A stretch of 64,000 bases of DNA, from NCBI GenBank assembly GCA_958295845.1, contig OY282376.1:2679022-2743021 (forward strand). The letters run 5' to 3'. Shown one piece after another: positions 1 through 64,000 of the stretch; positions within the stretch are counted from its first letter, which is position 1; each line of letters opens with the position of its first letter. Source of the stretch: Caldilineaceae bacterium (GTDB lineage: Bacteria; Chloroflexota; Anaerolineae; Caldilineales; Caldilineaceae). Below the pieces are notes generated by a model. That model saw only the letters and a list, made by a program, of their open reading frames with translations. It did no database searches and was not told where the DNA came from. A program made the position numbers and the translations under genes.

Positions 1-518
1 TCATCTACAGGTAGCTTGTTCAATAAATGACTGCCCGGAATCACATACAGGTTGGCCCGCCCCAACTCCGAAGCGTCGCTCAGGAAAAACGCCACTTTCA
101 GCGAAATGCGCGGCTGGGGGTCCGTCTCCAGTTCGTTGTTGAGCCGGCCGCTATCTTTGTGCCAGTTCAACCCCTTCTGTCCCGGCCCTGAAACTGCATT
201 TGGCGGCGTGATGATCATGTGCGAATGGTACAACTGTATGTTCCAGCCTAGTATTCCCCACACAAGGGGAAAGGTCGTCGGATAGTCGAGCAGCTCCAGG
301 AAGACATCATCCTTGCCGACGAAGTCAAACAGGAGGAGTCCGTCAGAAGGTCCCAATCCTTGCTTTTCCTTCGCCTCTGCCGTAAGCCGGTCCGTTACCT
401 GCGTGGCCCGCTCCACCAATTCCTTGGGTATGGCATTCTCGACAATCATATAGCCCTGTTCGGCGAAAGTACGTTCTTCCTCGTCGGTAATCAAGTGCTC
501 AAGCCAGGCGTCATTCAT
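1..518 (-). CDS. PhyH family (phytanoyl-CoA dioxygenase-like) oxygenase, C-terminus beyond the window
   Basis: Reading leftward from an ATG at 516-518, an open frame runs to the window edge (about 172 codons). A GGAG Shine-Dalgarno sequence lies just upstream. The protein has the PhyH layout: an N-terminal helix with a GYMIVENAIP segment, then WHKDSG at residues 119-124. There H120 and D122 fit the first two ligands of the HxD...H iron site. A following strand with VIPGSH is typical of the fold. The distal His and the 2-oxoglutarate-binding Arg lie outside the window. Family members are Fe(II)/2-oxoglutarate oxygenases; the substrate cannot be told from sequence. It is one of four PhyH-like proteins in the window. 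Family call secure, function open. Confidence 0.85.
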   Translation of the reverse strand, partial: MNDAWLEHLITDEEERTFAEQGYMIVENAIPKELVERATQVTDRLTAEAKEKQGLGPSDGLLLFDFVGKDDVFLELLDYPTTFPLVWGILGWNIQLYHSHMIITPPNAVSGPGQKGLNWHKDSGRLNNELETDPQPRISLKVAFFLSDASELGRANLYVIPGSHLLNKLPVD

Positions 519-696
519 CTCGTCTCTCCTTTTTCTGCAAATTGCGAATCTCTGCCAGAATCATAGAGCCCAATACCGATTTGTCAAACCTGTCCGCTCA
601 AAGTGTGCATCCCACAATGGAGGTGACCTCTCTTGTGCCTCAGGCATCGACTAGTCCGTGTCAATTCCTCACATCCGTCCCGAAATATCGCCCGTT

Positions 697-1090
697 CACT
701 GACCACCGATCACCGACCACTGCAGTTCCGGGCGGTCGTGCCTTCGGCCCTCCCTTGTGCGGGGGCTGCGCCCCCGCAACGCCCCGCCCTTGTTAGCCAC
801 CGTGTGTATTCTTCCCCAACATCGTGTCTAGCCAACAGTGTCTACCCACCCCCGTGCTGTCTGCGTCCCTTAACCCCTGACCCCCAGCCCCTGATCCCTG
901 CAGTTCCGCCCCCGCAACGCCCCCCTGGGCTAGCGGCCGTGCCTATTCTCTCCCGGCAAGGTGTCTAGAGCAAAGTGTCTAGCCACCACTGTCTGCCCTC
1001 CCTTGCCTTCTCATAACGCTAATCACCGACCTCCAGCCTAATGAGTCACTGACCACCGACCACTGACCACTGACCACTGCAGTTCCGCAT
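697..1090. repeat. Imperfect ~178-bp repeat, three degenerate copies
   Basis: The core TGCAGTTCCG occurs at 721-730, 899-908 and 1078-1087, that is 178 and 179 bases apart. Each core is preceded by a run of CTGACCACCGA-like words. In the first two copies it is followed by a GCCCCCGCAACGCCCC segment and then the GTGTCTAG repeats. The copies have diverged and none encodes a convincing protein. Confidence 0.6.
824..995. repeat. GTGTCTAG 14-bp direct repeats, two clusters
   Basis: GTGTCTA begins at 824 and 838 in one cluster, and at 961 and 975 in the next, with a degenerate CTGTCTG at 989. Spacing within both clusters is 14 bases. The clusters sit at equivalent places in the first two ~178-bp repeat copies. 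Function unknown. Confidence 0.55.
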
Positions 1091-1191
1091 CCAAACTGGG
1101 TCCAAAGACTGTCTCCATCCCGAGATTCTCTCCCACAAAAGGGCGAGTGCCCTGAATTCGGCTAGGGACCCCCTGGCGGGCGAATTTCGTA

Positions 1192-1200
1192 TGCTATAAT
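1192..1200 (+). promoter_or_regulatory. Extended -10 promoter-like element, no clear gene downstream
   Basis: TGCTATAAT is a perfect extended -10 (TGn plus TATAAT). No good -35 is visible. No convincing coding sequence follows before 2289, so it may be spurious or drive a non-coding transcript. Confidence 0.3.
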
Positions 1201-1380
1201 AGAGTCCGAAATGAGTTTCGTATCTTCTAACTCCGAGAAGCCATGACTCCCGCCAAAAGACGATCTGGAGCCGAAGGAGGGCCGCTGCGAGTCTGTGAGC
1301 TGCCCATACTTCATCTATCGATAGCCATCAGGGTCGGCGAAGAAATGTCTGGGAAAATAAATCCAAAAAAAAGAAATCCC

Positions 1381-1440
1381 GTCGACCTGCGTCGACCTAC
1401 GTCGACTTGCGTCGACTTGCGTCGACTTGGATCGACCTGA
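1381..1440. repeat. Six tandem 10-bp units, consensus GTCGACYTRC
   Basis: Six consecutive 10-base units fill the interval. Five begin with the palindrome GTCGAC and the sixth with ATCGAC; the last four bases vary as CTGC, CTAC, TTGC, TTGC, TTGG, CTGA. A 10-bp period puts each palindrome on the same face of the helix. It lies inside a short spurious open frame. Confidence 0.8.
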
Positions 1441-1592
1441 CCCAGGATAATTGCATCGAGTTGGTTCAATGCCCTGTGAGGCTTCCTGAACTGAAAAGGA
1501 ACCTCTCTTTTGGCACCCTGCGTGAGCGATTCTTGCGTCAGAACTTGGATGCAATTGCCCTGAACTCAGCCGGCAATGCTACAAATTCGTCG

Positions 1593-1601
1593 TGGTATAA
1601 T
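1593..1601 (+). promoter_or_regulatory. Second extended -10 promoter-like element
   Basis: TGGTATAAT is an extended -10 with no clear -35 and no convincing gene downstream before 2289. Confidence 0.25.
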
Positions 1602-1862
1602 AGTGAATACAGATTGTCCCATCGCCCATCGAAGACGCGTCAACGTTTCTCAAAAGAGCGATTTGCGGGAGCAAAGTGCCAGTCCGTGCGGGGCCCCGCT
1701 GCCTGGCTTGGAATTATCGATACACCTTTGCTGTTCTTCGCGTCCCGCCCCGTGGCTTCCCAGATAGATCGGTAGGGTCAATCCCAACATGCAAGCGAGA
1801 AACATCCTGATCAGGCACGTAGGCGCCCCGTTCTTGTTGAATCTGGAGCCGCCTCGCAAAAG

Positions 1863-2040
1863 TGTCTACAAAACCTGGTCAAACTGCCCAATGCCCTTGA
1901 CGCAATGTCCCGCAACCAGGTCAAATGTGACGAGGAAACGACTGACAAACAAAGACTGCAGGTCCGAAAAAACTTGAAATTTGCGCGACATACGTATACT
2001 TGGCGCGACATTTGTAGACATAACGCGACATTTCGCGACC
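1863..2040. repeat. TGTC/GCGACA repeat clusters resembling insertion-sequence ends
   Basis: On the left, AACCTGGTCAAACT near 1872 and AACCAGGTCAAATG near 1914 repeat 42 bases apart, each near a TGTC word (TGTCTACA 1863, TGTCCCGC 1906). On the right, GCGCGACA at 1983 and 2003, TGTAGACA at 2013, ACGCGACA at 2023 and TCGCGACC at 2033 are phased at 10 or 20 bases. On the minus strand these read TGTCGCG and TGTCTACA, like the multiple terminal repeats of some IS21-type elements. No transposase gene or fragment is seen nearby, so this may be a relic, a small non-autonomous element, or a protein-binding array. Confidence 0.45.
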
Positions 2041-2288
2041 TGACACCAAACCAATTTATCCGACTGCTACAAATCTTGGACAAGCCCAGACTACTATGTT
2101 GCCTGGAACGGGCAGATGCCCATTTGCGGGTGCCTTTCCAAAGCAACTCGGCCGTCCGAATCTCGACGCCCATGCTCCTGTAGGGCTCGTTTTTCTACCC
2201 TTGACGGCGTCTGCCTAGATGCTTAGAATGTCGGTGCCCCTCGAATTCCTCTGAATTTGGTAAACTATGGCAGAAAGGAGAACTTTCC

Positions 2289-4319
2289 ATGAAGAAACTG
2301 GAACCACGATCCAACGACATCACCCGTAGGCGATTCCTCCAGTTGGGGGCAATGGGCACCGCAGGATTGGTCGCGGCCGCCTGTGCCGGAGGGGATGCAG
2401 AGCCCGCAGCAGAAGATATGCCGGCAACAGCTGCCGAAGCGGAAAGCGAGGCGCCGGCTGCAGCTTCTCCGGGCGGGTACAGAGAGGCGCCGATGCTGGC
2501 CGAAATGGTGGCCGCCGGAGATCTGCCTCCAATCGATGAACGCCTCCCTGCCAACCCCCTGGTTCTCGAAGGCATGGAGGGCATCGGCAACTATGGTGGC
2601 GTAATGCGCCGCGGCTTCAAAGGCGTCTCCGATCGTTGGGGACCCACCAAGATCGCCAGACAGGGCTTGACCTGGTATACACCGGAACTTACGCTGCGCC
2701 CCAACATCGCCGAGTCATGGGAAAACAATGACGACGCCACCGTCTGGACCTTCCACCTGCGCGAGGGCCTGAAGTGGTCGGACGGCGAAGCGTTTGACTC
2801 TGACAACTTCGCCTGGTGGCAGGAAAATGTCATGCTCAACAAGGACGTCACGCCAGCGGTCGGCCGCAACTGGGTGACGGGCTCCGAACGAACGCCGATG
2901 ACCATGGAATTTCCCGACAAGCACACCGTGGTCTTTAACTTTGCTCACCCCAATCCGATGTTCCTCGACCGGGTCGCCCCGTTGACGAGAGACCTTTTTG
3001 CACCCCATCACTACCTCTCCCAATTTCATATGGAGACGACCGACGACAAGGAAGCCCTGGAAGCAGCCGTGGAAGACAGTGGCTTAGACACCTGGACGGC
3101 CCTCTTCTCCGACCGCAACTGGTGGTACCTCAACCCCGAACTACCCAGCCTCTACTCCTGGACCGCAAAGAATCCTCTGTCCGAGGAACTCTTCCTCATG
3201 GAGCGGAATCCCTATTTCTGGCAGGTGGACCCCGACGGGAACCAGATGCCCTATATCGACACCATTAGGCACCGGCTATTCGACACAAACGACGTCTTCG
3301 ACCTGCGCATCATTAACGGTGAGGTCGACTATCAACAGCGCCACGTCACCGCCGCCAACTTCACGTTATACAAGGAAAGTGAGGACAGCGGCGGCTATCG
3401 GGTACAGCTTGGCGCAGGTGACCAGCACGTCTGCCTGACCCCGAACCAGACAGTCCAGAAGCCCAGATTGCGCGAGTTCTTCCAAACCCGCGACGTGCGT
3501 ATCGCCATGTCTATCGCAGTCGACAGAGACACACTCAATGAACTCGCATTCGAGGGGCTCTATACGCCGCGCCAGTACAGCCCGCTAGAACAGTCGCCGC
3601 AGTCCTATCCAAAACAGGCCAACGCCTACCTCGAGTACGACCCGGACCGCGCCAATCAACTGCTGGACGACGCCGGCTACGCTGAAAAGGACGACGACGG
3701 ATTCCGAGTCTATCCCGATGGCAGCGGCGAAACTATCAGCTTCGTCGTCGAAGGTACAGCACAGCCCGGGTCGCCTGATGAGGACGCTGTCCAAATCATC
3801 ATCAGCTACCTGGCAGATGTCGGCATCAAGGCAACATACAAGGGCATGGAACGCTCTCTGTACACAGAGCACTGGGGCGCTAACGAAATTGACGCCGCCT
3901 TCTGGGGCAGCGGACGCTCACTCCTGCCGCTGGTCGACCCCGCCTTCTTCCTCGGCACCGGCCTCGACCGGCCTTGGGGCGAAGCCTGGGGCCGCTGGCG
4001 CCTGGATTCCTCCCACCCTGTCGCCGAAGAACCCCCGGAAGGCCACTGGATCCGCACCATGTGGAACCTGTGGGACGAGATCCTGGTCGAACCGGACGAG
4101 GCCCGGCGCAACGAGCTTTTCTTCCAGATCCTGGACGTCTGGGCAGAGGAGCTGCCGCAGATCGGCTACCTGGGCCAGATCCCCAATCCGCTGATCGTGC
4201 TCAACGGCCTGCGCGGCATCGACCCTGAATATGTGTATCCGCTCAGCAACCCGACATCGCACGGAGGACTGGTGCAGGCGCATACTTTCTACTGGGACGA
4301 TCCGGCCAGCCAATCCTAG
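2289..4319 (+). CDS. ABC transporter substrate-binding lipoprotein, family 5 (peptide/opine/sugar type)
   Basis: 676 residues. The N-terminus carries a Tat motif (TRRRFLQL, residues 12-19), a hydrophobic stretch and a lipobox ending at Cys32, followed by an Ala/Glu-rich linker. This predicts Tat export and lipid anchoring outside the membrane. The body matches family-5 (DppA/OppA-like) binding proteins: an early TPELTLRPNIAESWE segment, WTFHLREGLKWSDG, and later VRIAMSIAVDRDTLNE. The ATG at 2289 follows AAAGGAG with good spacing. No permease or ATPase genes adjoin it. It is followed instead by catabolic enzymes in the same direction, so it probably feeds or senses their substrate and borrows transport subunits encoded elsewhere (inference). 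Confidence 0.85.
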   Translation: MKKLEPRSNDITRRRFLQLGAMGTAGLVAAACAGGDAEPAAEDMPATAAEAESEAPAAASPGGYREAPMLAEMVAAGDLPPIDERLPANPLVLEGMEGIGNYGGVMRRGFKGVSDRWGPTKIARQGLTWYTPELTLRPNIAESWENNDDATVWTFHLREGLKWSDGEAFDSDNFAWWQENVMLNKDVTPAVGRNWVTGSERTPMTMEFPDKHTVVFNFAHPNPMFLDRVAPLTRDLFAPHHYLSQFHMETTDDKEALEAAVEDSGLDTWTALFSDRNWWYLNPELPSLYSWTAKNPLSEELFLMERNPYFWQVDPDGNQMPYIDTIRHRLFDTNDVFDLRIINGEVDYQQRHVTAANFTLYKESEDSGGYRVQLGAGDQHVCLTPNQTVQKPRLREFFQTRDVRIAMSIAVDRDTLNELAFEGLYTPRQYSPLEQSPQSYPKQANAYLEYDPDRANQLLDDAGYAEKDDDGFRVYPDGSGETISFVVEGTAQPGSPDEDAVQIIISYLADVGIKATYKGMERSLYTEHWGANEIDAAFWGSGRSLLPLVDPAFFLGTGLDRPWGEAWGRWRLDSSHPVAEEPPEGHWIRTMWNLWDEILVEPDEARRNELFFQILDVWAEELPQIGYLGQIPNPLIVLNGLRGIDPEYVYPLSNPTSHGGLVQAHTFYWDDPASQS

Positions 4320-4402
4320 GCTGTCACCTGACTCTTCCCGACATGGGCGGACAGCCCGCTGCCAGTCGAATGTAGCCCGGAGAAATGTTATCCGAAGCAT
4401 TC

Positions 4403-4435
4403 GCGGGGCGTTCTCTCGTCAAGAGAGCGCCCCGC
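4403..4435 (+). terminator. Strong hairpin after the binding-protein gene
   Basis: GCGGGGCGTTCTCT (4403-4416) pairs with AGAGAGCGCCCCGC (4422-4435) over 14 bp with one G-T wobble. No long T-run follows, so it may be an RNA-stabilising or attenuating hairpin rather than a full intrinsic terminator. Confidence 0.5.
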
Positions 4436-4547
4436 ATAATCTACGCGGGTATACTCGTCCGGCCCTTAGGGTACCAATGTTGGCCCGCATCCCTGTCCCA
4501 CCCAATCTCGCAAGGCCCGCAGCGAGCAACGATTAAGGACCAATCCC

Positions 4548-5735
4548 ATGGGCTCTTTCCACAGAAGCCAACCCGAACGCAGTACCTACGTCGACCAGCA
4601 TACTGGCCGAACTGTCGAACAGCTGACCAGCAGCCCAATGGCCGACGTCCACACCTACTACGATATTTCTCCCTGGTCGCCGGATGGCCGCTACATGGTC
4701 TTCTCAGCAGCCATTCCCACCCAAGTTACCTCCGTCCACCGTGATACGTTCGCCACCGATCGAGGGCGGCTCTATCTCATGGACCTGGAAACGTATGAAC
4801 TGCGTCTCCTGGCGGAGAACGCCTTCTACAACACCCACACCGGCGCCTTCCCCGTTTGGCATCCGACCAAGTGTGAGGTCTTCTTCTATACCGCACCTGA
4901 GGAAGTCGGCGTGGTTGACGCTGAATGGTCGAGGCTTGGCAAGCACGGCGGCAAACTTTTGCGCAAAATGAAAGGCGGAATCCGTCAGGTCAGCCCCGAC
5001 GGCGAACTTCTGTCCTGGACGACAAACGACATCCGCACCGACCTGGCAAGAGGAGTCTATACCCTGCGTGCCGATACCGATCTGAGCCGGCAGGAGGACG
5101 CAGACCTGACTCTCATCGCCTCCACTGAGGCTCTATACGATCTGACGCCCAACAACCACCTTTTCCATATCGATCAAATGACAGTCGGCAATACAAAGTG
5201 GACGCCGGACGCACAACACATGCTGGTCGCCATGTGGATCAAGGCTACACCGGACGATCTCTCGCCCTGGAAGAGCCCCTTTCGCCGCAGTATCTACATA
5301 GTCAGTCGCGACGGCAGCGAATGCCGCTGGCTGACATTCTTCGGCCATCATCACAGCTGGACCGCCGAAGGCACGAAAGTTCTCTACTCCGGCTACCTGG
5401 TCCACACCGACGAGGGACGTCAGGAAGAGCCCCGCCTCCATATGATAAATTTCGACGGCACCGGCAAGGAAGTCGTCATCGATCATCCCCTGGGAGGGCA
5501 TCCCATCGCCAGCCCCGACGGCAGCAAAATCACAACCTGGGATAAGGAAGGCGTCATCCTGGCCGACTTGGAAACGCAGAAGGTCGACTATCTGGCCGCG
5601 TTCGGCCCCCACTGTGATCACAACTCCCATCGCGGCACGCATCCCCACTGCCTTTGGAGCCTGGACGGCAGCCAAATCCTCTACAACTCCGCCCAGTCTG
5701 GCCGCAGTCACCTTTACCGGGTTACCGCCGGATGA
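4548..5735 (+). CDS. Oligogalacturonate-lyase-like beta-propeller protein
   Basis: 395 residues, with no signal peptide. The opening (TYVDQHTGRTVEQLTSSP, then a DISPWSPDGRYMVFSA blade) resembles oligogalacturonate lyases and TolB/WD40-like propellers. Repeating blade signatures follow: WSPDG-type turns, LYLMDLETYELRLL, SPDGELLSWTT, ASPDGSKITTWD, WSLDGSQILYNS. His-rich segments (HHHSW, HPHCLW) could coordinate a metal as in oligogalacturonate lyase, but this is not proven. AAGGA precedes the ATG. The stop is 58 bases before the dehydratase start, so the two are likely cotranscribed. A role in cleaving or handling an uronic-acid-type sugar is plausible. A fragment of a second copy lies at 8718-8783. 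Confidence 0.7.
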   Translation: MGSFHRSQPERSTYVDQHTGRTVEQLTSSPMADVHTYYDISPWSPDGRYMVFSAAIPTQVTSVHRDTFATDRGRLYLMDLETYELRLLAENAFYNTHTGAFPVWHPTKCEVFFYTAPEEVGVVDAEWSRLGKHGGKLLRKMKGGIRQVSPDGELLSWTTNDIRTDLARGVYTLRADTDLSRQEDADLTLIASTEALYDLTPNNHLFHIDQMTVGNTKWTPDAQHMLVAMWIKATPDDLSPWKSPFRRSIYIVSRDGSECRWLTFFGHHHSWTAEGTKVLYSGYLVHTDEGRQEEPRLHMINFDGTGKEVVIDHPLGGHPIASPDGSKITTWDKEGVILADLETQKVDYLAAFGPHCDHNSHRGTHPHCLWSLDGSQILYNSAQSGRSHLYRVTAG

Positions 5736-5793
5736 AACCTGGCCTGAAAGCGATTCGCTTTCCCATCGCCGCAGTCCCTTCGGAGTACACGCA

Positions 5794-6909
5794 ATGAAGA
5801 TAGAAAAGATTACGCCCTTTCTTGTGGACAAATTCCTGCTGGTGCGCGTCTACACCGACCAGGGCCTTGTCGGCAACGGCGAGGCCGGCCTCTGGGCTCA
5901 TCATGGCATGGTCCACCGCGCTATCCTCGACCTGAGCGACTACTACATCGGCAAAGACGCCTCCCGCATCGAGCATCATTACCAGACCGTTAGCCGCGAT
6001 GCCCACTTCATGGGCGCCGCCATTAGCGCCGCGCTCAGCGCCATCGACATCGCGCTTTGGGACTTGGCAGGCCAGTCCGTCGGCCAACCTGTTCATCAGC
6101 TCTTAGGTGGACGCGTTCGCGACAAGATAAAAGTCTTCGCCAATGTGAACGGCGCCAGCCTCGAGGAATGCGCCGCCAGCGCCCAGCAGCAAGTCGGGGC
6201 CGGTTATCTTTCCCTGCGCATGTCTCCATTCCTTCCAGGCTTTGAGCGCAAGACGCCTTCCCAGGTGATCGGCGAAGCAGTTGCCATGGTCGCAGCCGTA
6301 CGCGAAGCCGTCGGATTCAACATCGACTTGGGCCTGGAAATCCACCGCAACCTGCGCCCGGAGGAAGCAATCATACTGGCACGCGAACTTCTGCCCTTCC
6401 GCCTCCTCTACTACGAGGACCCGCTCGCGCCGGAAAGTCTGGAACCTATGGAATACATCGCCAAGACCGTCCCGCTGCCCATGGCCACCGGCGAGCGGTT
6501 CTACAATATATTCCAGTTCAAAGACCTGATCGACCGCAAAATCGTAAGTCTGATCAGGCCTGATCTGTCTCTGGCCGGCGGCTTTACACAGGTCAAGAAA
6601 ATTGCAGCTATCGCCGAGTCCGCCTTCGTCGGCGTCTTCCCCCATCTCATGGGCAGCCCGGTCAACATCGCCGCCTTCTGCCAGCTAGACGCCGCCATTC
6701 CCAACTACGTACTAATGGAAAGCCATACCACCGCCGACGCCTACAACGAGATCGTCGACCACCCAGTCGAAAGACAAGGAGGATACCTGGTCGTCTCCGA
6801 CCGACCTGGCATAGGTCTGGAGATCGACGAAAGCAAGCTGGATCGCTTTCCCTATCAGCCCAAGAAAATCCTCGGCAGTTTCCACGCCGACGGCTCGGTA
6901 GCGCACTAG
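5794..6909 (+). CDS. Enolase-superfamily acid-sugar dehydratase, galactonate-dehydratase-like, copy 1
   Basis: 371 residues, starting at the ATG at 5794; the open frame extends upstream only through the 3' end of the propeller gene. The mandelate-racemase subgroup layout is clear: an N-terminal capping domain and a C-terminal TIM barrel. Active-site spacing matches E. coli galactonate dehydratase shifted by one residue: E182, E208 and E234 as metal ligands, H184, D257, H284 and E309 (from memory, D183, E209, E235, H185, D258, H285 and E310 there). The first ligand is Glu rather than Asp. The expected chemistry is beta-elimination of water from a sugar acid to a 2-keto-3-deoxy acid. It is followed 20 bases later by a ThDP enzyme; a near-copy of both lies at 8829-11605. 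Substrate unknown. Confidence 0.88.
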   Translation: MKIEKITPFLVDKFLLVRVYTDQGLVGNGEAGLWAHHGMVHRAILDLSDYYIGKDASRIEHHYQTVSRDAHFMGAAISAALSAIDIALWDLAGQSVGQPVHQLLGGRVRDKIKVFANVNGASLEECAASAQQQVGAGYLSLRMSPFLPGFERKTPSQVIGEAVAMVAAVREAVGFNIDLGLEIHRNLRPEEAIILARELLPFRLLYYEDPLAPESLEPMEYIAKTVPLPMATGERFYNIFQFKDLIDRKIVSLIRPDLSLAGGFTQVKKIAAIAESAFVGVFPHLMGSPVNIAAFCQLDAAIPNYVLMESHTTADAYNEIVDHPVERQGGYLVVSDRPGIGLEIDESKLDRFPYQPKKILGSFHADGSVAH

Positions 6910-6929
6910 CGCTCGGCGAGGACTACCTA

Positions 6930-8573
6930 ATGAAGACAACAAAGACCGGCGGCGAGGCCCTGGTTCATGGCCTGCTCTCCTATGGAATCGACACGATTTT
7001 CGGCCTGCCAGGCGTGCAGAACGACCACTTCTACAACGCTGTATTCGACGCCGGTGACAGCATACGTCACATTCACGCTCGCCATGAACAGGGCGCAGCC
7101 TATATGGCCCTCGGCTACGCACAAGCCTCCGGCAAGACAGGTGTCTATGTCGTCGTGCCCGGCCCCGGATTCCTCAATACCACCGCCGCGCTTTCAACAG
7201 CCTACGCCCTCAACGCGCCAGTCCTTTGCCTCGCCGGCCAGATCCATAGCGACCAGCTAGGCCGCGGGTATGGCATGCTGCACGAAATCCCCGATCAACT
7301 TGGGATTCTGCGTTCATTGACCAAGTGGGCCCGCCGAGTCGAAAGCCCTGCCGAACTGCCCCGCCTCCTGGCCATGGCCCTCAGTGAAATGCACTCGGAC
7401 AGGCCCCGACCCGTCGGGCTCGAAGTGCCCATGGACGTGCTCGCAGGCACAGCCGAAATTGACGACTGTCAACCGCCCCTGACCGTACGACGACCCGCTC
7501 TGGATGTCAGCGCCATCGAAGAGGCCTCCCAGCTCCTGGCCAATGCGCGCGAACCCATCATATTCGTCGGCGGCGGCGCAAAGCACGCCGGCGATGAAGT
7601 TCGCGCCTTGGCCGAAGCCCTCCAGGCGCCTGTCGTTGCCAGCGGCAGCGGGCGGGGCATCCTCTCCGACCGCCACCCGCTGAGTCACACCTTCGGACCA
7701 GGCATCCGCCTCTGGGAACAGGCCGACGTAGCCATCGCCATCGGCACCCGTCTGACCAAACCCTTGATAGAATGGAAAAGCCCTGGCCATCTTAAACTGA
7801 TACGTGTCGATATTGCCCCCCAGGACATGAGCCTGCTAACGCCAGCAGCCGTGACCATCGCCGCCGACTGCCAGGACGCCCTGCAAGCGCTGCTGCCAGT
7901 CCTCGCGCGCCGCAACCCGCCGCGGCCTTCCCGAACTGCCGAAATGCTGGCGCTTCAAGAGGAAATGGAAGAGCTCTACGAACAGATCCAACCCCAGCTG
8001 GACTTTATTCGCGCTATCCGCGAAGCCCTCCCCGAAGACGGCTTTTTTGTGGAGGAGATCACGCAAGTCGGATATACAAGCCGGGTGCTACTGCCCGTTT
8101 ACCACCCGCGCACTTTCATCGCTTCCGGCTACCAGGGGAGTTTGGGATGGGGCTTTCCCACCGCGCTGGGTGCAAAAGTAGCCTTTCCCGATAGAGCCGT
8201 CATCTCCATCACTGGTGACGGAGGATTCCTTTTCTGTGCCAATGAACTGGCAACCGCAGTCCAGTACGGCATAAAGACGGTGACAGTGGTTTTCAACGAT
8301 GGCTCGTTCGGCAATGTCCGCCGCATGCAGAAGGAGTTGCACGACGGACGCATCATCGCAACAGACCTGGTCAATCCCGACTTCGTCGCCCTGGCCGAGT
8401 CCTATGGCGCAGCAGGCTTAAGAGTCCACTCCGCACACAGTCTTCGCGACGCCCTAACCGAATCATTTACGGCCGATGTGCCTGTGATAATCGAGGTGCC
8501 TGTCGGAGAGATGCCCGGACCCTGGCGCAGAATGTACCCCGCAGAGGTACTCTTCCAAAAGTCGGACAATTAG
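6930..8573 (+). CDS. Thiamine-diphosphate-dependent enzyme (acetolactate synthase / benzoylformate decarboxylase family), copy 1
   Basis: 547 residues with the three domains of the POX/ALS family. The N-terminal pyrimidine-binding domain has ARHEQGAAYMA with E53, the Glu that activates ThDP. A central Rossmann-like domain contains IIFVGGGAKHAGDE. The C-terminal pyrophosphate-binding domain carries GDGGF and, about 25 residues on, VFNDGSFGN, the GDG...N motif binding ThDP and Mg. The start is 20 bases after the dehydratase stop, suggesting translational coupling. Family members decarboxylate or ligate 2-keto acids. Next to a sugar-acid dehydratase, action on its keto-acid product is a reasonable inference, but family placement alone does not fix the reaction. 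Confidence 0.88.
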   Translation: MKTTKTGGEALVHGLLSYGIDTIFGLPGVQNDHFYNAVFDAGDSIRHIHARHEQGAAYMALGYAQASGKTGVYVVVPGPGFLNTTAALSTAYALNAPVLCLAGQIHSDQLGRGYGMLHEIPDQLGILRSLTKWARRVESPAELPRLLAMALSEMHSDRPRPVGLEVPMDVLAGTAEIDDCQPPLTVRRPALDVSAIEEASQLLANAREPIIFVGGGAKHAGDEVRALAEALQAPVVASGSGRGILSDRHPLSHTFGPGIRLWEQADVAIAIGTRLTKPLIEWKSPGHLKLIRVDIAPQDMSLLTPAAVTIAADCQDALQALLPVLARRNPPRPSRTAEMLALQEEMEELYEQIQPQLDFIRAIREALPEDGFFVEEITQVGYTSRVLLPVYHPRTFIASGYQGSLGWGFPTALGAKVAFPDRAVISITGDGGFLFCANELATAVQYGIKTVTVVFNDGSFGNVRRMQKELHDGRIIATDLVNPDFVALAESYGAAGLRVHSAHSLRDALTESFTADVPVIIEVPVGEMPGPWRRMYPAEVLFQKSDN

Positions 8574-8717
8574 TGTCTTCCTTAGTCCAATCAAACAGGT
8601 GTATTTCGATCTTTCCAGTTGCCCCGACCAGGCTCGCGCCTTCTGGCTACGAGCAATTCCACAGACTACCGCGCAATGCCGGCCCACTGGCTGCTTTGCC
8701 CATGAGTACCTTATGCC

Positions 8718-8783
8718 TTGCGCATCCTGTATAATTCACTCCAGGCCGCCGGCAGCCATTTCTACCGGGTTGCGCTGAATGGC
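8718..8783 (+). pseudogene. Remnant of a second propeller gene (C-terminal tail)
   Basis: The frame encodes ILYNSLQAAGSHFYRV, which matches ILYNSAQSGRSHLYRV at the C-terminus of the propeller at 4548-5735 in 12 of 16 positions. It sits in the same place, just upstream of a dehydratase start. An in-frame stop lies at 8703-8705, and the rest of the gene is absent. It is the scar of a duplication that once included the propeller gene, or of its later deletion. Confidence 0.7.
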
Positions 8784-8828
8784 ATACGGACCGCCGGCCT
8801 TCCATCGCCTCCCGAGCAAAGAGTTTCG

Positions 8829-9944
8829 ATGAAGATACAGAAGATTACGCCCTTTCTTGTCGACAGATTCCTGCTGGTGCGCGTCTACACAGATCAAGGC
8901 CTCGTTGGCAATGGCGAAGCCGGCCTCTGGGCGCATCACGGCATGGTCCACCGCGCCCTCCTCGATCTGAGCGACTACTACATTGGCAAGGACGTTTCTC
9001 GCATCGAACACCACTTCCAGACCATCAGCCGCGATTCCCATTTTATGGGCGCCGCCCTGAGCGCCGCACTGAGCGCCATCGATATCGCGCTGTGGGACAT
9101 CGCCGGCCAAGCCGTTGGCCTGCCAGTGCATCAGTTGCTGGGCGGCCGCGTCCGCGACAAGATCAAAGTCTACGCCAGTGTCGGCGGCGCTTCTGTCGCC
9201 GAATGTGCCGCCGTCGCCCAGAAGCAGGTCGGGGCCGGCTACCACGCCTTGCGCTTGACTCCTTTCATGCCCGGCTTCGAGCGCAAGACATCCTCCCAGG
9301 TCATCGGCGAGGCCGTGGCCATGGTCTCCGCTGTACGCGAAGCCGTCGGTTTCAATATCGACCTGGGCCTGGAAATCCATCGCAACCTGCGCCCCGAAGA
9401 GGCGATCGTCCTCGCCCGCGAACTCCTGCCATTCCGTATCCTCTACTACGAAGACCCCCTCGCCCCACAGAGTTTGGAAGCGATGGAGTACATCGCCCGG
9501 ACTGTCCCCTTGCCCATCGCCACAGGCGAGCGATTCTACAATATCTTCCAGTTCAAAGAGCTTATCGACCGTAAGATCGTGAGTCTCATCCGGCCAGACC
9601 TTTCCCTTGCCGGCGGCTTCACACAGGTCAAAAAGATCGCGGCCATCGCCGAAGCTGCATTTGTTGGCATCTTCCCCCATCTGATGGGCAGCCCCGTCAA
9701 CATCGCCGCATATTGTCAACTCGACGCTGCCATTCCCAACTACGTGCTCATGGAAAGCAATCCCACCGCCGATGCCTTCAACGAGATCGTCGACTACCCG
9801 GTCGAACGGCAGGGGGGCTATCTGCTAGTCTCAGACCGACCCGGCATAGGTCTCAAGATCAACGAGAACAAGCTGAATCGCTTTCCCTATCAGCCAAAGA
9901 AAATCCACGGAAACTTTCACGCCGACGGTTCGGTCGCCCACTAG
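8829..9944 (+). CDS. Enolase-superfamily acid-sugar dehydratase, galactonate-dehydratase-like, copy 2
   Basis: 371 residues, the same length as copy 1 and differing at about 46 positions by eye (roughly 88% identical). All inferred active-site residues are kept (E182, H184, E208, E234, D257, H284, E309). The ATG at 8829 is chosen because homology begins there; the longer frame upstream is the propeller remnant. A weak AAAGAG precedes it. Differences cluster around residues 115-155 and near the C-terminus (H314N, T315P, several acidic-to-neutral changes), away from the metal site. Both copies therefore look functional, and may differ in substrate preference or expression. A ThDP enzyme follows 23 bases later. 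Confidence 0.88.
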   Translation: MKIQKITPFLVDRFLLVRVYTDQGLVGNGEAGLWAHHGMVHRALLDLSDYYIGKDVSRIEHHFQTISRDSHFMGAALSAALSAIDIALWDIAGQAVGLPVHQLLGGRVRDKIKVYASVGGASVAECAAVAQKQVGAGYHALRLTPFMPGFERKTSSQVIGEAVAMVSAVREAVGFNIDLGLEIHRNLRPEEAIVLARELLPFRILYYEDPLAPQSLEAMEYIARTVPLPIATGERFYNIFQFKELIDRKIVSLIRPDLSLAGGFTQVKKIAAIAEAAFVGIFPHLMGSPVNIAAYCQLDAAIPNYVLMESNPTADAFNEIVDYPVERQGGYLLVSDRPGIGLKINENKLNRFPYQPKKIHGNFHADGSVAH

Positions 9945-9967
9945 ACAATGCTATAGGAACCTGCACA

Positions 9968-11605
9968 ATGACTACAACGCGCACGGGAGGAGAGGCGCTC
10001 GTACACTCTCTTCTCTCCCACGGCATCGACACCATCTTCGGCCTGCCCGGAGTTCAGAACGATTACTTCTATACAGCCGTTCACGACGCGCGCGACCGCC
10101 TGCGCGTAGTCCACACACGCCACGAGCAGGGCGCCGCCTACATGGCCCTCGGCTACGCGCTTGCATCGGGCAAGACCGGCGTCTACGTTGTCGTGCCCGG
10201 TCCCGGTTTCCTCAACGCCACCGCGGCCCTCGCAACAGCCTACGCCACAAACGCGCCCGTACTCTGCCTGACCGGCCAACTCCATAGCGACCATATCGGA
10301 CGCGGCTTCGGAATGTTGCACGAAATCCCTGACCAGCTGGGAACACTGGAATCACTGACCAAGTGGGCTCGGCGTATCGAATCTCCCGCAGAGGTTCCTC
10401 GCCTGCTCGCAGAAGCGCTCAGTCAAATGCACTCAGACCGGCCCCGGCCCGCCGGCCTCGAAGTTCCACTAAACGTCTTTTCCCGGAAGGCCGATTTCGA
10501 AGACGAGCAAATCCCCCTTTCCTTGCGTCGCCCCGCGGTAGTGCCCGATGCAGTGGATAGGGCGGCCCGTATCCTTCAAGATGCGCAAAGGCCGGCCATA
10601 TTCATTGGCGGTGGAGCAGTAAACGCCGGCGACGAAATACGCTCACTGGCTGAAGCCCTCCAAGCGCCGGTCATCGCCAGCCCCTCGGCGCGGGGCATCC
10701 TCTCCAGTCGCCATCCATTCAGCCACACATACGGAGCCGGCCGGCGACTGTGGGAGCAGGCCGATGTAGTGATCTCCATCGGTACCCGCCTTTCCACGCC
10801 TCTGATGCGGTGGGGGAAACCGGAATCCCTGCGACTGGTCCGCATAGACATCGACCCCGAGGAGCACAGCCGCTACGAACCGCCGGCCGTGTCGCTCGTA
10901 GCCGACAGCCGCCAGGCGTTGCAGGCGCTGTTGCCTGTCCTGGAAAAAAGCGGCCCCGACCGCCCCTCACGCCGCATCGAAATGTTAGCGCTTCAGGACG
11001 AAATGGACGCAATCTATGAATCGGTTCAACCACAAATGGGGTTTGTTCGCGCCATCCGCGAAGCCCTTCCGGACGACGGCATTCTAGTTGAGGACATTAC
11101 CCAGGTCGGCTACGTCAGCCGTGAGGCGATGCCGGTCTACCAGCCGCGCACCTACCTCACCTCCAACTATCAGGTTACGCTGGGTTGGAGTTTCCCCGCT
11201 GCCCTTGGCGCCAAAGTGGCTGCACCCGACCGCCCCGTTCTCTGCGTCAGCGGCGATGGCGGATTTCTCTTCGCCGCCACCGAAATGGCGACGGCCGTCC
11301 AACATGGAATTAATACCGTAACTGTCGTCTTCAACGATGGGGCGTACGGGAATGTGCTCCGCATGCAGAAGGAGCTCTACGGCGGACGCGTCGTTGCCAG
11401 CGAGCTGGTCAACCCTGACTTCGTTACCTTTGCAGAATCCTTCGGCGCCCGCGGAATCCGGGTGACTACCCCGATCGAACTGCGTGAAGCCCTGATTGGC
11501 GCATTCAACGCCAACGCCCCCGTCCTGATCGAAGTACCCGTGGGAGAAATGCCCGCGCCATGGGAAAAGATGTCAGCCCCGACAGGCCGGAAGCAAAGTG
11601 TATGA
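9968..11605 (+). CDS. Thiamine-diphosphate-dependent enzyme (acetolactate synthase / benzoylformate decarboxylase family), copy 2
   Basis: 545 residues. The ATG at 9968 aligns with copy 1 and follows AGGAA; the frame extends upstream only into the dehydratase gene. Family motifs are intact: TRHEQGAAYMA with E53, a central FIGGGAVNAGDE, and C-terminal GDGGFLFAA followed by VFNDGAYGN for ThDP-Mg binding. It has diverged from copy 1 clearly more than the two dehydratases have from each other, so the partner enzymes evolved at different rates after duplication. The pair order (dehydratase then ThDP enzyme) is kept. The C-terminus differs in its last residues. Confidence 0.87.
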   Translation: MTTTRTGGEALVHSLLSHGIDTIFGLPGVQNDYFYTAVHDARDRLRVVHTRHEQGAAYMALGYALASGKTGVYVVVPGPGFLNATAALATAYATNAPVLCLTGQLHSDHIGRGFGMLHEIPDQLGTLESLTKWARRIESPAEVPRLLAEALSQMHSDRPRPAGLEVPLNVFSRKADFEDEQIPLSLRRPAVVPDAVDRAARILQDAQRPAIFIGGGAVNAGDEIRSLAEALQAPVIASPSARGILSSRHPFSHTYGAGRRLWEQADVVISIGTRLSTPLMRWGKPESLRLVRIDIDPEEHSRYEPPAVSLVADSRQALQALLPVLEKSGPDRPSRRIEMLALQDEMDAIYESVQPQMGFVRAIREALPDDGILVEDITQVGYVSREAMPVYQPRTYLTSNYQVTLGWSFPAALGAKVAAPDRPVLCVSGDGGFLFAATEMATAVQHGINTVTVVFNDGAYGNVLRMQKELYGGRVVASELVNPDFVTFAESFGARGIRVTTPIELREALIGAFNANAPVLIEVPVGEMPAPWEKMSAPTGRKQSV

Positions 11606-11889
11606 CACGGGTCAGGTTGGCCAAGTCTGGTATCCGATGCAGTTCTTGGGCCGACCCCTGCCAATTTCAAGTCGTTCGGGCGCGACTATCACTGCAAGCG
11701 GCGCCCGCTGCTTTCCGGACCTTGGAATGGGCCGCAGTGGAGGGCAACGGAAAGTAGATCAAACTGAGCTCCAGATTGGACGCCAAGCCGTCCCTATAAT
11801 CAGGAAAGGGGTTTCACGCAAAGCAAGAAACGCCGCCCCGCGACGTCTGGGGGCGAGCGTAAGGGTGGTCTCGATTAGCGGATGGGGTG

Positions 11890-12465
11890 CTAACTTCTCG
11901 GTGAAGATTCCTGCGCAGGGCGGAACGCCGCGTCGCTATCCGTCAGTTCCTGGCCGGTCGTCGTACCAGCGCCGCCGGCCCGATGCCAGGAATTGCTCCG
12001 CCCTTCTCTCGATGAAGGCCCTTGCTCAATCTGGTTTTCACCGCAGTTCACGCATATATCCCACTCGTGACGCATCGCTTTGCCGCAATTCGAGCAGGCA
12101 TAACGCAGTTGACTGTGGCAGTTTGAACAGAAATTCCAGTGATCCTGAACAGGCAATCCGCAACTGTGGCAGGAGAGCGTCGACTCCAACTCCCGCAGGA
12201 GAGACTCCTCTTCCAAGGCACGGTCAAACACGTCGGCCAGCGTTTCCCTGGGGCGAATCATCATGTAGAGTGCAAGGCCTACGAGAGGAAAGACCAGCAC
12301 CAGAAGACTGGCCAGAGCAATCGCGAGCCAGTCCCGTGTTCGGCTGCGAATGTCATTGAAGGTCCAGATGCCCATCGCGACCCAGAAGGCGAAAAGGAAC
12401 GCGCCCAACAGTGCAACGAAAATCCCTATCAAGGTAGCTATAGTATTGGACAGCTCCGCCAGCAT
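11890..12465 (-). CDS. Zinc-ribbon membrane protein
   Basis: 191 residues on the minus strand, with GGAG before the ATG. Two hydrophobic segments come first (about residues 8-35 and 46-68), the second ending in LYMMIRPRETL. An acidic linker is followed by a double zinc ribbon: CHSCG, CSNC, CSNCGK and CVNCG give four CxxC pairs, enough for two zinc sites. The tail is polar and low-complexity. The architecture (membrane anchor plus double zinc ribbon) is common in poorly characterised bacterial proteins, so no specific function is assigned. A long frame on the opposite strand is its shadow. Confidence 0.8.
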   Translation of the reverse strand: MLAELSNTIATLIGIFVALLGAFLFAFWVAMGIWTFNDIRSRTRDWLAIALASLLVLVFPLVGLALYMMIRPRETLADVFDRALEEESLLRELESTLSCHSCGLPVQDHWNFCSNCHSQLRYACSNCGKAMRHEWDICVNCGENQIEQGPSSREGRSNSWHRAGGAGTTTGQELTDSDAAFRPAQESSPRS

Positions 12466-12667
12466 CCCGTTCTCCTGTCAGTATGGTAGGCCAACACCAG
12501 TGACTTCTCGCTGCGGCTGAATCATAGGCAACGCACCAGCGTCAGGCATTCGGAGATTATAGCCCACGGCTCCGTTTTGCCCAAAAGCCGGTAAGTTACA
12601 TGCCTCCGATCACAGCCCGCTCTTGGCGAATTCTCTCGGTGGCTCCTCGAATTCCAGGTCAACTCTT

Positions 12668-12886
12668 TCACATGGCCGACTGGGACTCTCTCGCCTTCTC
12701 GAAGTGCCGAACCGCCGACCCGAATTGGTCGCGGCATCCCGGATTAGAGAAGCCAACCACAAGTCTGTCGTATAGAGTGAGCGAGTCAGCCTGGACCGCG
12801 TCGCCAGGCCGAGGGCGAGTCTCGTTGACGCAGGCGGCGATTTCTGGAACAGTTGACTCATCCTTTTTCACTGAACGCCTCGCCAC
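12668..12886 (-). CDS. Possible small protein of unknown function
   Basis: A frame of about 72 residues starting at GTG (12884-12886), preceded by a strong AAGGAGG. The product is charged and soluble-looking, with the segment VPEIAACVNETRPRPGD and later LTLYDRLVVGFSNPG. No family is recognised. The good ribosome site is the main support; the overlapping longer frames are weaker. Confidence 0.3.
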   Translation of the reverse strand: MARRSVKKDESTVPEIAACVNETRPRPGDAVQADSLTLYDRLVVGFSNPGCRDQFGSAVRHFEKARESQSAM

Positions 12887-13136
12887 TGCCTCCTCCTTAG
12901 GCAGCTGCACACCAAATTCGGCGTCTCAAGACGGTCTGGCGATTCTCTGGGAGCAATGAGGCCCGCTGATTGGAATGGCAACGGAGGTTCTCCCTATTAA
13001 CGAAGGTTCTCCCTATTCATAGTCACCTCCCCTATCGAATCAATCTGAGAAACTCCCACCTCCCAAGAGGAAGACCATAATATCTTCAGTGATAACGTGA
13101 GACCAGTCTTGCTAGCCCAAATGGCGCAGCAGAGGC

Positions 13137-13316
13137 CTAGGCGCCATTCTCTCTAACGATGCGCTTGATTATGAGTTCCAGATTCGGCGCCACCCAGAAA
13201 ATGCAACCGTCGGGAAACCTCGAACCTTTCCCGCCTGGATCAATTCTGAACAGCGCATCCCCATATTGGGGTGAAATCTGATATGCCCCGATAATCGACA
13301 AGAACGTGTCCAGTCC
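13137..13316 (-). pseudogene. Gene-like fragment of unknown family
   Basis: Between stops on the minus strand, about 59 codons read like real protein, including ISPQYGDALFRIDPGG, then FPDGCIFWVAPNLELIIK, and ending IVRENGA. No ATG, GTG or TTG is suitably placed near the upstream stop, so it may be the C-terminal relic of a lost gene. Family not recognised. Confidence 0.3.
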
Positions 13317-13453
13317 TCACAGCCAATCCCGGCCCGTCTCCTGTCCTAAGACGCTCCCACAACTGGCAAAAAACGCCAGCCACCCCCGACACCAGCGCCC
13401 TGCCAAACTTTTCCTACTCCAAATCTTGAATGCACCCATTTTAAAGATCTCTG

Positions 13454-13482
13454 TTGTACCCGAATCGGAAATGTATTATACT
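13454..13482 (+). promoter_or_regulatory. Sigma-70-like promoter for the amino-acid transporter operon
   Basis: TTGTAC (13454-13459) and TATACT (13477-13482) are separated by 17 bases, about 175 bases before the binding-protein start at 13658. The long leader leaves room for regulation, but no specific element was recognised. Confidence 0.5.
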
Positions 13483-13657
13483 TGAGATCTGAACTTCGAA
13501 TGCGGTAGGATTCGCAGGGAAGACTGGCCGATTTTGGCATGCCAAGCGTCTGCGGGGGACGCCGCCTCGCCCGGCCAGTAAGTGTCTTAGGGACAGCCAT
13601 AGGCTGGCATACCATTATCTGCTACTGTAGTAAACCATCCACTAAAAGGAGTAATGT

Positions 13658-14755
13658 ATGAAAAGCATGAGGAAATTGAACAAAGTCGGCATGATTCTGT
13701 CGATGGTAATCGGCATGATCATCGCAGCCTGTATGAGCCCCGCAGCAGGTCCTGAAGTAGTCGAGTCCGACGAGGCGGCAGCGCCGGCAATGCAGGAAAC
13801 GCAGTCCACCCTTAGCATCGTGCAGGAACGCGGCAAGCTGGTCTGCATCGGCAATTCACAACTCCCTGGCTTCGGCTTCCTCGACTCCGAAGGAAACTTC
13901 ACCGGCTTTGACGTCGACTACTGCCGCGCCATTGCCGCGGCCATCTTCGGCGACGCCAACGCCCTTGAAGTGAGGCCTGCAACGGCACGAGAGCGCTTCA
14001 CCATCCTCTCGAGTGGCGAAGGCGACGTCATCATCCGCAACACCACGTGGACGATGTCTCGTGACACCGACTTGGGCATGAACTTCGGCCCCACTACCTT
14101 TTATGATGGCCAAGGCCTGATGGTACGCAAAGAGCTCGGTGTCTCCACCCTCGATGACCTGCAAGGGGCCTCAGTCTGTGTGATTACCGGCACGACCACC
14201 GAGCTTAACCTTGCCGATCAGTTCGCAGCCGCCGGTGTGGACTACGAAGCCGTCGTCTTCGAAGACTTCGACCAGTCCTTCACAGCTTACGAAGAGGGCC
14301 GCTGTGACGCCGTCACAACCGACAAGTCCAGCCTGGTCTCGCGCCAGACCACCCTTTCTGTTCCTGCAGACCACGTCATCCTCGGGGTGACGCTCTCCAA
14401 GGAACCGCTGGGGCCGGCAGTTCGCCATGGCGATGACCAGTGGTTCGACCTCGTGAACTGGGTCGTTTACGCGACGATGCTCGCCGAAGAACATGGCATC
14501 GACTCCACGAACGTCGACAGCTTCATGGGTAGCGACGACCCCAACATCCGCAAACTGCTTGGCCTTGAAGGTGACTTCTGCGCCAAGGTCGGCATTTCCA
14601 ACGCCGGTTGCTTTGTGGACGTGATTACAGAAGTCGGCAACTATGCCGAAATCTACAACCGTAACCTCGGCCCGGATACGGTGTTTGACCTGCCCCGTGG
14701 CCTGAACAGTCTCTACACGGACGGTGGCATCCTGTACGCCCCGCCCATCCGCTAA
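13658..14755 (+). CDS. aapJ: General L-amino-acid ABC transporter, substrate-binding lipoprotein
   Basis: 365 residues. A Sec signal with a lipobox (MIIAAC, Cys25) predicts a lipid-anchored extracytoplasmic protein. The mature part is a family-3 amino-acid binding protein of the AapJ/BztA type: VQERGKLVCIGNSQLPGFG, FTGFDVDYCRAIAAAIFGD, then RFTILSSGEGDVIIRNTTWT and GRCDAVTTDKSSL. AAGGAG precedes the ATG. It heads a complete binding-protein, permease, permease, ATPase set reading to 18171. A perfect 12-bp inverted repeat after the stop would favour extra message for this abundant component. Amino-acid specificity is not determinable. Confidence 0.88.
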   Translation: MKSMRKLNKVGMILSMVIGMIIAACMSPAAGPEVVESDEAAAPAMQETQSTLSIVQERGKLVCIGNSQLPGFGFLDSEGNFTGFDVDYCRAIAAAIFGDANALEVRPATARERFTILSSGEGDVIIRNTTWTMSRDTDLGMNFGPTTFYDGQGLMVRKELGVSTLDDLQGASVCVITGTTTELNLADQFAAAGVDYEAVVFEDFDQSFTAYEEGRCDAVTTDKSSLVSRQTTLSVPADHVILGVTLSKEPLGPAVRHGDDQWFDLVNWVVYATMLAEEHGIDSTNVDSFMGSDDPNIRKLLGLEGDFCAKVGISNAGCFVDVITEVGNYAEIYNRNLGPDTVFDLPRGLNSLYTDGGILYAPPIR

Positions 14756-14765
14756 GTTTCTTCCG

Positions 14766-14812
14766 GCAGACGGACAGTCGCATCCAATGTAACGGGGCTT
14801 CTGTCCGTCTGC
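14766..14812 (+). terminator. Inverted repeat after aapJ, probable partial terminator or stabilising hairpin
   Basis: GCAGACGGACAG (14766-14777) is the perfect complement of CTGTCCGTCTGC (14801-14812), with a 23-base loop. CTTCGTCTGTTTT follows, a weak T-rich tail. The position between binding protein and permease is typical of hairpins that give differential expression. Confidence 0.55.
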
Positions 14813-14870
14813 TTCGTCTGTTTTCCAAACACCTTCTTCAAGGCCCCAGGCCCTCTTCTGAGCGCCCACC

Positions 14871-16055
14871 ATGCAAACCATACATGCCAGCCAGGTCCGA
14901 CCGCCGTTCTACCGTGATGAACGCGTCCTCGGAGTTTTCAGCCAAGTCCTCGTTGTCGTAATCGTTCTGGGGTTGGGACTCTTCTTCTTCTCCAATATGA
15001 TCTCCGGGCTGCGCGAAAAGCACGCTGTTGCCATCACCTTCAGCTTCCTCGGACAGACCGCTGGATTCGACATCGGCGAAAGCCTGATCGAGTACTCACG
15101 TGAACGGACCTACCTCAGGGCCTTCGTCGTCGGTCTGCTTAATACATTCCAGGTTGCCGTCCTTGGCATAGTTTTTGCTACTGCCCTTGGAATCCTCATT
15201 GGCGTTATGCGCCTTTCCACCAACTTTCTAGTTAACCGGATCGCCGCCGTCTACATCGACATTTTCCGCAACATCCCTCTCCTCGTCTTGCTGATATTTT
15301 GGGCGCAGGGTGTCTTTCTGAAGTTGCCTCGGGTGGCCGACGCCATCGTGCTGGCCGACTCTTTCTATCTTAGCAACCGCGGCGTGGCCATCCCTTGGGG
15401 TATCCCGACCGAATCCTGGCGTACCTATCTGATCGTCCTGGGCGCCGGCGTCATCATCGGTGCCGCACTCGCATATTTTCTTCGAGAACACGGCAAGCGC
15501 ACAGGGCGAATGCCGCTCGTAACTCTCTGGTTTATCATCACCGTTGCCGCAGTCGGCCTCATCGGCTGGATCGTCCTGCCGCAACCGTTGACACTCGACA
15601 TACCGTCTCTGGAAGGCTTCAACACCCAGGGCGGCATTATCCTCAGCCAGCAGTTCCTGGCCCTGCTTTCTGGTCTAATAATCTATACAGCTGCATTTAT
15701 CGCCGAAGTCGTTCGGGCAGGTATTCAGTCCGTCTCGAAGGGCCAGCGCGAGGCCGCCACCGCCTTGGGGCTTACCCCGGCACAGACCTTGCGCCTGATA
15801 ATCTTCCCTCAAGCCTTACGCGTAATCATCCCCCCCCTTACCAGCCAGTACTTGAATCTGACCAAAAATTCCTCCTTGGCCATCGCCATCGGCTATCCCG
15901 ATCTCTTTGCCGTCGCCGGCAATACAATCCTGAACCAGACCGGCCGGGAAATTGAAATGTTTACTATGATCATGGGTACCTATCTTTCACTGAGTCTGCT
16001 TACCTCTATACTCATGAACGTTTACAACCGCCGCATTCGCTTGGTCGAACGTTAA
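14871..16055 (+). CDS. aapQ: General amino-acid ABC transporter permease, AapQ-type
   Basis: 394 residues, several hydrophobic segments. The family signature for the ATPase-contacting loop is in the C-terminal third: a QSVSKGQREAATALGL segment, then IFPQALRVIIPP. An early LNTFQVAVLG and RNIPLLVLLIFW are typical of the HisM/GlnQ permease domain. The large insert before the conserved loop is characteristic of the longer permeases of general amino-acid systems. It probably pairs with the next gene to form a heterodimeric channel. It starts 115 bases after aapJ, past the inverted repeat. Confidence 0.87.
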   Translation: MQTIHASQVRPPFYRDERVLGVFSQVLVVVIVLGLGLFFFSNMISGLREKHAVAITFSFLGQTAGFDIGESLIEYSRERTYLRAFVVGLLNTFQVAVLGIVFATALGILIGVMRLSTNFLVNRIAAVYIDIFRNIPLLVLLIFWAQGVFLKLPRVADAIVLADSFYLSNRGVAIPWGIPTESWRTYLIVLGAGVIIGAALAYFLREHGKRTGRMPLVTLWFIITVAAVGLIGWIVLPQPLTLDIPSLEGFNTQGGIILSQQFLALLSGLIIYTAAFIAEVVRAGIQSVSKGQREAATALGLTPAQTLRLIIFPQALRVIIPPLTSQYLNLTKNSSLAIAIGYPDLFAVAGNTILNQTGREIEMFTMIMGTYLSLSLLTSILMNVYNRRIRLVER

Positions 16056-16127
16056 CGGCGATGACTAATCAAACACAAAACAAGGAATCTGAGATTCCCA
16101 TCGCACTTTGCAAGGAAGGAATGACAG

Positions 16128-17348
16128 ATGACCTCAGCGGCTGACGCCAATTCAGATCGCTCTGTCCTTCCCATAACGGAACGCTACACGCTCATCGGTT
16201 GGGTGCGGCGCAACCTGTTCAGCGACACGCTTAATTCGCTCCTCACTCTTGCCGCCCTGGCCTTTCTCTTCATCGTCGCCAGCAATCTCCTGCGCTGGGC
16301 TTTCGTCACTGCAGAGTGGGGCGTCATCCCCGCCAATTTCAACCTCATCATGCGCGGCCAGTACCCCGCCACCGAAGCTTGGCGCCTCTGGCTCGTCATC
16401 TACCTCCTTGGCGCAGTGGTAGGCAGTTCGTGGCGACTCCTCAGTGGCAAATTCAGCGGCGCCGCTCGCCTCCTTATCGCCATACCATTTGTCCTTATGC
16501 TCATCCCGTTTTTCTCCATGGCGACCCGTCTGAACCTCGTGATAACAGCCGCGGCCTCCGCTGCAGGATTCTTCATTACAGGTTACTTGCCGATACAACG
16601 CCGCGGCCGCACCGCTGCCTATCTCCTCCTCGCCTATCTCGTCGTCATGCTAATCCTCCTTCAGGGTGTCGGCGCCGAGGAGGGCCCCATGCCGCCGGTT
16701 GCACCAATTCTATGGGGCGGCCTTCTCCTTTCCCTTCTACTCGCCTTCTTCGGCATCACGCTATCGTTCCCGCTCGGCGTCGCCCTCGCCTTGGGCCGTC
16801 AGTCGAAACTGCCGGCCATTCGCGTAATGAGCGTGATCTACATCGAGTTTATCCGCGGCGTCCCACTCATTAGCTTGCTCTTTATGGGCCAGGTCATGCT
16901 GCAGTTGTTCCTGCCCGATGGCTTTCCGCTCGTCGACCGCGTCCTGCGTGCGCTCGTCGCCATAACCCTTTTCTCTGCTGCCTATACCGCCGAGAACGTG
17001 CGCGGCGGCCTTCAATCTATTTCACGCGGCCAGTACGAAGCCGCAAATGCTTTGGGGCTTAGCACCTACCAGTCCACCATTCATATCATCCTGCCTCAAG
17101 CGTTACGAGCAGTTATTCCTGTACTCGTGGGACAGTTCATCAGTCTTTTTAAAGACACTACGCTTGTCGCGCTCGTCGGTATCTTCGACCTGCTCGGAAT
17201 CGCCCGCACAATCCTGGCCAACCCCGACTGGTTGGGAACCCAGCAGGAAGTATACGCAATCATCGCTGTTCTTTTCTGGATCTTCAGCTACAGTATGTCC
17301 TATGCCAGCCGCCGACTCGAGCAACGACTCGGGGTAGGCCAGCGCTAA
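16128..17348 (+). CDS. aapM: General amino-acid ABC transporter permease, AapM-type
   Basis: 406 residues with many hydrophobic segments. It has an N-terminal membrane region of about 200 residues, then the conserved permease domain: GVALALGRQSKLP, IYIEFIRGVPLIS, and the ATPase-contact loop SISRGQYEAANALGLSTYQS with LPQALRAVIPVL. AAGGAA lies upstream of the ATG. It is the second channel subunit beside the AapQ-type protein. The next gene, an ATPase, starts 73 bases downstream after a short palindrome. Confidence 0.87.
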   Translation: MTSAADANSDRSVLPITERYTLIGWVRRNLFSDTLNSLLTLAALAFLFIVASNLLRWAFVTAEWGVIPANFNLIMRGQYPATEAWRLWLVIYLLGAVVGSSWRLLSGKFSGAARLLIAIPFVLMLIPFFSMATRLNLVITAAASAAGFFITGYLPIQRRGRTAAYLLLAYLVVMLILLQGVGAEEGPMPPVAPILWGGLLLSLLLAFFGITLSFPLGVALALGRQSKLPAIRVMSVIYIEFIRGVPLISLLFMGQVMLQLFLPDGFPLVDRVLRALVAITLFSAAYTAENVRGGLQSISRGQYEAANALGLSTYQSTIHIILPQALRAVIPVLVGQFISLFKDTTLVALVGIFDLLGIARTILANPDWLGTQQEVYAIIAVLFWIFSYSMSYASRRLEQRLGVGQR

Positions 17349-17369
17349 TCTTTTCAATCAAGGCCAGCC

Positions 17370-17386
17370 AGCCTGAAATTCAGGCT
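17370..17386 (+). promoter_or_regulatory. Short perfect hairpin between permease and ATPase genes
   Basis: AGCCTGAA and TTCAGGCT flank a single A. The hairpin sits 22 bases after the aapM stop and 35 before the aapP start. It could act in message processing or set subunit ratio; no T-run follows. Confidence 0.35.
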
Positions 17387-17421
17387 ATGCAGCAAGGAAT
17401 TCTCACGAAGAGGTGCTAACT

Positions 17422-18171
17422 ATGTCAGAAGAAGCCACCGCCGACGAGATCATCGTTTGCCAGGACGTTTGCAAATGGTTCGGCGACTTTCAGGCCCTCA
17501 AGAACTGCAGCCTCCGCGTCCAGGCACAGGAGGTTGTCGTTATCATCGGGCCTTCAGGTTCCGGCAAATCCACCTTTATCCGCTGCATCAACCGTCTTGA
17601 AGAACATCAAGCCGGTGACATCATTGTCGACGGAATCCCTCTCACTCGCGACGTGCGTAACATCGAGCAGATCCGCTCCGAAACCGGCATGGTCTTCCAA
17701 CAGTTCAACCTCTTTCCCCACCTGACGGTGTTGGAGAATATCACACTCGCCCCGATTCAAGTGCGGAAGATGAGGAAGGATGAGGCCCAGGATACCGCTA
17801 TGAGTCTGCTCAACCGCGTCGGCATCCCCGAACAGGCCGATAAGTATCCTGGTCAGCTTTCCGGCGGTCAGCAGCAGCGTGTCGCCATCGCCCGCTCGCT
17901 CGCCATGTCTCCGAAAATCATGCTCTTCGACGAACCGACTTCAGCCCTCGACCCCGAAATGATCAAAGAGGTGCTCGACGTCATGCAGGAACTGGCCGAA
18001 ACGGGCATGACCATGCTCGTCGTCACGCACGAAATGGGATTCGCTCGCGAGGTCGCAGACCGAATCGTATTCATGGACGGCGGCGAAATCATGGAAGTCG
18101 GAACACCGGAACACTTCTTTACGAACGCCCAACACGATCGCACCAAGCTCTTTCTCAGCCAGATCCTCTGA
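17422..18171 (+). CDS. aapP: General amino-acid ABC transporter, ATP-binding protein
   Basis: About 249 residues from the ATG at 17422, chosen over an in-frame GTG at 17413 because GAGG is spaced correctly for the ATG. All ABC motifs are present: Walker [11 protein letters not shown]-loop [11 protein letters not shown], signature [14 protein letters not shown], Walker [15 protein letters not shown] and the switch histidine in VVTHEMGF. This is the polar-amino-acid (GlnQ/AapP) type. It energises the two permeases upstream. It may also serve the ATPase-less amino-acid system at 46204-48043 (inference). Confidence 0.92.
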
Positions 18172-18572
18172 GTCCTGTTTGAGAATGTTTGCAGGCGGAA
18201 AGTATACGTCGGAAGGGCGCCGCGGGGAGGCGAGGCTGGTTTGGAGTGCCCACATACGGGGCCCCGGGAAACCTCACTCTGAACCGCGAGTCTGCGTTTT
18301 AGATGCAAGACGTAAGTTTCCGTTCCACTGATTGGCAATTCAGAGATTGGCCAGTCGGGATGTAACTACAAGGATATAACTACAAGATAGTCTTGTTGGG
18401 GAACGACCCGAGGCAGCATCGTTTGCAGGGTGCTGATCGGGCGCAAGTAACTGAACTGTGCAATCGGAAACGGACCGGAGCCAATGTTGATTTCCCGTCC
18501 AATACCAAAACGCCGACTTCGCGCCGAAGCCAGTAACACCTAATTCAAATTTGAAGAGTTCAACGATCGGGA
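18172..18572. other. Intergenic, nothing recognised
   Basis: About 400 bases with no gene-like frame. The word AACTACAAG occurs twice near 18365 and 18380. No terminator with a T-run is seen after the ATPase gene. Confidence 0.5.
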
Positions 18573-19586
18573 ATGAGGATGAAAAAGACACGCCTGGTAC
18601 TGCTCATAGTAGTTGCTCTCCTCGGCATCACTGTGCCCCTATATGCACAGGAAGCCGGCCTGACCCTCGAGGGTTTGGCGACTAAAGTCGAAGCCATGGT
18701 GGAACTGATCGCTTCGATGTCCGATCGTATGGCCTCATACGAGGATAGGCTTGAAGCCTTGGAAGCCACTGCAACGCCGACGGTTACGTCAACGCCTTCA
18801 CCAACGCCGCTACCGTCGCCAACGCCGCCTCCTACTCCGACACCGACGGCGACTTCCGCATCGCCGACAGTGAGCATCTCGCGCGTCATGAACGTACGCG
18901 CAGGCCCGGGAACAAACTATCCGGTCTTGGGCCAGGCCTCGCCAGGAGACCAGTACCCAATTTCGGGCAAGAATCCCGCCGGCGGCTGGTGGCAGATCAT
19001 TTTCGGCGGTCAGTACGCCTGGGTATATAGCCCGTTGGTGACCGCAACCTATCCGGAGCTTGTGCAAGTGGCGCCCGTCATTCCCACGCCGCCTGCGACC
19101 CCGGTCCCAACGGCCACGCCCATCCCGCCGACGCCTGTCCCGCCGCCGCCAGTTGCGCAACCTCCTTCCGATCCCTGTGCAGGCATCGGCGGTGACGGCT
19201 GCAAATTCAGGTTGCGGAACACGGACCTTAGGAATAACGGCGGGGGCGAGCTGAAGCTCTACGTCGGCTTCGTCCATGAAGGCCGCGGTGACGAGATTCA
19301 AGGCATCGGCGGCAACTACTATGTGGAGCTGCACAAGGACGGCGTGCATGTTGCCGCTGTGAATAACTCAACTCGCGGCGGAAACTCGACCCATCGCGGG
19401 CCCCAGGGCGACAAATACAACTACCTGAAAACGGTCCCCCTCAGCCAGGTACCAGGCGCAAACGTGGCCGGCAACTACAGGGTTTTCGTCAGAGACGGCA
19501 ACGGCGAACGCGACAGCCAGAACTTTAACTTTTCCGTGTCAGGCGGGAATGGCGAAGTATGGCTAATCTTCGCCCAGAACAATTGA
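18573..19586 (+). CDS. Secreted SH3-domain protein with Pro/Thr-rich linkers
   Basis: 337 residues. A Sec signal peptide (KKTRLVLLIVVALLGITVP, cleavage probably near YAQ-EA) is followed by a short coiled-coil-like segment with MSDRMASYEDRLEALEA. A Thr/Pro linker leads to a bacterial SH3 domain (about residues 95-155; MNVRAGPGTNYPVLG, GWWQIIFGGQYAWVY). A second Pro-rich linker is followed by a C-terminal domain of about 130 residues containing CAGIGGDGCKFRLRNTD and ending in VWLIFAQNN. Such proteins usually bind cell-wall or surface polymers. The C-terminal domain is not recognised. No obvious operon partner. Confidence 0.8.
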   Translation: MRMKKTRLVLLIVVALLGITVPLYAQEAGLTLEGLATKVEAMVELIASMSDRMASYEDRLEALEATATPTVTSTPSPTPLPSPTPPPTPTPTATSASPTVSISRVMNVRAGPGTNYPVLGQASPGDQYPISGKNPAGGWWQIIFGGQYAWVYSPLVTATYPELVQVAPVIPTPPATPVPTATPIPPTPVPPPPVAQPPSDPCAGIGGDGCKFRLRNTDLRNNGGGELKLYVGFVHEGRGDEIQGIGGNYYVELHKDGVHVAAVNNSTRGGNSTHRGPQGDKYNYLKTVPLSQVPGANVAGNYRVFVRDGNGERDSQNFNFSVSGGNGEVWLIFAQNN

Positions 19587-19599
19587 CCTTGACTATTCT

Positions 19600-19682
19600 C
19601 GGAGATGTCGGCGCCGGCTCGGTGGCGGCAAGGTGGCTGTGCAACCTTGCCGAGCGCCGTGAATGTGTGCCGAGCATCTCCG
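19600..19682 (+). terminator. Large nested hairpin downstream of the SH3 protein gene
   Basis: Outer arms CGGAGATG (19600-19607) and CATCTCCG (19675-19682) pair perfectly. CGGC (19609-19612) and GCCG (19669-19672) continue the stem across a bulge. Inside, CGGCAAGGT (19626-19634) pairs perfectly with ACCTTGCCG (19644-19652). A T-rich stretch (TGTTTCATTCC) follows. Terminator or stable structured 3' end. Confidence 0.55.
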
Positions 19683-19774
19683 CCTGTTTCATTCCTTTCC
19701 ACCTATAGGAATGCGTCATTCCCTAATCTCACTGGCTATCTACGAGCTCTCAGTTTGAAAGGAGTGCATCGGCT

Positions 19775-20257
19775 TTGACCACAGAAAATTCCCACGTGGA
19801 CGCACCTGAACTCGCTGTTACCCGCTGGTTCAACACAGACGCCAACCCGTCTCTCGCGGATCTCCGAGGCGAAGTCGTTGTGATCGAAGCATTCCAGATG
19901 CTCTGTCCCGGTTGCGTCTCTCACGGCATCCCTCAGTCTCAGCGGATTCAGCAGAATTTCGGAGACGACGTCACCTTGCTGGGGCTCCACACCGTCTTCG
20001 AACACCACGATGCTATGACCCCCGTGTCCTTGGAAGCGTTCCTGCACGAATACCGCATCACATTCCCCGTTGGCGTGGACGCCCACACGTCTGGCGTCAC
20101 CACGCCCGTTACCATGGGGCGCTACCGACTGCGCGGCACACCCAGCCTCGTCGTCATTGACCGCGCCGGCAAACTCCGCGTCAACGCCTTCGGCCATGTC
20201 GAAGACCTCACCGTCGGCGCCGCGCTAGCCCGCCTGATTGACGAGCCTTGCCCTTAA
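19775..20257 (+). CDS. Thioredoxin-fold redoxin (AhpC/TSA-like) with CPGC motif
   Basis: 160 residues from a TTG at 19775, preceded by AAAGGAG about 10 bases away. No signal peptide, so it is probably cytoplasmic. The thioredoxin fold is visible: LADLRGEVVVIEAFQ, then C44-P-G-C47 in place of the usual CxPC or CGPC active site, a middle HEYRITFPVGVD strand, and the cis-Pro loop RGTPSLVVIDRAGKL. CPGC keeps the two cysteines two residues apart, so disulfide exchange is plausible. Start choice is moderately sure. Confidence 0.75.
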   Translation: MTTENSHVDAPELAVTRWFNTDANPSLADLRGEVVVIEAFQMLCPGCVSHGIPQSQRIQQNFGDDVTLLGLHTVFEHHDAMTPVSLEAFLHEYRITFPVGVDAHTSGVTTPVTMGRYRLRGTPSLVVIDRAGKLRVNAFGHVEDLTVGAALARLIDEPCP

Positions 20258-20616
20258 CCTGCTTCCGCTTAGGAAGCACTTTCCGAGAAGCGGAATGCGG
20301 TCAATCTCGGTCGAATTCACAGAACTCTCGCAACGTCTGTAACCCCCAGTCGCGAACGGCCCCCGATCAATAACATGCTTGCAATTGAGAACTATTGTAG
20401 GGGCGCAAGACGGCGATGCTGGCCGCTAGATTCTTGCGGTGACACCCATTGGCCGCCCCTCGAACCGTGGGACCTAGCTTGTAAAAACTTGCGGCCCGCG
20501 CCCGTTTCCAAGCACCATCCCGCATCCAGTTTTTTTGAACAGTGCGTTTCCCGGACTGAACGTTCGGGAACCCTCCGTTCCGCTGCTGCATACGCAATTC
20601 GAAAGGCCTGCCAACC
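20258..20616. other. Intergenic with two mutually exclusive hairpins
   Basis: TTCCGCTT (20273-20280) pairs with AAGCGGAA (20288-20295). The overlapping GCTTCC (20271-20276) pairs with GGAAGC (20282-20287). Only one can form at a time. The first may serve as terminator for the redoxin gene, although no T-run follows. The rest shows no gene. Confidence 0.4.
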
Positions 20617-22038
20617 ATGACCCCTCCAGAACTCTCTCGGACACCCGCTACCGAACTCACCGCCGCTATTCGAGACAAGCAACTCTCTCCGGTCGAGCTG
20701 ACCCAAGCTGTTCTCTCCCGCATCGAGGAGATCAATCCCGCCATTAACGCCTTTCTTGACTGGGATAACGATCTCGCCCTCGACGTCGCCCGCGTCGCTG
20801 AAGACGCAGTCATGCGCGGCGACCGGCTCGGACCCCTACACGGCCTTCCCGTCCCCATCAAAGACCTCGAACCCAGTGCCGGCCTGCGCTACACCAGCGG
20901 CTCCATAATCCAAAAGGACCAAGTGGCCGACTTCGACGGCGCTGTGACCGGCCGAGTTAAAGCAGCCGGAGGCATCATTATCGGCAAGACCAATACACCC
21001 CACCTCGGCCACAAAGATATGTGCGATAATCTGCTAGGCGAGCCGGGCCGTAACCCATGGAACACAGAACGCACCCCCGGAGGCTCCAGCGGCGGTGCTG
21101 CCGCGGCCGTCGCCGCCGGACTCTGCCCTCTCGCCCATGGTTCAGACGGTGCCGGCTCCATTCGCATTCCCGCCGCCCTGTGCGGTGTCTTCGGCTTCAA
21201 GCCCTCATTCGGCCGCCTGCCCTACTGGCCCAACCTCGACATCTGGTCCGCCCGCTCCCACAACGGTCCCATCTCACGCACCGTCGCCGACGCCGCCCTA
21301 TTCACCCAGGCCGCGGCCGGTCCCGACCCCCGCGACCCCACCGCCATCGCCAACCGTCCTGGCGATTATCTTGCTGCGGTGGGAAATCCCCTGCCCGCGT
21401 TGCGAGGCCTGCGCGTCGCCTGGAGCGCCGATTTCGGGTACGCCGCCGTCGACCCCGACGTGCGTCGCCTGGCAGGAGAGGCCGCCCATCGCTTCTCTGA
21501 CTTCGGCTGTAACGTCGAGGCGGTCGACCCAGGTTGGGGTAACCCCCGCAACGGCGCCGAGGTCTGCTGGTTCGTCTCTATGGCCGCCCGCGTCGGCCAG
21601 GCATACGACGAGAACCCTGAAGCCTTCGAACCGAGCCTTGCGGAGATGATTCAACAGGGCCGCCGATACTCCGGCGAAGAACATGGTCGCGCCGAGATGT
21701 CCCGCACCTTGTTCTACCACCAGGCCCGCGAGTTCTTCGAGGAGTACGACCTCCTGCTTACACCGCAGATGCCCCTCACCGCCTGGGGCGTAGATGACTG
21801 GCCCGCCGAGATCGACGGTACACACACCCCTTCGATCTTCGATCGCCTCCCCTTCACCTACCCCTTCAATCTCACGGGCCAGCCTGCTGCCAGCGTCCCA
21901 TGCGGCTTCGCCTCAGACGGCCTACCCGTTGCCCTCCAGATCGTGGGCAGGCATCACGCCGACACGCTTGTCCTCCAAGCCGCAGCCGCATTCGAAAAAA
22001 TCGCGCCTTGGACATCCACTTGGCCTGATATATCATAG
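20617..22038 (+). CDS. Amidase-signature family hydrolase
   Basis: 473 residues. The catalytic triad fits the amidase signature family exactly: K82 (PVPIKDLE), cis-Ser157 in GGSSGG, and nucleophile Ser181 in GAGSIRIP. The K-to-S and S-to-S spacings of 75 and 24 residues match the family. Members hydrolyse amides, ureas or carbamates; the substrate here is unknown. The stop at 22036-22038 lies inside the conserved leader of the mqnA gene that follows, so the two are probably cotranscribed. The C-terminal quarter plus the leader and the next gene were duplicated downstream (23174-24464). Confidence 0.9.
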   Translation: MTPPELSRTPATELTAAIRDKQLSPVELTQAVLSRIEEINPAINAFLDWDNDLALDVARVAEDAVMRGDRLGPLHGLPVPIKDLEPSAGLRYTSGSIIQKDQVADFDGAVTGRVKAAGGIIIGKTNTPHLGHKDMCDNLLGEPGRNPWNTERTPGGSSGGAAAAVAAGLCPLAHGSDGAGSIRIPAALCGVFGFKPSFGRLPYWPNLDIWSARSHNGPISRTVADAALFTQAAAGPDPRDPTAIANRPGDYLAAVGNPLPALRGLRVAWSADFGYAAVDPDVRRLAGEAAHRFSDFGCNVEAVDPGWGNPRNGAEVCWFVSMAARVGQAYDENPEAFEPSLAEMIQQGRRYSGEEHGRAEMSRTLFYHQAREFFEEYDLLLTPQMPLTAWGVDDWPAEIDGTHTPSIFDRLPFTYPFNLTGQPAASVPCGFASDGLPVALQIVGRHHADTLVLQAAAAFEKIAPWTSTWPDIS

Positions 22039-22151
22039 GGCCTGTAGGTCCAATGACGGACACTACGGTCTGTGCAACTGCGACAATCGTAAGTGGCACA
22101 CATCAAATTCTATAGCCCTTTTGGGCCCGTTAAGACAAGGAGGTCTTAACT
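22031..22151 (+). promoter_or_regulatory. Structured mqnA leader, copy 1 (riboswitch-like candidate)
   Basis: 22031-22085 is identical over 55 bases to 23501-23555, and 22027-22151 matches copy 2 at about 114 of 125 positions. Possible helices: ACGGAC (22056-22061) with GTCTGT (22068-22073); the overlapping TGTGCAACT (22071-22079) with AGTGGCACA (22092-22100, one mismatch); GCCC-TTTT-GGGC; and a perfect 8-bp stem GTTAAGAC (22129-22136) with GTCTTAAC (22143-22150), whose six-base loop AAGGAG is the Shine-Dalgarno sequence. The ATG follows at 22152. The first two helices exclude each other. Function is inference. Confidence 0.55.
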
Positions 22152-22994
22152 ATGTTAAACAGGCAACGGCGCCAAGAACTTGAAGGCTCCCCCCAAGCCG
22201 GCACGAATCCCGTCCGTGTCGGCTGCATTGAGTACCTCACCGCACGCCCTCTCTGGCAAGGTCTCGGCGATCACCCCCGCCTCTTCTCACTCAGGTTTGC
22301 TGTACCTTCTGAAGTCTCCTCCTGGCTGCACAGCGGTGAAGTCGACCTTGCGCTAGTCTCCTCCATCGAGTACCTACCTGGTTACCGAATCGTGCCAGGG
22401 GTTGCGGTAACCTCGATGGGATCGGTTGCTTCATTAGCGGCGTTCTCCAGCAAGCCACTGACAGAAGCCAAGACAATCGCCCTCGACACCAGTTCCCGTA
22501 CCGCCGCCGCCCTCATGCGTATCCTCTGCTCCGAATGGTTCGACATTGAGCCGGAGTTCGTGTCCATGCGTCCGAACCTGTCGGCCATGCTCCAGCGCTG
22601 CGATGCCGCCCTTCTCATCGGCGACAACACCCTCTTCGTCGACCACCTCCGCATGGGCCTACACAAGTACGACCTTTGCGACGAATGGCGAGGCTTAACC
22701 GGCCTTCCCTTCGTATTCGGGTTCTGGGCCGGCCTGCCCGATGCCCTGACCCCAGCACACTTGCAGGCTTTGCGCGATTCAAGCCAAGCCGGGGTTACCG
22801 CACTCGACGACATAGCCTGCGCCCACTACCCAGACAACGAGACCCTCGCCGCCTCCAGCGGCGAATACCTGCACAAAAACATCCAGTACCACTTTGACGA
22901 CGACTGCCTTGCCAGCCTGCAGAGGTTCTACGAATCCTCTTCCAAGCTCGGAATTATTCAACAGGCCCCGGACGTCCTGTTCTATGATTCTTGA
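22152..22994 (+). CDS. mqnA: MqnA/MqnD-family protein (chorismate dehydratase-like), copy 1
   Basis: 280 residues, with no signal peptide. It matches the MqnA family, which dehydrates chorismate to 3-enolpyruvylbenzoate in the futalosine menaquinone route: VRVGCIEYLTARPLWQGL near the start, HSGEVDLALVSSIEY, a central RTAAALMRILCSEW, and AALLIGDNTLFVD. The family's usual YLNARPL reads YLTARPL here, with Asn replaced by Thr; copy 2 keeps Asn. The expression signals sit in the structured leader immediately upstream. No other mqn gene is in the window. It may be a true MqnA or a diverged paralogue with another small-molecule ligand. Confidence 0.8.
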   Translation: MLNRQRRQELEGSPQAGTNPVRVGCIEYLTARPLWQGLGDHPRLFSLRFAVPSEVSSWLHSGEVDLALVSSIEYLPGYRIVPGVAVTSMGSVASLAAFSSKPLTEAKTIALDTSSRTAAALMRILCSEWFDIEPEFVSMRPNLSAMLQRCDAALLIGDNTLFVDHLRMGLHKYDLCDEWRGLTGLPFVFGFWAGLPDALTPAHLQALRDSSQAGVTALDDIACAHYPDNETLAASSGEYLHKNIQYHFDDDCLASLQRFYESSSKLGIIQQAPDVLFYDS

Positions 22995-23173
22995 CCCACG
23001 AGAGTGAAGGAGTGCACCGACACAGTATGGTCAGGGGCTGGAGGGGATCCCTTAAGCCTGTCTCCAGGGCGAATTCTCAAAGTCGTTCGGACAACGATGG
23101 GATTCCCCCTACCCCTGATTCCCTTGGAATTCCAATCAGGGAAAATCATGACTCAGAATATGTCTGCATCGCC

Positions 23174-23508
23174 CGCGCCCGCTTCTACATCCAGGCTCTT
23201 GGGTTCTTAGAAGATTACGATCTTCTTTTGACACCTCAGTTGCCTCTCAAGGCCTGGGGTGTCGACGACTCGTCCGCGCAGAACGAAGGCAATCCTACGC
23301 CATCCAACATTGACCGCCTGCCCTTCACCTACCCCTTCTATCCCACCGGGCGGCCTGCCGCCTCAATTCCCTGCGGCTTCGCCACCGACGTCCTGCCAGT
23401 CGCCCTCCAGATCGTGGGCAGGTATCAAGCCGACACCCTTGTCCTCCAACCCGCAGCCGCATCTGAAAAATCGCGCCTTGGACATCAGATTGGCCTGATG
23501 TATCATAG
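23174..23508 (+). pseudogene. C-terminal fragment of a duplicated amidase
   Basis: The frame encodes the last quarter of the amidase at 20617-22038: FLEDYDLLLTPQLPLKAWGVDD, then DRLPFTYPFYPTGRPAAS and VALQIVGRYQADTLVLQ. The catalytic triad region is absent. Near 23465 the run of six A in the intact gene is five A here, shifting the frame past the old stop (position equivalent to 23506-23508) into the leader. No start signal belongs to it. It is a by-product of a tandem duplication that also copied the leader and mqnA. Confidence 0.85.
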
Positions 23509-23621
23509 GGCCTGTAGGTCCAATGACGGACACTACGGTCTGTGCAACTGCGACATTCATAAGTTGCACAAATAGAATTCCATAGCCCTTTGGGGCCCGT
23601 TAAGACAAGGATGTCTTAATC
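23501..23621 (+). promoter_or_regulatory. Structured mqnA leader, copy 2
   Basis: Same layout as copy 1. TGTGCAACT (23541-23549) and AGTTGCACA (23562-23570) pair perfectly here. The stem TTAAGAC (23600-23606) / GTCTTAA (23613-23619) encloses the loop AAGGAT in place of AAGGAG, a weaker Shine-Dalgarno sequence. The ATG follows at 23622. The leader is more alike between copies than the neighbouring coding DNA. Confidence 0.55.
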
Positions 23622-24464
23622 ATGTCTAATTGGCAGCGTCGCCAAAGCCCTGCATGCTCCCCTCAGGCCGGCACGAAACCTGTTCGCGTCGGCTGCGTTG
23701 AGTACCTCAACGCCCGCCCTCTCTGGCACGGTCTAGGCAATCGCCCCGACCTCTTTTCTCTCAAATATGATGTACCCTCGCGATGCTCCGCCTGGTTGCA
23801 CAGTGGAGAAGTTGACCTCGCCCTTCTCTCCTCCATCGAATACACACCCCGCTACCGCGTCGTGCCCGGTGCCGCCATAACCTCCACCGGCCCGGTCTCC
23901 TCAGTCGCCGTGTTCTCCCGCAAACCCCTGACAAGAGCCCGTACCGTGGCCCTGGATTCCAGCTCGCGAACCTCCGTCACCTTGATGCGCGTTCTCTGCG
24001 CCGAGTGGTTCGATATTGAGCCCGTTTACGTCACCATGGGCCCCGATCTGCCCGCCATGCTCAAACGCTGCGACGCCGCCCTCCTCATCGGCGACAACGC
24101 CCTTTTCGTCGACCACAAGGCCTTGAGCCTACGCAAACACGACCTCTGCGACGAATGGCGCGGCATGACCGGCCTTCCTTTTGTCTTCGCATTCTGGACA
24201 GGTCGCCCCGGCGCTCTCACCCCTGCCCATCTGCAGGCCATCCGCGATTCACGCGAAGCAGGCGTCGCAGCACTCGACGACATCGCCGGAGCCCACTACC
24301 CTGGCGACGAGACCCTGGCCGCTACCGGCCGCGCCTATCTGCAAAAGAACATCCAATACCGCCTTGACGTCGAATGTGTCGCCAGCCTGCAGAGGTTTTA
24401 CGCCTCAGCTTCCAATCTGGGTGTCATCCAGCGGGCCCAGCCAATCCGCTTTTTCGACTCTTGA
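23622..24464 (+). CDS. mqnA: MqnA/MqnD-family protein (chorismate dehydratase-like), copy 2
   Basis: 280 residues, the same length as copy 1 and roughly two-thirds identical by eye. It keeps the canonical YLNARPLWHGL, HSGEVDLALLSSIEY and AALLIGDNALFVD segments of MqnA, so of the two it is the better candidate for chorismate dehydratase. It is preceded by the second structured leader and by the amidase fragment. The retained length and intact motifs argue that both copies are still selected. Whether they differ in activity or in control cannot be seen. Confidence 0.82.
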   Translation: MSNWQRRQSPACSPQAGTKPVRVGCVEYLNARPLWHGLGNRPDLFSLKYDVPSRCSAWLHSGEVDLALLSSIEYTPRYRVVPGAAITSTGPVSSVAVFSRKPLTRARTVALDSSSRTSVTLMRVLCAEWFDIEPVYVTMGPDLPAMLKRCDAALLIGDNALFVDHKALSLRKHDLCDEWRGMTGLPFVFAFWTGRPGALTPAHLQAIRDSREAGVAALDDIAGAHYPGDETLAATGRAYLQKNIQYRLDVECVASLQRFYASASNLGVIQRAQPIRFFDS

Positions 24465-24929
24465 TTCGAGGGCGTGAAGTGAGGCAGGCCTGTCCCCCCC
24501 GTTTGGAGGACAAACAGAGTCTCGCAACAGCTCGCATAATCAGGTACGAGAGATATTCCTGGACAACGCTCCAACTTCAGGCCAGCCCTGAAATCCTGGA
24601 GAATCTCAATGCCTTAGAATCCTCGTTTAGATTGCGACTCCAATTCCCCGCTCGACGGTGCCTATAATCCGTGGGCCGAGCCCAAACCTCGTGCCGACGC
24701 GACCGGCCGCGCCTCGGATTTCCAATGCTTTGGCGAAGAGCGGCACCCGTTCCCGCTATAGCCAGCAGACACTGCAACAAATAACGCGCTAGCCGCTGAC
24801 TGATTCTTCGGCAGCCGTACTACCGCGATGGTACCTCGCAGGGGCATTTTTTTCCCACTTTGACAACTCGTTGTCCAAGCATATACTGTTATGTAATCTC
24901 TCACTGGTCACTAGCCCACCGAGTGTACG
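24465..24929. other. Intergenic before the first sugar ABC operon
   Basis: No gene-like frame. The right end holds a strong promoter with an overlapping palindrome (listed separately). The rest shows nothing recognised. Confidence 0.5.
24860..24887 (+). promoter_or_regulatory. Sigma-70 promoter with overlapping operator-like palindrome
   Basis: TTGACA (24860-24865) and TATACT (24882-24887) are 16 bases apart, 43 bases before the permease ATG at 24930. GACAAC-TC-GTTGTC (24862-24875) is a perfect inverted repeat covering the -35 and half the spacer, a position suited to a repressor. The regulator is not in the window. Confidence 0.65.
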
Positions 24930-25841
24930 ATGGCTACCCCTCTTAGCGCCACGAAATCAGTAGCTTCCGATGCGCGCCGCCTCCGGCGGCGGGCTGAATT
25001 CTTGCGCTCCATGGAACGCTCGGTTATCCATCTTGTCCTCCTGGTCGGTACGGTCGCCATGTTGGCGCCCCTTTTCTGGATGATATCCACTTCTCTCAAG
25101 CCGGAGTGGGAAGTCTTTCTGATCCCCCCTAAGTGGTTCCCCAGCGAGTTCCAGTGGATCCATTACCGCCAGGCATTCTTCGACTACTTCAGCTTTCCTC
25201 GATACGGCGCCAACACGATGATCATCACGTTGGGCGTCCTGGTGGGCAGGCTACTGAGTGCTTCGCTGGTCGCGTTCGGTTTCGCCCGTATCCGCTTCGT
25301 CGGCCGCGATGTCATCTTCATTGTTGTGCTGGGCACAATGATGGTTCCCGGCCAGGTAACTATCATCCCCCTCTACATTCTCTTCCGCGATCTTGGCTGG
25401 CTGAACACCTACCTGCCGCTGATCGTGCCGGCATGGTTCGGCGGCGGCGCCTTCTTCATCTTCCTGCTTCGCCAGTTTATCCTGACCATCAACCCGGAAC
25501 TTGACGATGCCGCCCGCATTGATGGCTGCGGTTGGCTCGGCATATATCTGCGTATCGCCCTGCCACTGATCAAACCGGCGCTAGCTGCTGTGGCGATTTT
25601 CTCATTCCTGGGAACCTGGAACGACTTCTTCGGTCCTCTCATATTTCTCCGCAGCCGCGATATGCTGACGCTGGCCGTGGGCCTGCATTTCATGGCCACC
25701 GCAGCATCGTCCTCGGTCCGTCCAAACATGCCGCATCTGATGGCCGGCTCGACGATGTTACTGCTTCCTCCGCTTCTTGTTTTCTTTTTCGCGCAACGTT
25801 ACTTTATTCAAGGCGTTACATTTTCCGGCATCAAAGGTTGA
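24930..25841 (+). CDS. Sugar ABC transporter permease, MalG type
   Basis: 303 residues with several hydrophobic segments. The N-terminus has the MalG-type opening (LLVGTVAMLAPLFWMISTSL). The cytoplasmic EAA loop reads ELDDAARIDGCGWLGIYLRI with LPLIKPAL, and the C-terminus ends in a FFAQRYFIQGVTFSGIKG-like tail typical of MalG/UgpE proteins. It is the first gene of an operon continuing with a binding protein (25932) and a second permease (27347). This order, with the MalG-type permease first, is unusual. No ATPase gene accompanies them; a shared MsmX-like ATPase elsewhere is likely (inference). Confidence 0.87.
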   Translation: MATPLSATKSVASDARRLRRRAEFLRSMERSVIHLVLLVGTVAMLAPLFWMISTSLKPEWEVFLIPPKWFPSEFQWIHYRQAFFDYFSFPRYGANTMIITLGVLVGRLLSASLVAFGFARIRFVGRDVIFIVVLGTMMVPGQVTIIPLYILFRDLGWLNTYLPLIVPAWFGGGAFFIFLLRQFILTINPELDDAARIDGCGWLGIYLRIALPLIKPALAAVAIFSFLGTWNDFFGPLIFLRSRDMLTLAVGLHFMATAASSSVRPNMPHLMAGSTMLLLPPLLVFFFAQRYFIQGVTFSGIKG

Positions 25842-25931
25842 CGTCAGTCTCTTCTGGCATCTATATCCAAAGTCAAGAGCTCGAAGTCTGTAGAGGATTC
25901 GCGATTCACTCACACGATGGAGGAGAAAGTC

Positions 25932-27251
25932 ATGTCGAACAAGAGATTTAGCCGTAGACAGCTCCTGCGCGGAGCGGCCGTGGTCGGAGCCGCCGTCCCA
26001 TTCCTGCAAGCGTGTGGAGCTCCCTCTCCGGACGAAGGAAGTGCTGACTCAGGTGCAGAAGATGCTGCACCCAGCATGGAGATTACCACTGTTCGTTATG
26101 CCCAGGTGATCGGTCCGCTCGACAAGCAGGTTGACATGTTCAACGAGCAGAGCGACTCAATTCAGGTTGAATTTGAGCTCGTGCCCTGGGGCGAACACGC
26201 TGATAAGCTTCTGATTGACGTCGCTGCCGGCACCGCGCCCGACCTCTGGTTCATCGGCGGACCCTGGTGGATTCAGATCAAGCGCAAAAAGGTCGCCCTT
26301 TCTATCAGCGAATTCCTAGCCAACGACCCCGACGTGGTAATGGACGACTTTGAGTTTCCCGCCGACAGTGACTGGGGCACGCTCGACGGCGATATATACG
26401 GACTTCCCACAAACTCAGTCATCCTGCGCGGGCTGGCCTACAGCGAGGATCGCTTCGAAGAAGCCGGCCTCGACCTGCCCAATGAAGACTGGACCCTGTC
26501 CGACGTCGCCAGAGTGGCTCCGCAACTTAACCGCGAAGACGAGTCTTTCGCCATCACATCGCCGCTCCTGGCCGCTGACCTCTATCTCACAACCATCTGG
26601 CAAAACGGCGGCCAAATCATCAACGAGGACGAATCCAAGTGCTTGCTCGACCAGCCAGAGGCTGTCGAGGCGATTGAGCAACTTGTGGCCTGGCGGGAGT
26701 TTGCTATGAAGCCCGGCGCAGATCAGGCCCTGGGCGAATTTCCCACCGCCGGCGGCAAAATCGCCATGTGGCCGATGGTTCTGGCCGACTGGGACACTTG
26801 GCTTAAACGTACAGCCAATGACACCACCAACCAGTGGATGACCTTCTGGCCTTCCACCTCCAATCCGCCCGCTGTCGACGTCTACGCAGGGAGCGTCCAC
26901 ATGGAGGCAATTTGGTCTCAATCTGAAAAGATCGACGCCGCCTGGGAATTCTTCATCTGGCGCGCCATCAACCAGGATTCCCTCGACTACCAGATCACGC
27001 TCTTCCCCATAAACTATCGGATGGAAGAGACCGTCAATAGCGCTATCACCAATGAACGTCAAGCCGATTTCCTGACCCTTCACTTGCCCATTACCGGTAA
27101 ATCCACAGGCGAATACTGGGGACCCAGCACGACAGAGATCTTGAACGCCTTCCGCTCTGAATACGAGCTTGCAATCCTGGGCGAGAAGACGACAAAGGAA
27201 GCGATGGAATCCGCGACTAAGGCGATTGACGTGATTCTGGAAGACGCTTAA
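25932..27251 (+). CDS. Sugar ABC transporter substrate-binding lipoprotein, family 1
   Basis: 439 residues from the ATG at 25932, chosen because GGAGGAG lies 5-10 bases upstream; the longer frame to 25917 uses that sequence as codons. A Tat motif SRRQLLRG (RR at 8-9) and lipobox LQAC (Cys28) predict an exported, lipid-anchored protein. The mature protein is a family-1 extracellular solute-binding protein: QVEFELVPWGEHADKL, DVAAGTAPDLWFIGG, then YGLPTNSVILRGLAYSED. The ligand is presumably a sugar or sugar derivative. It lies between the two permease genes it serves. Confidence 0.88.
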   Translation: MSNKRFSRRQLLRGAAVVGAAVPFLQACGAPSPDEGSADSGAEDAAPSMEITTVRYAQVIGPLDKQVDMFNEQSDSIQVEFELVPWGEHADKLLIDVAAGTAPDLWFIGGPWWIQIKRKKVALSISEFLANDPDVVMDDFEFPADSDWGTLDGDIYGLPTNSVILRGLAYSEDRFEEAGLDLPNEDWTLSDVARVAPQLNREDESFAITSPLLAADLYLTTIWQNGGQIINEDESKCLLDQPEAVEAIEQLVAWREFAMKPGADQALGEFPTAGGKIAMWPMVLADWDTWLKRTANDTTNQWMTFWPSTSNPPAVDVYAGSVHMEAIWSQSEKIDAAWEFFIWRAINQDSLDYQITLFPINYRMEETVNSAITNERQADFLTLHLPITGKSTGEYWGPSTTEILNAFRSEYELAILGEKTTKEAMESATKAIDVILEDA

Positions 27252-27346
27252 ATTGTAGGCGAACACTGTTCTGGAGATTGGTGACTGCGATATGTGGACA
27301 CCAATCTTCAGCTACACACCATCGAACTAAGAACTGAGTTATCGCA

Positions 27347-28285
27347 ATGGCAACGGCTGTCAGCCAGTCATCGTCCCCAATTCCCAGACCGCGCATGTCG
27401 CGCACGGCTATATTCGAGAACGTAGCCGGCTATCTCTTCATCAGTCCTTGGATTGTCGGATTCCTGGCATTCGAATTCGGCCCGTTGATCGCGGCGGGCT
27501 ATCTGGGCTTGACCAGGTATGATATCCTTTCACCGCCAAACTTTATTGGCCTTGCAAACTACGACAAAATGTTCACCCGCGACCCGCTCTTCTGGAAGAG
27601 CATGTATGTCACTGCGATCTATTCATTGAGCACAGTCTTTCTCGGCGTCATCTTTGGCGTGGCGCTTGCAGTCTTACTAAATCAAAAGGTGCGGGGCATG
27701 TCGCTGTATCGCACCATCTACTATCTGCCTGCAGTCGTTTCCGGTGTTGCAGTCGCCTACATGTGGATTTGGGTATTCACTCCTGAAGCTGGCATTGTCA
27801 ACTATGCCCTGAGCCTCATCGGCATTACCGGGCCAAACTGGCTCTTCAGCACTACTTGGACGCTGCCCGCCTTTGTTGTTATGAGTCTGTGGGCCGTCGG
27901 TGGCGGGATGGTGCTCTATTTGGCAGGACTGCAAGGTGTGCCTACACAGCTCTACGAAGCCGCCTCGCTCGACGGCGCCGGACGCTGGGCCGCCTTCTGG
28001 AACGTAACTCTGCCCATGATTTCCCCCGTCATCTTCTTCAACTTCGTCATTGGAATCATCGGTTCGTTCCAGGTCTTTACAAACAGCTTTGTTATCACCA
28101 ATGGGGGGCCAGCCAACTCCACCCTGTTCTTTGTGCTCTACCTGTACCGCCATGCGTTTGAAAACTTCAAAATGGGATACGCCGCCGCGTTGGGCATGAT
28201 CCTGTTCCTTGTCATCATGATGCTTACCATCATCTCATTCAGGCTATCAAATCGTCTCGTCTTCTACGAGGGACGAGTTACGTAA
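27347..28285 (+). CDS. Sugar ABC transporter permease, MalF/UgpA type
   Basis: 312 residues. It opens with GYLFISPWIVGFLAFEFGPL, has a middle SLYRTIYYLPAVVSG segment and the EAA loop LYEAASLDGAGRWAAFWNVTLP, which contacts the ATPase. It is the heterodimer partner of the MalG-type permease at 24930. The initiation signal is weak (no clear Shine-Dalgarno before the ATG at 27347), although the hydrophobic start fits. A PhyH oxygenase follows 100 bases later on the same strand. Confidence 0.87.
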   Translation: MATAVSQSSSPIPRPRMSRTAIFENVAGYLFISPWIVGFLAFEFGPLIAAGYLGLTRYDILSPPNFIGLANYDKMFTRDPLFWKSMYVTAIYSLSTVFLGVIFGVALAVLLNQKVRGMSLYRTIYYLPAVVSGVAVAYMWIWVFTPEAGIVNYALSLIGITGPNWLFSTTWTLPAFVVMSLWAVGGGMVLYLAGLQGVPTQLYEAASLDGAGRWAAFWNVTLPMISPVIFFNFVIGIIGSFQVFTNSFVITNGGPANSTLFFVLYLYRHAFENFKMGYAAALGMILFLVIMMLTIISFRLSNRLVFYEGRVT

Positions 28286-28384
28286 GCAATAATGATCCGT
28301 GAAATAGTGGGCACTACGCACTGAGTTTCGGCTGTCCAGCACTCCGAGAGCTGCCGGCCATTCGCATAAGGAAGGGAAAGAAGA

Positions 28385-29182
28385 ATGCTGACAGAAGAGC
28401 AAAAAACACATTTTCATGCGTTGGGCTTTGTCAGAATAGAAGGCGCGCTCACTGCAGAAGAAGTTGATGAATTCTCATGGCGGTTCGACGACATCATCGC
28501 CCGTGGTGAAACTCAGGGCGATAGCTCAGAAGCCGGCGCTCGTATCTTCCCGGACGGGCACCGCGTTATCCTCCCGCTGATCGAGGCCGATCCATATTTC
28601 TACAACCTTCTGGATCATCCCAACCTGGCATCCATTGCCGAAGACCTGTTGGGAGAAGATTGCATCTTCTACGGCAGTTCAGACGGGCAGATTCACGATG
28701 GGGACACAAACTGGCATCGCGATGGCGGCTCCCCCGAAGGAGCGATCGAGGCCAAACTGACATTCTATCTGGACGAGGTAGCCCCAGGAAAAGGTTGCCT
28801 TAGCTTCATCCCCGGCAGCCACCTGTGGCCGCTCCATTTCAATGACCTGGAAAAGCAGATCGACGAACAGGTGCTCGGCTACCCGACTCAGGAGTTCCCT
28901 GGGCGTTACGACTTGCCCGCGGGCAAGGGGGACGTAATCGCCTTTCAGACTCGAATCTGGCACTCCTCATGGGGTGGCGGCGCCAACCGGCGCCAGATGG
29001 CCTGGATGATGCGCACGGCTCCGCGTATGCAATGGGAAATAGACAGCATTGCCAACTTTAACAAGTGGTATTCTGAGAAGTGGTCGAAAAGAACAGGTCG
29101 GCTTATTTCGGACCGACTGTTTGAAACGGCTGACCCACGGCGAATGAAGAAGATTCAGCTGCTCAAGGATCTGGGAGTGTGA
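28385..29182 (+). CDS. PhyH family Fe(II)/2-oxoglutarate oxygenase
   Basis: 265 residues, with AAGGGAAAG upstream of the ATG. The iron site is complete: H111 and D113 in NWHRDGG and the distal H193 in IWHSSWGGG, with R202/R203 just after as candidate 2-oxoglutarate-binding residues. A FIPGSHLW strand between them is typical of PhyH. It follows the sugar ABC operon directly, so it may modify the imported compound, for example by hydroxylation that removes an alkyl or amino substituent. That coupling is inference from position. Confidence 0.88.
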   Translation: MLTEEQKTHFHALGFVRIEGALTAEEVDEFSWRFDDIIARGETQGDSSEAGARIFPDGHRVILPLIEADPYFYNLLDHPNLASIAEDLLGEDCIFYGSSDGQIHDGDTNWHRDGGSPEGAIEAKLTFYLDEVAPGKGCLSFIPGSHLWPLHFNDLEKQIDEQVLGYPTQEFPGRYDLPAGKGDVIAFQTRIWHSSWGGGANRRQMAWMMRTAPRMQWEIDSIANFNKWYSEKWSKRTGRLISDRLFETADPRRMKKIQLLKDLGV

Positions 29183-29714
29183 GCATACGGTCTATTGATT
29201 CTGCTTCGGATGTTCCGGCAAATCCCGCAATTGGGCACAATTGCTGCCTCCTGGCAACGGACTATCGCGTTCTGCCTGTAGCCGCAAAGAAAGGCTCGTC
29301 GCCTCGCCCTTGCCCGAACCTGAGCAGGGCGCCTTGACGGTCATCCCCGAATCAATGACGTGACACGAAACCCAACGCGCCATTTGGTGATGAATACGCA
29401 GGGGAGCAACGCGATGTCACCCTGCGCACCTTTCCGCAGTCTGAAGATGTCCTGACCTCGCCTCATTCCGTCGTCAAGTATGCGGAATTCTGGGAATACT
29501 CACTCCATCGACCGGATAAGCAGTTGGTCCTACTGACGACTGGCGCGAATGCTTACTAGCCGTCTGATACTCTGGCTTTCCCACTTTCGAACGTTTCCAC
29601 TACAATAGTCCTTGGCATCCGATGCTCCCTCCTCTTGCTTCGTCAGAGCCGACCTTGGGCTATTGCATAACTCCAGAGTCTCCTTCCACCATCAGCCCAA
29701 TAGGAGAAACAAGA
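29183..29714. other. Intergenic between two ABC/PhyH modules
   Basis: No complete gene. A gene-like fragment is listed at 29359-29559. No terminator with a clear T-run was found after the PhyH gene. Confidence 0.5.
29359..29559 (+). pseudogene. Gene-like open fragment without a start codon
   Basis: 66 codons between stops read like protein: NAPFGDEYAGEQRDVTLRTF, then VVKYAEFWEYSLHRP and DKQLVLLTTGANAY before TAG. No start codon in frame has a ribosome site. It is possibly the tail of a deleted gene. Family not recognised. Confidence 0.3.
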
Positions 29715-31037
29715 ATGTCGAACTTGCAAAATGTAACCCGCCGCGACTTTTTGCGTTCAGCCGGTCTGGGAACAGCCGGCCTCGCCCTTGCCGCCTGTGC
29801 CGCGCCCGCAGCGCCGGCAGGAGATGATTCCGCCGCCGATTCCGCCGCAGCGCCATCCCAGGAACCTGTCACCGTTACTCTCATCTCCTGGTGGAACCAT
29901 CCCTTCCGCGACCTGATGCCCGCCTTCAATGATATCCATCCAGATATCCAAGTCGAATTCACTGACTCCGGCACAGGCTACGCTGAGAAGGTCATGACCG
30001 CTATGGTCTCCGGCTCCGAATTGACCGATATCGTCGGCAGCCAGGACTTCAACCTACCTCTTTGGGCGGCCACTGGCGGCATGGCCGACCTAACCGACCA
30101 CATGGCGCCTCATCAGGATAGGATCGTCCCTTACAAGCTCAGCCTTGGTGTCTACGAAGGCAAGAATTACGGCGTTCCTTGGGATGGGTCGCCCTGCCTT
30201 CTGTATTACCGCCGCGATATCACCGAACAGTATGGCATCGATCCGACTGCTATCAGCAGTTACGAGGACTGGCACGCCGCGGGAGAAGAGTTGTCAGCTG
30301 CCTCCGACGGCGAAAACCGGCTCTGGGGCATTACAAAGAACAACTATTTCCCCTGGCTCAGTTGGACTTGGCAACGAGGCGGCGGCATTTACGACTTGCA
30401 ACTCCAGAATGTGATTGTCGATCAACCAGAAGCGGTCCAATCACTAACCTTTCTCAAGACTCTTTGGGATTCTGATGCAGTATTCCAGGACTTTTCGTGG
30501 GACATCGGGCTGGCCTCTTACAAAGACGGCTCCTCTGCAATCTTCCCTGGCGCTATCTGGCTGGCAGGCAGTATCGAAGCAAACGCGCCCGAAACCTCTG
30601 GTCAGTGGGCAGTTACCCAATTGCCGGCGTGGATGGAAGGTGGCAGCCGCGCCTTTACCTGGGGCGGGTCCCAGCTGTGCATCCTTGAGACCAGCAAGAA
30701 TAAAGCCGAAGCGTTCACTTTCCTAGAGTATTCCCAGCTGTCGCAGGCCGGCCAGGAGGTTCTCTGGACGTCCGGGGCCCTCTTCCCCGTTCTCCACGAG
30801 GCGGTCGACTGGCCCATCATGAACGAGCCCGTCGAGTTCTACGGGGGACAGGTCGCTCTAAGAATGTACGCCGAAGTCAACTCCGCCGTTCAACCTTTCG
30901 TCTGGGGCGAAGGTTGGTCAGAGTCATGGGATGTTCTCGTTCAGGCGCAAAGCCAAGTACTCGATGGCGATATGGGGGCGGAAGATGCTTTAGCCGAGGC
31001 CGCACAAGAAATCCGAGACCTTCAAGGCCTGGGTTAA
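29715..31037 (+). CDS. Sugar ABC transporter substrate-binding lipoprotein, family 1
   Basis: 440 residues from the ATG at 29715, which follows TAGGAG at proper spacing; the longer frame to 29622 lacks any signal. Tat motif VTRRDFLRSAG (RR at 9-10) and lipobox LAAC (Cys28) are followed by an Ala/Pro/Asp linker. The mature part is a family-1 binding protein: VTLISWWNHPFRDLMPAFND, VEFTDSGTGYAEKVMTAM, NYGVPWDGSPCLLYYRRD, and a C-terminal helix ending EIRDLQGLG. It leads an operon with two permeases and a PhyH oxygenase (to 33992). Confidence 0.88.
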   Translation: MSNLQNVTRRDFLRSAGLGTAGLALAACAAPAAPAGDDSAADSAAAPSQEPVTVTLISWWNHPFRDLMPAFNDIHPDIQVEFTDSGTGYAEKVMTAMVSGSELTDIVGSQDFNLPLWAATGGMADLTDHMAPHQDRIVPYKLSLGVYEGKNYGVPWDGSPCLLYYRRDITEQYGIDPTAISSYEDWHAAGEELSAASDGENRLWGITKNNYFPWLSWTWQRGGGIYDLQLQNVIVDQPEAVQSLTFLKTLWDSDAVFQDFSWDIGLASYKDGSSAIFPGAIWLAGSIEANAPETSGQWAVTQLPAWMEGGSRAFTWGGSQLCILETSKNKAEAFTFLEYSQLSQAGQEVLWTSGALFPVLHEAVDWPIMNEPVEFYGGQVALRMYAEVNSAVQPFVWGEGWSESWDVLVQAQSQVLDGDMGAEDALAEAAQEIRDLQGLG

Positions 31038-31186
31038 TCGAAATAGCAATGATACCGGTCCGACGCTCGCACACCTATCAATCCCGCGCGCGTCGGCCGG
31101 TGATTTGTACCACTGTCAAACCGACTGTTTCGCGCTGGAGCGCCATAGCAGTCCCTTCTGTCGCCATGCTCTAAAGGAACACGAAA

Positions 31187-32119
31187 ATGGGAGTGGCAAC
31201 CACCCCCTCAACCCTTGGACCTCCATCGCCTCCCTCTAGGTCTCGCTATTTCATCTGGGAAAAAACCGCTCCATACGTTTTCATCTCGCCATTTTTTATC
31301 CTCTTTGGTATATTCGGCGCTTTTCCCATCCTCTTCGCCATCTGGATTAGCTTCCAGGACTGGAAAAGTGTTCGCGCCAATGAATTCGTGGGCTTCAAGA
31401 ATTACGCACGCCTACTCACCGACAACAATTTCCATATTGCGCTCTCGAATACTGTCATCCTCGGTGTTCTAGTCGTCCCATTGATGATCATTTTCAGCCT
31501 CAGCCTTGCCAACGTGCTCAATCGGCCTATTCGAGGTCGATCCATCTATCGCACGGCTTACTTTTTGCCCGTCGTCACTTCCCTTGTCGTTGTTGGCATA
31601 CTCTTCGACTTCTTTCTCGGCTCCGTCTACAGCCCTCTTGGATCAGTGCTGCAGATCTTCGACATCGAGTATAAGGGACTTCTGAACCAACCGGTATATG
31701 TCAAGCCCGCCATCCTTATCATGATTCTCTGGCGCTGGGTTGGCTACAACATGATGATCATGCTTGCCGGCCTGCAAAGCATCCCTGCCGAGCTCTACGA
31801 AGCCGCCCGCATGGACGGCGCCAGCGGGCTGCAAGCATTCCTTCATATCACTGTACCGCTTATGCGCCGTGTCATCGCCTTTGCCGCAATCCTGTCTACA
31901 ATAGGCATGTTCAATATCTTTGAAGAAGCCTACATGCTTGTAGGCGTCGGCGGCGGAGTCGACCGTGCAGGACTGCTTATGGGTCTCATCATTTACAGAC
32001 AGGCTTTTGTCAGCTTTAAGTTTGGTTATGCCTCCGCGCTCGCTTATGCAAACGCAGTTATTATTATCGCCCTCTCATTCCTACAAATCTTTGCCAGCGA
32101 ACGCGCCGCTGCCGAATAA
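31187..32119 (+). CDS. Sugar ABC transporter permease, MalF/UgpA type
   Basis: 310 residues, with AAAGGAA before the ATG. Hydrophobic start APYVFISPFFILFGIFGAFP, SIYRTAYFLPVVTSLVVVG in the middle, and the EAA loop LYEAARMDGASGLQAFLHITVPLM. It forms the channel with the next gene (28 bases downstream) and takes substrate from the binding protein at 29715. No ATPase is encoded locally. Confidence 0.88.
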   Translation: MGVATTPSTLGPPSPPSRSRYFIWEKTAPYVFISPFFILFGIFGAFPILFAIWISFQDWKSVRANEFVGFKNYARLLTDNNFHIALSNTVILGVLVVPLMIIFSLSLANVLNRPIRGRSIYRTAYFLPVVTSLVVVGILFDFFLGSVYSPLGSVLQIFDIEYKGLLNQPVYVKPAILIMILWRWVGYNMMIMLAGLQSIPAELYEAARMDGASGLQAFLHITVPLMRRVIAFAAILSTIGMFNIFEEAYMLVGVGGGVDRAGLLMGLIIYRQAFVSFKFGYASALAYANAVIIIALSFLQIFASERAAAE

Positions 32120-32147
32120 ATGAAGCTCCGAGGAAGAACTGCTCCAA

Positions 32148-33068
32148 ATGGGCCATAAAGCCGAAGCCATCGCAGCCGGACCCGACACCGGTCCTTCTAT
32201 CCGTTGGAGAAGGCCATCACCGGGCCAATTCCTAACCCATTTCTGCCTTATCATCGCACTCCTGATCTTTATTTTTCCCTTCTACTGGATGGTCGCCTCC
32301 TCCCTTAAACCTCTGGCTGACATCTACGTTGTACCCGTGCAATTCTGGCCTACACACCCCACCTTCAATAACTACCTGGAAATTGCAGGCCTGATTCAAT
32401 CGGACGAGATCGACTTCCGCGGCGGAATCTCCCTGTCCCGTACCTTCCTGAATAGCACATTCATCGCGGTAGTAAACACTGCCGGCAATGTCTTTTTGGC
32501 CTCACTAGCCGGCTATGCCTTCGCCAAGCTGCGCTTCAAAGGGCGCAACGCCCTCTTTCTCTCCATGTTGGCCACCATGATGATCCCCAACAGTGTCGGC
32601 CTCGTCCCTAACTACCTGATCATGGCCTGGTTGAAGTGGATCAACACCTGGTATCCCCTCATAATTCCTGGCCTTGCCACGCCCTTCGCGGTTTTCTGGA
32701 TGCGGCAGTACATGACCACGGTGCCCGACGAGATGATAGAAGCCGCCCGCATCGACGGCTGCGGCCCCTTCGCCACCTATTGGCGCGTCGTTGCGCCCGT
32801 CGTCCTGCCCGGCATGGCTGCCCTCGCCATCTTCTCTTTCATGGGCCACTGGAACGCCTTTATGGGCCCGTTGATCTATCTCAACAAGCCGGAACTGTAC
32901 ACGCTACCGCTATTTCTTGCCGTGTTGGATTCGGGCGTATCAGGCAGGCCAGTTCCACTCCATCTCATTTTCACGGCCTCTTTCGTTTCCATCCTACCAA
33001 TTCTGCTCATTTTCCTGTTCGCCCAGCGCTACTTCATCGCCGGCCTGACCGCAGGCAGCATCAAATAA
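32148..33068 (+). CDS. Sugar ABC transporter permease, MalG/UgpE type
   Basis: 306 residues. FLTHFCLIIALLIFIFPFYW opens the first membrane segment, followed by MVASSLKPLADIYV. The EAA loop is MIEAARIDGCGPFATYWRVVAP, and the tail FLFAQRYFIAGLTAGSIK is the usual MalG-type end. It is the second channel subunit; a PhyH gene follows 36 bases downstream. Confidence 0.88.
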   Translation: MGHKAEAIAAGPDTGPSIRWRRPSPGQFLTHFCLIIALLIFIFPFYWMVASSLKPLADIYVVPVQFWPTHPTFNNYLEIAGLIQSDEIDFRGGISLSRTFLNSTFIAVVNTAGNVFLASLAGYAFAKLRFKGRNALFLSMLATMMIPNSVGLVPNYLIMAWLKWINTWYPLIIPGLATPFAVFWMRQYMTTVPDEMIEAARIDGCGPFATYWRVVAPVVLPGMAALAIFSFMGHWNAFMGPLIYLNKPELYTLPLFLAVLDSGVSGRPVPLHLIFTASFVSILPILLIFLFAQRYFIAGLTAGSIK

Positions 33069-33104
33069 ACCGCAATTCCAACTTTGAAATCCGGAATCTG
33101 AACT

Positions 33105-33992
33105 ATGAAACTAACGATGGGGAAACACGATCTCGAGATGGGAGGACGATATCTCGATGAACTACGGGATTCGACCGCAAACAGGGAGGACATGCCTGCC
33201 CTGCGCAGTCGTCTGCAGGATGAAGGCTATTTGCTCATTCGCGGTCTGCACGACCGGCAGAAAGTTAAAGAGGCCCGCCGCGTCGTACTCGAGAATCTGG
33301 AAAAGGCCGAGCAACTCGCGCCCGGCGCATCCCTCATGGACGGCGTAATCTCCGAAGGCAAACGCGGCAAGTTCTACGGCGGCTCCAAAGCCGTCACCCA
33401 CACGCCCGAATTCCTGGATGTCGTCGAAGCCCCTACGCTGATGCAGTTCTTCGCCGAATACCTCGAAGGGCCCAGTCTTACCTACGACTTCAAATGGTTG
33501 CGCGTAGTCCCAAACGGCGCCTTCACCGGCGCCCATTACGACATCGTCTACATGGGCCGCGGCACCCAGAACGTCTTCACCGTATGGACGCCCCTCGGCG
33601 ACCTGCCCTACGATATGGGCCCACTCGCCCTACTTGTCGGCTCCCACCGCTTCGATCGCATCAGGCAGACCTATGGCGAAATGGACGTGGACCGCGATAA
33701 AGTAACCGGCTGGTTCTCCAACGACCCCGTCGAGCTCGTCGATACCTATGGCGGTCAGTGGCGCAGCGCCGAATTCGAAATGGGCGACGCCCTCATTTTC
33801 GGCATGTACACCATGCACGGCTCCCTCACCAACACAACCGGACGCTTCCGCCTCAGTTGCGACACCCGCTACCAGCGCGCCGACGAACCGGTCGACGAAC
33901 GCTGGATCGGCGAAAACCCGATCGCACACTACGCCTGGATGAAGGGCGAAACCGTCCCCATGGAGCAAGCCCGCCAGCGCTGGGGCGTCTGA
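33105..33992 (+). CDS. PhyH family Fe(II)/2-oxoglutarate oxygenase
   Basis: 295 residues. Iron ligands H144 and D146 lie in GAHYDIVYMG and the distal His in YTMHGSLTN, with FRLSCDTRYQ after it supplying the Arg expected to hold 2-oxoglutarate. It is the last gene of the 29715-33992 operon, immediately before a strong terminator. It is only distantly similar by eye to the PhyH at 28385, so two different oxygenases were joined to two different importers. The start ATG has only a weak ribosome site; a second in-frame ATG lies four codons on. Confidence 0.87.
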   Translation: MKLTMGKHDLEMGGRYLDELRDSTANREDMPALRSRLQDEGYLLIRGLHDRQKVKEARRVVLENLEKAEQLAPGASLMDGVISEGKRGKFYGGSKAVTHTPEFLDVVEAPTLMQFFAEYLEGPSLTYDFKWLRVVPNGAFTGAHYDIVYMGRGTQNVFTVWTPLGDLPYDMGPLALLVGSHRFDRIRQTYGEMDVDRDKVTGWFSNDPVELVDTYGGQWRSAEFEMGDALIFGMYTMHGSLTNTTGRFRLSCDTRYQRADEPVDERWIGENPIAHYAWMKGETVPMEQARQRWGV

Positions 33993-33997
33993 ACGCG

Positions 33998-34044
33998 AAA
34001 GCCGCCTGGGAATCACTGTCGCTGAACAGCACCCAGGCGGCTTT
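33998..34044 (+). terminator. Intrinsic terminator of the sugar ABC/PhyH operon, probably bidirectional
   Basis: AAAGCCGCCTGGG (33998-34010) pairs perfectly with CCCAGGCGGCTTT (34032-34044), followed by TATCTCC. It lies between convergent genes (PhyH on plus, argJ on minus). Confidence 0.8.
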
Positions 34045-34103
34045 TATCTCCCGCTCTCTACTCTAGTTTTCATCCCGTGCCAACCGGCCACATACGGATG
34101 ACT

Positions 34104-35360
34104 CTACGTTCTGTACTCCGCGTTGATCGACACATAGTCGTAACTGAAATCGCAGGTCCAGACCGTTGCTGCCCCGCTCCCCAGCCCAAGCGAAACACGA
34201 ACACTGATCTCGCTCTCTGCAAAGATCGCTGAGGCATCAGCCTCCTCGTAGGCCGTCGGCGTGCCGGCGTCTACCAGCTGCAGCTCTGGGCTGCCCGCTT
34301 CTGGTTGGCCAGCGGCGATGAACAGGTGCGCCTTGGTTGGGTCCACAGTGGCTCCCGAATACCCGACCGCACACAGTATGCGCCCCCAGTTGGCATCATG
34401 TCCAAAGAAAGCCGTTTTCACCAAGGGGCTCTTGGCGATCGAATTGGCAACTGTGTGAGCCTCGTCGTCGCTGACCGCGCCTTCAATTTGGATAGTCACG
34501 AATTTCGTCACGCCCTCGCCGTTGCGAACAATCAGTTTCGCTAGCTCCATCGAGGCCGCCGTCAGCGCATCCACAAACGCGTCGTAATCCGCGCCCTTGC
34601 TGGTAATCTCGGAGTTCCCGGCCGCTCCATTGGCGAGCACGAGCACCGTGTCGTTTGTACTCGTATCGCCGTCAATGCTGATGCGGTTGAAACTATGGCT
34701 GACCGCATCAGCCAGCGCCTCCTGCAGGAGGCGCTGCGCGATCGCAACATCTGTCGCCAGAGTCGCAAGCATCGTGGCCATGTTGGGGTGAATCATACCT
34801 GCCCCTTTGCCGATTCCTGTTACCGTCACCTTCGTCCCGTCAATGTCCGCCTGACAGGATGCCCACTTGGGAAAGACATCCGTCGTCATGATAGCCTCGG
34901 CCGCTTCTTCCCAGCCGTCTGGCCGCAACTTGGCCGCAACTTCAGGTATGCCAGCTTCAACTACGCCAATCGGCAGTTGCACGCCGATCACGCCGGTGCT
35001 CATTACAAAGGCAGTATTATCCGTGCTGCCCAGACTCTTCTCTGCGGCCTCTGCCATGCGGCGGGCATTGGCGTTACCTTCGGCGCTCGTACAAGCGTTG
35101 GCATTGCCGCTGTTGACGACGACGCCATGCGTCCCCTCAGGATTCAACTGTAGCAGATCTCTATCATACAGAACTGGCGCAGCCGGAAATGCATTTTGTG
35201 TAAAGACTGCCGCGGCCTTGCAAGGCGCCGGGCTGGCGATCAACGCCAGGTCCAGCGCCCCCGTCGGCTTTATTCCACAGTGAATCCCTGCCGTGTCGAA
35301 TCCCTGCACGGGAATTGGTGGCGATGACGGCCCCGCAAAAGCATGTTCTTTCTCAGACAT
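34104..35360 (-). CDS. argJ: Bifunctional ornithine acetyltransferase / N-acetylglutamate synthase
   Basis: 418 residues from the ATG at 35360; GGAG lies upstream on the minus strand. It carries the ArgJ signature and self-cleavage site GMIHPNMATML, where autoproteolysis before the conserved Thr gives alpha and beta subunits. The substrate region VVNSGNANACTS is also present, and the beta part has the ArgJ-type SINAEYRT end. It transfers the acetyl group from N-acetylornithine to glutamate in the cyclic arginine pathway; full bifunctionality is expected but not provable from sequence. It lies 91 bases after argG on the same strand. Confidence 0.94.
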   Translation of the reverse strand: MSEKEHAFAGPSSPPIPVQGFDTAGIHCGIKPTGALDLALIASPAPCKAAAVFTQNAFPAAPVLYDRDLLQLNPEGTHGVVVNSGNANACTSAEGNANARRMAEAAEKSLGSTDNTAFVMSTGVIGVQLPIGVVEAGIPEVAAKLRPDGWEEAAEAIMTTDVFPKWASCQADIDGTKVTVTGIGKGAGMIHPNMATMLATLATDVAIAQRLLQEALADAVSHSFNRISIDGDTSTNDTVLVLANGAAGNSEITSKGADYDAFVDALTAASMELAKLIVRNGEGVTKFVTIQIEGAVSDDEAHTVANSIAKSPLVKTAFFGHDANWGRILCAVGYSGATVDPTKAHLFIAAGQPEAGSPELQLVDAGTPTAYEEADASAIFAESEISVRVSLGLGSGAATVWTCDFSYDYVSINAEYRT

Positions 35361-35451
35361 ATCTGTCTCCAAGTATTTTGAATGTACCAAGAGCTGTTTG
35401 AGCCCTAACTGCTGTTTATCGTTTACTGACAGTCACTGCGACCAGTCACGA

Positions 35452-36735
35452 TTAGTCCCTCTTGATCCAATCTCCTCCTGCCGTCGCAGCCCGGTCCGGC
35501 GAGGGCGGCATTGAATCCGCCGGTTGCTCCTCTCTGAGCAGCGCCTCGACCTTCAGAGGAAGCCCAAATAGTCGAATGAAACCTTCCGCGTCAGCTTGGT
35601 TGTATACGTCGTCTTCGTCAAAAGTGACGTAGTCCTCACGGTACAGGCTATGAGGCGATCTGCGCCCAACCAACATCGCGTTGCCCTTGTAGAGTTTTAG
35701 ACGTACCGTACCGCTGATCGCTTTCTCAGTCTCCTGCACAAACGCGTCCAGTGCCTTGCGCAGTGGTGTGAACCACTGGCCGTTGTACACTAATTCGGCG
35801 TAACGCAGCCCAACCTGCTGCTTCCAGTGCAGGGTATCCTTGTCCAAGCACAACTGCTCCAGCGCGGCGTGCGCCCTATAAAGAATCGTGCCGCCTGGGG
35901 TCTCGTAGACGCCTCGGCTCTTCATACCTACAAGGCGGTTTTCAACCAGGTCGACACGACCGATGCCATGCAAACAGCCGATTTCATTGAGCTGCTGAAC
36001 CAGCTCGACCGGCCCCATCGCAGCCCCGTTCAGGCGTTCAGGAAAACCTCGGCGGAAATAGACTTCCACATATCCCGGCTCATCAGGCGCCTCCTCCGGT
36101 GAGCGCGTCCATTCGAACATGTCGGCTGGGGGCTCTGTCCACGGGTCTTCCAGCGGACCACCCTCGTTGCTCAGGTGCCAGAGATTGCGGTCTTGGCTGT
36201 AGATGCGGTCAGCCGACGCCTTCACCGGAACGTTGTGCTCCTCGGCGTAATCCAGCGCATCCGAGCGCCCGCGAATATCCCATTCCCGCCACGGCGCGAT
36301 GATCTTCAGCTTCGGATTCAGCGCCATCACCGTCAACTCAAAACGCACCTGGTCGTTGCCCTTCCCCGTCGCGCCGTGAGACACCGCGTCCGCTCCTTCA
36401 AGCCGCGCAATCTCCACCAGCCTCTTGGCGATAAGGGGACGCGCGAACGAAGTGCCCAGCAGATAGTCGCGCTCGTAAATCGCGCCAGCCTGCATCGTCG
36501 GAAATACGAAGTCGGTCAGGAACTCGGCCCTCAGGTCCTCAACGTAACATCGCGTGGCCCCGGATGCGATCGCCTTTTCCTCCAGACCGTCCAGCTCCTC
36601 CTCCTGGCCCAGGTTGGCGCAGAAACAGATGACTTCGCAACCGTAGTTGTTCTTAAGCCACGGAACGATCACGCTCGTATCCAGGCCGCCTGAATAGGCG
36701 AGCACTGCCTTTCTGACAGATCCCATAGCAGCCAT
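35452..36735 (-). CDS. argG: Argininosuccinate synthase
   Basis: 427 residues from the ATG at 36735, preceded by AAAGGAG. The ATP-binding P-loop of the ArgG family is near the start ([18 protein letters not shown]). Further family segments are [15 protein letters not shown] and [17 protein letters not shown]. It joins citrulline and aspartate using ATP. The C-terminus has a short Pro/Ala-rich tail (after about residue 405) not usual for the family. It is the first gene of an argG-argJ unit on the minus strand. Confidence 0.95.
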
Positions 36736-37080
36736 ACACACTCCTTTATCCACTGGGTGGCTCGTCTGTAGACTTTGCCGTTACTCTGCAGTCCTGATGA
36801 AAAAATATACTGCCAAGCTTGCGTCTATTTCACTTAAGCGTAAGATGCCCAAACAAAAAATGCCACTTCGGACATTCCGAAGCGGCTAACGGGAAACGAG
36901 CGAAGAGTGCTAAGTACTGCAACAGCCTTCCTTTAGGAACGCTGCAGTCGATCTTTGCGCCCGCTTCCCGCGGGCCTCCTCCTCGCAATTTCGGGACTAA
37001 GGTACGTCATTCTCGAGAAATGTCTCATTGACTCTGGACTTACAACGTTGAACCAAGGCTAACGTAACTGATAGACAAAG
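36736..37080. other. Intergenic between argG and the P450 gene
   Basis: Holds the terminator of the P450 operon (36855-36886) and presumably the argG promoter. No gene-like frame. Confidence 0.5.
36855..36886 (-). terminator. Intrinsic terminator of the minus-strand P450 operon
   Basis: On the minus strand the hairpin GCCGCTTCGGA / TCCGAAGTGGC (36862-36886, ATG loop, one mismatch) is followed by ATTTTTT. It lies about 200 bases beyond the P450 stop, in the correct orientation for it. Confidence 0.7.
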
Positions 37081-38400
37081 TCAAGAATCCAGTATATCCG
37101 ATTCAATCTGTCCGCGGTCTTTTTTCTCAACCACCGCAATCCTTGAAGGGCGCTCAACGTCAACAAAAAGGTTTTCGACGCCTCGCAGAACGACCTGCTT
37201 TCTCTGCTGAGGCTCGGCCGCCAGGCGAATCGAAGAATACCGCTCCAGCAGACCGGCCAATGCAATTCGCCCTTCCAGCATCGCCAGTGATGCGCCCAAA
37301 CAATAGTGAATCCCTCTTCCAAAGGAGATGTGGCTCTTCTCATCGCGGCCGATGTCAAGCCTGTCCGGATTCGCAAAAGCCTCGGGGTCACGATTTGCGG
37401 CGCCAACGATGCCAACAACCTGCTGACCCGCGCGCATCCGCTTACCTCCCATTTCTACATCCTCTACTAAGGTCCGTCCATCCAGTTGCACAGGACTGTC
37501 GTAGCGTAGCAACTCGTCAATGGCCGGGCTTAGTAGCTCGGGCTGCTCTTTCAGCCGCTCCAACTCTTCTGGATTCCGCAACAGCGCCAACAATCCGTTG
37601 CCAATCAAATTGCGTGTCGTTTCATTTCCCGCCACCAGCAATAGCAATAAGGTAGCCAGAAGTTCGCCATGCGATAGCCTGTCGCCGTCTTCCTCGGCGG
37701 CCAACAGTGCACTCACAAGGTCGTCCTGCGGATCCTGCCTCCTCCGCGCAATGATACTCTCGAAGTACTCGTAAAGCTCCTGTTCCGAACGGCGGAACTG
37801 TTCCCTCTGTTCCCTACTGAGAATGGGTTCCAGCGAAAGAACGATGTCGTTAGACCACTCTTTGAAGTTGTCCAAGTCCTGGGCCGGAACGCCCAGCATT
37901 TCTGCGATGACGATGACTGGGAGCGGGAACGCGAAACTGTCGATCAGGTCGAACCGCTCCTTCCCTTCAACGCTGTCCAGCAATTCCTCCACGATCTCTG
38001 CAATGCGCGGTTCCAGCGCGGCCACTGAGCGGGGTGTAAATGCTTTGGATACGAGAGAACGCAAGCGTGTGTGATCGGGAGGATCCAAGTCGAGCATGCT
38101 TCGGTCCCTCGTGTACACTCGATCGCCCGCCCCGGGTCCCCAGTTCGAAAAGCGCTTGTGATCCAGTAACATGGCCTGCACGTCATCGTACCGAGTGAGG
38201 ACCCAGCCATCCACCAGCCTCATCCGATGGACCGGGTCTCTTTCTCGCAGACTCTGATAGGTAGGATAGGGGTTGGACAGCATCTGCTCCGAGGTCAGGT
38301 CAAATACAACCCCCGACTCCAGCCGTTCCCAGGTCAGAAGGCCACGCTTGGCAATGGGCTTCAGCAAATCTAGTAGTGGTCTTGAAATCGAACTCGCCAT
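37081..38400 (-). CDS. Cytochrome P450
   Basis: 439 residues, soluble bacterial type with no membrane anchor. The heme-binding loop SFGRGIHYCLGASLAMLEG places the thiolate at Cys367. The I-helix oxygen-binding motif is AGNETT, and an ExxR-like pair lies between. N-terminal LDPPDHTRLRSLVSKAFTP is the usual C-helix region. It is a monooxygenase needing a ferredoxin and reductase not seen here. It is the last gene of an operon with a sugar-type ABC importer (41871 to 38473), so it may oxidise the imported compound (inference). Confidence 0.93.
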   Translation of the reverse strand: MASSISRPLLDLLKPIAKRGLLTWERLESGVVFDLTSEQMLSNPYPTYQSLRERDPVHRMRLVDGWVLTRYDDVQAMLLDHKRFSNWGPGAGDRVYTRDRSMLDLDPPDHTRLRSLVSKAFTPRSVAALEPRIAEIVEELLDSVEGKERFDLIDSFAFPLPVIVIAEMLGVPAQDLDNFKEWSNDIVLSLEPILSREQREQFRRSEQELYEYFESIIARRRQDPQDDLVSALLAAEEDGDRLSHGELLATLLLLLVAGNETTRNLIGNGLLALLRNPEELERLKEQPELLSPAIDELLRYDSPVQLDGRTLVEDVEMGGKRMRAGQQVVGIVGAANRDPEAFANPDRLDIGRDEKSHISFGRGIHYCLGASLAMLEGRIALAGLLERYSSIRLAAEPQQRKQVVLRGVENLFVDVERPSRIAVVEKKDRGQIESDILDS

Positions 38401-38472
38401 CTGTATCTCTCAGTCTTCTCAGCGTAAAGGTCCGGCATCCATCGACCCTATCGGTCGCGGGCACGATCCCCG

Positions 38473-39384
38473 CTACTTGAACGCGCCCATTGTCATTCCC
38501 GACGCGATCTGTCTTTGGAATATGAAGAACAGGATTAGGACTGGAATCGTAGCAATTGCCATCGCCGCGTATTGCAGTCCCAGCACAGTCTCCACCGTCA
38601 TTGGCGCCGGCTTGTACAGTGCGATTGCCAGCGGCAAAGTGCGTACGTCGGCCTTATTCATGAGAATAAGCGAGAAGAAAAGCTCACTCCAAATCCAGTT
38701 GATGTTGATAATCGCCATACCGGCGATTGGGCCGCGGCTAATTGGCACTACAATGCGCAAAAAGACGCCCAGCCGACCGCACCCGTCGATACGCGCGGCC
38801 TCTTCCAGCTCCACAGGCAAATGCATGAAGTAGGCGCGCATCAGAATGATTGTGAACGGGGCTCCAAGCGCAGCATAGACTAGTGTCAGACCGAAGAGGC
38901 TGTTGCGCAGTCCCAGGCTCCCGACAAAAAAGTACAGTGGAATCGCCAGTGCGTGAGCAGGTACAGCCAGGCTAAGCAGCAGGGCCTGATGGAGGGTGCC
39001 GTTTCCGGGAAATTGTCCGCGTGCCATTGCGTAGCCGCACAGACAGGAAATCGCCAGCATCAACACCAATGTGGCTGCAAGCACGATCACGCTGTTGAAG
39101 AAATATCTGCCGAAAAACATTCCCGTTCGTTCGCCGGTCCAAACGTCCACAAAAGGAGCAAGTGAAAAGTTTGTAGGCAGACTGAAGGGCGTGTTCAGTA
39201 TCTGGGTGTCCGTTTTGAACGTGTTCATCAGCAGGAAGAATATCGGGTAAACCTGAATAAGGGCTCCAACGACAAGCAGTCCATAGATGATTGGCCGCAA
39301 ACTGCTCCCGGCCCACCATCCCGCCGTCTTGCCTCCCTCTACACTTCCTTCTGTTCGCTGTGAAGTTAACCTGTCAACCGCCAT
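38473..39384 (-). CDS. Sugar ABC transporter permease, MalG type
   Basis: 303 residues from the ATG at 39384, which has GGAAAGG upstream; an in-frame TTG at 39453 would add 23 residues. Hydrophobic start IIYGLLVVGALIQVYPIFFL, EAA loop LEEAARIDGCGRLGVFLRIV, tail FFIFQRQIASGMTMGAFK. It pairs with the MalF-type permease just upstream. Start choice uncertain. Confidence 0.82.
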   Translation of the reverse strand: MAVDRLTSQRTEGSVEGGKTAGWWAGSSLRPIIYGLLVVGALIQVYPIFFLLMNTFKTDTQILNTPFSLPTNFSLAPFVDVWTGERTGMFFGRYFFNSVIVLAATLVLMLAISCLCGYAMARGQFPGNGTLHQALLLSLAVPAHALAIPLYFFVGSLGLRNSLFGLTLVYAALGAPFTIILMRAYFMHLPVELEEAARIDGCGRLGVFLRIVVPISRGPIAGMAIININWIWSELFFSLILMNKADVRTLPLAIALYKPAPMTVETVLGLQYAAMAIATIPVLILFFIFQRQIASGMTMGAFK

Positions 39385-39480
39385 CTGTCTCAACCTTTCC
39401 CCAAGATCGCCAGTCCCAGACTCGCTATTCAATTCGTCTAAGTCAACTCGCAATGCCTGACTCTCGGTAACACCTGCAGA

Positions 39481-40413
39481 TCAATACTCAACGCTTTCAA
39501 TTCGCACGCCCTTTACATATCCGTAGGCCACAGCGAAGACGACGGCGAACATTACAACTGCGATGGCTGAACCGTAGCCGAAATTGCCGGAACGGAAGGC
39601 CGTCTCGAACAAGTAATAGCCCAGTACTTGCGTACTGAAGGCTGGCCCACCCTTCGTCATCACCAGCACGATGTCGAAAACTTTCATCGCACCGATGATC
39701 GAGAGCATGGTTATCGAGGCCAGCACTGGTTTGATTAACGGTACGATCAGGCCCCAGATGCGCTGCCACTCATTGACGCCGTCCATCGTGGCGGCATCGT
39801 GCATCTCCTGCGGAATGCCTTCTATCGCGGCCAGCAACACGATCATTGGAAAGCCCACCGACTGCCATATCGGTACTAGCATGACGCTCATCAATGCGAC
39901 ATTTCGGTCTCCCAGCCAGTTCTGCGCCAGGCCGTCTAGGCCAATGCCCCGCAGCACGGTGTTAAACAGACCGTGATTGAACTCAAACATGTTCGCCCAA
40001 AGCGTCGCCACCACCACCCCTGACATCATCACAGGAATGAAGAAAGCGATGCGATAGACCTGCCACCCCTTCATGCGGCGGCTGATTGCCACCCCAAGAA
40101 ACAGACCGACCGACACTGTGACAAAGGGAACGACAATGGCGAAGATAAAGCTGTTACTCAGAGCGCGCCAAAATATCTCATCGCCTAACAGCTTGGAGAA
40201 GTTTCTCATCCCCACAAATGTCTGCGGCCCCAGCCCGCCCCACTTGAAAAGCGACAGCCGCAGGGTGTCAAACAGCGGGTAGGCCATCAGAGCCATTAGC
40301 ATCAGCGAAGCCGGCGCAATGAAAAGATACCACGGCAGCGCGTTCTTGAGGTTACGCATTAACCTGCCGTCGCCTGCTGCCCCTGTCCCCTGTCTTGAAT
40401 TCACTGTTGCCAA
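39481..40413 (-). CDS. Sugar ABC transporter permease, MalF type
   Basis: 310 residues from a TTG at 40413, favoured because GGAGGT sits 6 bases upstream; an internal ATG at 40359 has no comparable site. First membrane segment LPWYLFIAPASLMLMALMAYP, middle QVYRIAFFIPVMMSGVVVA, EAA loop MHDAATMDGVNEWQRIWGLIVP. It forms the channel with the MalG-type subunit; the binding protein is encoded 96 bases upstream. No ATPase locally. Confidence 0.87.
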   Translation of the reverse strand: MATVNSRQGTGAAGDGRLMRNLKNALPWYLFIAPASLMLMALMAYPLFDTLRLSLFKWGGLGPQTFVGMRNFSKLLGDEIFWRALSNSFIFAIVVPFVTVSVGLFLGVAISRRMKGWQVYRIAFFIPVMMSGVVVATLWANMFEFNHGLFNTVLRGIGLDGLAQNWLGDRNVALMSVMLVPIWQSVGFPMIVLLAAIEGIPQEMHDAATMDGVNEWQRIWGLIVPLIKPVLASITMLSIIGAMKVFDIVLVMTKGGPAFSTQVLGYYLFETAFRSGNFGYGSAIAVVMFAVVFAVAYGYVKGVRIESVEY

Positions 40414-40509
40414 CTTTGCACCTCCATACCAAAACAGGGAGGCCCTTGCGAACCTCCCTGCTCAAGATTCCCTTACATTTCAATCGCGTTTTCCGGATCC
40501 CTTCGCCGT

Positions 40510-41871
40510 CTAGCTCTGTTCGGCTTGAATCTCCACGGTCTTTTCCTGCATCCAAGCCCCGGCCTCTTCAGGTGTTAACCCCCCCGCCATCATCTGGTCG
40601 ACCGATTTGACCGTCGCTTGCTGGTAGGGTTGGCTGCTCGAAGCTTCGAACAGCGCCGGTGTCCCAAACTCTTTGTTGTCTTCCAGGAAACTCAGCTGCA
40701 TCTCGCTAAGGATCTCAGCATACACTTCACTGGGAATGTCGGCGCGGCCATGGGGGATTCCTGCAGTCTGTGCATACAGCGAAGCCTGCGGCAGACGGTA
40801 GGCCCAGGCCACGAACTCCAGCGCGGCTTCAATGTTACTGCCCGACTTGGGAACGATTAGCCCGTCAGGAACCCAGGCCCCAACCTTGCCGGTCCGTTCC
40901 GGCCTGATCTCAGGATAGTAGAAATAGCCCACTTCGAATTCGACGTCTCGAGTCAGCCCTGCCCCGCCGCCGTCCCACGAGCCAGTTTGCCACATCGCCG
41001 TCTTGCCCGTCGTGAACAACGACCTGCCGTTCTGATAATCCGTCAGTCCCGTCACGCCGTCGACGAATACCCCGTTGTCGACCATTGCTTGAATATACTC
41101 GTAGATCCGCACAGAGTCCGGGTCCGTCCAACTGTACTCGTTGCAAGACGCCGGCCGGTCCTCACGCCACTGTATCGGCATACAGTTGTATTGGTCCCGG
41201 CTCCAGGATCGGAGTTGCATACCGTCACTGAAATGGCTCTGGATTCCCATGTTGTAGTCAACGGCCAGTGGCTGGTACCCGGCAGAACGTATTTCGGCTG
41301 ACATTTCATAGAGATCGTCCCAAGTTTCCGGCGGAGTGACGCCAACCTCCTCGAAGATCTCCTTGTTGTAGTAGGTATAAGGGGTCCAAACAACGGAGCT
41401 TGTCGCCGAGTAAAAGTGACCGTCCGGCTGTCGCTGGAAGTCAACAATGCCTTCAGGATATGCGTCGAACCAACCTTCCTGCTCGTACAGGTCATCAAAC
41501 GGGACAAGAATCTGATTGGTTACCATATCGTTGAAGCGATTGGCCGGCACGCACTGGAACCACGAGACGTCCGGTGTGTCCTCGCTGGAAAATAGCAGGA
41601 ACGCCTGCTGGTATTGCTCGTCTGCAAGCACGTCAATCGTCATTGAAATGTTAGGGTTCTCCTCCATGTACAGGTCCGCCTGCGCCTGCAAGCCTTCAGT
41701 AACGATGCCGGCGATCGCACCGACCCGCAGTTCGAGCATCTCTTGAGAGGGCGCAGCGGCGCCGTCACCCTCTGTTGCCGGCGCCGCCGGCGCAGCACAG
41801 GCCGCCAGCAACCCGCCAGCGGCTGCGAAACCGGCCCCTTTCAGCAAGTTCCTACGTGTGAGTTTCGTCAT
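40510..41871 (-). CDS. Sugar ABC transporter substrate-binding lipoprotein, family 1
   Basis: 453 residues, first gene of the minus-strand operon with the P450. GAGGAG precedes the ATG. Tat motif LTRRNLLKG (RR at 6-7), lipobox LAAC (Cys25), then an Ala/Pro linker. The mature part is a family-1 (multiple-sugar/glycerol-3-phosphate type) binding protein: ADLYMEENPNISMTIDVLAD, YYNKEIFEEVGVTPPETWDDL, and TGKTAMWQTGSWDGG. The ligand is unknown; association with a P450 suggests something less simple than a free sugar. Confidence 0.88.
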   Translation of the reverse strand: MTKLTRRNLLKGAGFAAAGGLLAACAAPAAPATEGDGAAAPSQEMLELRVGAIAGIVTEGLQAQADLYMEENPNISMTIDVLADEQYQQAFLLFSSEDTPDVSWFQCVPANRFNDMVTNQILVPFDDLYEQEGWFDAYPEGIVDFQRQPDGHFYSATSSVVWTPYTYYNKEIFEEVGVTPPETWDDLYEMSAEIRSAGYQPLAVDYNMGIQSHFSDGMQLRSWSRDQYNCMPIQWREDRPASCNEYSWTDPDSVRIYEYIQAMVDNGVFVDGVTGLTDYQNGRSLFTTGKTAMWQTGSWDGGGAGLTRDVEFEVGYFYYPEIRPERTGKVGAWVPDGLIVPKSGSNIEAALEFVAWAYRLPQASLYAQTAGIPHGRADIPSEVYAEILSEMQLSFLEDNKEFGTPALFEASSSQPYQQATVKSVDQMMAGGLTPEEAGAWMQEKTVEIQAEQS

Positions 41872-42210
41872 TTCGTTTTCTCCTCAAACTGTGGTTGGCC
41901 ATACCAAACGTAGAAAATAGGGAGAATTGCAAACTCTAATCGGGCAGAATGTCAACCGGCATATGACTGCTTCCTTTTCGATTTTCGATACTCGCGTTTT
42001 CGAGTGAGTTTATCATCTGCACTGGAGAGCGCCAAACGTCTCAAAAAATCCCATAATTGTCGAATAACCGCTCCTGTCAAAAGCCCTTTAGGGGCACTTT
42101 AGCAAAGTAAGTTCTTGATGTATGATTCGGTCAGAAGGTGGGTTGGAATCACTGGTGGCCTGCCAATGGAGCAGCAGGCCACTCGTTTAACCGAAAGGAA
42201 CGGAACTACC
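41872..42210. other. Divergent intergenic region, promoters expected
   Basis: Lies between the minus-strand binding-protein gene and the plus-strand PhyH-like gene. GCCCTTTAGGGGC near 42083 can form a small hairpin. No clear promoter pair was identified, and no gene. Confidence 0.4.
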
Positions 42211-43104
42211 ATGACGACCAACAGGCAGAACGCCAAAAATACACCCTACATCTTTGCCCATAGCCTCGGCCAGCAACTTGATATGAGTATGCAGGAATTC
42301 CCTTCCGCAAACGCTGACGGACTACCGGTCGTGAACCTGACGCAGGAACAGAAATACCTCTTCGACGCGCGTGGCTGGCTTCTCATTCCGGGCGTTCTGT
42401 CCGAAGACGAGGCGGCTGAGATGCGCGATTTCGGTCTGCGGCTTCAGCATGAACCCGAGTCCGTTCCTGAGAAAGAGAGATCTACGCTTGGCGGGCCGCT
42501 GCAGAAACTGGCCGATCATCCTGTAGTCGTCGGCTTTATGAACGAATTCGTCGCCTTCCCGCCTCTCTCGCGACAGAACTGTTACGGGTTCCGCTTGGAG
42601 TCCTCTCACCTGTTCTACCGAGAAGCTGGCGAAGGTAAGTTCGGGCCTCACAACGGCAGCGGCTTCTTTCGCTTTCCCGGAGACACGCATTTTTACCACA
42701 GTGTTCCCGGCAAGTCGCACGCAGGGCTCACTCGAGTAGTCTGGGAACTGAACCCGGTCCGCGAGGGCGACGGCACGCTCCTGGTGACCGGCAGCCACAA
42801 GACCGCCTATCCCGCTCCCGACTCGATTCATGACCAGCACTCGCCGATCTGGGACGATTACACATGTCCTGCCGGTTCGGTTCTCTTTTTCACCGAGTCG
42901 CTGACCCATAGTGCCCGACCGTGGACCAATCGCGAGACGCCGCGGGTGGCGATATTCAGTTGCTATAATACGGTGGACAGCAAGTGGCACGACTGGGATC
43001 CGAATCCCGAACTTGTGGCCTCGATGCCGCCACTTCGCCAAACTCTCTTCCGCCCTGTGCGCGCAGCAAACAACCTGAGCGACGGTTCGCACTATGGTGT
43101 GTAG
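42211..43104 (+). CDS. PhyH-like protein with HxG in place of HxD
   Basis: 297 residues from the ATG at 42211; AAAGGAA lies about 12 bases upstream. Earlier ATGs at 42115 and 42166 add a tail without PhyH features. The fold is recognisable: DARGWLLIPGVLSEDEAAEM at the start, VVWELNPVREGDGTLLVTGSH in the core, and a distal H233 with R241/R245. The first iron motif reads PHNGSG (H147-N-G149), lacking the usual carboxylate. A HxG or HxA motif marks Fe/2-oxoglutarate halogenases such as SyrB2, but many uncharacterised PhyH relatives also have HGG or HNG, so halogenation is only a possibility. A bicupin gene follows. Confidence 0.82.
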   Translation: MTTNRQNAKNTPYIFAHSLGQQLDMSMQEFPSANADGLPVVNLTQEQKYLFDARGWLLIPGVLSEDEAAEMRDFGLRLQHEPESVPEKERSTLGGPLQKLADHPVVVGFMNEFVAFPPLSRQNCYGFRLESSHLFYREAGEGKFGPHNGSGFFRFPGDTHFYHSVPGKSHAGLTRVVWELNPVREGDGTLLVTGSHKTAYPAPDSIHDQHSPIWDDYTCPAGSVLFFTESLTHSARPWTNRETPRVAIFSCYNTVDSKWHDWDPNPELVASMPPLRQTLFRPVRAANNLSDGSHYGV

Positions 43105-43256
43105 TCGAAGCATTCTTGCTCTCCTCGACTTCAGCGGACCAAATGCCGGGCAAACAGTCCCTTCCTAGGGGCAGACAAAGACCGCGCCCAGAATTCGAAG
43201 CACCAAGTTCCTAGTCGTGGGCATGCGCCCACATCAAGAGCAGCTGGAGATGAAAC

Positions 43257-43988
43257 ATGGCAACTCTGCTATCTGCAAGAAAGGCGGCCACTTTTCAGAT
43301 GGGCAAGGGCGATTCCCGAAACCTTGTCGGGCCGTCCACAGGCGCAAACGACATTACATTGAACTATTCGATTTTCCAGGCAGGCGAGGAGTTTCCTCAA
43401 CACTTTCACGAGGATTCTGCCGACATTTTCATTGTACTCGAGGGAGGTGTGTCTGTACGACAAGGGGATGCCTACACTCCAATAAGTGCAGGCCAATTCG
43501 CTTACGTTCCGTCTCCAGAAGTTCATGGCACAGTCAATACCAGCGGTGCCGAAGCGACTCTCATAAGCTTCCAGGCACCTCCAGACTTTGCGCTGTACCG
43601 TGGAGAGCGTGACCCTTCTCAAACCGGTAAGACTCCGCGCCCGCCGGAAAATCACAAGACCACTGTCCGCATCGACCAGCTTGCGTCTGGAGAATTCTCG
43701 GTGCGCGGCGAGACGCAAGCGTGGCAGCCCGCTTCACCTGTCAATGGGACGCCGGAAATGCGGCTCGACTTCTATGAACTTGAGGAAGGGGGAAAGGTAG
43801 AGGCGCCTGCATCTTCAGACAAAGAAGCAGTCTGGTTTGTTTGGGACGGGGAAGTAACAATCAGATCCGCCGGTGACACCTTTCAAGCAGGCCGCCACGA
43901 TGGTGCGTTCATACCCCCCGGCGAGGCCCAAGTAGTCCGCAACGACCACAACGAACCAGCCCGCCTAATTCGCTGCCAGGCCGTCTGA
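43257..43988 (+). CDS. Bicupin protein
   Basis: 243 residues, with GGAG upstream of the ATG. Two cupin domains are seen. The first (about residues 30-100) has the metal motif in FPQHFHEDSADIFIVLEGG and the second cupin motif SPEVHGTVN. The second (about 165-240) has DKEAVWFVWDGEVTIRSAG and FIPPGEAQVV but lacks the histidines, so it probably does not bind metal. Function is unknown; cupins include dioxygenases, isomerases and sugar-binding proteins. It lies 152 bases after the PhyH-like gene on the same strand. Confidence 0.82.
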   Translation: MATLLSARKAATFQMGKGDSRNLVGPSTGANDITLNYSIFQAGEEFPQHFHEDSADIFIVLEGGVSVRQGDAYTPISAGQFAYVPSPEVHGTVNTSGAEATLISFQAPPDFALYRGERDPSQTGKTPRPPENHKTTVRIDQLASGEFSVRGETQAWQPASPVNGTPEMRLDFYELEEGGKVEAPASSDKEAVWFVWDGEVTIRSAGDTFQAGRHDGAFIPPGEAQVVRNDHNEPARLIRCQAV

Positions 43989-44092
43989 CACTCGAATTCT
44001 ACTATTGACAGACCTGCCTCACCCGCGAAGAAAACGGAGTTCGACATGGCGAGTATTTCTTCTTCGTAGGTGAGCAAGTATTCGAAATCCTG

Positions 44093-45199
44093 TCAGATTG
44101 CCACTGCAGTCGAAACTGAGGCTTCACGTACCTCTTCAGCGCTCACTTCCCGGCCCAACTGATTAGACAGGTAAATGCCTTCCGAAATGAGCATGCAGTT
44201 CAGCGCAATTTCCGCCGTCGGCAGCAATTCAACCCTACCTTCAACCGCCGCGATCCAGTGCTGCTGGGTGCCGTCGTAAATGTCTCCCTGCTCTCGGACG
44301 TTGTGCAGACGAAAGTCGAACATTCGTAAGTCGGCCGATGAGTCCAAGTCCAGATCGCCGGCGCTGTGGAAGAATCCAAAGGGATCGAGGTGCACGCCGC
44401 CCTCGTTGCCGACGACGTAGGATCCCTCGAAAGCGTCCAGGTGGACTGCCCAAGCTTCGATGATGTCCAACGTGATGTTGTCCGCCATCCGTACAAAGCC
44501 CAACCCCAACTCCTCCACATTGTAGTTGCTGCGTTCACGCCTCGCAGCATCCATGGCAATTTCCTGGTAGGTTTTGCCGGAGATGCGTAGCACGTCAGGA
44601 TTGCCCAGTAAGTAGAGCACAGTGGAAATATGATAGACGCCCATATCGTAGAGCGCGCCGCCGCTGGCGGTATCTTTGTTCACGAATAAGGGCGAGCCGT
44701 AACCGTCCACAAAGGGACGGCCCCGCCGTCGGTAACCCGTTGAGCGGGCATGATACAGCTTGCCAAGGTAACCGCCGTCAATCAGCGATTTAGCCGCTTT
44801 CGTCTCGTTGATGAAGTATTCGCGGTTCTGAATACTAAGCATCAGGCCGCACTCCTTCGCCGTCGCCAACATCTTCTCTGCGTCGATATACGCGCCGGCC
44901 ATCGGCTTCTCGCAGAATACATGCTTGCCTGCCTCAAGCGCCGCCACAGTCGCCGCGGCGTGAAAGTTGTTGTGAAGGCAGACATCGACTGCTACGATGT
45001 CGTCCCGAGCCAGCAACTGCCTGAAATCCGTGTAAATGTCGGCGATGCCGTTTTCTGCCGCTACCCTCTGGGCCTCGGCCTCGTTAATATCGGAAATCGC
45101 CGCGATCTCAACGTGCGGCATACCCATATAAGTGTGAACGTGGCCCTTTCCTATCTGGCCAACGCCGATAATTCCGATTCGAGTCTTTTCTTCTGTCAT
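44093..45199 (-). CDS. Gfo/Idh/MocA family oxidoreductase
   Basis: 368 residues. The N-terminal Rossmann fold has [19 protein letters not shown] for NAD(P), then [14 protein letters not shown]; the catalytic-region EKPMAG follows. The C-terminal domain has VDLHLDP-like strands and ends with [20 protein letters not shown], common in inositol or sugar dehydrogenases. It oxidises a sugar or cyclitol hydroxyl. It lies 99 bases after a sugar-epimerase-like gene on the same strand, and the two probably act in one pathway. Confidence 0.9.
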
Positions 45200-45298
45200 T
45201 GTGCGATTCTCTTGGCTAAGGTGACTGAATGTAGGTTTATAGAGTATTCCCAGTTGGCTGAAGTCGCCGAAATCTCGGAGCCCTCTGCACTCTGTTTC

Positions 45299-46081
45299 TT
45301 ACCCGTCCAGCGCTCGGCGTATCAGATCTCTTGTCTTGACCGCAGCGCCTTCCTCGTCTCCATCCGCAGGGGTTGATTCTATACCCCAGACCCCGTCATA
45401 GTCGTTCTCCCGCAGGATCGAAAGCGCTTTGTGAAGATCGACCGATGGATCATTGCCCTGGCTGTCGAAAGAGAATGTCTTAAAATGGGTGAGGCGGGCG
45501 TAGCGTGCGCACATCTGCCAGGCTCTTTCCTGCATTCCCTCGGCCCAGTTATTCGTGTCGAACAGCAGCCCCAGTCCTTCAACTTCCTCAAGCAGGCGCA
45601 CTGTGTTCTCCGGATACTTGGTCGGGCCCCAGTGGTTCTCCACCACGATCTCCACTCCCGCTGCCTGCGCCCTGGGTATGAGGTCATTGTAGCCGTCGAC
45701 TATGATTCCGAAAATTTCGTCGGTCAACTCCTCAGGCCCGCCGGTGTCAATGCGCATCTGCGAAGCGTTTAGAGACGCTGCAACGTCCAGCCAGCGATAA
45801 GCCATTTCCCGACACTCTAAACGTTCGGCCGCCGTTTTCTCGTAGATATGACCGCCGTCCACCGCAATGCAACCATAGGGCAGTCCTGCATCCTCTGCCA
45901 TTCTCTTGGCGTCAGCCAGCCAACTCCTATCGTCCAGGGCCGGCTCAACGTGTTTCATCCACGGGTCCAACTGGGAAAAACCATGGATCCGGTTGAATTC
46001 TACATATGCGCGATAGTCCATTTCGCCGCTCTCGAATGAACGGCGAAAGCTATATGAACAGATGCTGAACTTGGGAGTCAT
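45299..46081 (-). CDS. Sugar phosphate isomerase/epimerase family protein (xylose-isomerase-like TIM barrel)
   Basis: 260 residues; GGAG lies upstream of the ATG. The family pattern is clear: an opening CSYSFRR segment, a beta strand with YGCIAVDGGHIY, then GVEIVVENHWGPTK with the metal-binding Glu, LLFDTNNW with the Asp, a HFKTFSFD strand with the His, and a final GVWGIESTP with the Glu. These four are the expected metal ligands of the AP-endonuclease-2/epimerase superfamily. It is a likely sugar or inositol isomerase/epimerase partner of the next gene (Gfo/Idh/MocA). Confidence 0.88.
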   Translation of the reverse strand: MTPKFSICSYSFRRSFESGEMDYRAYVEFNRIHGFSQLDPWMKHVEPALDDRSWLADAKRMAEDAGLPYGCIAVDGGHIYEKTAAERLECREMAYRWLDVAASLNASQMRIDTGGPEELTDEIFGIIVDGYNDLIPRAQAAGVEIVVENHWGPTKYPENTVRLLEEVEGLGLLFDTNNWAEGMQERAWQMCARYARLTHFKTFSFDSQGNDPSVDLHKALSILRENDYDGVWGIESTPADGDEEGAAVKTRDLIRRALDG

Positions 46082-46203
46082 GGTATTCTATCTCCATATT
46101 TCTGAGGAATCGCGTATCGAGCCGCCATTCCGTTTTCACGCGGGAACATCTCCAGTGGGCACTACTCAAACTTTGCCTGCTAATGAGTCCGCTTTGGTCC
46201 CTC

Positions 46204-47058
46204 TCACAAAGCCGAGCGAAATCCTCTTGACAGGCGTAATTCGATTTGGGTTTGAAACGTAGAGAAAATAATCGTAATAATCCAATAGAAAACAGCAGCG
46301 ATCAGTAAGGCTTCCAGACTGCGAAAATTGGCCCTGCCTTGTTTCTGTGCCCTCCACAAAAGCTCCCATACGAATCCCGTCACAGAGATAAGCGAAGTGT
46401 CCTTCAGCATGGCAATGAATTGGTTGCCGATGGGGGGGATGACCAACCGTAGAGCCTGTGGAAGGACGATGAACCGCATGATCTGAAAATGGGTCATGCC
46501 CATTGACTCTGCCGCTTCCCGCTGGCCGGCGTCTACCGACTGAATGCCTGCGCGCATGATCTCGGTCATATAAGCGCCGTAGTTCAACCCCAGCGCCAGC
46601 ACCCCCGCCGACAAGCCTGACAACCGAATGCCCAATTGCGGCAAAGCCAGGAAAAAGAAAACGACCTGCAGAAGCAGGGGGGTGCCCCTGATCAGAGAAA
46701 TGTAGAAGGTCGCCAGCGCGTATGCTGGGGGTGATTTTGACAGTCGTCCAAAAGCGCCCAAGAGCGAGAGTACGGTCGCCAGAAGGATTGACAGAACCGA
46801 TAGCAGAATTGTCAGCCAGACACCGTTGAATATAAAGAACCAATGGCTGCGAATGAAGGCCCAGTCCAGGGAAATTGTCGTGAATTTCAGACCGGCGACC
46901 GTAAACTGGGACCCGCTGAACGCGTAAGCAAGGGCCAGTAACAAGACCGCGTAGGAAACGCGCACGCCCAAGGTAAAGCGAAGGGCGTCACGTTGCTGTG
47001 ACGCCAGAATCTGCTCAGCCTGTGCTGCAAACCTGTCTTCTGTGGGTGCAGCCGACAT
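46204..47058 (-). CDS. Amino-acid ABC transporter permease (HisM/GlnP type)
   Basis: 284 residues, with GGAAGG upstream of the ATG. The permease domain includes GVWLTILLSVLSILLATVLS, then FYISLIRGTPLLLQVVFFF, and the ATPase-contact loop SVDAGQREAAESMGMTHFQ with LPQALRLVIPP. It serves the binding protein encoded just upstream. No ATP-binding gene follows; instead the strand continues into an epimerase and an oxidoreductase. The ATPase of the 13658-18171 system is one possible partner. Confidence 0.88.
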   Translation of the reverse strand: MSAAPTEDRFAAQAEQILASQQRDALRFTLGVRVSYAVLLLALAYAFSGSQFTVAGLKFTTISLDWAFIRSHWFFIFNGVWLTILLSVLSILLATVLSLLGAFGRLSKSPPAYALATFYISLIRGTPLLLQVVFFFLALPQLGIRLSGLSAGVLALGLNYGAYMTEIMRAGIQSVDAGQREAAESMGMTHFQIMRFIVLPQALRLVIPPIGNQFIAMLKDTSLISVTGFVWELLWRAQKQGRANFRSLEALLIAAVFYWIITIIFSTFQTQIELRLSRGFRSAL

Positions 47059-47149
47059 ATCGCCTTCCGTGACAAACGACTGCGCTCCCAGCTCTGCCCA
47101 GCAGAGGCTGCCTCAGGGCCGCAGTTCTGACCGTTGATCCTGCTCTCGC

Positions 47150-48043
47150 CTATTTGGTTGGATCAGTTGTCAGATCCTCTCCAAACCATTCCATCGACAG
47201 GCCGCTCAGCGTGCCGTCTTCATGCATATCAGCGATTATCCCGCTAACCTTTTCTACCAGGCTTGTTACTTCACGGGACGCGCTTTTGTCGAATGCCACA
47301 GCAAGATTCTCCGAGAAGACCGGCGTTCCAACTTTGTGGACCGGCACCCCTTGGGCGATGGCCGCTTCTACTACTGTATTCGAAGTCAGGAAAGCTTGAA
47401 ACTCGTGGCGGCCTGCTTGAATCTGCTGTGCACAATCGTTGTCGGTCGAAAGGGGGATAATGGAAACATCGGCGGGCGGCCCGTCAACGTAGAAGCTGGC
47501 GGCAGGCAACCCCAGTCCTTCCATATCACCCATCAACCAACTTTCATATGTGGTAGAGGCCCCCACGCAGACCGTCGCGCCGTTCAGATCGTCCAAAGTC
47601 TCTATCCCGGAGCCGTTCACCGCGGCAAACTGCGCCGGTGTATAATAGTATGAGGGAGAAGCGAAGTCGAGGATCTCTTGCCGCGCCGTCGTGATGGTCA
47701 TAGAACCGACGCTCATATCCCACTGGCCCCCCCATTTCCCGGCCGTAATCAAGTCCCAATCGGGCGTGACGAACTCCACTTCAACGCCGAGCCGCTTGGC
47801 AATCTCCTGGGCTACGTCTACGTCGAAGCCCACGAAGTTGCCACTCTCATCCAGGAAACTCTGGGGGGCATAGTTGGGGTCCGTGGAAATACGGATGGTG
47901 CCGCGGGAGGTGATTTCTCCGAGCAGGTCGTCCATAGCTTCGGTTGCGCCTTCACTAGAAGGAGCGCCTTGTGGCGCAACTGGCGCCACGCACGCGCCCG
48001 TTAACAAGACCAACATAAGCAGTACTGACAGTAATCGTTTCAT
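47150..48043 (-). CDS. Amino-acid-type ABC transporter substrate-binding lipoprotein, family 3
   Basis: 297 residues from the ATG at 48043, chosen because GGAGGA is 4-9 bases upstream; the longer frame adds 19 residues without signal. Lipobox LTGAC gives Cys18. The mature protein is a family-3 binding protein: GTIRISTDPNYAPQSFLD, FVGFDVDVAQEIAKRLG, VEFVTPDWDLITAGKWGG, AAVNGSGIETLDDLNGATV. The ligand is presumed to be an amino acid or a small polar solute. Its co-occurrence with sugar enzymes suggests an unusual amino sugar or cyclitol derivative as possible cargo (inference). Confidence 0.88.
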   Translation of the reverse strand: MKRLLSVLLMLVLLTGACVAPVAPQGAPSSEGATEAMDDLLGEITSRGTIRISTDPNYAPQSFLDESGNFVGFDVDVAQEIAKRLGVEVEFVTPDWDLITAGKWGGQWDMSVGSMTITTARQEILDFASPSYYYTPAQFAAVNGSGIETLDDLNGATVCVGASTTYESWLMGDMEGLGLPAASFYVDGPPADVSIIPLSTDNDCAQQIQAGRHEFQAFLTSNTVVEAAIAQGVPVHKVGTPVFSENLAVAFDKSASREVTSLVEKVSGIIADMHEDGTLSGLSMEWFGEDLTTDPTK

Positions 48044-48087
48044 TGTTCCTCCACTTACTGGTTCAGGTAGAATATGTCCAATGAAAG

Positions 48088-48103
48088 GGCATGGCACCAT
48101 GCC
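48088..48103. promoter_or_regulatory. Operator-like palindrome in a divergent intergenic region
   Basis: GGCATGG-CA-CCATGCC has perfect 7-bp arms. It lies 45 bases upstream of the binding-protein start (48043, minus) and about 64 before the chosen start of the plus-strand gene (48167), a natural site for a regulator. Confidence 0.4.
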
Positions 48104-48166
48104 AATATGATATTACAGGATGGAGCAGATCAGGGAATACGTGTCTCCACTCAGGAATGCAAGCCC

Positions 48167-49012
48167 ATGTCACCCACACTTTCAACTGCCGTATCTTCGC
48201 ACCCTTATCCCGAATATCAAGAGTGGTGGCCGATGGGGGAGTCCCTTCTGGCACTTATGGCAGACTCGATCTTAAGCCAGTGGCAACCCTTGGCTCCGTC
48301 TGAGAACAGTGTTTCCTCGATCCAGGAAACTGTCGACGAATACATTTCCTTAGTTTACGGTCGGCAAGCTCGACCTTGGCTAGCAGCAAGTTTTGCCGCT
48401 TCGACAGGTTTGGGCACAGTTCAATCAGGCGAGTTTGACGCGCTATCCTACGCATTCTTTCTTTCTGCTTACCGGAAACTTGCTTCACGGTTCAGCGGCG
48501 ATGACCTGAGTCGTGCGCGCCGTGAGTTCGCGGAAAGCGTAGGAGCGCGCTTCTTTTCCCATCTCTCAGAACATCTGGCCCTAGATCTGCCTCAGACTCT
48601 CAAAAATGGTGCTGATCTGGCGTTGGTGGAATCCGCCATACAATGCGTCGGTAAATTCCTCCTGGAAGAGGGGTATCTGCGCAGCCACTTCGCCTTCAGG
48701 CTCGATGTAAGTACATTGCGTGACAGCGACAGGATCGAGCAGGGAGCGGACGACTTCCTGTTGGCACTGGGTAACAGCGATACTGCCTATGCCCTGTATG
48801 AAATGGGTCACCCTGTGATCTTGCCATCGGCATCCTATCTCTACCAGATTGAGGGCGAAGCGCAACATCACTCTTCCCGAACGATAGAAGAACTGTTCGC
48901 CCGCGTAGGGTGCGACGCATGGGAGACCGACGATTTTGATCCCACGCATTACCCTGCCAGTCTGGTCGTGGAGCTCTGGCAGATCAGTAGGCGGAACCCC
49001 TCCATGCGGTAG
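48167..49012 (+). CDS. Hypothetical protein
   Basis: 281 residues from the ATG at 48167 (AGGA about 10 bases upstream). The open frame reaches back to 48074, but that would place the palindrome and the divergent promoter region inside the gene, so the later start is preferred. The product is soluble and mostly helical by eye, with WLAASFAASTGLGTV, YAFFLSAYRKLASRF, LRSHFAFRLDVSTLRDSD and GHPVILPSASYLYQIEGE. No family is recognised and no signal peptide is seen. It is divergent from the amino-acid transporter and lies upstream of tRNA-Glu. Confidence 0.6.
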   Translation: MSPTLSTAVSSHPYPEYQEWWPMGESLLALMADSILSQWQPLAPSENSVSSIQETVDEYISLVYGRQARPWLAASFAASTGLGTVQSGEFDALSYAFFLSAYRKLASRFSGDDLSRARREFAESVGARFFSHLSEHLALDLPQTLKNGADLALVESAIQCVGKFLLEEGYLRSHFAFRLDVSTLRDSDRIEQGADDFLLALGNSDTAYALYEMGHPVILPSASYLYQIEGEAQHHSSRTIEELFARVGCDAWETDDFDPTHYPASLVVELWQISRRNPSMR

Positions 49013-49108
49013 GCATCGAATGTCTTTCTCAAGAGTTTGGCATCTGATTGGCAGCGAAAATGTGTCCACTATTGTGCAAGATTTAACCGATCTTCAGGGC
49101 CGCGAGAT

Positions 49109-49138
49109 TTGACCACCAGGCACCTATGCTGGTAGACT
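49109..49138 (+). promoter_or_regulatory. Probable promoter of tRNA-Glu
   Basis: TTGACC (49109-49114) and TAGACT (49133-49138), 18 bases apart, end 24 bases before the tRNA 5' end. Confidence 0.5.
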
Positions 49139-49162
49139 TGCCCTCGTGCCAGCCTCCAGCAC

Positions 49163-49235
49163 GCCCCCATCGTCTAGAGGACTAGGACTCAGGCCTTTCA
49201 AGCCTGCAACAGGGGTTCGAATCCCCTTGGGGGTA
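49163..49235 (+). tRNA. tRNA-Glu (anticodon UUC)
   Basis: 73 bases fold as a cloverleaf: acceptor GCCCCCA with TGGGGGT (one G-U), D-arm TCGTCTAGAGGACTAGGA, anticodon stem CAGGC/GCCTG with loop CTTTCAA giving TTC, T-arm AGGGG-TTCGAAT-CCCCT, and discriminator A. The opening is typical of bacterial tRNA-Glu. CCA is not encoded. Confidence 0.95.
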
Positions 49236-49282
49236 CAGAAGAGCCGCCCGATTGGGCCGGTTGAATCAGTGCCTGCGGTTTC

Positions 49283-49337
49283 AAAAAAGCCCAATGTCAT
49301 AAGGTGGACTTCCACAAAATGACATCGGGTCTTTTTT
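49283..49337 (+). terminator. Terminator/attenuator between tRNA-Glu and purL
   Basis: A long imperfect hairpin: AAAAAAGCCC and ATGTCAT (ending 49300) pair with ATGACAT and GGGTCTTTTTT (49319-49337). The top is closed by GTGG-ACTT-CCAC. The T-run ends at 49337, 15 bases before the purL start at 49353. It would stop readthrough from the tRNA, or attenuate purL. Confidence 0.75.
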
Positions 49338-49352
49338 GTGCAGAGGAATGCT

Positions 49353-52274
49353 GTGAACATCTTCCGCATTGAAGTAACCAACCATAGCGGGGAAGACGAA
49401 CCTAGGATCACGGCAGCCGCTCACCGATTGGGGATCGATTCTCTTCAGTCCTGCAACAAGACTCAACTCTATTTTCTGACAAGCAATTCAAGCGAATCTC
49501 CTAGCTCAGACCAGGTCGAAAGACTCTGTGCCCTCCTATTGGTCGATCCTGTCACCGAATCGGCCCGTGTTACCCCTCTGCCGCACACTCGCTCAGATGA
49601 CATATCAAGTCAGATCGCTTCCACTTCGGCCGATCATATCATCGAGGTGGCTCTACGCCCGGGCGTTACCGACGTGGCCGCACGCGTACTCGAGCGCGGC
49701 GCTGCTGAGTTGGGAATTCTTAGTTTAGAGGCGGCGACGGCAACGCAATATCGCCTGACCGGAGATCTGTCCGAGGAGGAACTGCACAGAGTTGCCCGAG
49801 GCCTGCTGTGTAATGACACGATTGAGCGATACAGCTTGGGGGCCGTCGAACCGGTCTTTGGGCACAGCAGCGATGCCCTTAATATTGTGGACCGAGTTCC
49901 TCTGGCGAGTTTAAGCGAGGAGGCGCTGCTCGAATGCAGTCGAAAGAGAATGCTCTCGCTCGACGCCGAGGAGATGAGGGAGATCCAGAGCTTTTATGAC
50001 GAGTTAGGCCGCGACCCCACTGACGTAGAACTGGAAACCCTGGCACAGACATGGAGCGAGCACTGCGTTCATAAGACTTTCAAATCAATCATTGCCTTCA
50101 CGCGGCAGGACTCCCGTAACCAAGCGCTCCCAGTCGAGGAGATAACGGGGCTGCTGCAGACCTATATTCAGGCCGCGACCGAAAAGGTGAATCGTCCTTG
50201 GGTTCGGTCAGCCTTCGTCGATGATGCCGGCATCATCGAGTTTGACGACAACTTTGACCTGGCCTTCAAGGTAGAAACACACAACCATCCTTCCGCTCTT
50301 GAGCCCTTCGGCGGAGCAAATACTGGCATAGGCGGCGTCGTGCGCGACATCATCGCAGTTTCGGCCAGGCCAATTGCCTGTACCGATGTCCTTTGTTTTG
50401 GGCCCCAGGACATTTCGCCGGACGAGCTCCCCGCTGGCATTCTTCACCCTGCCAGGGTTAGAGAAGGCGTGGTTGCCGGAATTGGCGATTATGGAAACAA
50501 GCTGGGCCTGCCGACCGTCAACGGCGCAGTCATATACGATGAAGGGTACCTGGGTAATCCCCTGGTCTTTTGTGGCGCGGTGGGGTTGCTTCCCAAGGGC
50601 TCTCATCCGACCAAACCCAAACAGGGAGATCGTATTGTAGTCCTGGGTGGGCGCACGGGTCGTGACGGAATCCACGGTGCTACATTCTCTTCGGCCGAGT
50701 TGACACAGGCTACGCATACGGAGTCCGGGAGCGCCGTACAGATCGGCGATCCTATTACAGAGAAGGGCTTGATCGAGTTGGTCGAAGCGGCCCGTGACAA
50801 GCGCTTATACAATGCCATAACCGACTGCGGCGCCGGCGGTCTCTCTTCAGCTGTGGGCGAAATGGGCGAGGAGCTTGGCGCTGAGATCGAGCTACAGGAT
50901 GTTCCCCTCAAGTATCCTGGCCTGACTCCTTGGGAAATCTGGCTTTCTGAAGCCCAGGAGCGCATGGTCCTTGCTGTGCCTCCTAGCAACCTCCCACTGC
51001 TGCAGGAACTTGCAGATCTCTGGGACGTTGAAATGCGCGACCTCGGCCAGTTCAGCGGCGATGGCTGGTTGCGTGTGCGCTACGGAGGCCTCGCCGTGGC
51101 AGAGTTACCGATGTCATTCCTGCATGGCGGCCTTCCCATTCCTCGGCGAACAGCCCAATACAGCGAACAAACTGTGGACTGGTCCACGGCGCCATTTACT
51201 GGACGCGACTTGCCGTCGAGGAAAGCCAAGGAGATTCTCCTCCGGATGTTGAGTCATCCTTCTGTGGCGAGCAAAGAAGGGATCGTTCGCACCTACGATC
51301 ATGAAGTCCGCGGTGGTACACTCGTCCGTCCTTTTGTCGGTCCACACATGAACGGACCAGCAGACGCGGCGGTGCTAAAGCCGCTTGGTACCTGGGGCCA
51401 TCAACGCGCCTTCACCCTAAGCGCAGGCATAAACCCGCTGCTAGGAAAGAGGGACTGCTATGCCATGGCGGTCAGCGCAGTCGACGAAGCCTTCCGAAAC
51501 GCGGTTTCAGTTGGCGCAGATCCGGATACCGTCGCGCTCCTGGACAACTTCTGTTGGGGTAACCCAACGATTCCCGATCGACTTGGCGCGCTAGTACGCG
51601 CATGTCAGGGATGTTACGACGCTGCCGTCAGCTATAATGCTCCCTTCATCTCCGGAAAGGACAGCCTTTACAATGAATTTGAAGGTCAGCCGATTCCGGG
51701 AACCCTTCTCATTTCGGCCGTTGGAATCGTACCGGACATGCGCAGAATTTGCACCTCCGACCTGAAGCAGTCGGGGAATCTCATATATCTGCTTGGAGAG
51801 ACCAGGGAGGAATTTGGAGGGTCTCTCCTCAGCCATCTCTTTGAGTGGGAAGGGGGCGAGCCGCCCGCCATGCCCAATGAGCCATTAGATCGTTATCGTG
51901 CCCTGCACGCGGCCATGCGGTCCGGGCTGATTCAGAGTTGCCACGATCTGAGCGAAGGCGGTCTTGCGGTTGCGCTGGCCGAGATGTGTATCGGAGGCCG
52001 GTTAGGCGCGGCGGTGGACATTTCAGCCGTAAGTGGAGGAGATTTCACACATCCGGTTGTCCCACTTTTTGCCGAAAGTAACGGCCGACTCTTAATGGAA
52101 GTGGCTCGTCGAGACGTGAAAGTCTTCGAGGAAAGTTTCACCGACCTGCCGATTGCGCCTTTGGGTACGGTCACTCAGACCGGAAATTTGGAGGTGATGG
52201 AGAACGGGCAGCGGCTCTTCGCCTTATCTCTGGAGGAGATCGCCACTTCTTGGCAAGGCGCTGAATTCGAATGA
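49353..52274 (+). CDS. purL: Phosphoribosylformylglycinamidine synthase, PurL with fused PurS-like N-terminus
   Basis: About 973 residues from the GTG at 49353 (AGAGGA just upstream). A GTG at 49338 abuts the terminator T-run and has no ribosome site. The first ~180 residues contain two PurS-like ferredoxin-fold segments ([10 protein letters not shown]..., and a second starting [14 protein letters not shown]). Small PurL proteins are about 740 residues and use a separate PurS; here the extra domains are fused. The catalytic part has [36 protein letters not shown] and [13 protein letters not shown], the PurL ATP-binding and structural motifs. It converts FGAR to FGAM using ammonia from PurQ, encoded next. 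Confidence 0.94.
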
Positions 52275-52326
52275 ACAGGCCAACGGGCAACCCCGCCGGG
52301 AAATTCGGCGAAACAGTGAGACAGCC

Positions 52327-53130
52327 ATGAAACCCTCTGTCCTGATCCTTCATGCCACGGGGACCAACCGCGATGCCGAGGCAGCCCGCGCATGTGAATT
52401 TGCTGGAGCCTCGCCCCAAATTGTACATATCAATCAACTACGTGCTGGCTCCCGACGATTCTCGGAATTTGGTATGCTGGTATTGCCGGGTGGATTCTCC
52501 TACGGCGATGCACTCGGAGCGGGCGTACGTCAGGCACTGGATCTCCGAGTATTCTTTCACGATGAACTGAGGGAGTTTATCGAGGCTGGCAAACCGGTCT
52601 TAGGCATTTGCAATGGCTTCCAGACGCTTGTCAAGGCGGGTTTCTTGCCTGGCTCCACCGATAATGGCGCACGCCACAATGATGAACCACAGTCAATGGA
52701 GCAGCGACAGGTGACGCTAACCCAGAACTCTCGCGGTCGATTTGAGTGTCGGTGGATACACTTGGCGGTGGAGCATGGGGCAAAGGCCAGTTGCCTCGCA
52801 CATCTGGAAGGGCCTGTCTTCTGCCCGGTGGCGCACGGAGAAGGCAATTTCCAGGTTTCCAGTGACGAGGCACTCAAACGACTGGAGAAGGAAGGGCTGG
52901 TAGCGTTTCGTTATGTCGACGAGCACGGATTACCGGCCAGGGGGCGCTACCCGATCAATCCAAACGGATCTGTTGCAGACATCGCCGGTATTTGTAACCG
53001 AGCAGGCAATGTTATCGGGCTGATGCCCCATCCGGAGGATCACATTGACCCGATTCAGAGTCCTCTCGGTGGAAGAAAGGGCTTAGGACTTTCAGTCTTT
53101 CAAGCGATGATGGGCCTTGCCTTTGCCTGA
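52327..53130 (+). CDS. purQ: Phosphoribosylformylglycinamidine synthase, glutaminase subunit
   Basis: 267 residues. Class-I glutamine amidotransferase with nucleophile Cys95 in GICNGFQ, an oxyanion region in [14 protein letters not shown], and the catalytic His/Glu in LMPHPEDHI. It supplies ammonia to PurL. It starts 52 bases after purL and is followed by purC after 53 bases, as part of one pur operon. It is longer than the ~225-residue PurQ of Bacillus, with an insert around residues 115-150. Confidence 0.94.
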
Positions 53131-53183
53131 AAGGCACCCTCGAAGAGTAATGCGAATCTTTTTGTAAGAAGGAGTCGTTCAAG

Positions 53184-54173
53184 ATGGACCCCGATTTGCT
53201 GAACCAGACTTTTCCCGGACTCGACTTGGAATTTCTCGGTCCAAAGCGCAGTGGAAAGGTACGCGACATCTATGAGAGAGACAATCGGCTCATCATTATA
53301 ACTACTGACCGACTGTCCGCCTTCGATCACATCCTGGGTTTGGTTCCATTCAAAGGGCAAGTGCTAAATCAACTTGCGGCCTTCTGGTTCGAAGAAACTC
53401 GAGATATCGTCGCCAATCACTTTCTTGAATCTCCTGACCCGAACGTGACAATCGGGCGGAAGTGCCGTCCGCTGCCAGTTGAGGTAGTTGTTCGAGGGTA
53501 TATTTCGGGGGTTACTAAGACGAGCCTCTGGTATCGCTACAGCCAGGGCGAACGATACATATATGGCATGGAGTTTCCCGAAGGATTGAGCAAGAATGAG
53601 CAGCTTCCCCAACCGATTATCACGCCAACAACCAAGGCCGAAAAGGGCGGCCATGACGAACTCATCACCAGCAGGGAAATCGTGGAAAATGGTCTTGTTG
53701 ACGGTGAACTTTGGGATAGAGTCTGTACTGCCGCGTTGGCGCTCTTTGCTCGCGGCCAGGAGGTGGCAGCCCGGGGAGGTCTGCTCCTGGTGGACACCAA
53801 ATATGAGTTTGGCCTGAACGATGAGGGCGAACTCCTCCTTATTGACGAAATTCATACACCAGATTCCAGCAGGTTCTGGACGGCGACAAGTTATGAAGAT
53901 GTTCGTTCCGTCAGCGGACAGCGTAGTAGCAATGGCCAGAATGTAGTGGAACCAGAGAATTACGACAAGGAGTTCGTCCGATTAGCCTACGCCGCGCGCG
54001 GCTACATCGGTGACGGGCCTCCTGCGCCCTTGGCAGACGATCTGGCGGTTCAAGCCAGTCAACGCTACATCGGCTGTTACGAACTTTTGACCGGCAGCAG
54101 ATTTGTCGCTGGCCAAAATCCAGTTGCCGAAAGGGTGGAACGGTGTCTCAGGCAACGTTTCTTAGCGAAATAG
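53184..54173 (+). CDS. purC: SAICAR synthetase
   Basis: 329 residues. Motifs fit the longer (eukaryote-like) PurC: KRSGKVRDIYERDNRLIIIT, TDRLSAFDHILG, a RGYISGVTKTSLW segment, GLLLVDTKYEFGLN and LIDEIHTPDSSRFW. It joins CAIR and aspartate with ATP. AAGGAG precedes the ATG. It lies between purQ and purE. Confidence 0.95.
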   Translation: MDPDLLNQTFPGLDLEFLGPKRSGKVRDIYERDNRLIIITTDRLSAFDHILGLVPFKGQVLNQLAAFWFEETRDIVANHFLESPDPNVTIGRKCRPLPVEVVVRGYISGVTKTSLWYRYSQGERYIYGMEFPEGLSKNEQLPQPIITPTTKAEKGGHDELITSREIVENGLVDGELWDRVCTAALALFARGQEVAARGGLLLVDTKYEFGLNDEGELLLIDEIHTPDSSRFWTATSYEDVRSVSGQRSSNGQNVVEPENYDKEFVRLAYAARGYIGDGPPAPLADDLAVQASQRYIGCYELLTGSRFVAGQNPVAERVERCLRQRFLAK

Positions 54174-54203
54174 GAATGGCTGAGAGGTTGGGAGAGCATT
54201 GAA

Positions 54204-54707
54204 GTGGAAGCCTCAGAAAGTACGCCTCTCGTGGGCGTGATCATGGGAAGTAGCTCCGACTGGGAGCGGTGCATGAAGTTCTCTTCGGAGACATTGGCCG
54301 AGTTCGACCTGCCGCATGAGTGCAGGGTTGTTTCGGCCCATCGTACGCCCGAATGGATGAGTGAATATGCCGACCGGGCAGCTTCACGCGGTCTGGAAGT
54401 GATCATCGCGGGGGCAGGCGGGGCCGCCCACCTGCCCGGCATGGTGGCCGGCCATACATTACTGCCGGTCATTGGCGTGCCGGTTCAAAGTCAGGCCCTG
54501 AATGGTATGGACTCACTCCTATCGATCGTGCAGATGCCCGCCGGCGTACCTGTCGCTACGATGGCAATCGGCAAAGCAGGCGCCATAAACGCAGCATTGC
54601 TAGCCATCTCAATATTGGGGACTTCGAGGCCGGAGTTGCGACAGAGACTTCAGGAATATCGCGACGCGCGTGCTAACCAAGTGTTGGCTGCGCGCCTGGG
54701 CGAATAG
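54204..54707 (+). CDS. purE: N5-carboxyaminoimidazole ribonucleotide mutase
   Basis: 167 residues from a GTG at 54204 with GGGAGAG upstream. The PurE signature is complete: [24 protein letters not shown] with the catalytic His, [17 protein letters not shown], and PVIGVPVQ. It rearranges N5-CAIR to CAIR, working with PurK encoded next (10 bases downstream). Confidence 0.95.
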
Positions 54708-54717
54708 GAGTAGGACC

Positions 54718-55917
54718 GTGGCTACTGCACATCGATCGCCACTAACGCCAGGCTCTACGATAGGCGTATTTGGCAGTGGCCAACTGGGACGAATGCTGGC
54801 GATGGAGGCCCGAAGAATGGGCTATCGGATTCATACATTTTCACCTGACAGGAACAGCCCAACCGGCCAGATAGCCGATTATGAGTATGCCGCGGCATAC
54901 GAAGATTCAGCAGCTGTTCACTCGTTTGCCAAAAAGGTGGACGCGCTGACTTTCGAGTTTGAGAACGTCCCTTCTTTGGTGGCAGAGATTGCTGAAGCCG
55001 AAGGTGTGCCGGTACGTCCTTCCGGTTCCATCCTCCATGCAGCCCAAAACCGACAGCGAGAGAAGTCAACGCTCAGCCGGGCTGGTTTGCCCGTTACGCC
55101 GTTTCGAGTCGTTGCAAATAGATCTGAACTGAAAGAAGCCGCGCAAGAAATCGGTTTTCCCGCCATTCTCAAAACAGCTGCATTCGGTTATGATGGTAAA
55201 GGGCAGACTAGAGTTGAGAGTGAAACGAGACTGGAACCCGCGTGGCAGTCTCTGGGCGGGCAGGTATGCGTTCTTGAAGCGCAAGTAGACTTTGAGAGAG
55301 AGCTGTCGATGGTGGCAGCGCGCGGGGTGGACGGCGACTTTGCAGCCTATCCACTCGTCGAAAATCGCCACGTAAACCACATTCTGGATATCACTATCGC
55401 GCCTGCAGAAGTCGAACCAGCCGTTGTACACGAAGCGGAGAGATTGGCCCGCCAGTTGTGCGAGTATCTTGGTCTGATAGGGATTCTCTGCATTGAATTC
55501 TTTCTCCTTCCGAAGTCGTGTAAGGGAATCGAAGCTCAGGCAGCGGAGGCGGGGTCGACCGGACGTCTGTTGACAAATGAAATTGCACCACGGCCGCATA
55601 ACTCCGGCCACTGGACAATCGAAGGCGCGGTAACTAGCCAGTTCGAGCAACAGTTGCGAACTGTTTCCGGTCTGGGCCCAGGTTCAACCAAGCAGTTGAG
55701 ACCGGCTGCCATGTTGAATCTACTCGGGGATCTTTGGCAAAATGGTGAACCGGATTGGCAGGCGTTGCTGGCTTTTTCCGATGCGAAGTTGCACCTTTAT
55801 GGCAAACACGAAGCTCGCCCAGGCCGCAAGATGGGGCACTTGACAGTGACGGCGGATACAACTTCCGCGGCTCTGGAAGTGGGACTTGCGGCGCGTGCCG
55901 CCTTGCAGCGTATATGA
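54718..55917 (+). CDS. purK: N5-carboxyaminoimidazole ribonucleotide synthase
   Basis: 399 residues from a GTG at 54718, which follows AGGAG; the longer frame runs back into purE. An ATP-grasp enzyme: IGVFGSGQLGRMLAMEARRMG at the start, KTAAFGYDGKGQ for nucleotide binding, NEIAPRPHNSGHWTIEG near the active site. It carboxylates AIR with bicarbonate and ATP. The 10-base gap to purE implies coupled translation. Confidence 0.94.
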   Translation: MATAHRSPLTPGSTIGVFGSGQLGRMLAMEARRMGYRIHTFSPDRNSPTGQIADYEYAAAYEDSAAVHSFAKKVDALTFEFENVPSLVAEIAEAEGVPVRPSGSILHAAQNRQREKSTLSRAGLPVTPFRVVANRSELKEAAQEIGFPAILKTAAFGYDGKGQTRVESETRLEPAWQSLGGQVCVLEAQVDFERELSMVAARGVDGDFAAYPLVENRHVNHILDITIAPAEVEPAVVHEAERLARQLCEYLGLIGILCIEFFLLPKSCKGIEAQAAEAGSTGRLLTNEIAPRPHNSGHWTIEGAVTSQFEQQLRTVSGLGPGSTKQLRPAAMLNLLGDLWQNGEPDWQALLAFSDAKLHLYGKHEARPGRKMGHLTVTADTTSAALEVGLAARAALQRI

Positions 55918-56017
55918 GGTTCAAACCCGGCAATAAGGCTGATGCCTTTGGCTGAGCAAATTCGGAGTGTGCGTTCTCCCGAACCGAACGCACTCTTTAA
56001 TACAAGGAGTTGCAAAT

Positions 56018-57442
56018 ATGCTTCCGTTCGATTCGCCCCGTGAAGCATGCGGCGTCTTTGGCATCAGCGCCCCCGGGAAGGACATTGCACGCCTGGCCTA
56101 TTTCGCCATTTATGCTCTGCAGCATCGAGGACAGGAGGCCGCGGGAATTGCCACTTGTGACGGCAGGACCGCCCATATACATAAAGGGCTGGGCCTCGTC
56201 TCCCAAGTCTTCAACGAGGACAATCTTCATCATCTTCAAGGGCATTTGGGCATTGGTCATACTCGTTATTCCACGACCGGATCACCCCGTCTGAACAACA
56301 CTCAGCCGTATATTCTGGAGACTCTCGACGGCCCCCTTGCCATCGGGCATAACGGCAATTTAGTGAACGCACCGAGACTTCGCCGTGAGCTGTTGGAGCG
56401 AGGCGTGGGCCTGTCTACCTCAACCGACAGCGAACTGATAATACATATGTTGGCGGGGGCACGCGGCAATTGGTCGCAACGGATTCGCCAGATGATGACG
56501 ATGGCGGAGGGTGCCTACTCTTTGGTCATCCTCACTCGCGAAGCCATTTACGGCGTGAGGGACCCTTGGGGCCTGCGACCTCTCGTGCTTGGTGAGTTTG
56601 AGAATGGTCTTGCCATAGCATCGGAGAGTTGCGCATTCGCAACTATCGGCGGCCGGGCCATTCGGGAAATCGACCCAGGCGAAATCGTTCGCGTTGACCA
56701 GGACGGGTACGAAATCATACAGGGCGTGCCAAGGGAGAAGGCGGCTTTCTGCACATTCGAACAGATATACTTTGCCCGTCCGGACAGTGTTCTCGGCGGT
56801 CGGCTTGTCCACAGGGTGCGTCAGGCCTTAGGGCGCCAACTGGCCCGCGAGTCTCCGGTAGAGGCCGATATCGTTGTACCTGTACCTGATAGCGGCACTC
56901 CACATGCAATCGGCTATGCACAAGAGAGCGGCATCGACTACAGCGAAGGTCTCATAAAGAGCCGGTACATTGGACGAACCTTTATCCAGCCGACAGACCG
57001 GCAACGCAAGGTCGGTGTGGCAATGAAATTCAACCCCCTACCCGAAAACCTGAGGGGACAAAGGGTTGTCCTGGTTGACGACTCTATCGTGCGTGGAAAC
57101 ACAAGCGGTCCGCTCGTGCAACTTCTGCGCGACGCGGGGGCCGCCGAAGTTCATATGCGCGTTGCGTGCCCGCCTATACGATACCCTTGTTTCATGGGGG
57201 TTGATATGGCAAGCCAGTCCGAACTGATCGCTGCCCATAAGAATCTGGATGAAATCAAAGAGTACATTGGGGTCGAGTCGTTAAGCTATCTGAGCGTGGA
57301 AGGCATGATGAACACTCTACGTGCGCAGGATGGCTATTGCAACGCCTGTTTCACGGGCGCCTACCCTTTCGAAACTCCAATGCTGGAAATGGAACTGGAA
57401 TTGAAGGAGAAAGAGAGATTCGCAGGGGCATTGGGCAACTGA
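56018..57442 (+). CDS. purF: Amidophosphoribosyltransferase
   Basis: 474 residues from the ATG at 56018 (AAGGAG upstream). A 10-residue propeptide precedes Cys11, the N-terminal nucleophile of the glutaminase domain (EACGVFGIS). The phosphoribosyltransferase motif is VVLVDDSIVRGNT. C-terminal YCNACFTGAYP and other cysteines match the Bacillus-type enzyme with a [4Fe-4S] cluster. It makes phosphoribosylamine, the first purine step. It lies between purK and purD. Confidence 0.95.
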   Translation: MLPFDSPREACGVFGISAPGKDIARLAYFAIYALQHRGQEAAGIATCDGRTAHIHKGLGLVSQVFNEDNLHHLQGHLGIGHTRYSTTGSPRLNNTQPYILETLDGPLAIGHNGNLVNAPRLRRELLERGVGLSTSTDSELIIHMLAGARGNWSQRIRQMMTMAEGAYSLVILTREAIYGVRDPWGLRPLVLGEFENGLAIASESCAFATIGGRAIREIDPGEIVRVDQDGYEIIQGVPREKAAFCTFEQIYFARPDSVLGGRLVHRVRQALGRQLARESPVEADIVVPVPDSGTPHAIGYAQESGIDYSEGLIKSRYIGRTFIQPTDRQRKVGVAMKFNPLPENLRGQRVVLVDDSIVRGNTSGPLVQLLRDAGAAEVHMRVACPPIRYPCFMGVDMASQSELIAAHKNLDEIKEYIGVESLSYLSVEGMMNTLRAQDGYCNACFTGAYPFETPMLEMELELKEKERFAGALGN

Positions 57443-57539
57443 CTGTTGGCGTGCCTAGACAGGAAGGAATTCGACCGTCCAGAAGACCCCTTGATTTTCA
57501 TTTTCCACTCCACACGATCCGACACTCCATGACCGTTAC

Positions 57540-58850
57540 ATGAACATTCTACTGATCGGCTCCGGTGCGAGGGAGCATGCCCTGGCCTGGAAGTTGGCGC
57601 AATCACGTCGTGTCGACCACATCTACGCAGCACCAGGGAACGGTGGAACAGCTGGGATTCCCAACTGCACTAATATTCCCATACCGGTGCACGACTCGCA
57701 GGCGTTGCGGCTCTTTGCAATCGACAACATGGTCGATTTGACGGTGGTGGGACCGGAAATACCGTTAGTGTCTGGCGTCGTTGACGAATTCGATGCTGAG
57801 GGTCTGACGATATTCGGGCCGAACAAGTCTGCTGCCCAACTTGAGGGCTCTAAGGTGTACTCCAAGGCGTTCATGAAACGGCATGGGATTCCCACTGGTT
57901 GGGCGCGTGTCTTCACAGACTTTGAAGCGGCAGCCGACTTCGTTAATGAGTTGGACGACCTCCCCGTCCTCAAGGCCAGCGGACTTGCAGGAGGTAAAGG
58001 CGTCCTATTGCCAACGAGTCGAGTCGAGGCTGTAGAACAACTGCGTGAGATGATGGTTAGTAGACGCTTTGGCGACGCTGGCTCAACTGTCCTTGTGGAA
58101 GAGCGTCTGCAGGGCCCCGAACTGTCGGTTCTTGCATTCTGTGATGGCTTGAACCTACGAGTGGTTCCTGCGGCACAGGACCACAAGCGGCTGCTGAATG
58201 GGGACAGAGGTCCCAATACAGGTGGAATGGGAGCATTTGCGCCTTCCCCGCTGGCAACAAGGGAGGTTCTGGACGCAGTTGAACACAATGTACTTCAGCC
58301 AACCTTGGTGGGAATGGCTTCGGAAGGTTCTCCCTATCGGGGGGTCCTGTACGCAGGGTTGATGCTTACCCAAAAGGGACCTATGGTTCTGGAATTCAAC
58401 TGTCGCTTTGGAGATCCGGAGGCTCAGGTCATTTTGCCCTTACTTAAGAGTGATCTTGTGGAGCTGATGTTGGCGTGTACGGATGGGAGTCTGGCAGAGC
58501 ACGACCCAGAGTGGTCAGCAGAGTCCGCAGTTACTGTGGTAATGGCCTCCGGCGGCTATCCGGACAGTTACGAGACAGGCAGGGTCATCTCAGGTCTACC
58601 CGAGCGCTTGGACGCCGATGCTAGCGCTCTTGTATTTCATGCAGGCACTAAGGTGGACGACACGCGCCTCCATGCTGAAGGGGAGCGGGAACCGGTTGTC
58701 CTCACCGATGGCGGCCGTGTACTCTCGGTCACCGCAACGGGAGCCGACTTTGGAGAGGCTGTGAGTGACGCGTACCAAACCGTTGAACAGATTCATTTCG
58801 AGGGCGCAGTGTGGCGCACGGACATCGGAATTGACTTTACTCTTTCCTAA
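57540..58850 (+). CDS. purD: Phosphoribosylamine-glycine ligase
   Basis: 436 residues, an ATP-grasp enzyme. It starts NILLIGSGAREHALAWKLAQS; nucleotide site LKASGLAGGKGV; MLTQKGPMVLEFNCRFGDPEAQ carries metal-binding Glu/Asn. It joins glycine to phosphoribosylamine. It is the last pur gene here; the stop is followed by about 155 bases to the HMG-CoA reductase gene. purM, purN, purB and purH are not in the window. Confidence 0.95.
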   Translation: MNILLIGSGAREHALAWKLAQSRRVDHIYAAPGNGGTAGIPNCTNIPIPVHDSQALRLFAIDNMVDLTVVGPEIPLVSGVVDEFDAEGLTIFGPNKSAAQLEGSKVYSKAFMKRHGIPTGWARVFTDFEAAADFVNELDDLPVLKASGLAGGKGVLLPTSRVEAVEQLREMMVSRRFGDAGSTVLVEERLQGPELSVLAFCDGLNLRVVPAAQDHKRLLNGDRGPNTGGMGAFAPSPLATREVLDAVEHNVLQPTLVGMASEGSPYRGVLYAGLMLTQKGPMVLEFNCRFGDPEAQVILPLLKSDLVELMLACTDGSLAEHDPEWSAESAVTVVMASGGYPDSYETGRVISGLPERLDADASALVFHAGTKVDDTRLHAEGEREPVVLTDGGRVLSVTATGADFGEAVSDAYQTVEQIHFEGAVWRTDIGIDFTLS

Positions 58851-59006
58851 GAGCATGCAGCGTCCTAAGAGGAATTGTCCCTGCAGGCTTTATATTCTGT
58901 CAGCGATCGGCCTTAAGCAAGATTCAAATGCCCCTGATTCGAAAGCCAACTTTCCCTCTCTGAGGTTCCCTCAATTACCAGTCAAACAGCATACACGGGA
59001 GATACC

Positions 59007-60554
59007 ATGGCACTGATTCCTTCAATGTTGCTCAAGCGTCTATACACATACGCCAGCCTGAAAAATACTGAGAACGGCGTACAGTTTTCGTTAAAAAATC
59101 GGCTGAGTGATGCCAGATTGACCGGATTTCATGGCATCAGCATTGACGGCGAAGAGATATCCAATGACGACCTTTCGCTGGACTTTGGCGAAGGGATTGT
59201 GATTTCACCTGAACAGGTCAACAGCGGCGATCCTGTTGAGTTTCCTCTGCGCAAGGAAGTGTTCATCACGGTACGGATTCCTCATCTCGATATGGGGCAC
59301 CATGAGATCCAGGTCGGAGTGCAGACGACCCCGTTTGGCCGCATTCAGTTTACAGTCGATGACGCCATTTCTGAAGAGGTCGATGCACCCAGAATTCCTC
59401 GCGACCGCGATGACGACTACGGCGACGAAATAATCAAGGCTCGTCAGAAATTCGTGAAGGACTACACAGGCCACTCGCTTGAACACATTGCGCAGTACTC
59501 GTTTGATCCGCAAGAGACGCAAGGCAATATTGAGAACTTCACCGGGGTGGCTCAGGTGCCGATTGGTTTCGCTGGGCCTCTGACAGTTTGCGGAGAACAT
59601 GCCAAAGGCGACTTTCTTATTCCTTTGGCGACAACCGAGGGAACGCTCGTCGCCTCTTACAACCGGGGCATGAAATTGCTCAACTTGTCCGGAGGAGTTA
59701 AGTGCACAGTCGTGGCAGATGCGATGCAAAGGGCCCCCGTTTTTGTCTTTGAAGATGCCCGCGGTGCCCGAGACTTTATCGAATGGGTAGAAAGGAATAT
59801 AAACCCAATCAGGGAAGAGGCCGAAGCAACTTCCAGCGTAGCCAAGCTGGACAATATCGATCCCTATCAGTCCAATAAGTTCGCTTTTCTGCGATTCAAC
59901 TACCAGACGGGAGACGCAGGCGGTCAAAACATGGTCGGGCGAGCGACATTCGCGGCCTGTTCCTGGATATTGGACCATTACGACGGGCAGGAAATCAAAC
60001 GCTTTTATCTTGAGTCCAACTTTGCTACTGACAAAAAGGCCTCTCAAGTCAACATTATGCGAACACGTGGCAAGCGGGTAACTGCTGAAGCAGTAATTCC
60101 CCGCGACGTGCTTATCCAAAATATGCGAGTGCAGCCTGAGCAACTTTTTTACCACTACGGTGTCGCCAACATCGGTTCAATACTGGCGGGCGTCAACAAC
60201 AACGGACTTCACTCTGCCAACGCCATCACTGCAATGTTCATTGCCACCGGTCAGGACGTGGCAAATGTTTCTGAATCCTCTGCTGGCATAATTTACGTCG
60301 AGTTGACCGATGAGAAGGATCTCTACATCTCCATTACTATTCCGTCGCTCATCGTCGCCACGTTTGGTGGCGGCACAGGGTTGGCCACGCAGCGAGAGTG
60401 CCTTGAACTGTTGGGTTGCGTCGGCAAAGGTAAAGTCAGGAAATTCGCAGAGATTGTGGCAGGGACAGTCCTGGCGGGAGAGCTCTCGCTGGCTGCCGCC
60501 ATAAGCTCTCTAGACTGGGTCAGCAGTCACGAGGAGTATGGACGCAATCGTTGA
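59007..60554 (+). CDS. Hydroxymethylglutaryl-CoA reductase with N-terminal extension
   Basis: 515 residues. The catalytic domain starts near residue 140 (EIIKARQKFVKDYTG) with NFTGVAQVPIGFAGPL. The catalytic residues are visible: Glu in LATTEGTLVAS, Lys in TDKKASQVN, Asp in ATGQDVANVSE, and the C-terminal His in SSHEEYGRN. The NAD(P)-binding loop reads TGDAGGQNM. The first ~135 residues are beta-rich with no membrane segment and are not recognised. The enzyme makes mevalonate for isoprenoids, implying a mevalonate route or a specialised use in this bacterium; no other mevalonate genes are in the window. Confidence 0.92.
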   Translation: MALIPSMLLKRLYTYASLKNTENGVQFSLKNRLSDARLTGFHGISIDGEEISNDDLSLDFGEGIVISPEQVNSGDPVEFPLRKEVFITVRIPHLDMGHHEIQVGVQTTPFGRIQFTVDDAISEEVDAPRIPRDRDDDYGDEIIKARQKFVKDYTGHSLEHIAQYSFDPQETQGNIENFTGVAQVPIGFAGPLTVCGEHAKGDFLIPLATTEGTLVASYNRGMKLLNLSGGVKCTVVADAMQRAPVFVFEDARGARDFIEWVERNINPIREEAEATSSVAKLDNIDPYQSNKFAFLRFNYQTGDAGGQNMVGRATFAACSWILDHYDGQEIKRFYLESNFATDKKASQVNIMRTRGKRVTAEAVIPRDVLIQNMRVQPEQLFYHYGVANIGSILAGVNNNGLHSANAITAMFIATGQDVANVSESSAGIIYVELTDEKDLYISITIPSLIVATFGGGTGLATQRECLELLGCVGKGKVRKFAEIVAGTVLAGELSLAAAISSLDWVSSHEEYGRNR

Positions 60555-60639
60555 GACTGAAAGTCACGACTGAATGACTGGCGTCCAAGAAGGAAACTGG
60601 TAGATCGTAAAACGAAAGTTGCCGTTTCATGAAAAGAAA

Positions 60640-60672
60640 AACGCTGCTTTCGAAGCACGGGAAAGCAGCGTT
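60640..60672 (-). terminator. Terminator for gltX/tRNA-Gln, probably bidirectional
   Basis: AACGCTGCTTTC (60640-60651) pairs perfectly with GAAAGCAGCGTT (60661-60672). On the minus strand a TTTCTTTTC tract follows. It lies between the HMG-CoA reductase gene and tRNA-Gln. Confidence 0.75.
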
Positions 60673-60728
60673 CTTGTGCAGGAATTTCGCCCTAAAGAGG
60701 CGGAAGTGGCAGGTACGTTAGGGTAGAA

Positions 60729-60800
60729 CTGGGGGACAGGGATTTGAACCCCGATCACCTGATCCAGAGTCAGGCGTTTTGCCGATTAAACTATCCCCCA
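60729..60800 (-). tRNA. tRNA-Gln (anticodon CUG)
   Basis: 72 bases on the minus strand fold as a cloverleaf: acceptor TGGGGGA/TCCCCCA with the weak U1-A72 pair typical of tRNA-Gln, D-stem GTTT/AAAC, anticodon stem CCTGA/TCAGG with loop CTCTGGA giving CTG, T-arm CGGGG-TTCAAAT-CCCTG, discriminator G. It lies 132 bases downstream of gltX on the same strand. Confidence 0.93.
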
Positions 60801-60932
60801 TCGGACCGATCATTCTCCAAATCCTAACACATTCGACGGTGACGAACCAAATACAGCACCCAACTGTAAACTCATCAAACGGAAGGTAGGTCAGCCGTTT
60901 CGATGGGGTCGGACCCGCCCTCTCACAGGCGT

Positions 60933-62465
60933 CTAACCGCTCTCCGTTGCTCCATGCGCCTCCAAGTATGCGACAGCATGTTTGATGCGTTGCAAAGTTT
61001 CTTGGCGACCAAGCGCCTCGATGCTTTCGAACAGAGGAGGAGAAACCTTCTTCCCACTGATCGCACCGCGGACCGGCCCAAAGAAGCTGCCGGCCTTCAC
61101 CCCCAGTTCCTCGGCCTTTTCTCGAAATGCTACATGAATGGCCTTTGCGGAAAACGGTTCCACTTCCGTCAGGAGTTGTGCGCCAGAACGCAACATGTCG
61201 ACACTCTGCGCCGCGTCCAGCTTGCGACCAATCAAAAGTTTAGGACCAGGGTAGGATATCGCGTCCGAGTCCTGGTACGCCCAGTCGATCCAACCTGCCG
61301 CCTCGTCAAGACGTTTGATCCGCTCCTGAATTACCGGAATCAAAACGTCCAATTTTCGGTCGGAGATCAGGTCAGTTTCAGATACACCAAGTTGCCGGCT
61401 CAGAAATGGCAAGAGAGCCGATTTTAGTGCTGAAGGCGTTAGCTCCCGAATATAGAGACCGTTGAGCCAGTCCAACTTCTCGTAAGGCAGCGCCGCCGCC
61501 GAAGGATTGATTTCTTCCAGACTAAACCGCTCGATAGCTTCTTCACGACTGAATACTTCCTGCTCGGGATCGAAATTCCAACCTACGTTGGTGAGGAAAT
61601 TAAACATTGCGTCTGGAAGATAGCCTGAATCCTGAAATTCGTGTACCAGCGCCAGAAACTCCTTGCCCGCCACCAGCTTTTTGCGTTTGCTCATTTTGCC
61701 TTTGCCACTGGGGTCCAGAATGACAGGCAGATGAACCAACACGGGCATTTCCCAGCCAATTGCATCAACAATCAACTTGTGAATTGGCGCTGTCGCCAGC
61801 CATTCTTCACCCCTCAGGACGTGTGTTATCTCCATCAGTTTGTCATCCACCATCGCGGCGAGATGGTAGGTCGGGAGCCCGTCTGCCTTCAGCAGAACAT
61901 CATCCTGAAGCTGCCGGTTTTCGACCTCTATATCGCCGCGCAGAAGGTCATTGAAGACGGTGACACCTTCCAACGGCACGGCTAAACGAATGACTGACTT
62001 TGCTCCTTCCGATTCACGCTGCCTTTTCTCTTCGTCGGACAGGAACCGACAGTGTCTATCGTAGCCGGTGCTTTTCCCTGCACGCCTCTGCTCCTCTCGC
62101 ATACTTGCCAGGCGCTCTGGTGTGCAATAGCAACGATAGGCGTGACCCCGGTCGATGAGTTCTTGGGCATGCTCCCTATATATTTCCTGCCTTTGCGACT
62201 GAACGTAAGGCCCGAAGGGCCCTCCGATTTCCGGGCCTTCGTCCCATTCCAGCCCTAACCAGCGCAGGCCATTCTTCAAGCTTTCCAGGCTTTCCGGATC
62301 GAATCGCTTGCGATCTGTATCCTCGATCCGCAGAACGAATTGACCGTTGGTCTTCCGCGCCCACAACCAGTCAAAAAGAGCTGTCCGTAGTCCACCCAAA
62401 TGCAGATGGCCTGTTGGGCTGGGCGCAAATCGAACTCGGGCCGGGCTGTCCCCGTTGTTAGTCAT
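60933..62465 (-). CDS. gltX: Glutamyl-tRNA synthetase
   Basis: 510 residues. The class-I synthetase signatures are FAPSPTGHLHLGGLRTALF (HIGH-type motif HLHLGG) and GKMSKRKK (KMSKS motif); RIEDTDRKRF and NRQLQDDVLLKADGLPTYHLA are typical of GluRS. It charges tRNA-Glu. In bacteria lacking GlnRS it also mischarges tRNA-Gln for later amidation. A tRNA-Gln gene follows on the same strand. Promoter-like TTGACG/TAGTCT lies upstream. Confidence 0.95.
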   Translation of the reverse strand: MTNNGDSPARVRFAPSPTGHLHLGGLRTALFDWLWARKTNGQFVLRIEDTDRKRFDPESLESLKNGLRWLGLEWDEGPEIGGPFGPYVQSQRQEIYREHAQELIDRGHAYRCYCTPERLASMREEQRRAGKSTGYDRHCRFLSDEEKRQRESEGAKSVIRLAVPLEGVTVFNDLLRGDIEVENRQLQDDVLLKADGLPTYHLAAMVDDKLMEITHVLRGEEWLATAPIHKLIVDAIGWEMPVLVHLPVILDPSGKGKMSKRKKLVAGKEFLALVHEFQDSGYLPDAMFNFLTNVGWNFDPEQEVFSREEAIERFSLEEINPSAAALPYEKLDWLNGLYIRELTPSALKSALLPFLSRQLGVSETDLISDRKLDVLIPVIQERIKRLDEAAGWIDWAYQDSDAISYPGPKLLIGRKLDAAQSVDMLRSGAQLLTEVEPFSAKAIHVAFREKAEELGVKAGSFFGPVRGAISGKKVSPPLFESIEALGRQETLQRIKHAVAYLEAHGATESG

Positions 62466-62519
62466 TGTCTTGCCTCGATTAAGGAGCAGGTTCTTGATCC
62501 GCAGTCAAACGCGCCCGAT

Positions 62520-62548
62520 AGACTATCACATCGAACTCGACGCGTCAA
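62520..62548 (-). promoter_or_regulatory. Probable gltX promoter
   Basis: On the minus strand TTGACG (62548-62543) and TAGTCT (62525-62520) are 17 bases apart, ending about 54 bases before the gltX start. Confidence 0.55.
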
Positions 62549-62681
62549 CGTTTCGGGCGTTTGGATAGAGACAGAGATTTTAGGAGCACAAGGCAACCGC
62601 CGACTCCTGTCTGCACAGCAGGATTATACGGTGAACCTTGACTGTTTCGGATCGGGCCGAAAAGTCGTCTGTAATCCGGAA

Positions 62682-62710
62682 TTGCGATGCCTTGCCACGT
62701 CGGCTATACT
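62682..62710 (+). promoter_or_regulatory. Probable promoter of the hypothetical gene at the right edge
   Basis: TTGCGA (62682-62687) and TATACT (62705-62710) are 17 bases apart, about 113 bases before the proposed start at 62824. Confidence 0.5.
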
Positions 62711-62823
62711 GTTGGTCAATTCCGCCGTCCGATTCGGGCCCGCCAAGTGCGGCGAGGAGGGTCAAATCGCGGCGGAGGATGTAGTACGCGCAAAAGCGGC
62801 GAAGCCAGGCAAAGGGATTCGAC

Positions 62824-64000
62824 TTGCCAGTGACTTACAACCCAGTCGGTTTCGACATTGCAACAGGTGCGGTTGCGGCTGTTGCCGCGGCCTTGGAAAA
62901 CAGATTTCACTTTCCGGCGGCAAATGCCAAGTTGGGGCGGCAGCTGTCTCTTCTTCGGCTCAGTTCCCATCTTCCCCGTAGTTGGGGCGCCGGTCTGGCT
63001 GTTTGGGCTACCGAGAATCGCCCACACAATCGTTCGCTCTCCTTCAACCTGACAACGGCCGACTTAGCCCAGTGGAATGTAAGCCAGTACGATCGCCTTG
63101 ATCCAGAAAGGCGCTTCGATACTATTGTAATCGGTGTTCCATCCGGCGCTACTGCTCACCTGTGTGCCTGTCTTGGCGCCCCTCTTTTGGCCGACGGTTT
63201 CCCCATCGCGTTTTCCTCACGTGGAAAACCTGACGACATTGCCGGCTATCAGCAGCGAAGTGTTGATCTGCTCACCCCAATCCTGAATCACAATCCTGAT
63301 CTCCTGGCTGTAAGTGTTTTCGATCCAATCCATTCACGGCAGCAGATCAAGAGGAGTGTGAGCATTTATCTCAAGCTGGCAGCGCTGCCGGACCAGTACA
63401 AGAGGTTTATACGGGAACGCCTAATGCCTGGCGGTTCTCTGCTTCTGTTGTCCTGTTCCTCGAAGTGGAGTCAGTACGAGATCGGCGCTAGACACCGATT
63501 GCAGATTGGAGGCTACGGAGGCTTTACCGATCAGGAGTTCATTCGGGGTACGCCTTGGCTGGATGACTGGCTGCATGATGAGGGGGGCTTACAGCGGAGC
63601 GGTTGGCGTCTTTCTCGCCACTGGACCTATCAGCCAGAGGCCCAGTGGGGCTCGATTTCAGGTTTTGCCACGTCGGTGCGTGACCACGCTGGTGATGAGG
63701 GCTTGCCGATTCAGTCCATCTCCTTCTCCTCTATCGATGAGATAAGTCGGATAAGTTTCTATGCTTGGCAATGGCTCTATTATCTCTTGCGAATTCAACC
63801 GGGTGCAGTCTTGATCGAGAGCGGACCGCAGATGAACCCGGTAATTGGACTCAGAAGCCCTGTAATACCTCTATGGATGCCGTCCACCTGCACCAGAAGC
63901 CATCAATTGCTGCAAGGGATTTTGCCAGATTTTCCACCCAGTATCCCCGTTCTCTTTCAGGCGTGGCCTACCGGGAATCTTACGCCGGACGTGATTCCTG
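62824..64000 (+). CDS. Hypothetical protein, C-terminus beyond the window
   Basis: About 392 codons open from the stop at 62782-62784 to the window edge. TTG at 62824 is preferred because AAAGGG lies 7 bases upstream; GTG at 62830 is possible. There is no signal peptide. Segments: TYNPVGFDIATGAVAAVAAA at the start, RFDTIVIGVPSGATAHLCA, RLMPGGSLLLLSCSSKWSQY, then FYAWQWLYYLLRIQPGAVLI. The MPGGSLLLLS strand recalls Rossmann-fold methyltransferases, but no cofactor motif is clear. Family not recognised; function unassigned. Confidence 0.65.
   Translation, partial: MPVTYNPVGFDIATGAVAAVAAALENRFHFPAANAKLGRQLSLLRLSSHLPRSWGAGLAVWATENRPHNRSLSFNLTTADLAQWNVSQYDRLDPERRFDTIVIGVPSGATAHLCACLGAPLLADGFPIAFSSRGKPDDIAGYQQRSVDLLTPILNHNPDLLAVSVFDPIHSRQQIKRSVSIYLKLAALPDQYKRFIRERLMPGGSLLLLSCSSKWSQYEIGARHRLQIGGYGGFTDQEFIRGTPWLDDWLHDEGGLQRSGWRLSRHWTYQPEAQWGSISGFATSVRDHAGDEGLPIQSISFSSIDEISRISFYAWQWLYYLLRIQPGAVLIESGPQMNPVIGLRSPVIPLWMPSTCTRSHQLLQGILPDFPPSIPVLFQAWPTGNLTPDVIP

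Follow-up and report, generated by a model that had tools for sequence, protein, structure and literature searches.

A structured leader precedes the mqnA-like genes of one genus

We describe a structured 5′ leader that stands upstream of all 19 mqnA-like genes found in one genus of Caldilineaceae and ends in a hairpin, P4, with the Shine–Dalgarno sequence in its loop. The leader is a real element conserved within this genus, and we give about an even chance to its being a genus-specific 5′ UTR that limits translation, possibly under the control of a protein.

The window, a stretch of 64,000 nucleotides from a 5.4-Mb single-contig genome (G000), carries two genes of the MqnA/MqnD family (PF02621) in tandem, each of 280 codons and each preceded by a leader of about 115 bases. 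As originally predicted, a structured leader is present before both copies, with positions 22031–22085 and 23501–23555 (55 bases) identical and about 90% identity overall. The duplicated unit is larger than was seen in that prediction, reaching back into the upstream amidase gene, the 3′ end of which is duplicated at 78% identity. The genes and leaders of the locus are as follows.

20617–22038, + strand: amidase gene (PF01425, 1.1e-99), the stop codon of which overlaps the −10 box of promoter A
22044–22151, + strand: structured 5′ leader, copy A (covariance model R1, 129 bits; z −4.8; predicted start at about 22044, the first base of P1)
22152–22994, + strand: mqnA-like gene, paralogue A (PF02621, 3.5e-46; tree clade A with five other genomes; motif YLTARPL)
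23172–23508, + strand: duplicated amidase 3′ end, a non-functional remnant before leader B (blastn, 78% to 21701–22038; partial PF01425)
23514–23621, + strand: structured 5′ leader, copy B (covariance model R1, 137 bits; z −4.8)
23622–24464, + strand: mqnA-like gene, paralogue B (PF02621, 1.2e-49; tree clade B; motif YLNARPL retained)

The spacer that follows paralogue A (22995–23170, CTGGAGGGGATCC...CAGGGCGAATTCTCAAAGTCGTTCGGACAACGATGGGATTCCCCC) is non-amidase sequence and was also recognizable between the copies in genome G009.

Searches at the DNA and protein level, and then with a covariance model (R1) built from the 19 leaders, located the leader in 13 of the 17 genus genomes; in G008, paralogue A is split over two contigs. 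It was absent from the four genus genomes without an mqnA-like gene. The covariance-model check that had been proposed for homologous leaders thus succeeded before all 19 mqnA-like genes of the genus and gave none in 400 genomes of the phylum. Two phylum matches were judged to be due to chance, one in G454 (25 bits, no Shine–Dalgarno loop) and one in G194 (P1-like over 23 bases only). Likewise, no leader was found in the sampled other genomes of the family, in a plasmid search or before distant mqnA homologues (approximately 40% identity) from Latescibacterota and Acidobacteria. The window had no Rfam match at the gathering score, and the interval 21900–23700 had none at E values up to 10. In a search of the open-access literature we found no paper on an mqnA leader; the terms ‘futalosine’ and ‘riboswitch’ occurred together only in a review of menaquinone-7 production by Bacillus.

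The upstream amidase gene was found in 16 of the 17 genomes. In two genomes with neither mqnA nor leader (G002 and G007), it is directly followed by an ABC permease gene, the same gene that lies downstream of copy B in the window, and the mqnA-like gene and its leader therefore look like one insertion beside a resident amidase gene.

Secondary structure of the leader

Compared with dinucleotide-shuffled sequences, both window leaders gave a folding z score of −4.8, with none of 200 shuffles as good; across the 19 leaders the score lay between −1.3 and −5.2. The predicted fold consists of four hairpins.

22044–22066, + strand: hairpin P1, copy A (GTAG-GTCC / GGAC-A-CTAC; two covarying pairs, 95.8% of cells paired, probability 1.00)
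23514–23536, + strand: hairpin P1, copy B (probability 1.00; same covariation analysis)
22072–22099, + strand: hairpin P2, copy A (GTGCAA / TTGCAC, imperfect here; two core pairs with compensatory change, 89.8% of cells paired)
23542–23569, + strand: hairpin P2, copy B (same covariation and fold analysis)
22116–22125, + strand: hairpin P3, copy A (short, GCCC / GGGC type, from RNAalifold; no compensatory changes)
22130–22149, + strand: hairpin P4, copy A (TTAAGAC-AAGGAG-GTCTTAA; Shine–Dalgarno sequence in the loop, arms and AAGGA invariant in 19/19 leaders)
23600–23619, + strand: hairpin P4, copy B (TTAAGAC-AAGGAT-GTCTTAA; Shine–Dalgarno sequence in the loop, invariance as in copy A)

The stem TTAAGAC/GTCTTAA around the Shine–Dalgarno sequence, as first proposed, was exact in both copies. 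In P4 the AAGGA lies in a six-base loop closed by 7–8 pairs, with a stability of about −5.5 to −9 kcal/mol for the hairpin alone, and 1–2 bases separate the hairpin from the start codon (2 bases in both window copies). The helix TGTGCAACT/AGTTGCACA of the original prediction is also a real hairpin, namely P2. Its proposed competitor, ACGGAC/GTCTGT, was paired in 58% of cells over 18 distinct homologues, no better than shuffled sequences, lacked covariation and competes with P1 (GTAGGTCC/GGACaCTAC), a helix that had been missed. Another candidate switch helix, CTACG/CGTAG, was 81% paired, showed no covariation and had a probability near 0. Hairpins P1–P4 are mutually compatible and independent, and no alternative fold reached an appreciable probability. 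The proposed switch between mutually exclusive helices is thus not supported, one of its helices not being conserved and the leader not being predicted to be bistable. Individual helices were weak in a few leaders, P1 in copy A of G008 and P2 in copy B of G013 and in G016.

In the MAFFT alignment, 95.6% of cells were paired over 25 core pairs. Double changes were found at four core pairs, two in P1 and two in P2, a number reached by none of 500 shuffles, and slid structures each scored below the actual structure. These compensatory changes exceed chance and modestly support a conserved structured RNA, the covariation consisting of few events within one genus. P3 and P4 showed no covariation, P4 because it never changes.

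Substitution rates differed strongly along the leader. The P4 arms and Shine–Dalgarno sequence had 0 changes at 19 sites, the P1 arms 0.4–0.9 changes per site and the linkers 3.0–3.75, compared with 2.4 at third codon positions. With the P1 and P2 loops and linkers taken together at 2–3.75 changes per site, P4 is the sole invariant stretch. Over the whole leader the genus-wide difference was 0.22 per sequence pair, with P4 evolving much more slowly and the linkers keeping pace with silent sites. Taken together, the presence before 19/19 copies, the modest covariation of P1 and P2 and the extreme constraint on P4 support the proposal that mqnA-like mRNAs share a conserved, structured element. 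The lack of variation in P4 would also be compatible with conservation at the DNA level, or with an extended ribosome-binding sequence.

An exact copy of the P4 sequence (TTAAGACAAGGACGTCTTAA) was seen at 3602–3621 on the minus strand, near the 5′ end, of a 3.65-kb contig resembling a single-stranded RNA phage (L142, IMGVR_UViG_3300034671_000275), which encodes a replicase with YGDD and a maturation-type ORF. This single match is at about the chance level for a collection of that size.

Predicted promoter

A consensus scan gave three promoter-like sites in the region, against 0.6 expected. One predicted promoter lies before each leader.

22008–22036, + strand: predicted sigma-70-type promoter, copy A (TTGGAC at 22008–22013, 17-base spacer, TATCAT at 22031–22036), within the last amidase codons
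23478–23506, + strand: predicted promoter, copy B (TTGGAC at 23478–23483, 17-base spacer, TATCAT at 23501–23506)

Nearly all 19 homologues retain the hexamers and their spacing, with a constant seven bases between the site and P1. Because the promoter overlaps the last codons of the amidase gene, part of its conservation could be coding; the promoter-like site was nevertheless retained before the B copies, where only an amidase remnant is left, and in G009, which has no detectable remnant. These observations suggest that the leader probably starts at its own promoter, and a start at 22044 or 23514 would make P1 the 5′-terminal structure.

Downstream genes and the futalosine pathway

The MqnC model had no match in the genus, and a PF02621 search of the genus returned nothing beyond the mqnA-like genes, hence no MqnD or further protein of the MqnA/MqnD family. 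MenD scored over the cut-off in 15 of the 17 genomes. With MenD as the one enzyme of the classical menaquinone route that was searched, the mqnA-like genes look like orphan chorismate dehydratase homologues beside that route. The closest solved structure is SCO4506 of Streptomyces coelicolor (7ahr), a chorismate dehydratase in which we take Asn17 of the YLN/FLN motif to be catalytic. This Asn is kept in paralogue B and in the single copies, and is replaced by Thr in all six A paralogues, suggesting that paralogue A (YLTARPL) may have changed its function. A ligand from the futalosine pathway, as originally proposed, is unlikely with MqnC and MqnD absent from the genus, and a riboswitch of that pathway is unlikely because the pathway itself is missing there.

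Likeness of the two window leaders

Greater conservation of the leader than of the genes, as originally claimed, was borne out for the window pair, in which the leaders are 90% identical and the genes 75% (the proteins 69%), but not across the genus. In the five other tandem pairs, leaders were 72–79% and genes 67–76% identical, and between copy A and its G010 orthologue the leader was less alike than the gene (87% vs 95%). The gene tree separated clades A and B with full support, placing window copy A in A and copy B in B, and the gene data rejected a clade of the two window copies (p-AU 1e-5). The leader data rejected a B clade that includes window copy B (p-AU 0.01), in trees that are poorly resolved and in which the B clade is broken up even without counting that copy. 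At the sites that separate A from B, the two window copies agree upstream of about 23550 and differ from about 23620 on.

The lack of such an excess in the five other pairs, the lower likeness of orthologous leaders than of orthologous genes and the conflict between trees all speak against reading selection into the particular closeness of the window leaders. The alternative offered previously, gene conversion with its centre in the leader, is favoured by the tree conflict and by an excess identity confined to the window. Given this conflict, local gene conversion in the window lineage, spanning the amidase end and the leader, is the best account of the near-identity, and it would make the greater conservation of leader over gene specific to this window. 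The pair is a clear example of gene conversion between tandem paralogues mimicking exceptional conservation of a regulatory leader.

In G016, which has one full copy, a different contig carries a short piece left over from the 3′ end of an mqnA-like gene (L076, C23:23753–23878), suggesting past loss of a second copy.

Possible role of the leader

A hairpin around a ribosome-binding site suggests lowered initiation of translation. In the reading to which we gave an even chance, the mqnA-like gene would have been gained once in the genus, at the amidase 3′ end, with the leader as its 5′ UTR. Transcription would probably start at the first base of P1, from the promoter within the last amidase codons, and the RNA would fold into the 5′-terminal P1, then P2 and P3, and then P4, the loop of which carries the Shine–Dalgarno sequence shortly ahead of the start codon. 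Ribosome access would be limited by P4, and P1 would probably protect the 5′ end. The exact retention of P4, with no compensating change, makes it probable that sequence and shape are both recognized, whether by an RNA-binding protein dedicated to it or by the ribosome. Gene, leader and amidase end were then duplicated in tandem in an ancestor, and a later exchange of leader sequence in the window lineage would have produced the near-identity. If P4 regulates translation, its 20 bases are a well-delimited element for which 19 natural homologues exist, associated with an orphan chorismate dehydratase homologue in sponge-associated Chloroflexota.

The main rival to a translation-limiting, possibly protein-controlled 5′ UTR is a constitutive element, the hairpins of which confer mRNA stability and a constant rate of translation without sensing anything. 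This possibility, which we hold tentatively and as clearly the less probable, agrees with the independence and compatibility of P1–P4 and with an element tied to one gene only, without a regulon; however, the invariance of the P4 arms in 19 leaders exceeds what a fixed hairpin needs, and compensatory changes would be expected. No trans-acting factor for the leader was found. We regard it as doubtful that the sponge-symbiotic Caldilineaceae have an undescribed class of cis-regulatory RNA specific to this gene, in which the invariant P4 would be bound by a dedicated protein, perhaps the product of an mqnA-like paralogue, or would sense a chorismate-derived compound. In a further reading, the inverted repeat TTAAGAC-N6-GTCTTAA would be a DNA operator to which a dimeric repressor binds, with the RNA hairpin incidental. 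The perfect palindrome with arms free of compensatory change fits such a site, but P4 lies approximately 86 bases after the predicted start, its AAGGA spacer is also invariant, which an operator would not require, and P1 and P2 are left unexplained. Furthermore, the P4 sequence had no further occurrence in the genus genomes, and a search for a regulon of P4-like palindromes gave two extra sites at 2 mismatches, compared with 15 in the control. An operator is accordingly improbable.

Sensing of a metabolite (chorismate, futalosine or menaquinone precursors) by a riboswitch, the original proposal, would suit a chorismate-metabolism gene with a structured 5′ UTR ahead of it and its Shine–Dalgarno sequence in a loop bounded by a helix, an arrangement also seen in translational expression platforms. 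We nevertheless consider it very improbable: no competing helix was conserved, so that the two folds of an expression platform were not found; the near-neutral loops and linkers leave no compact conserved unpaired core; and, beyond the missing MqnC, MqnD and Rfam match, no further genes carry the leader. Even less credible is the absence of any functional RNA, with the leaders alike merely through recent gene conversion. Local conversion is indeed seen in the window pair and stands as the account of the excess likeness of its two copies; for the whole element this reading is refuted, as conversion within a genome cannot explain conservation over 13 species, covariation and a P4 without change.

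Comparison with other regulatory leaders

CsrA is the best known reader of GGA loops, with the SELEX consensus RUACARGGAUGU. As in leaders repressed by CsrA/RsmA, a short hairpin at the ribosome-binding site here has AAGGA in its loop, and AGACAAGGAUGU of copy B comes near that consensus, whereas most leaders of the genus read GGAC or GGAG. Control by CsrA, suggested by the copy B sequence, was ruled out, as CsrA (PF02599) was found in none of the 17 genus genomes while the control genomes were positive. An upstream ORF (MTDTT...) acting as a leader-peptide attenuator was also rejected: its in-frame ATG is present in only 10 of the 19 leaders, and the variation is of a non-coding type, with third positions varying least (0.22 vs 0.36).

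The location in a 5′ UTR is shared with riboswitches and the other cis-regulatory families of Rfam, none of which gave a match. The leader resembles 5′ UTRs with a sequestered Shine–Dalgarno sequence in being structured and in having a hairpin over the ribosome-binding site before the start codon, but here that sequence lies in the loop rather than the stem and no alternative fold is predicted. With 5′-terminal stabilizing hairpins of the ompA type it shares P1, a hairpin starting where the transcript is predicted to begin.
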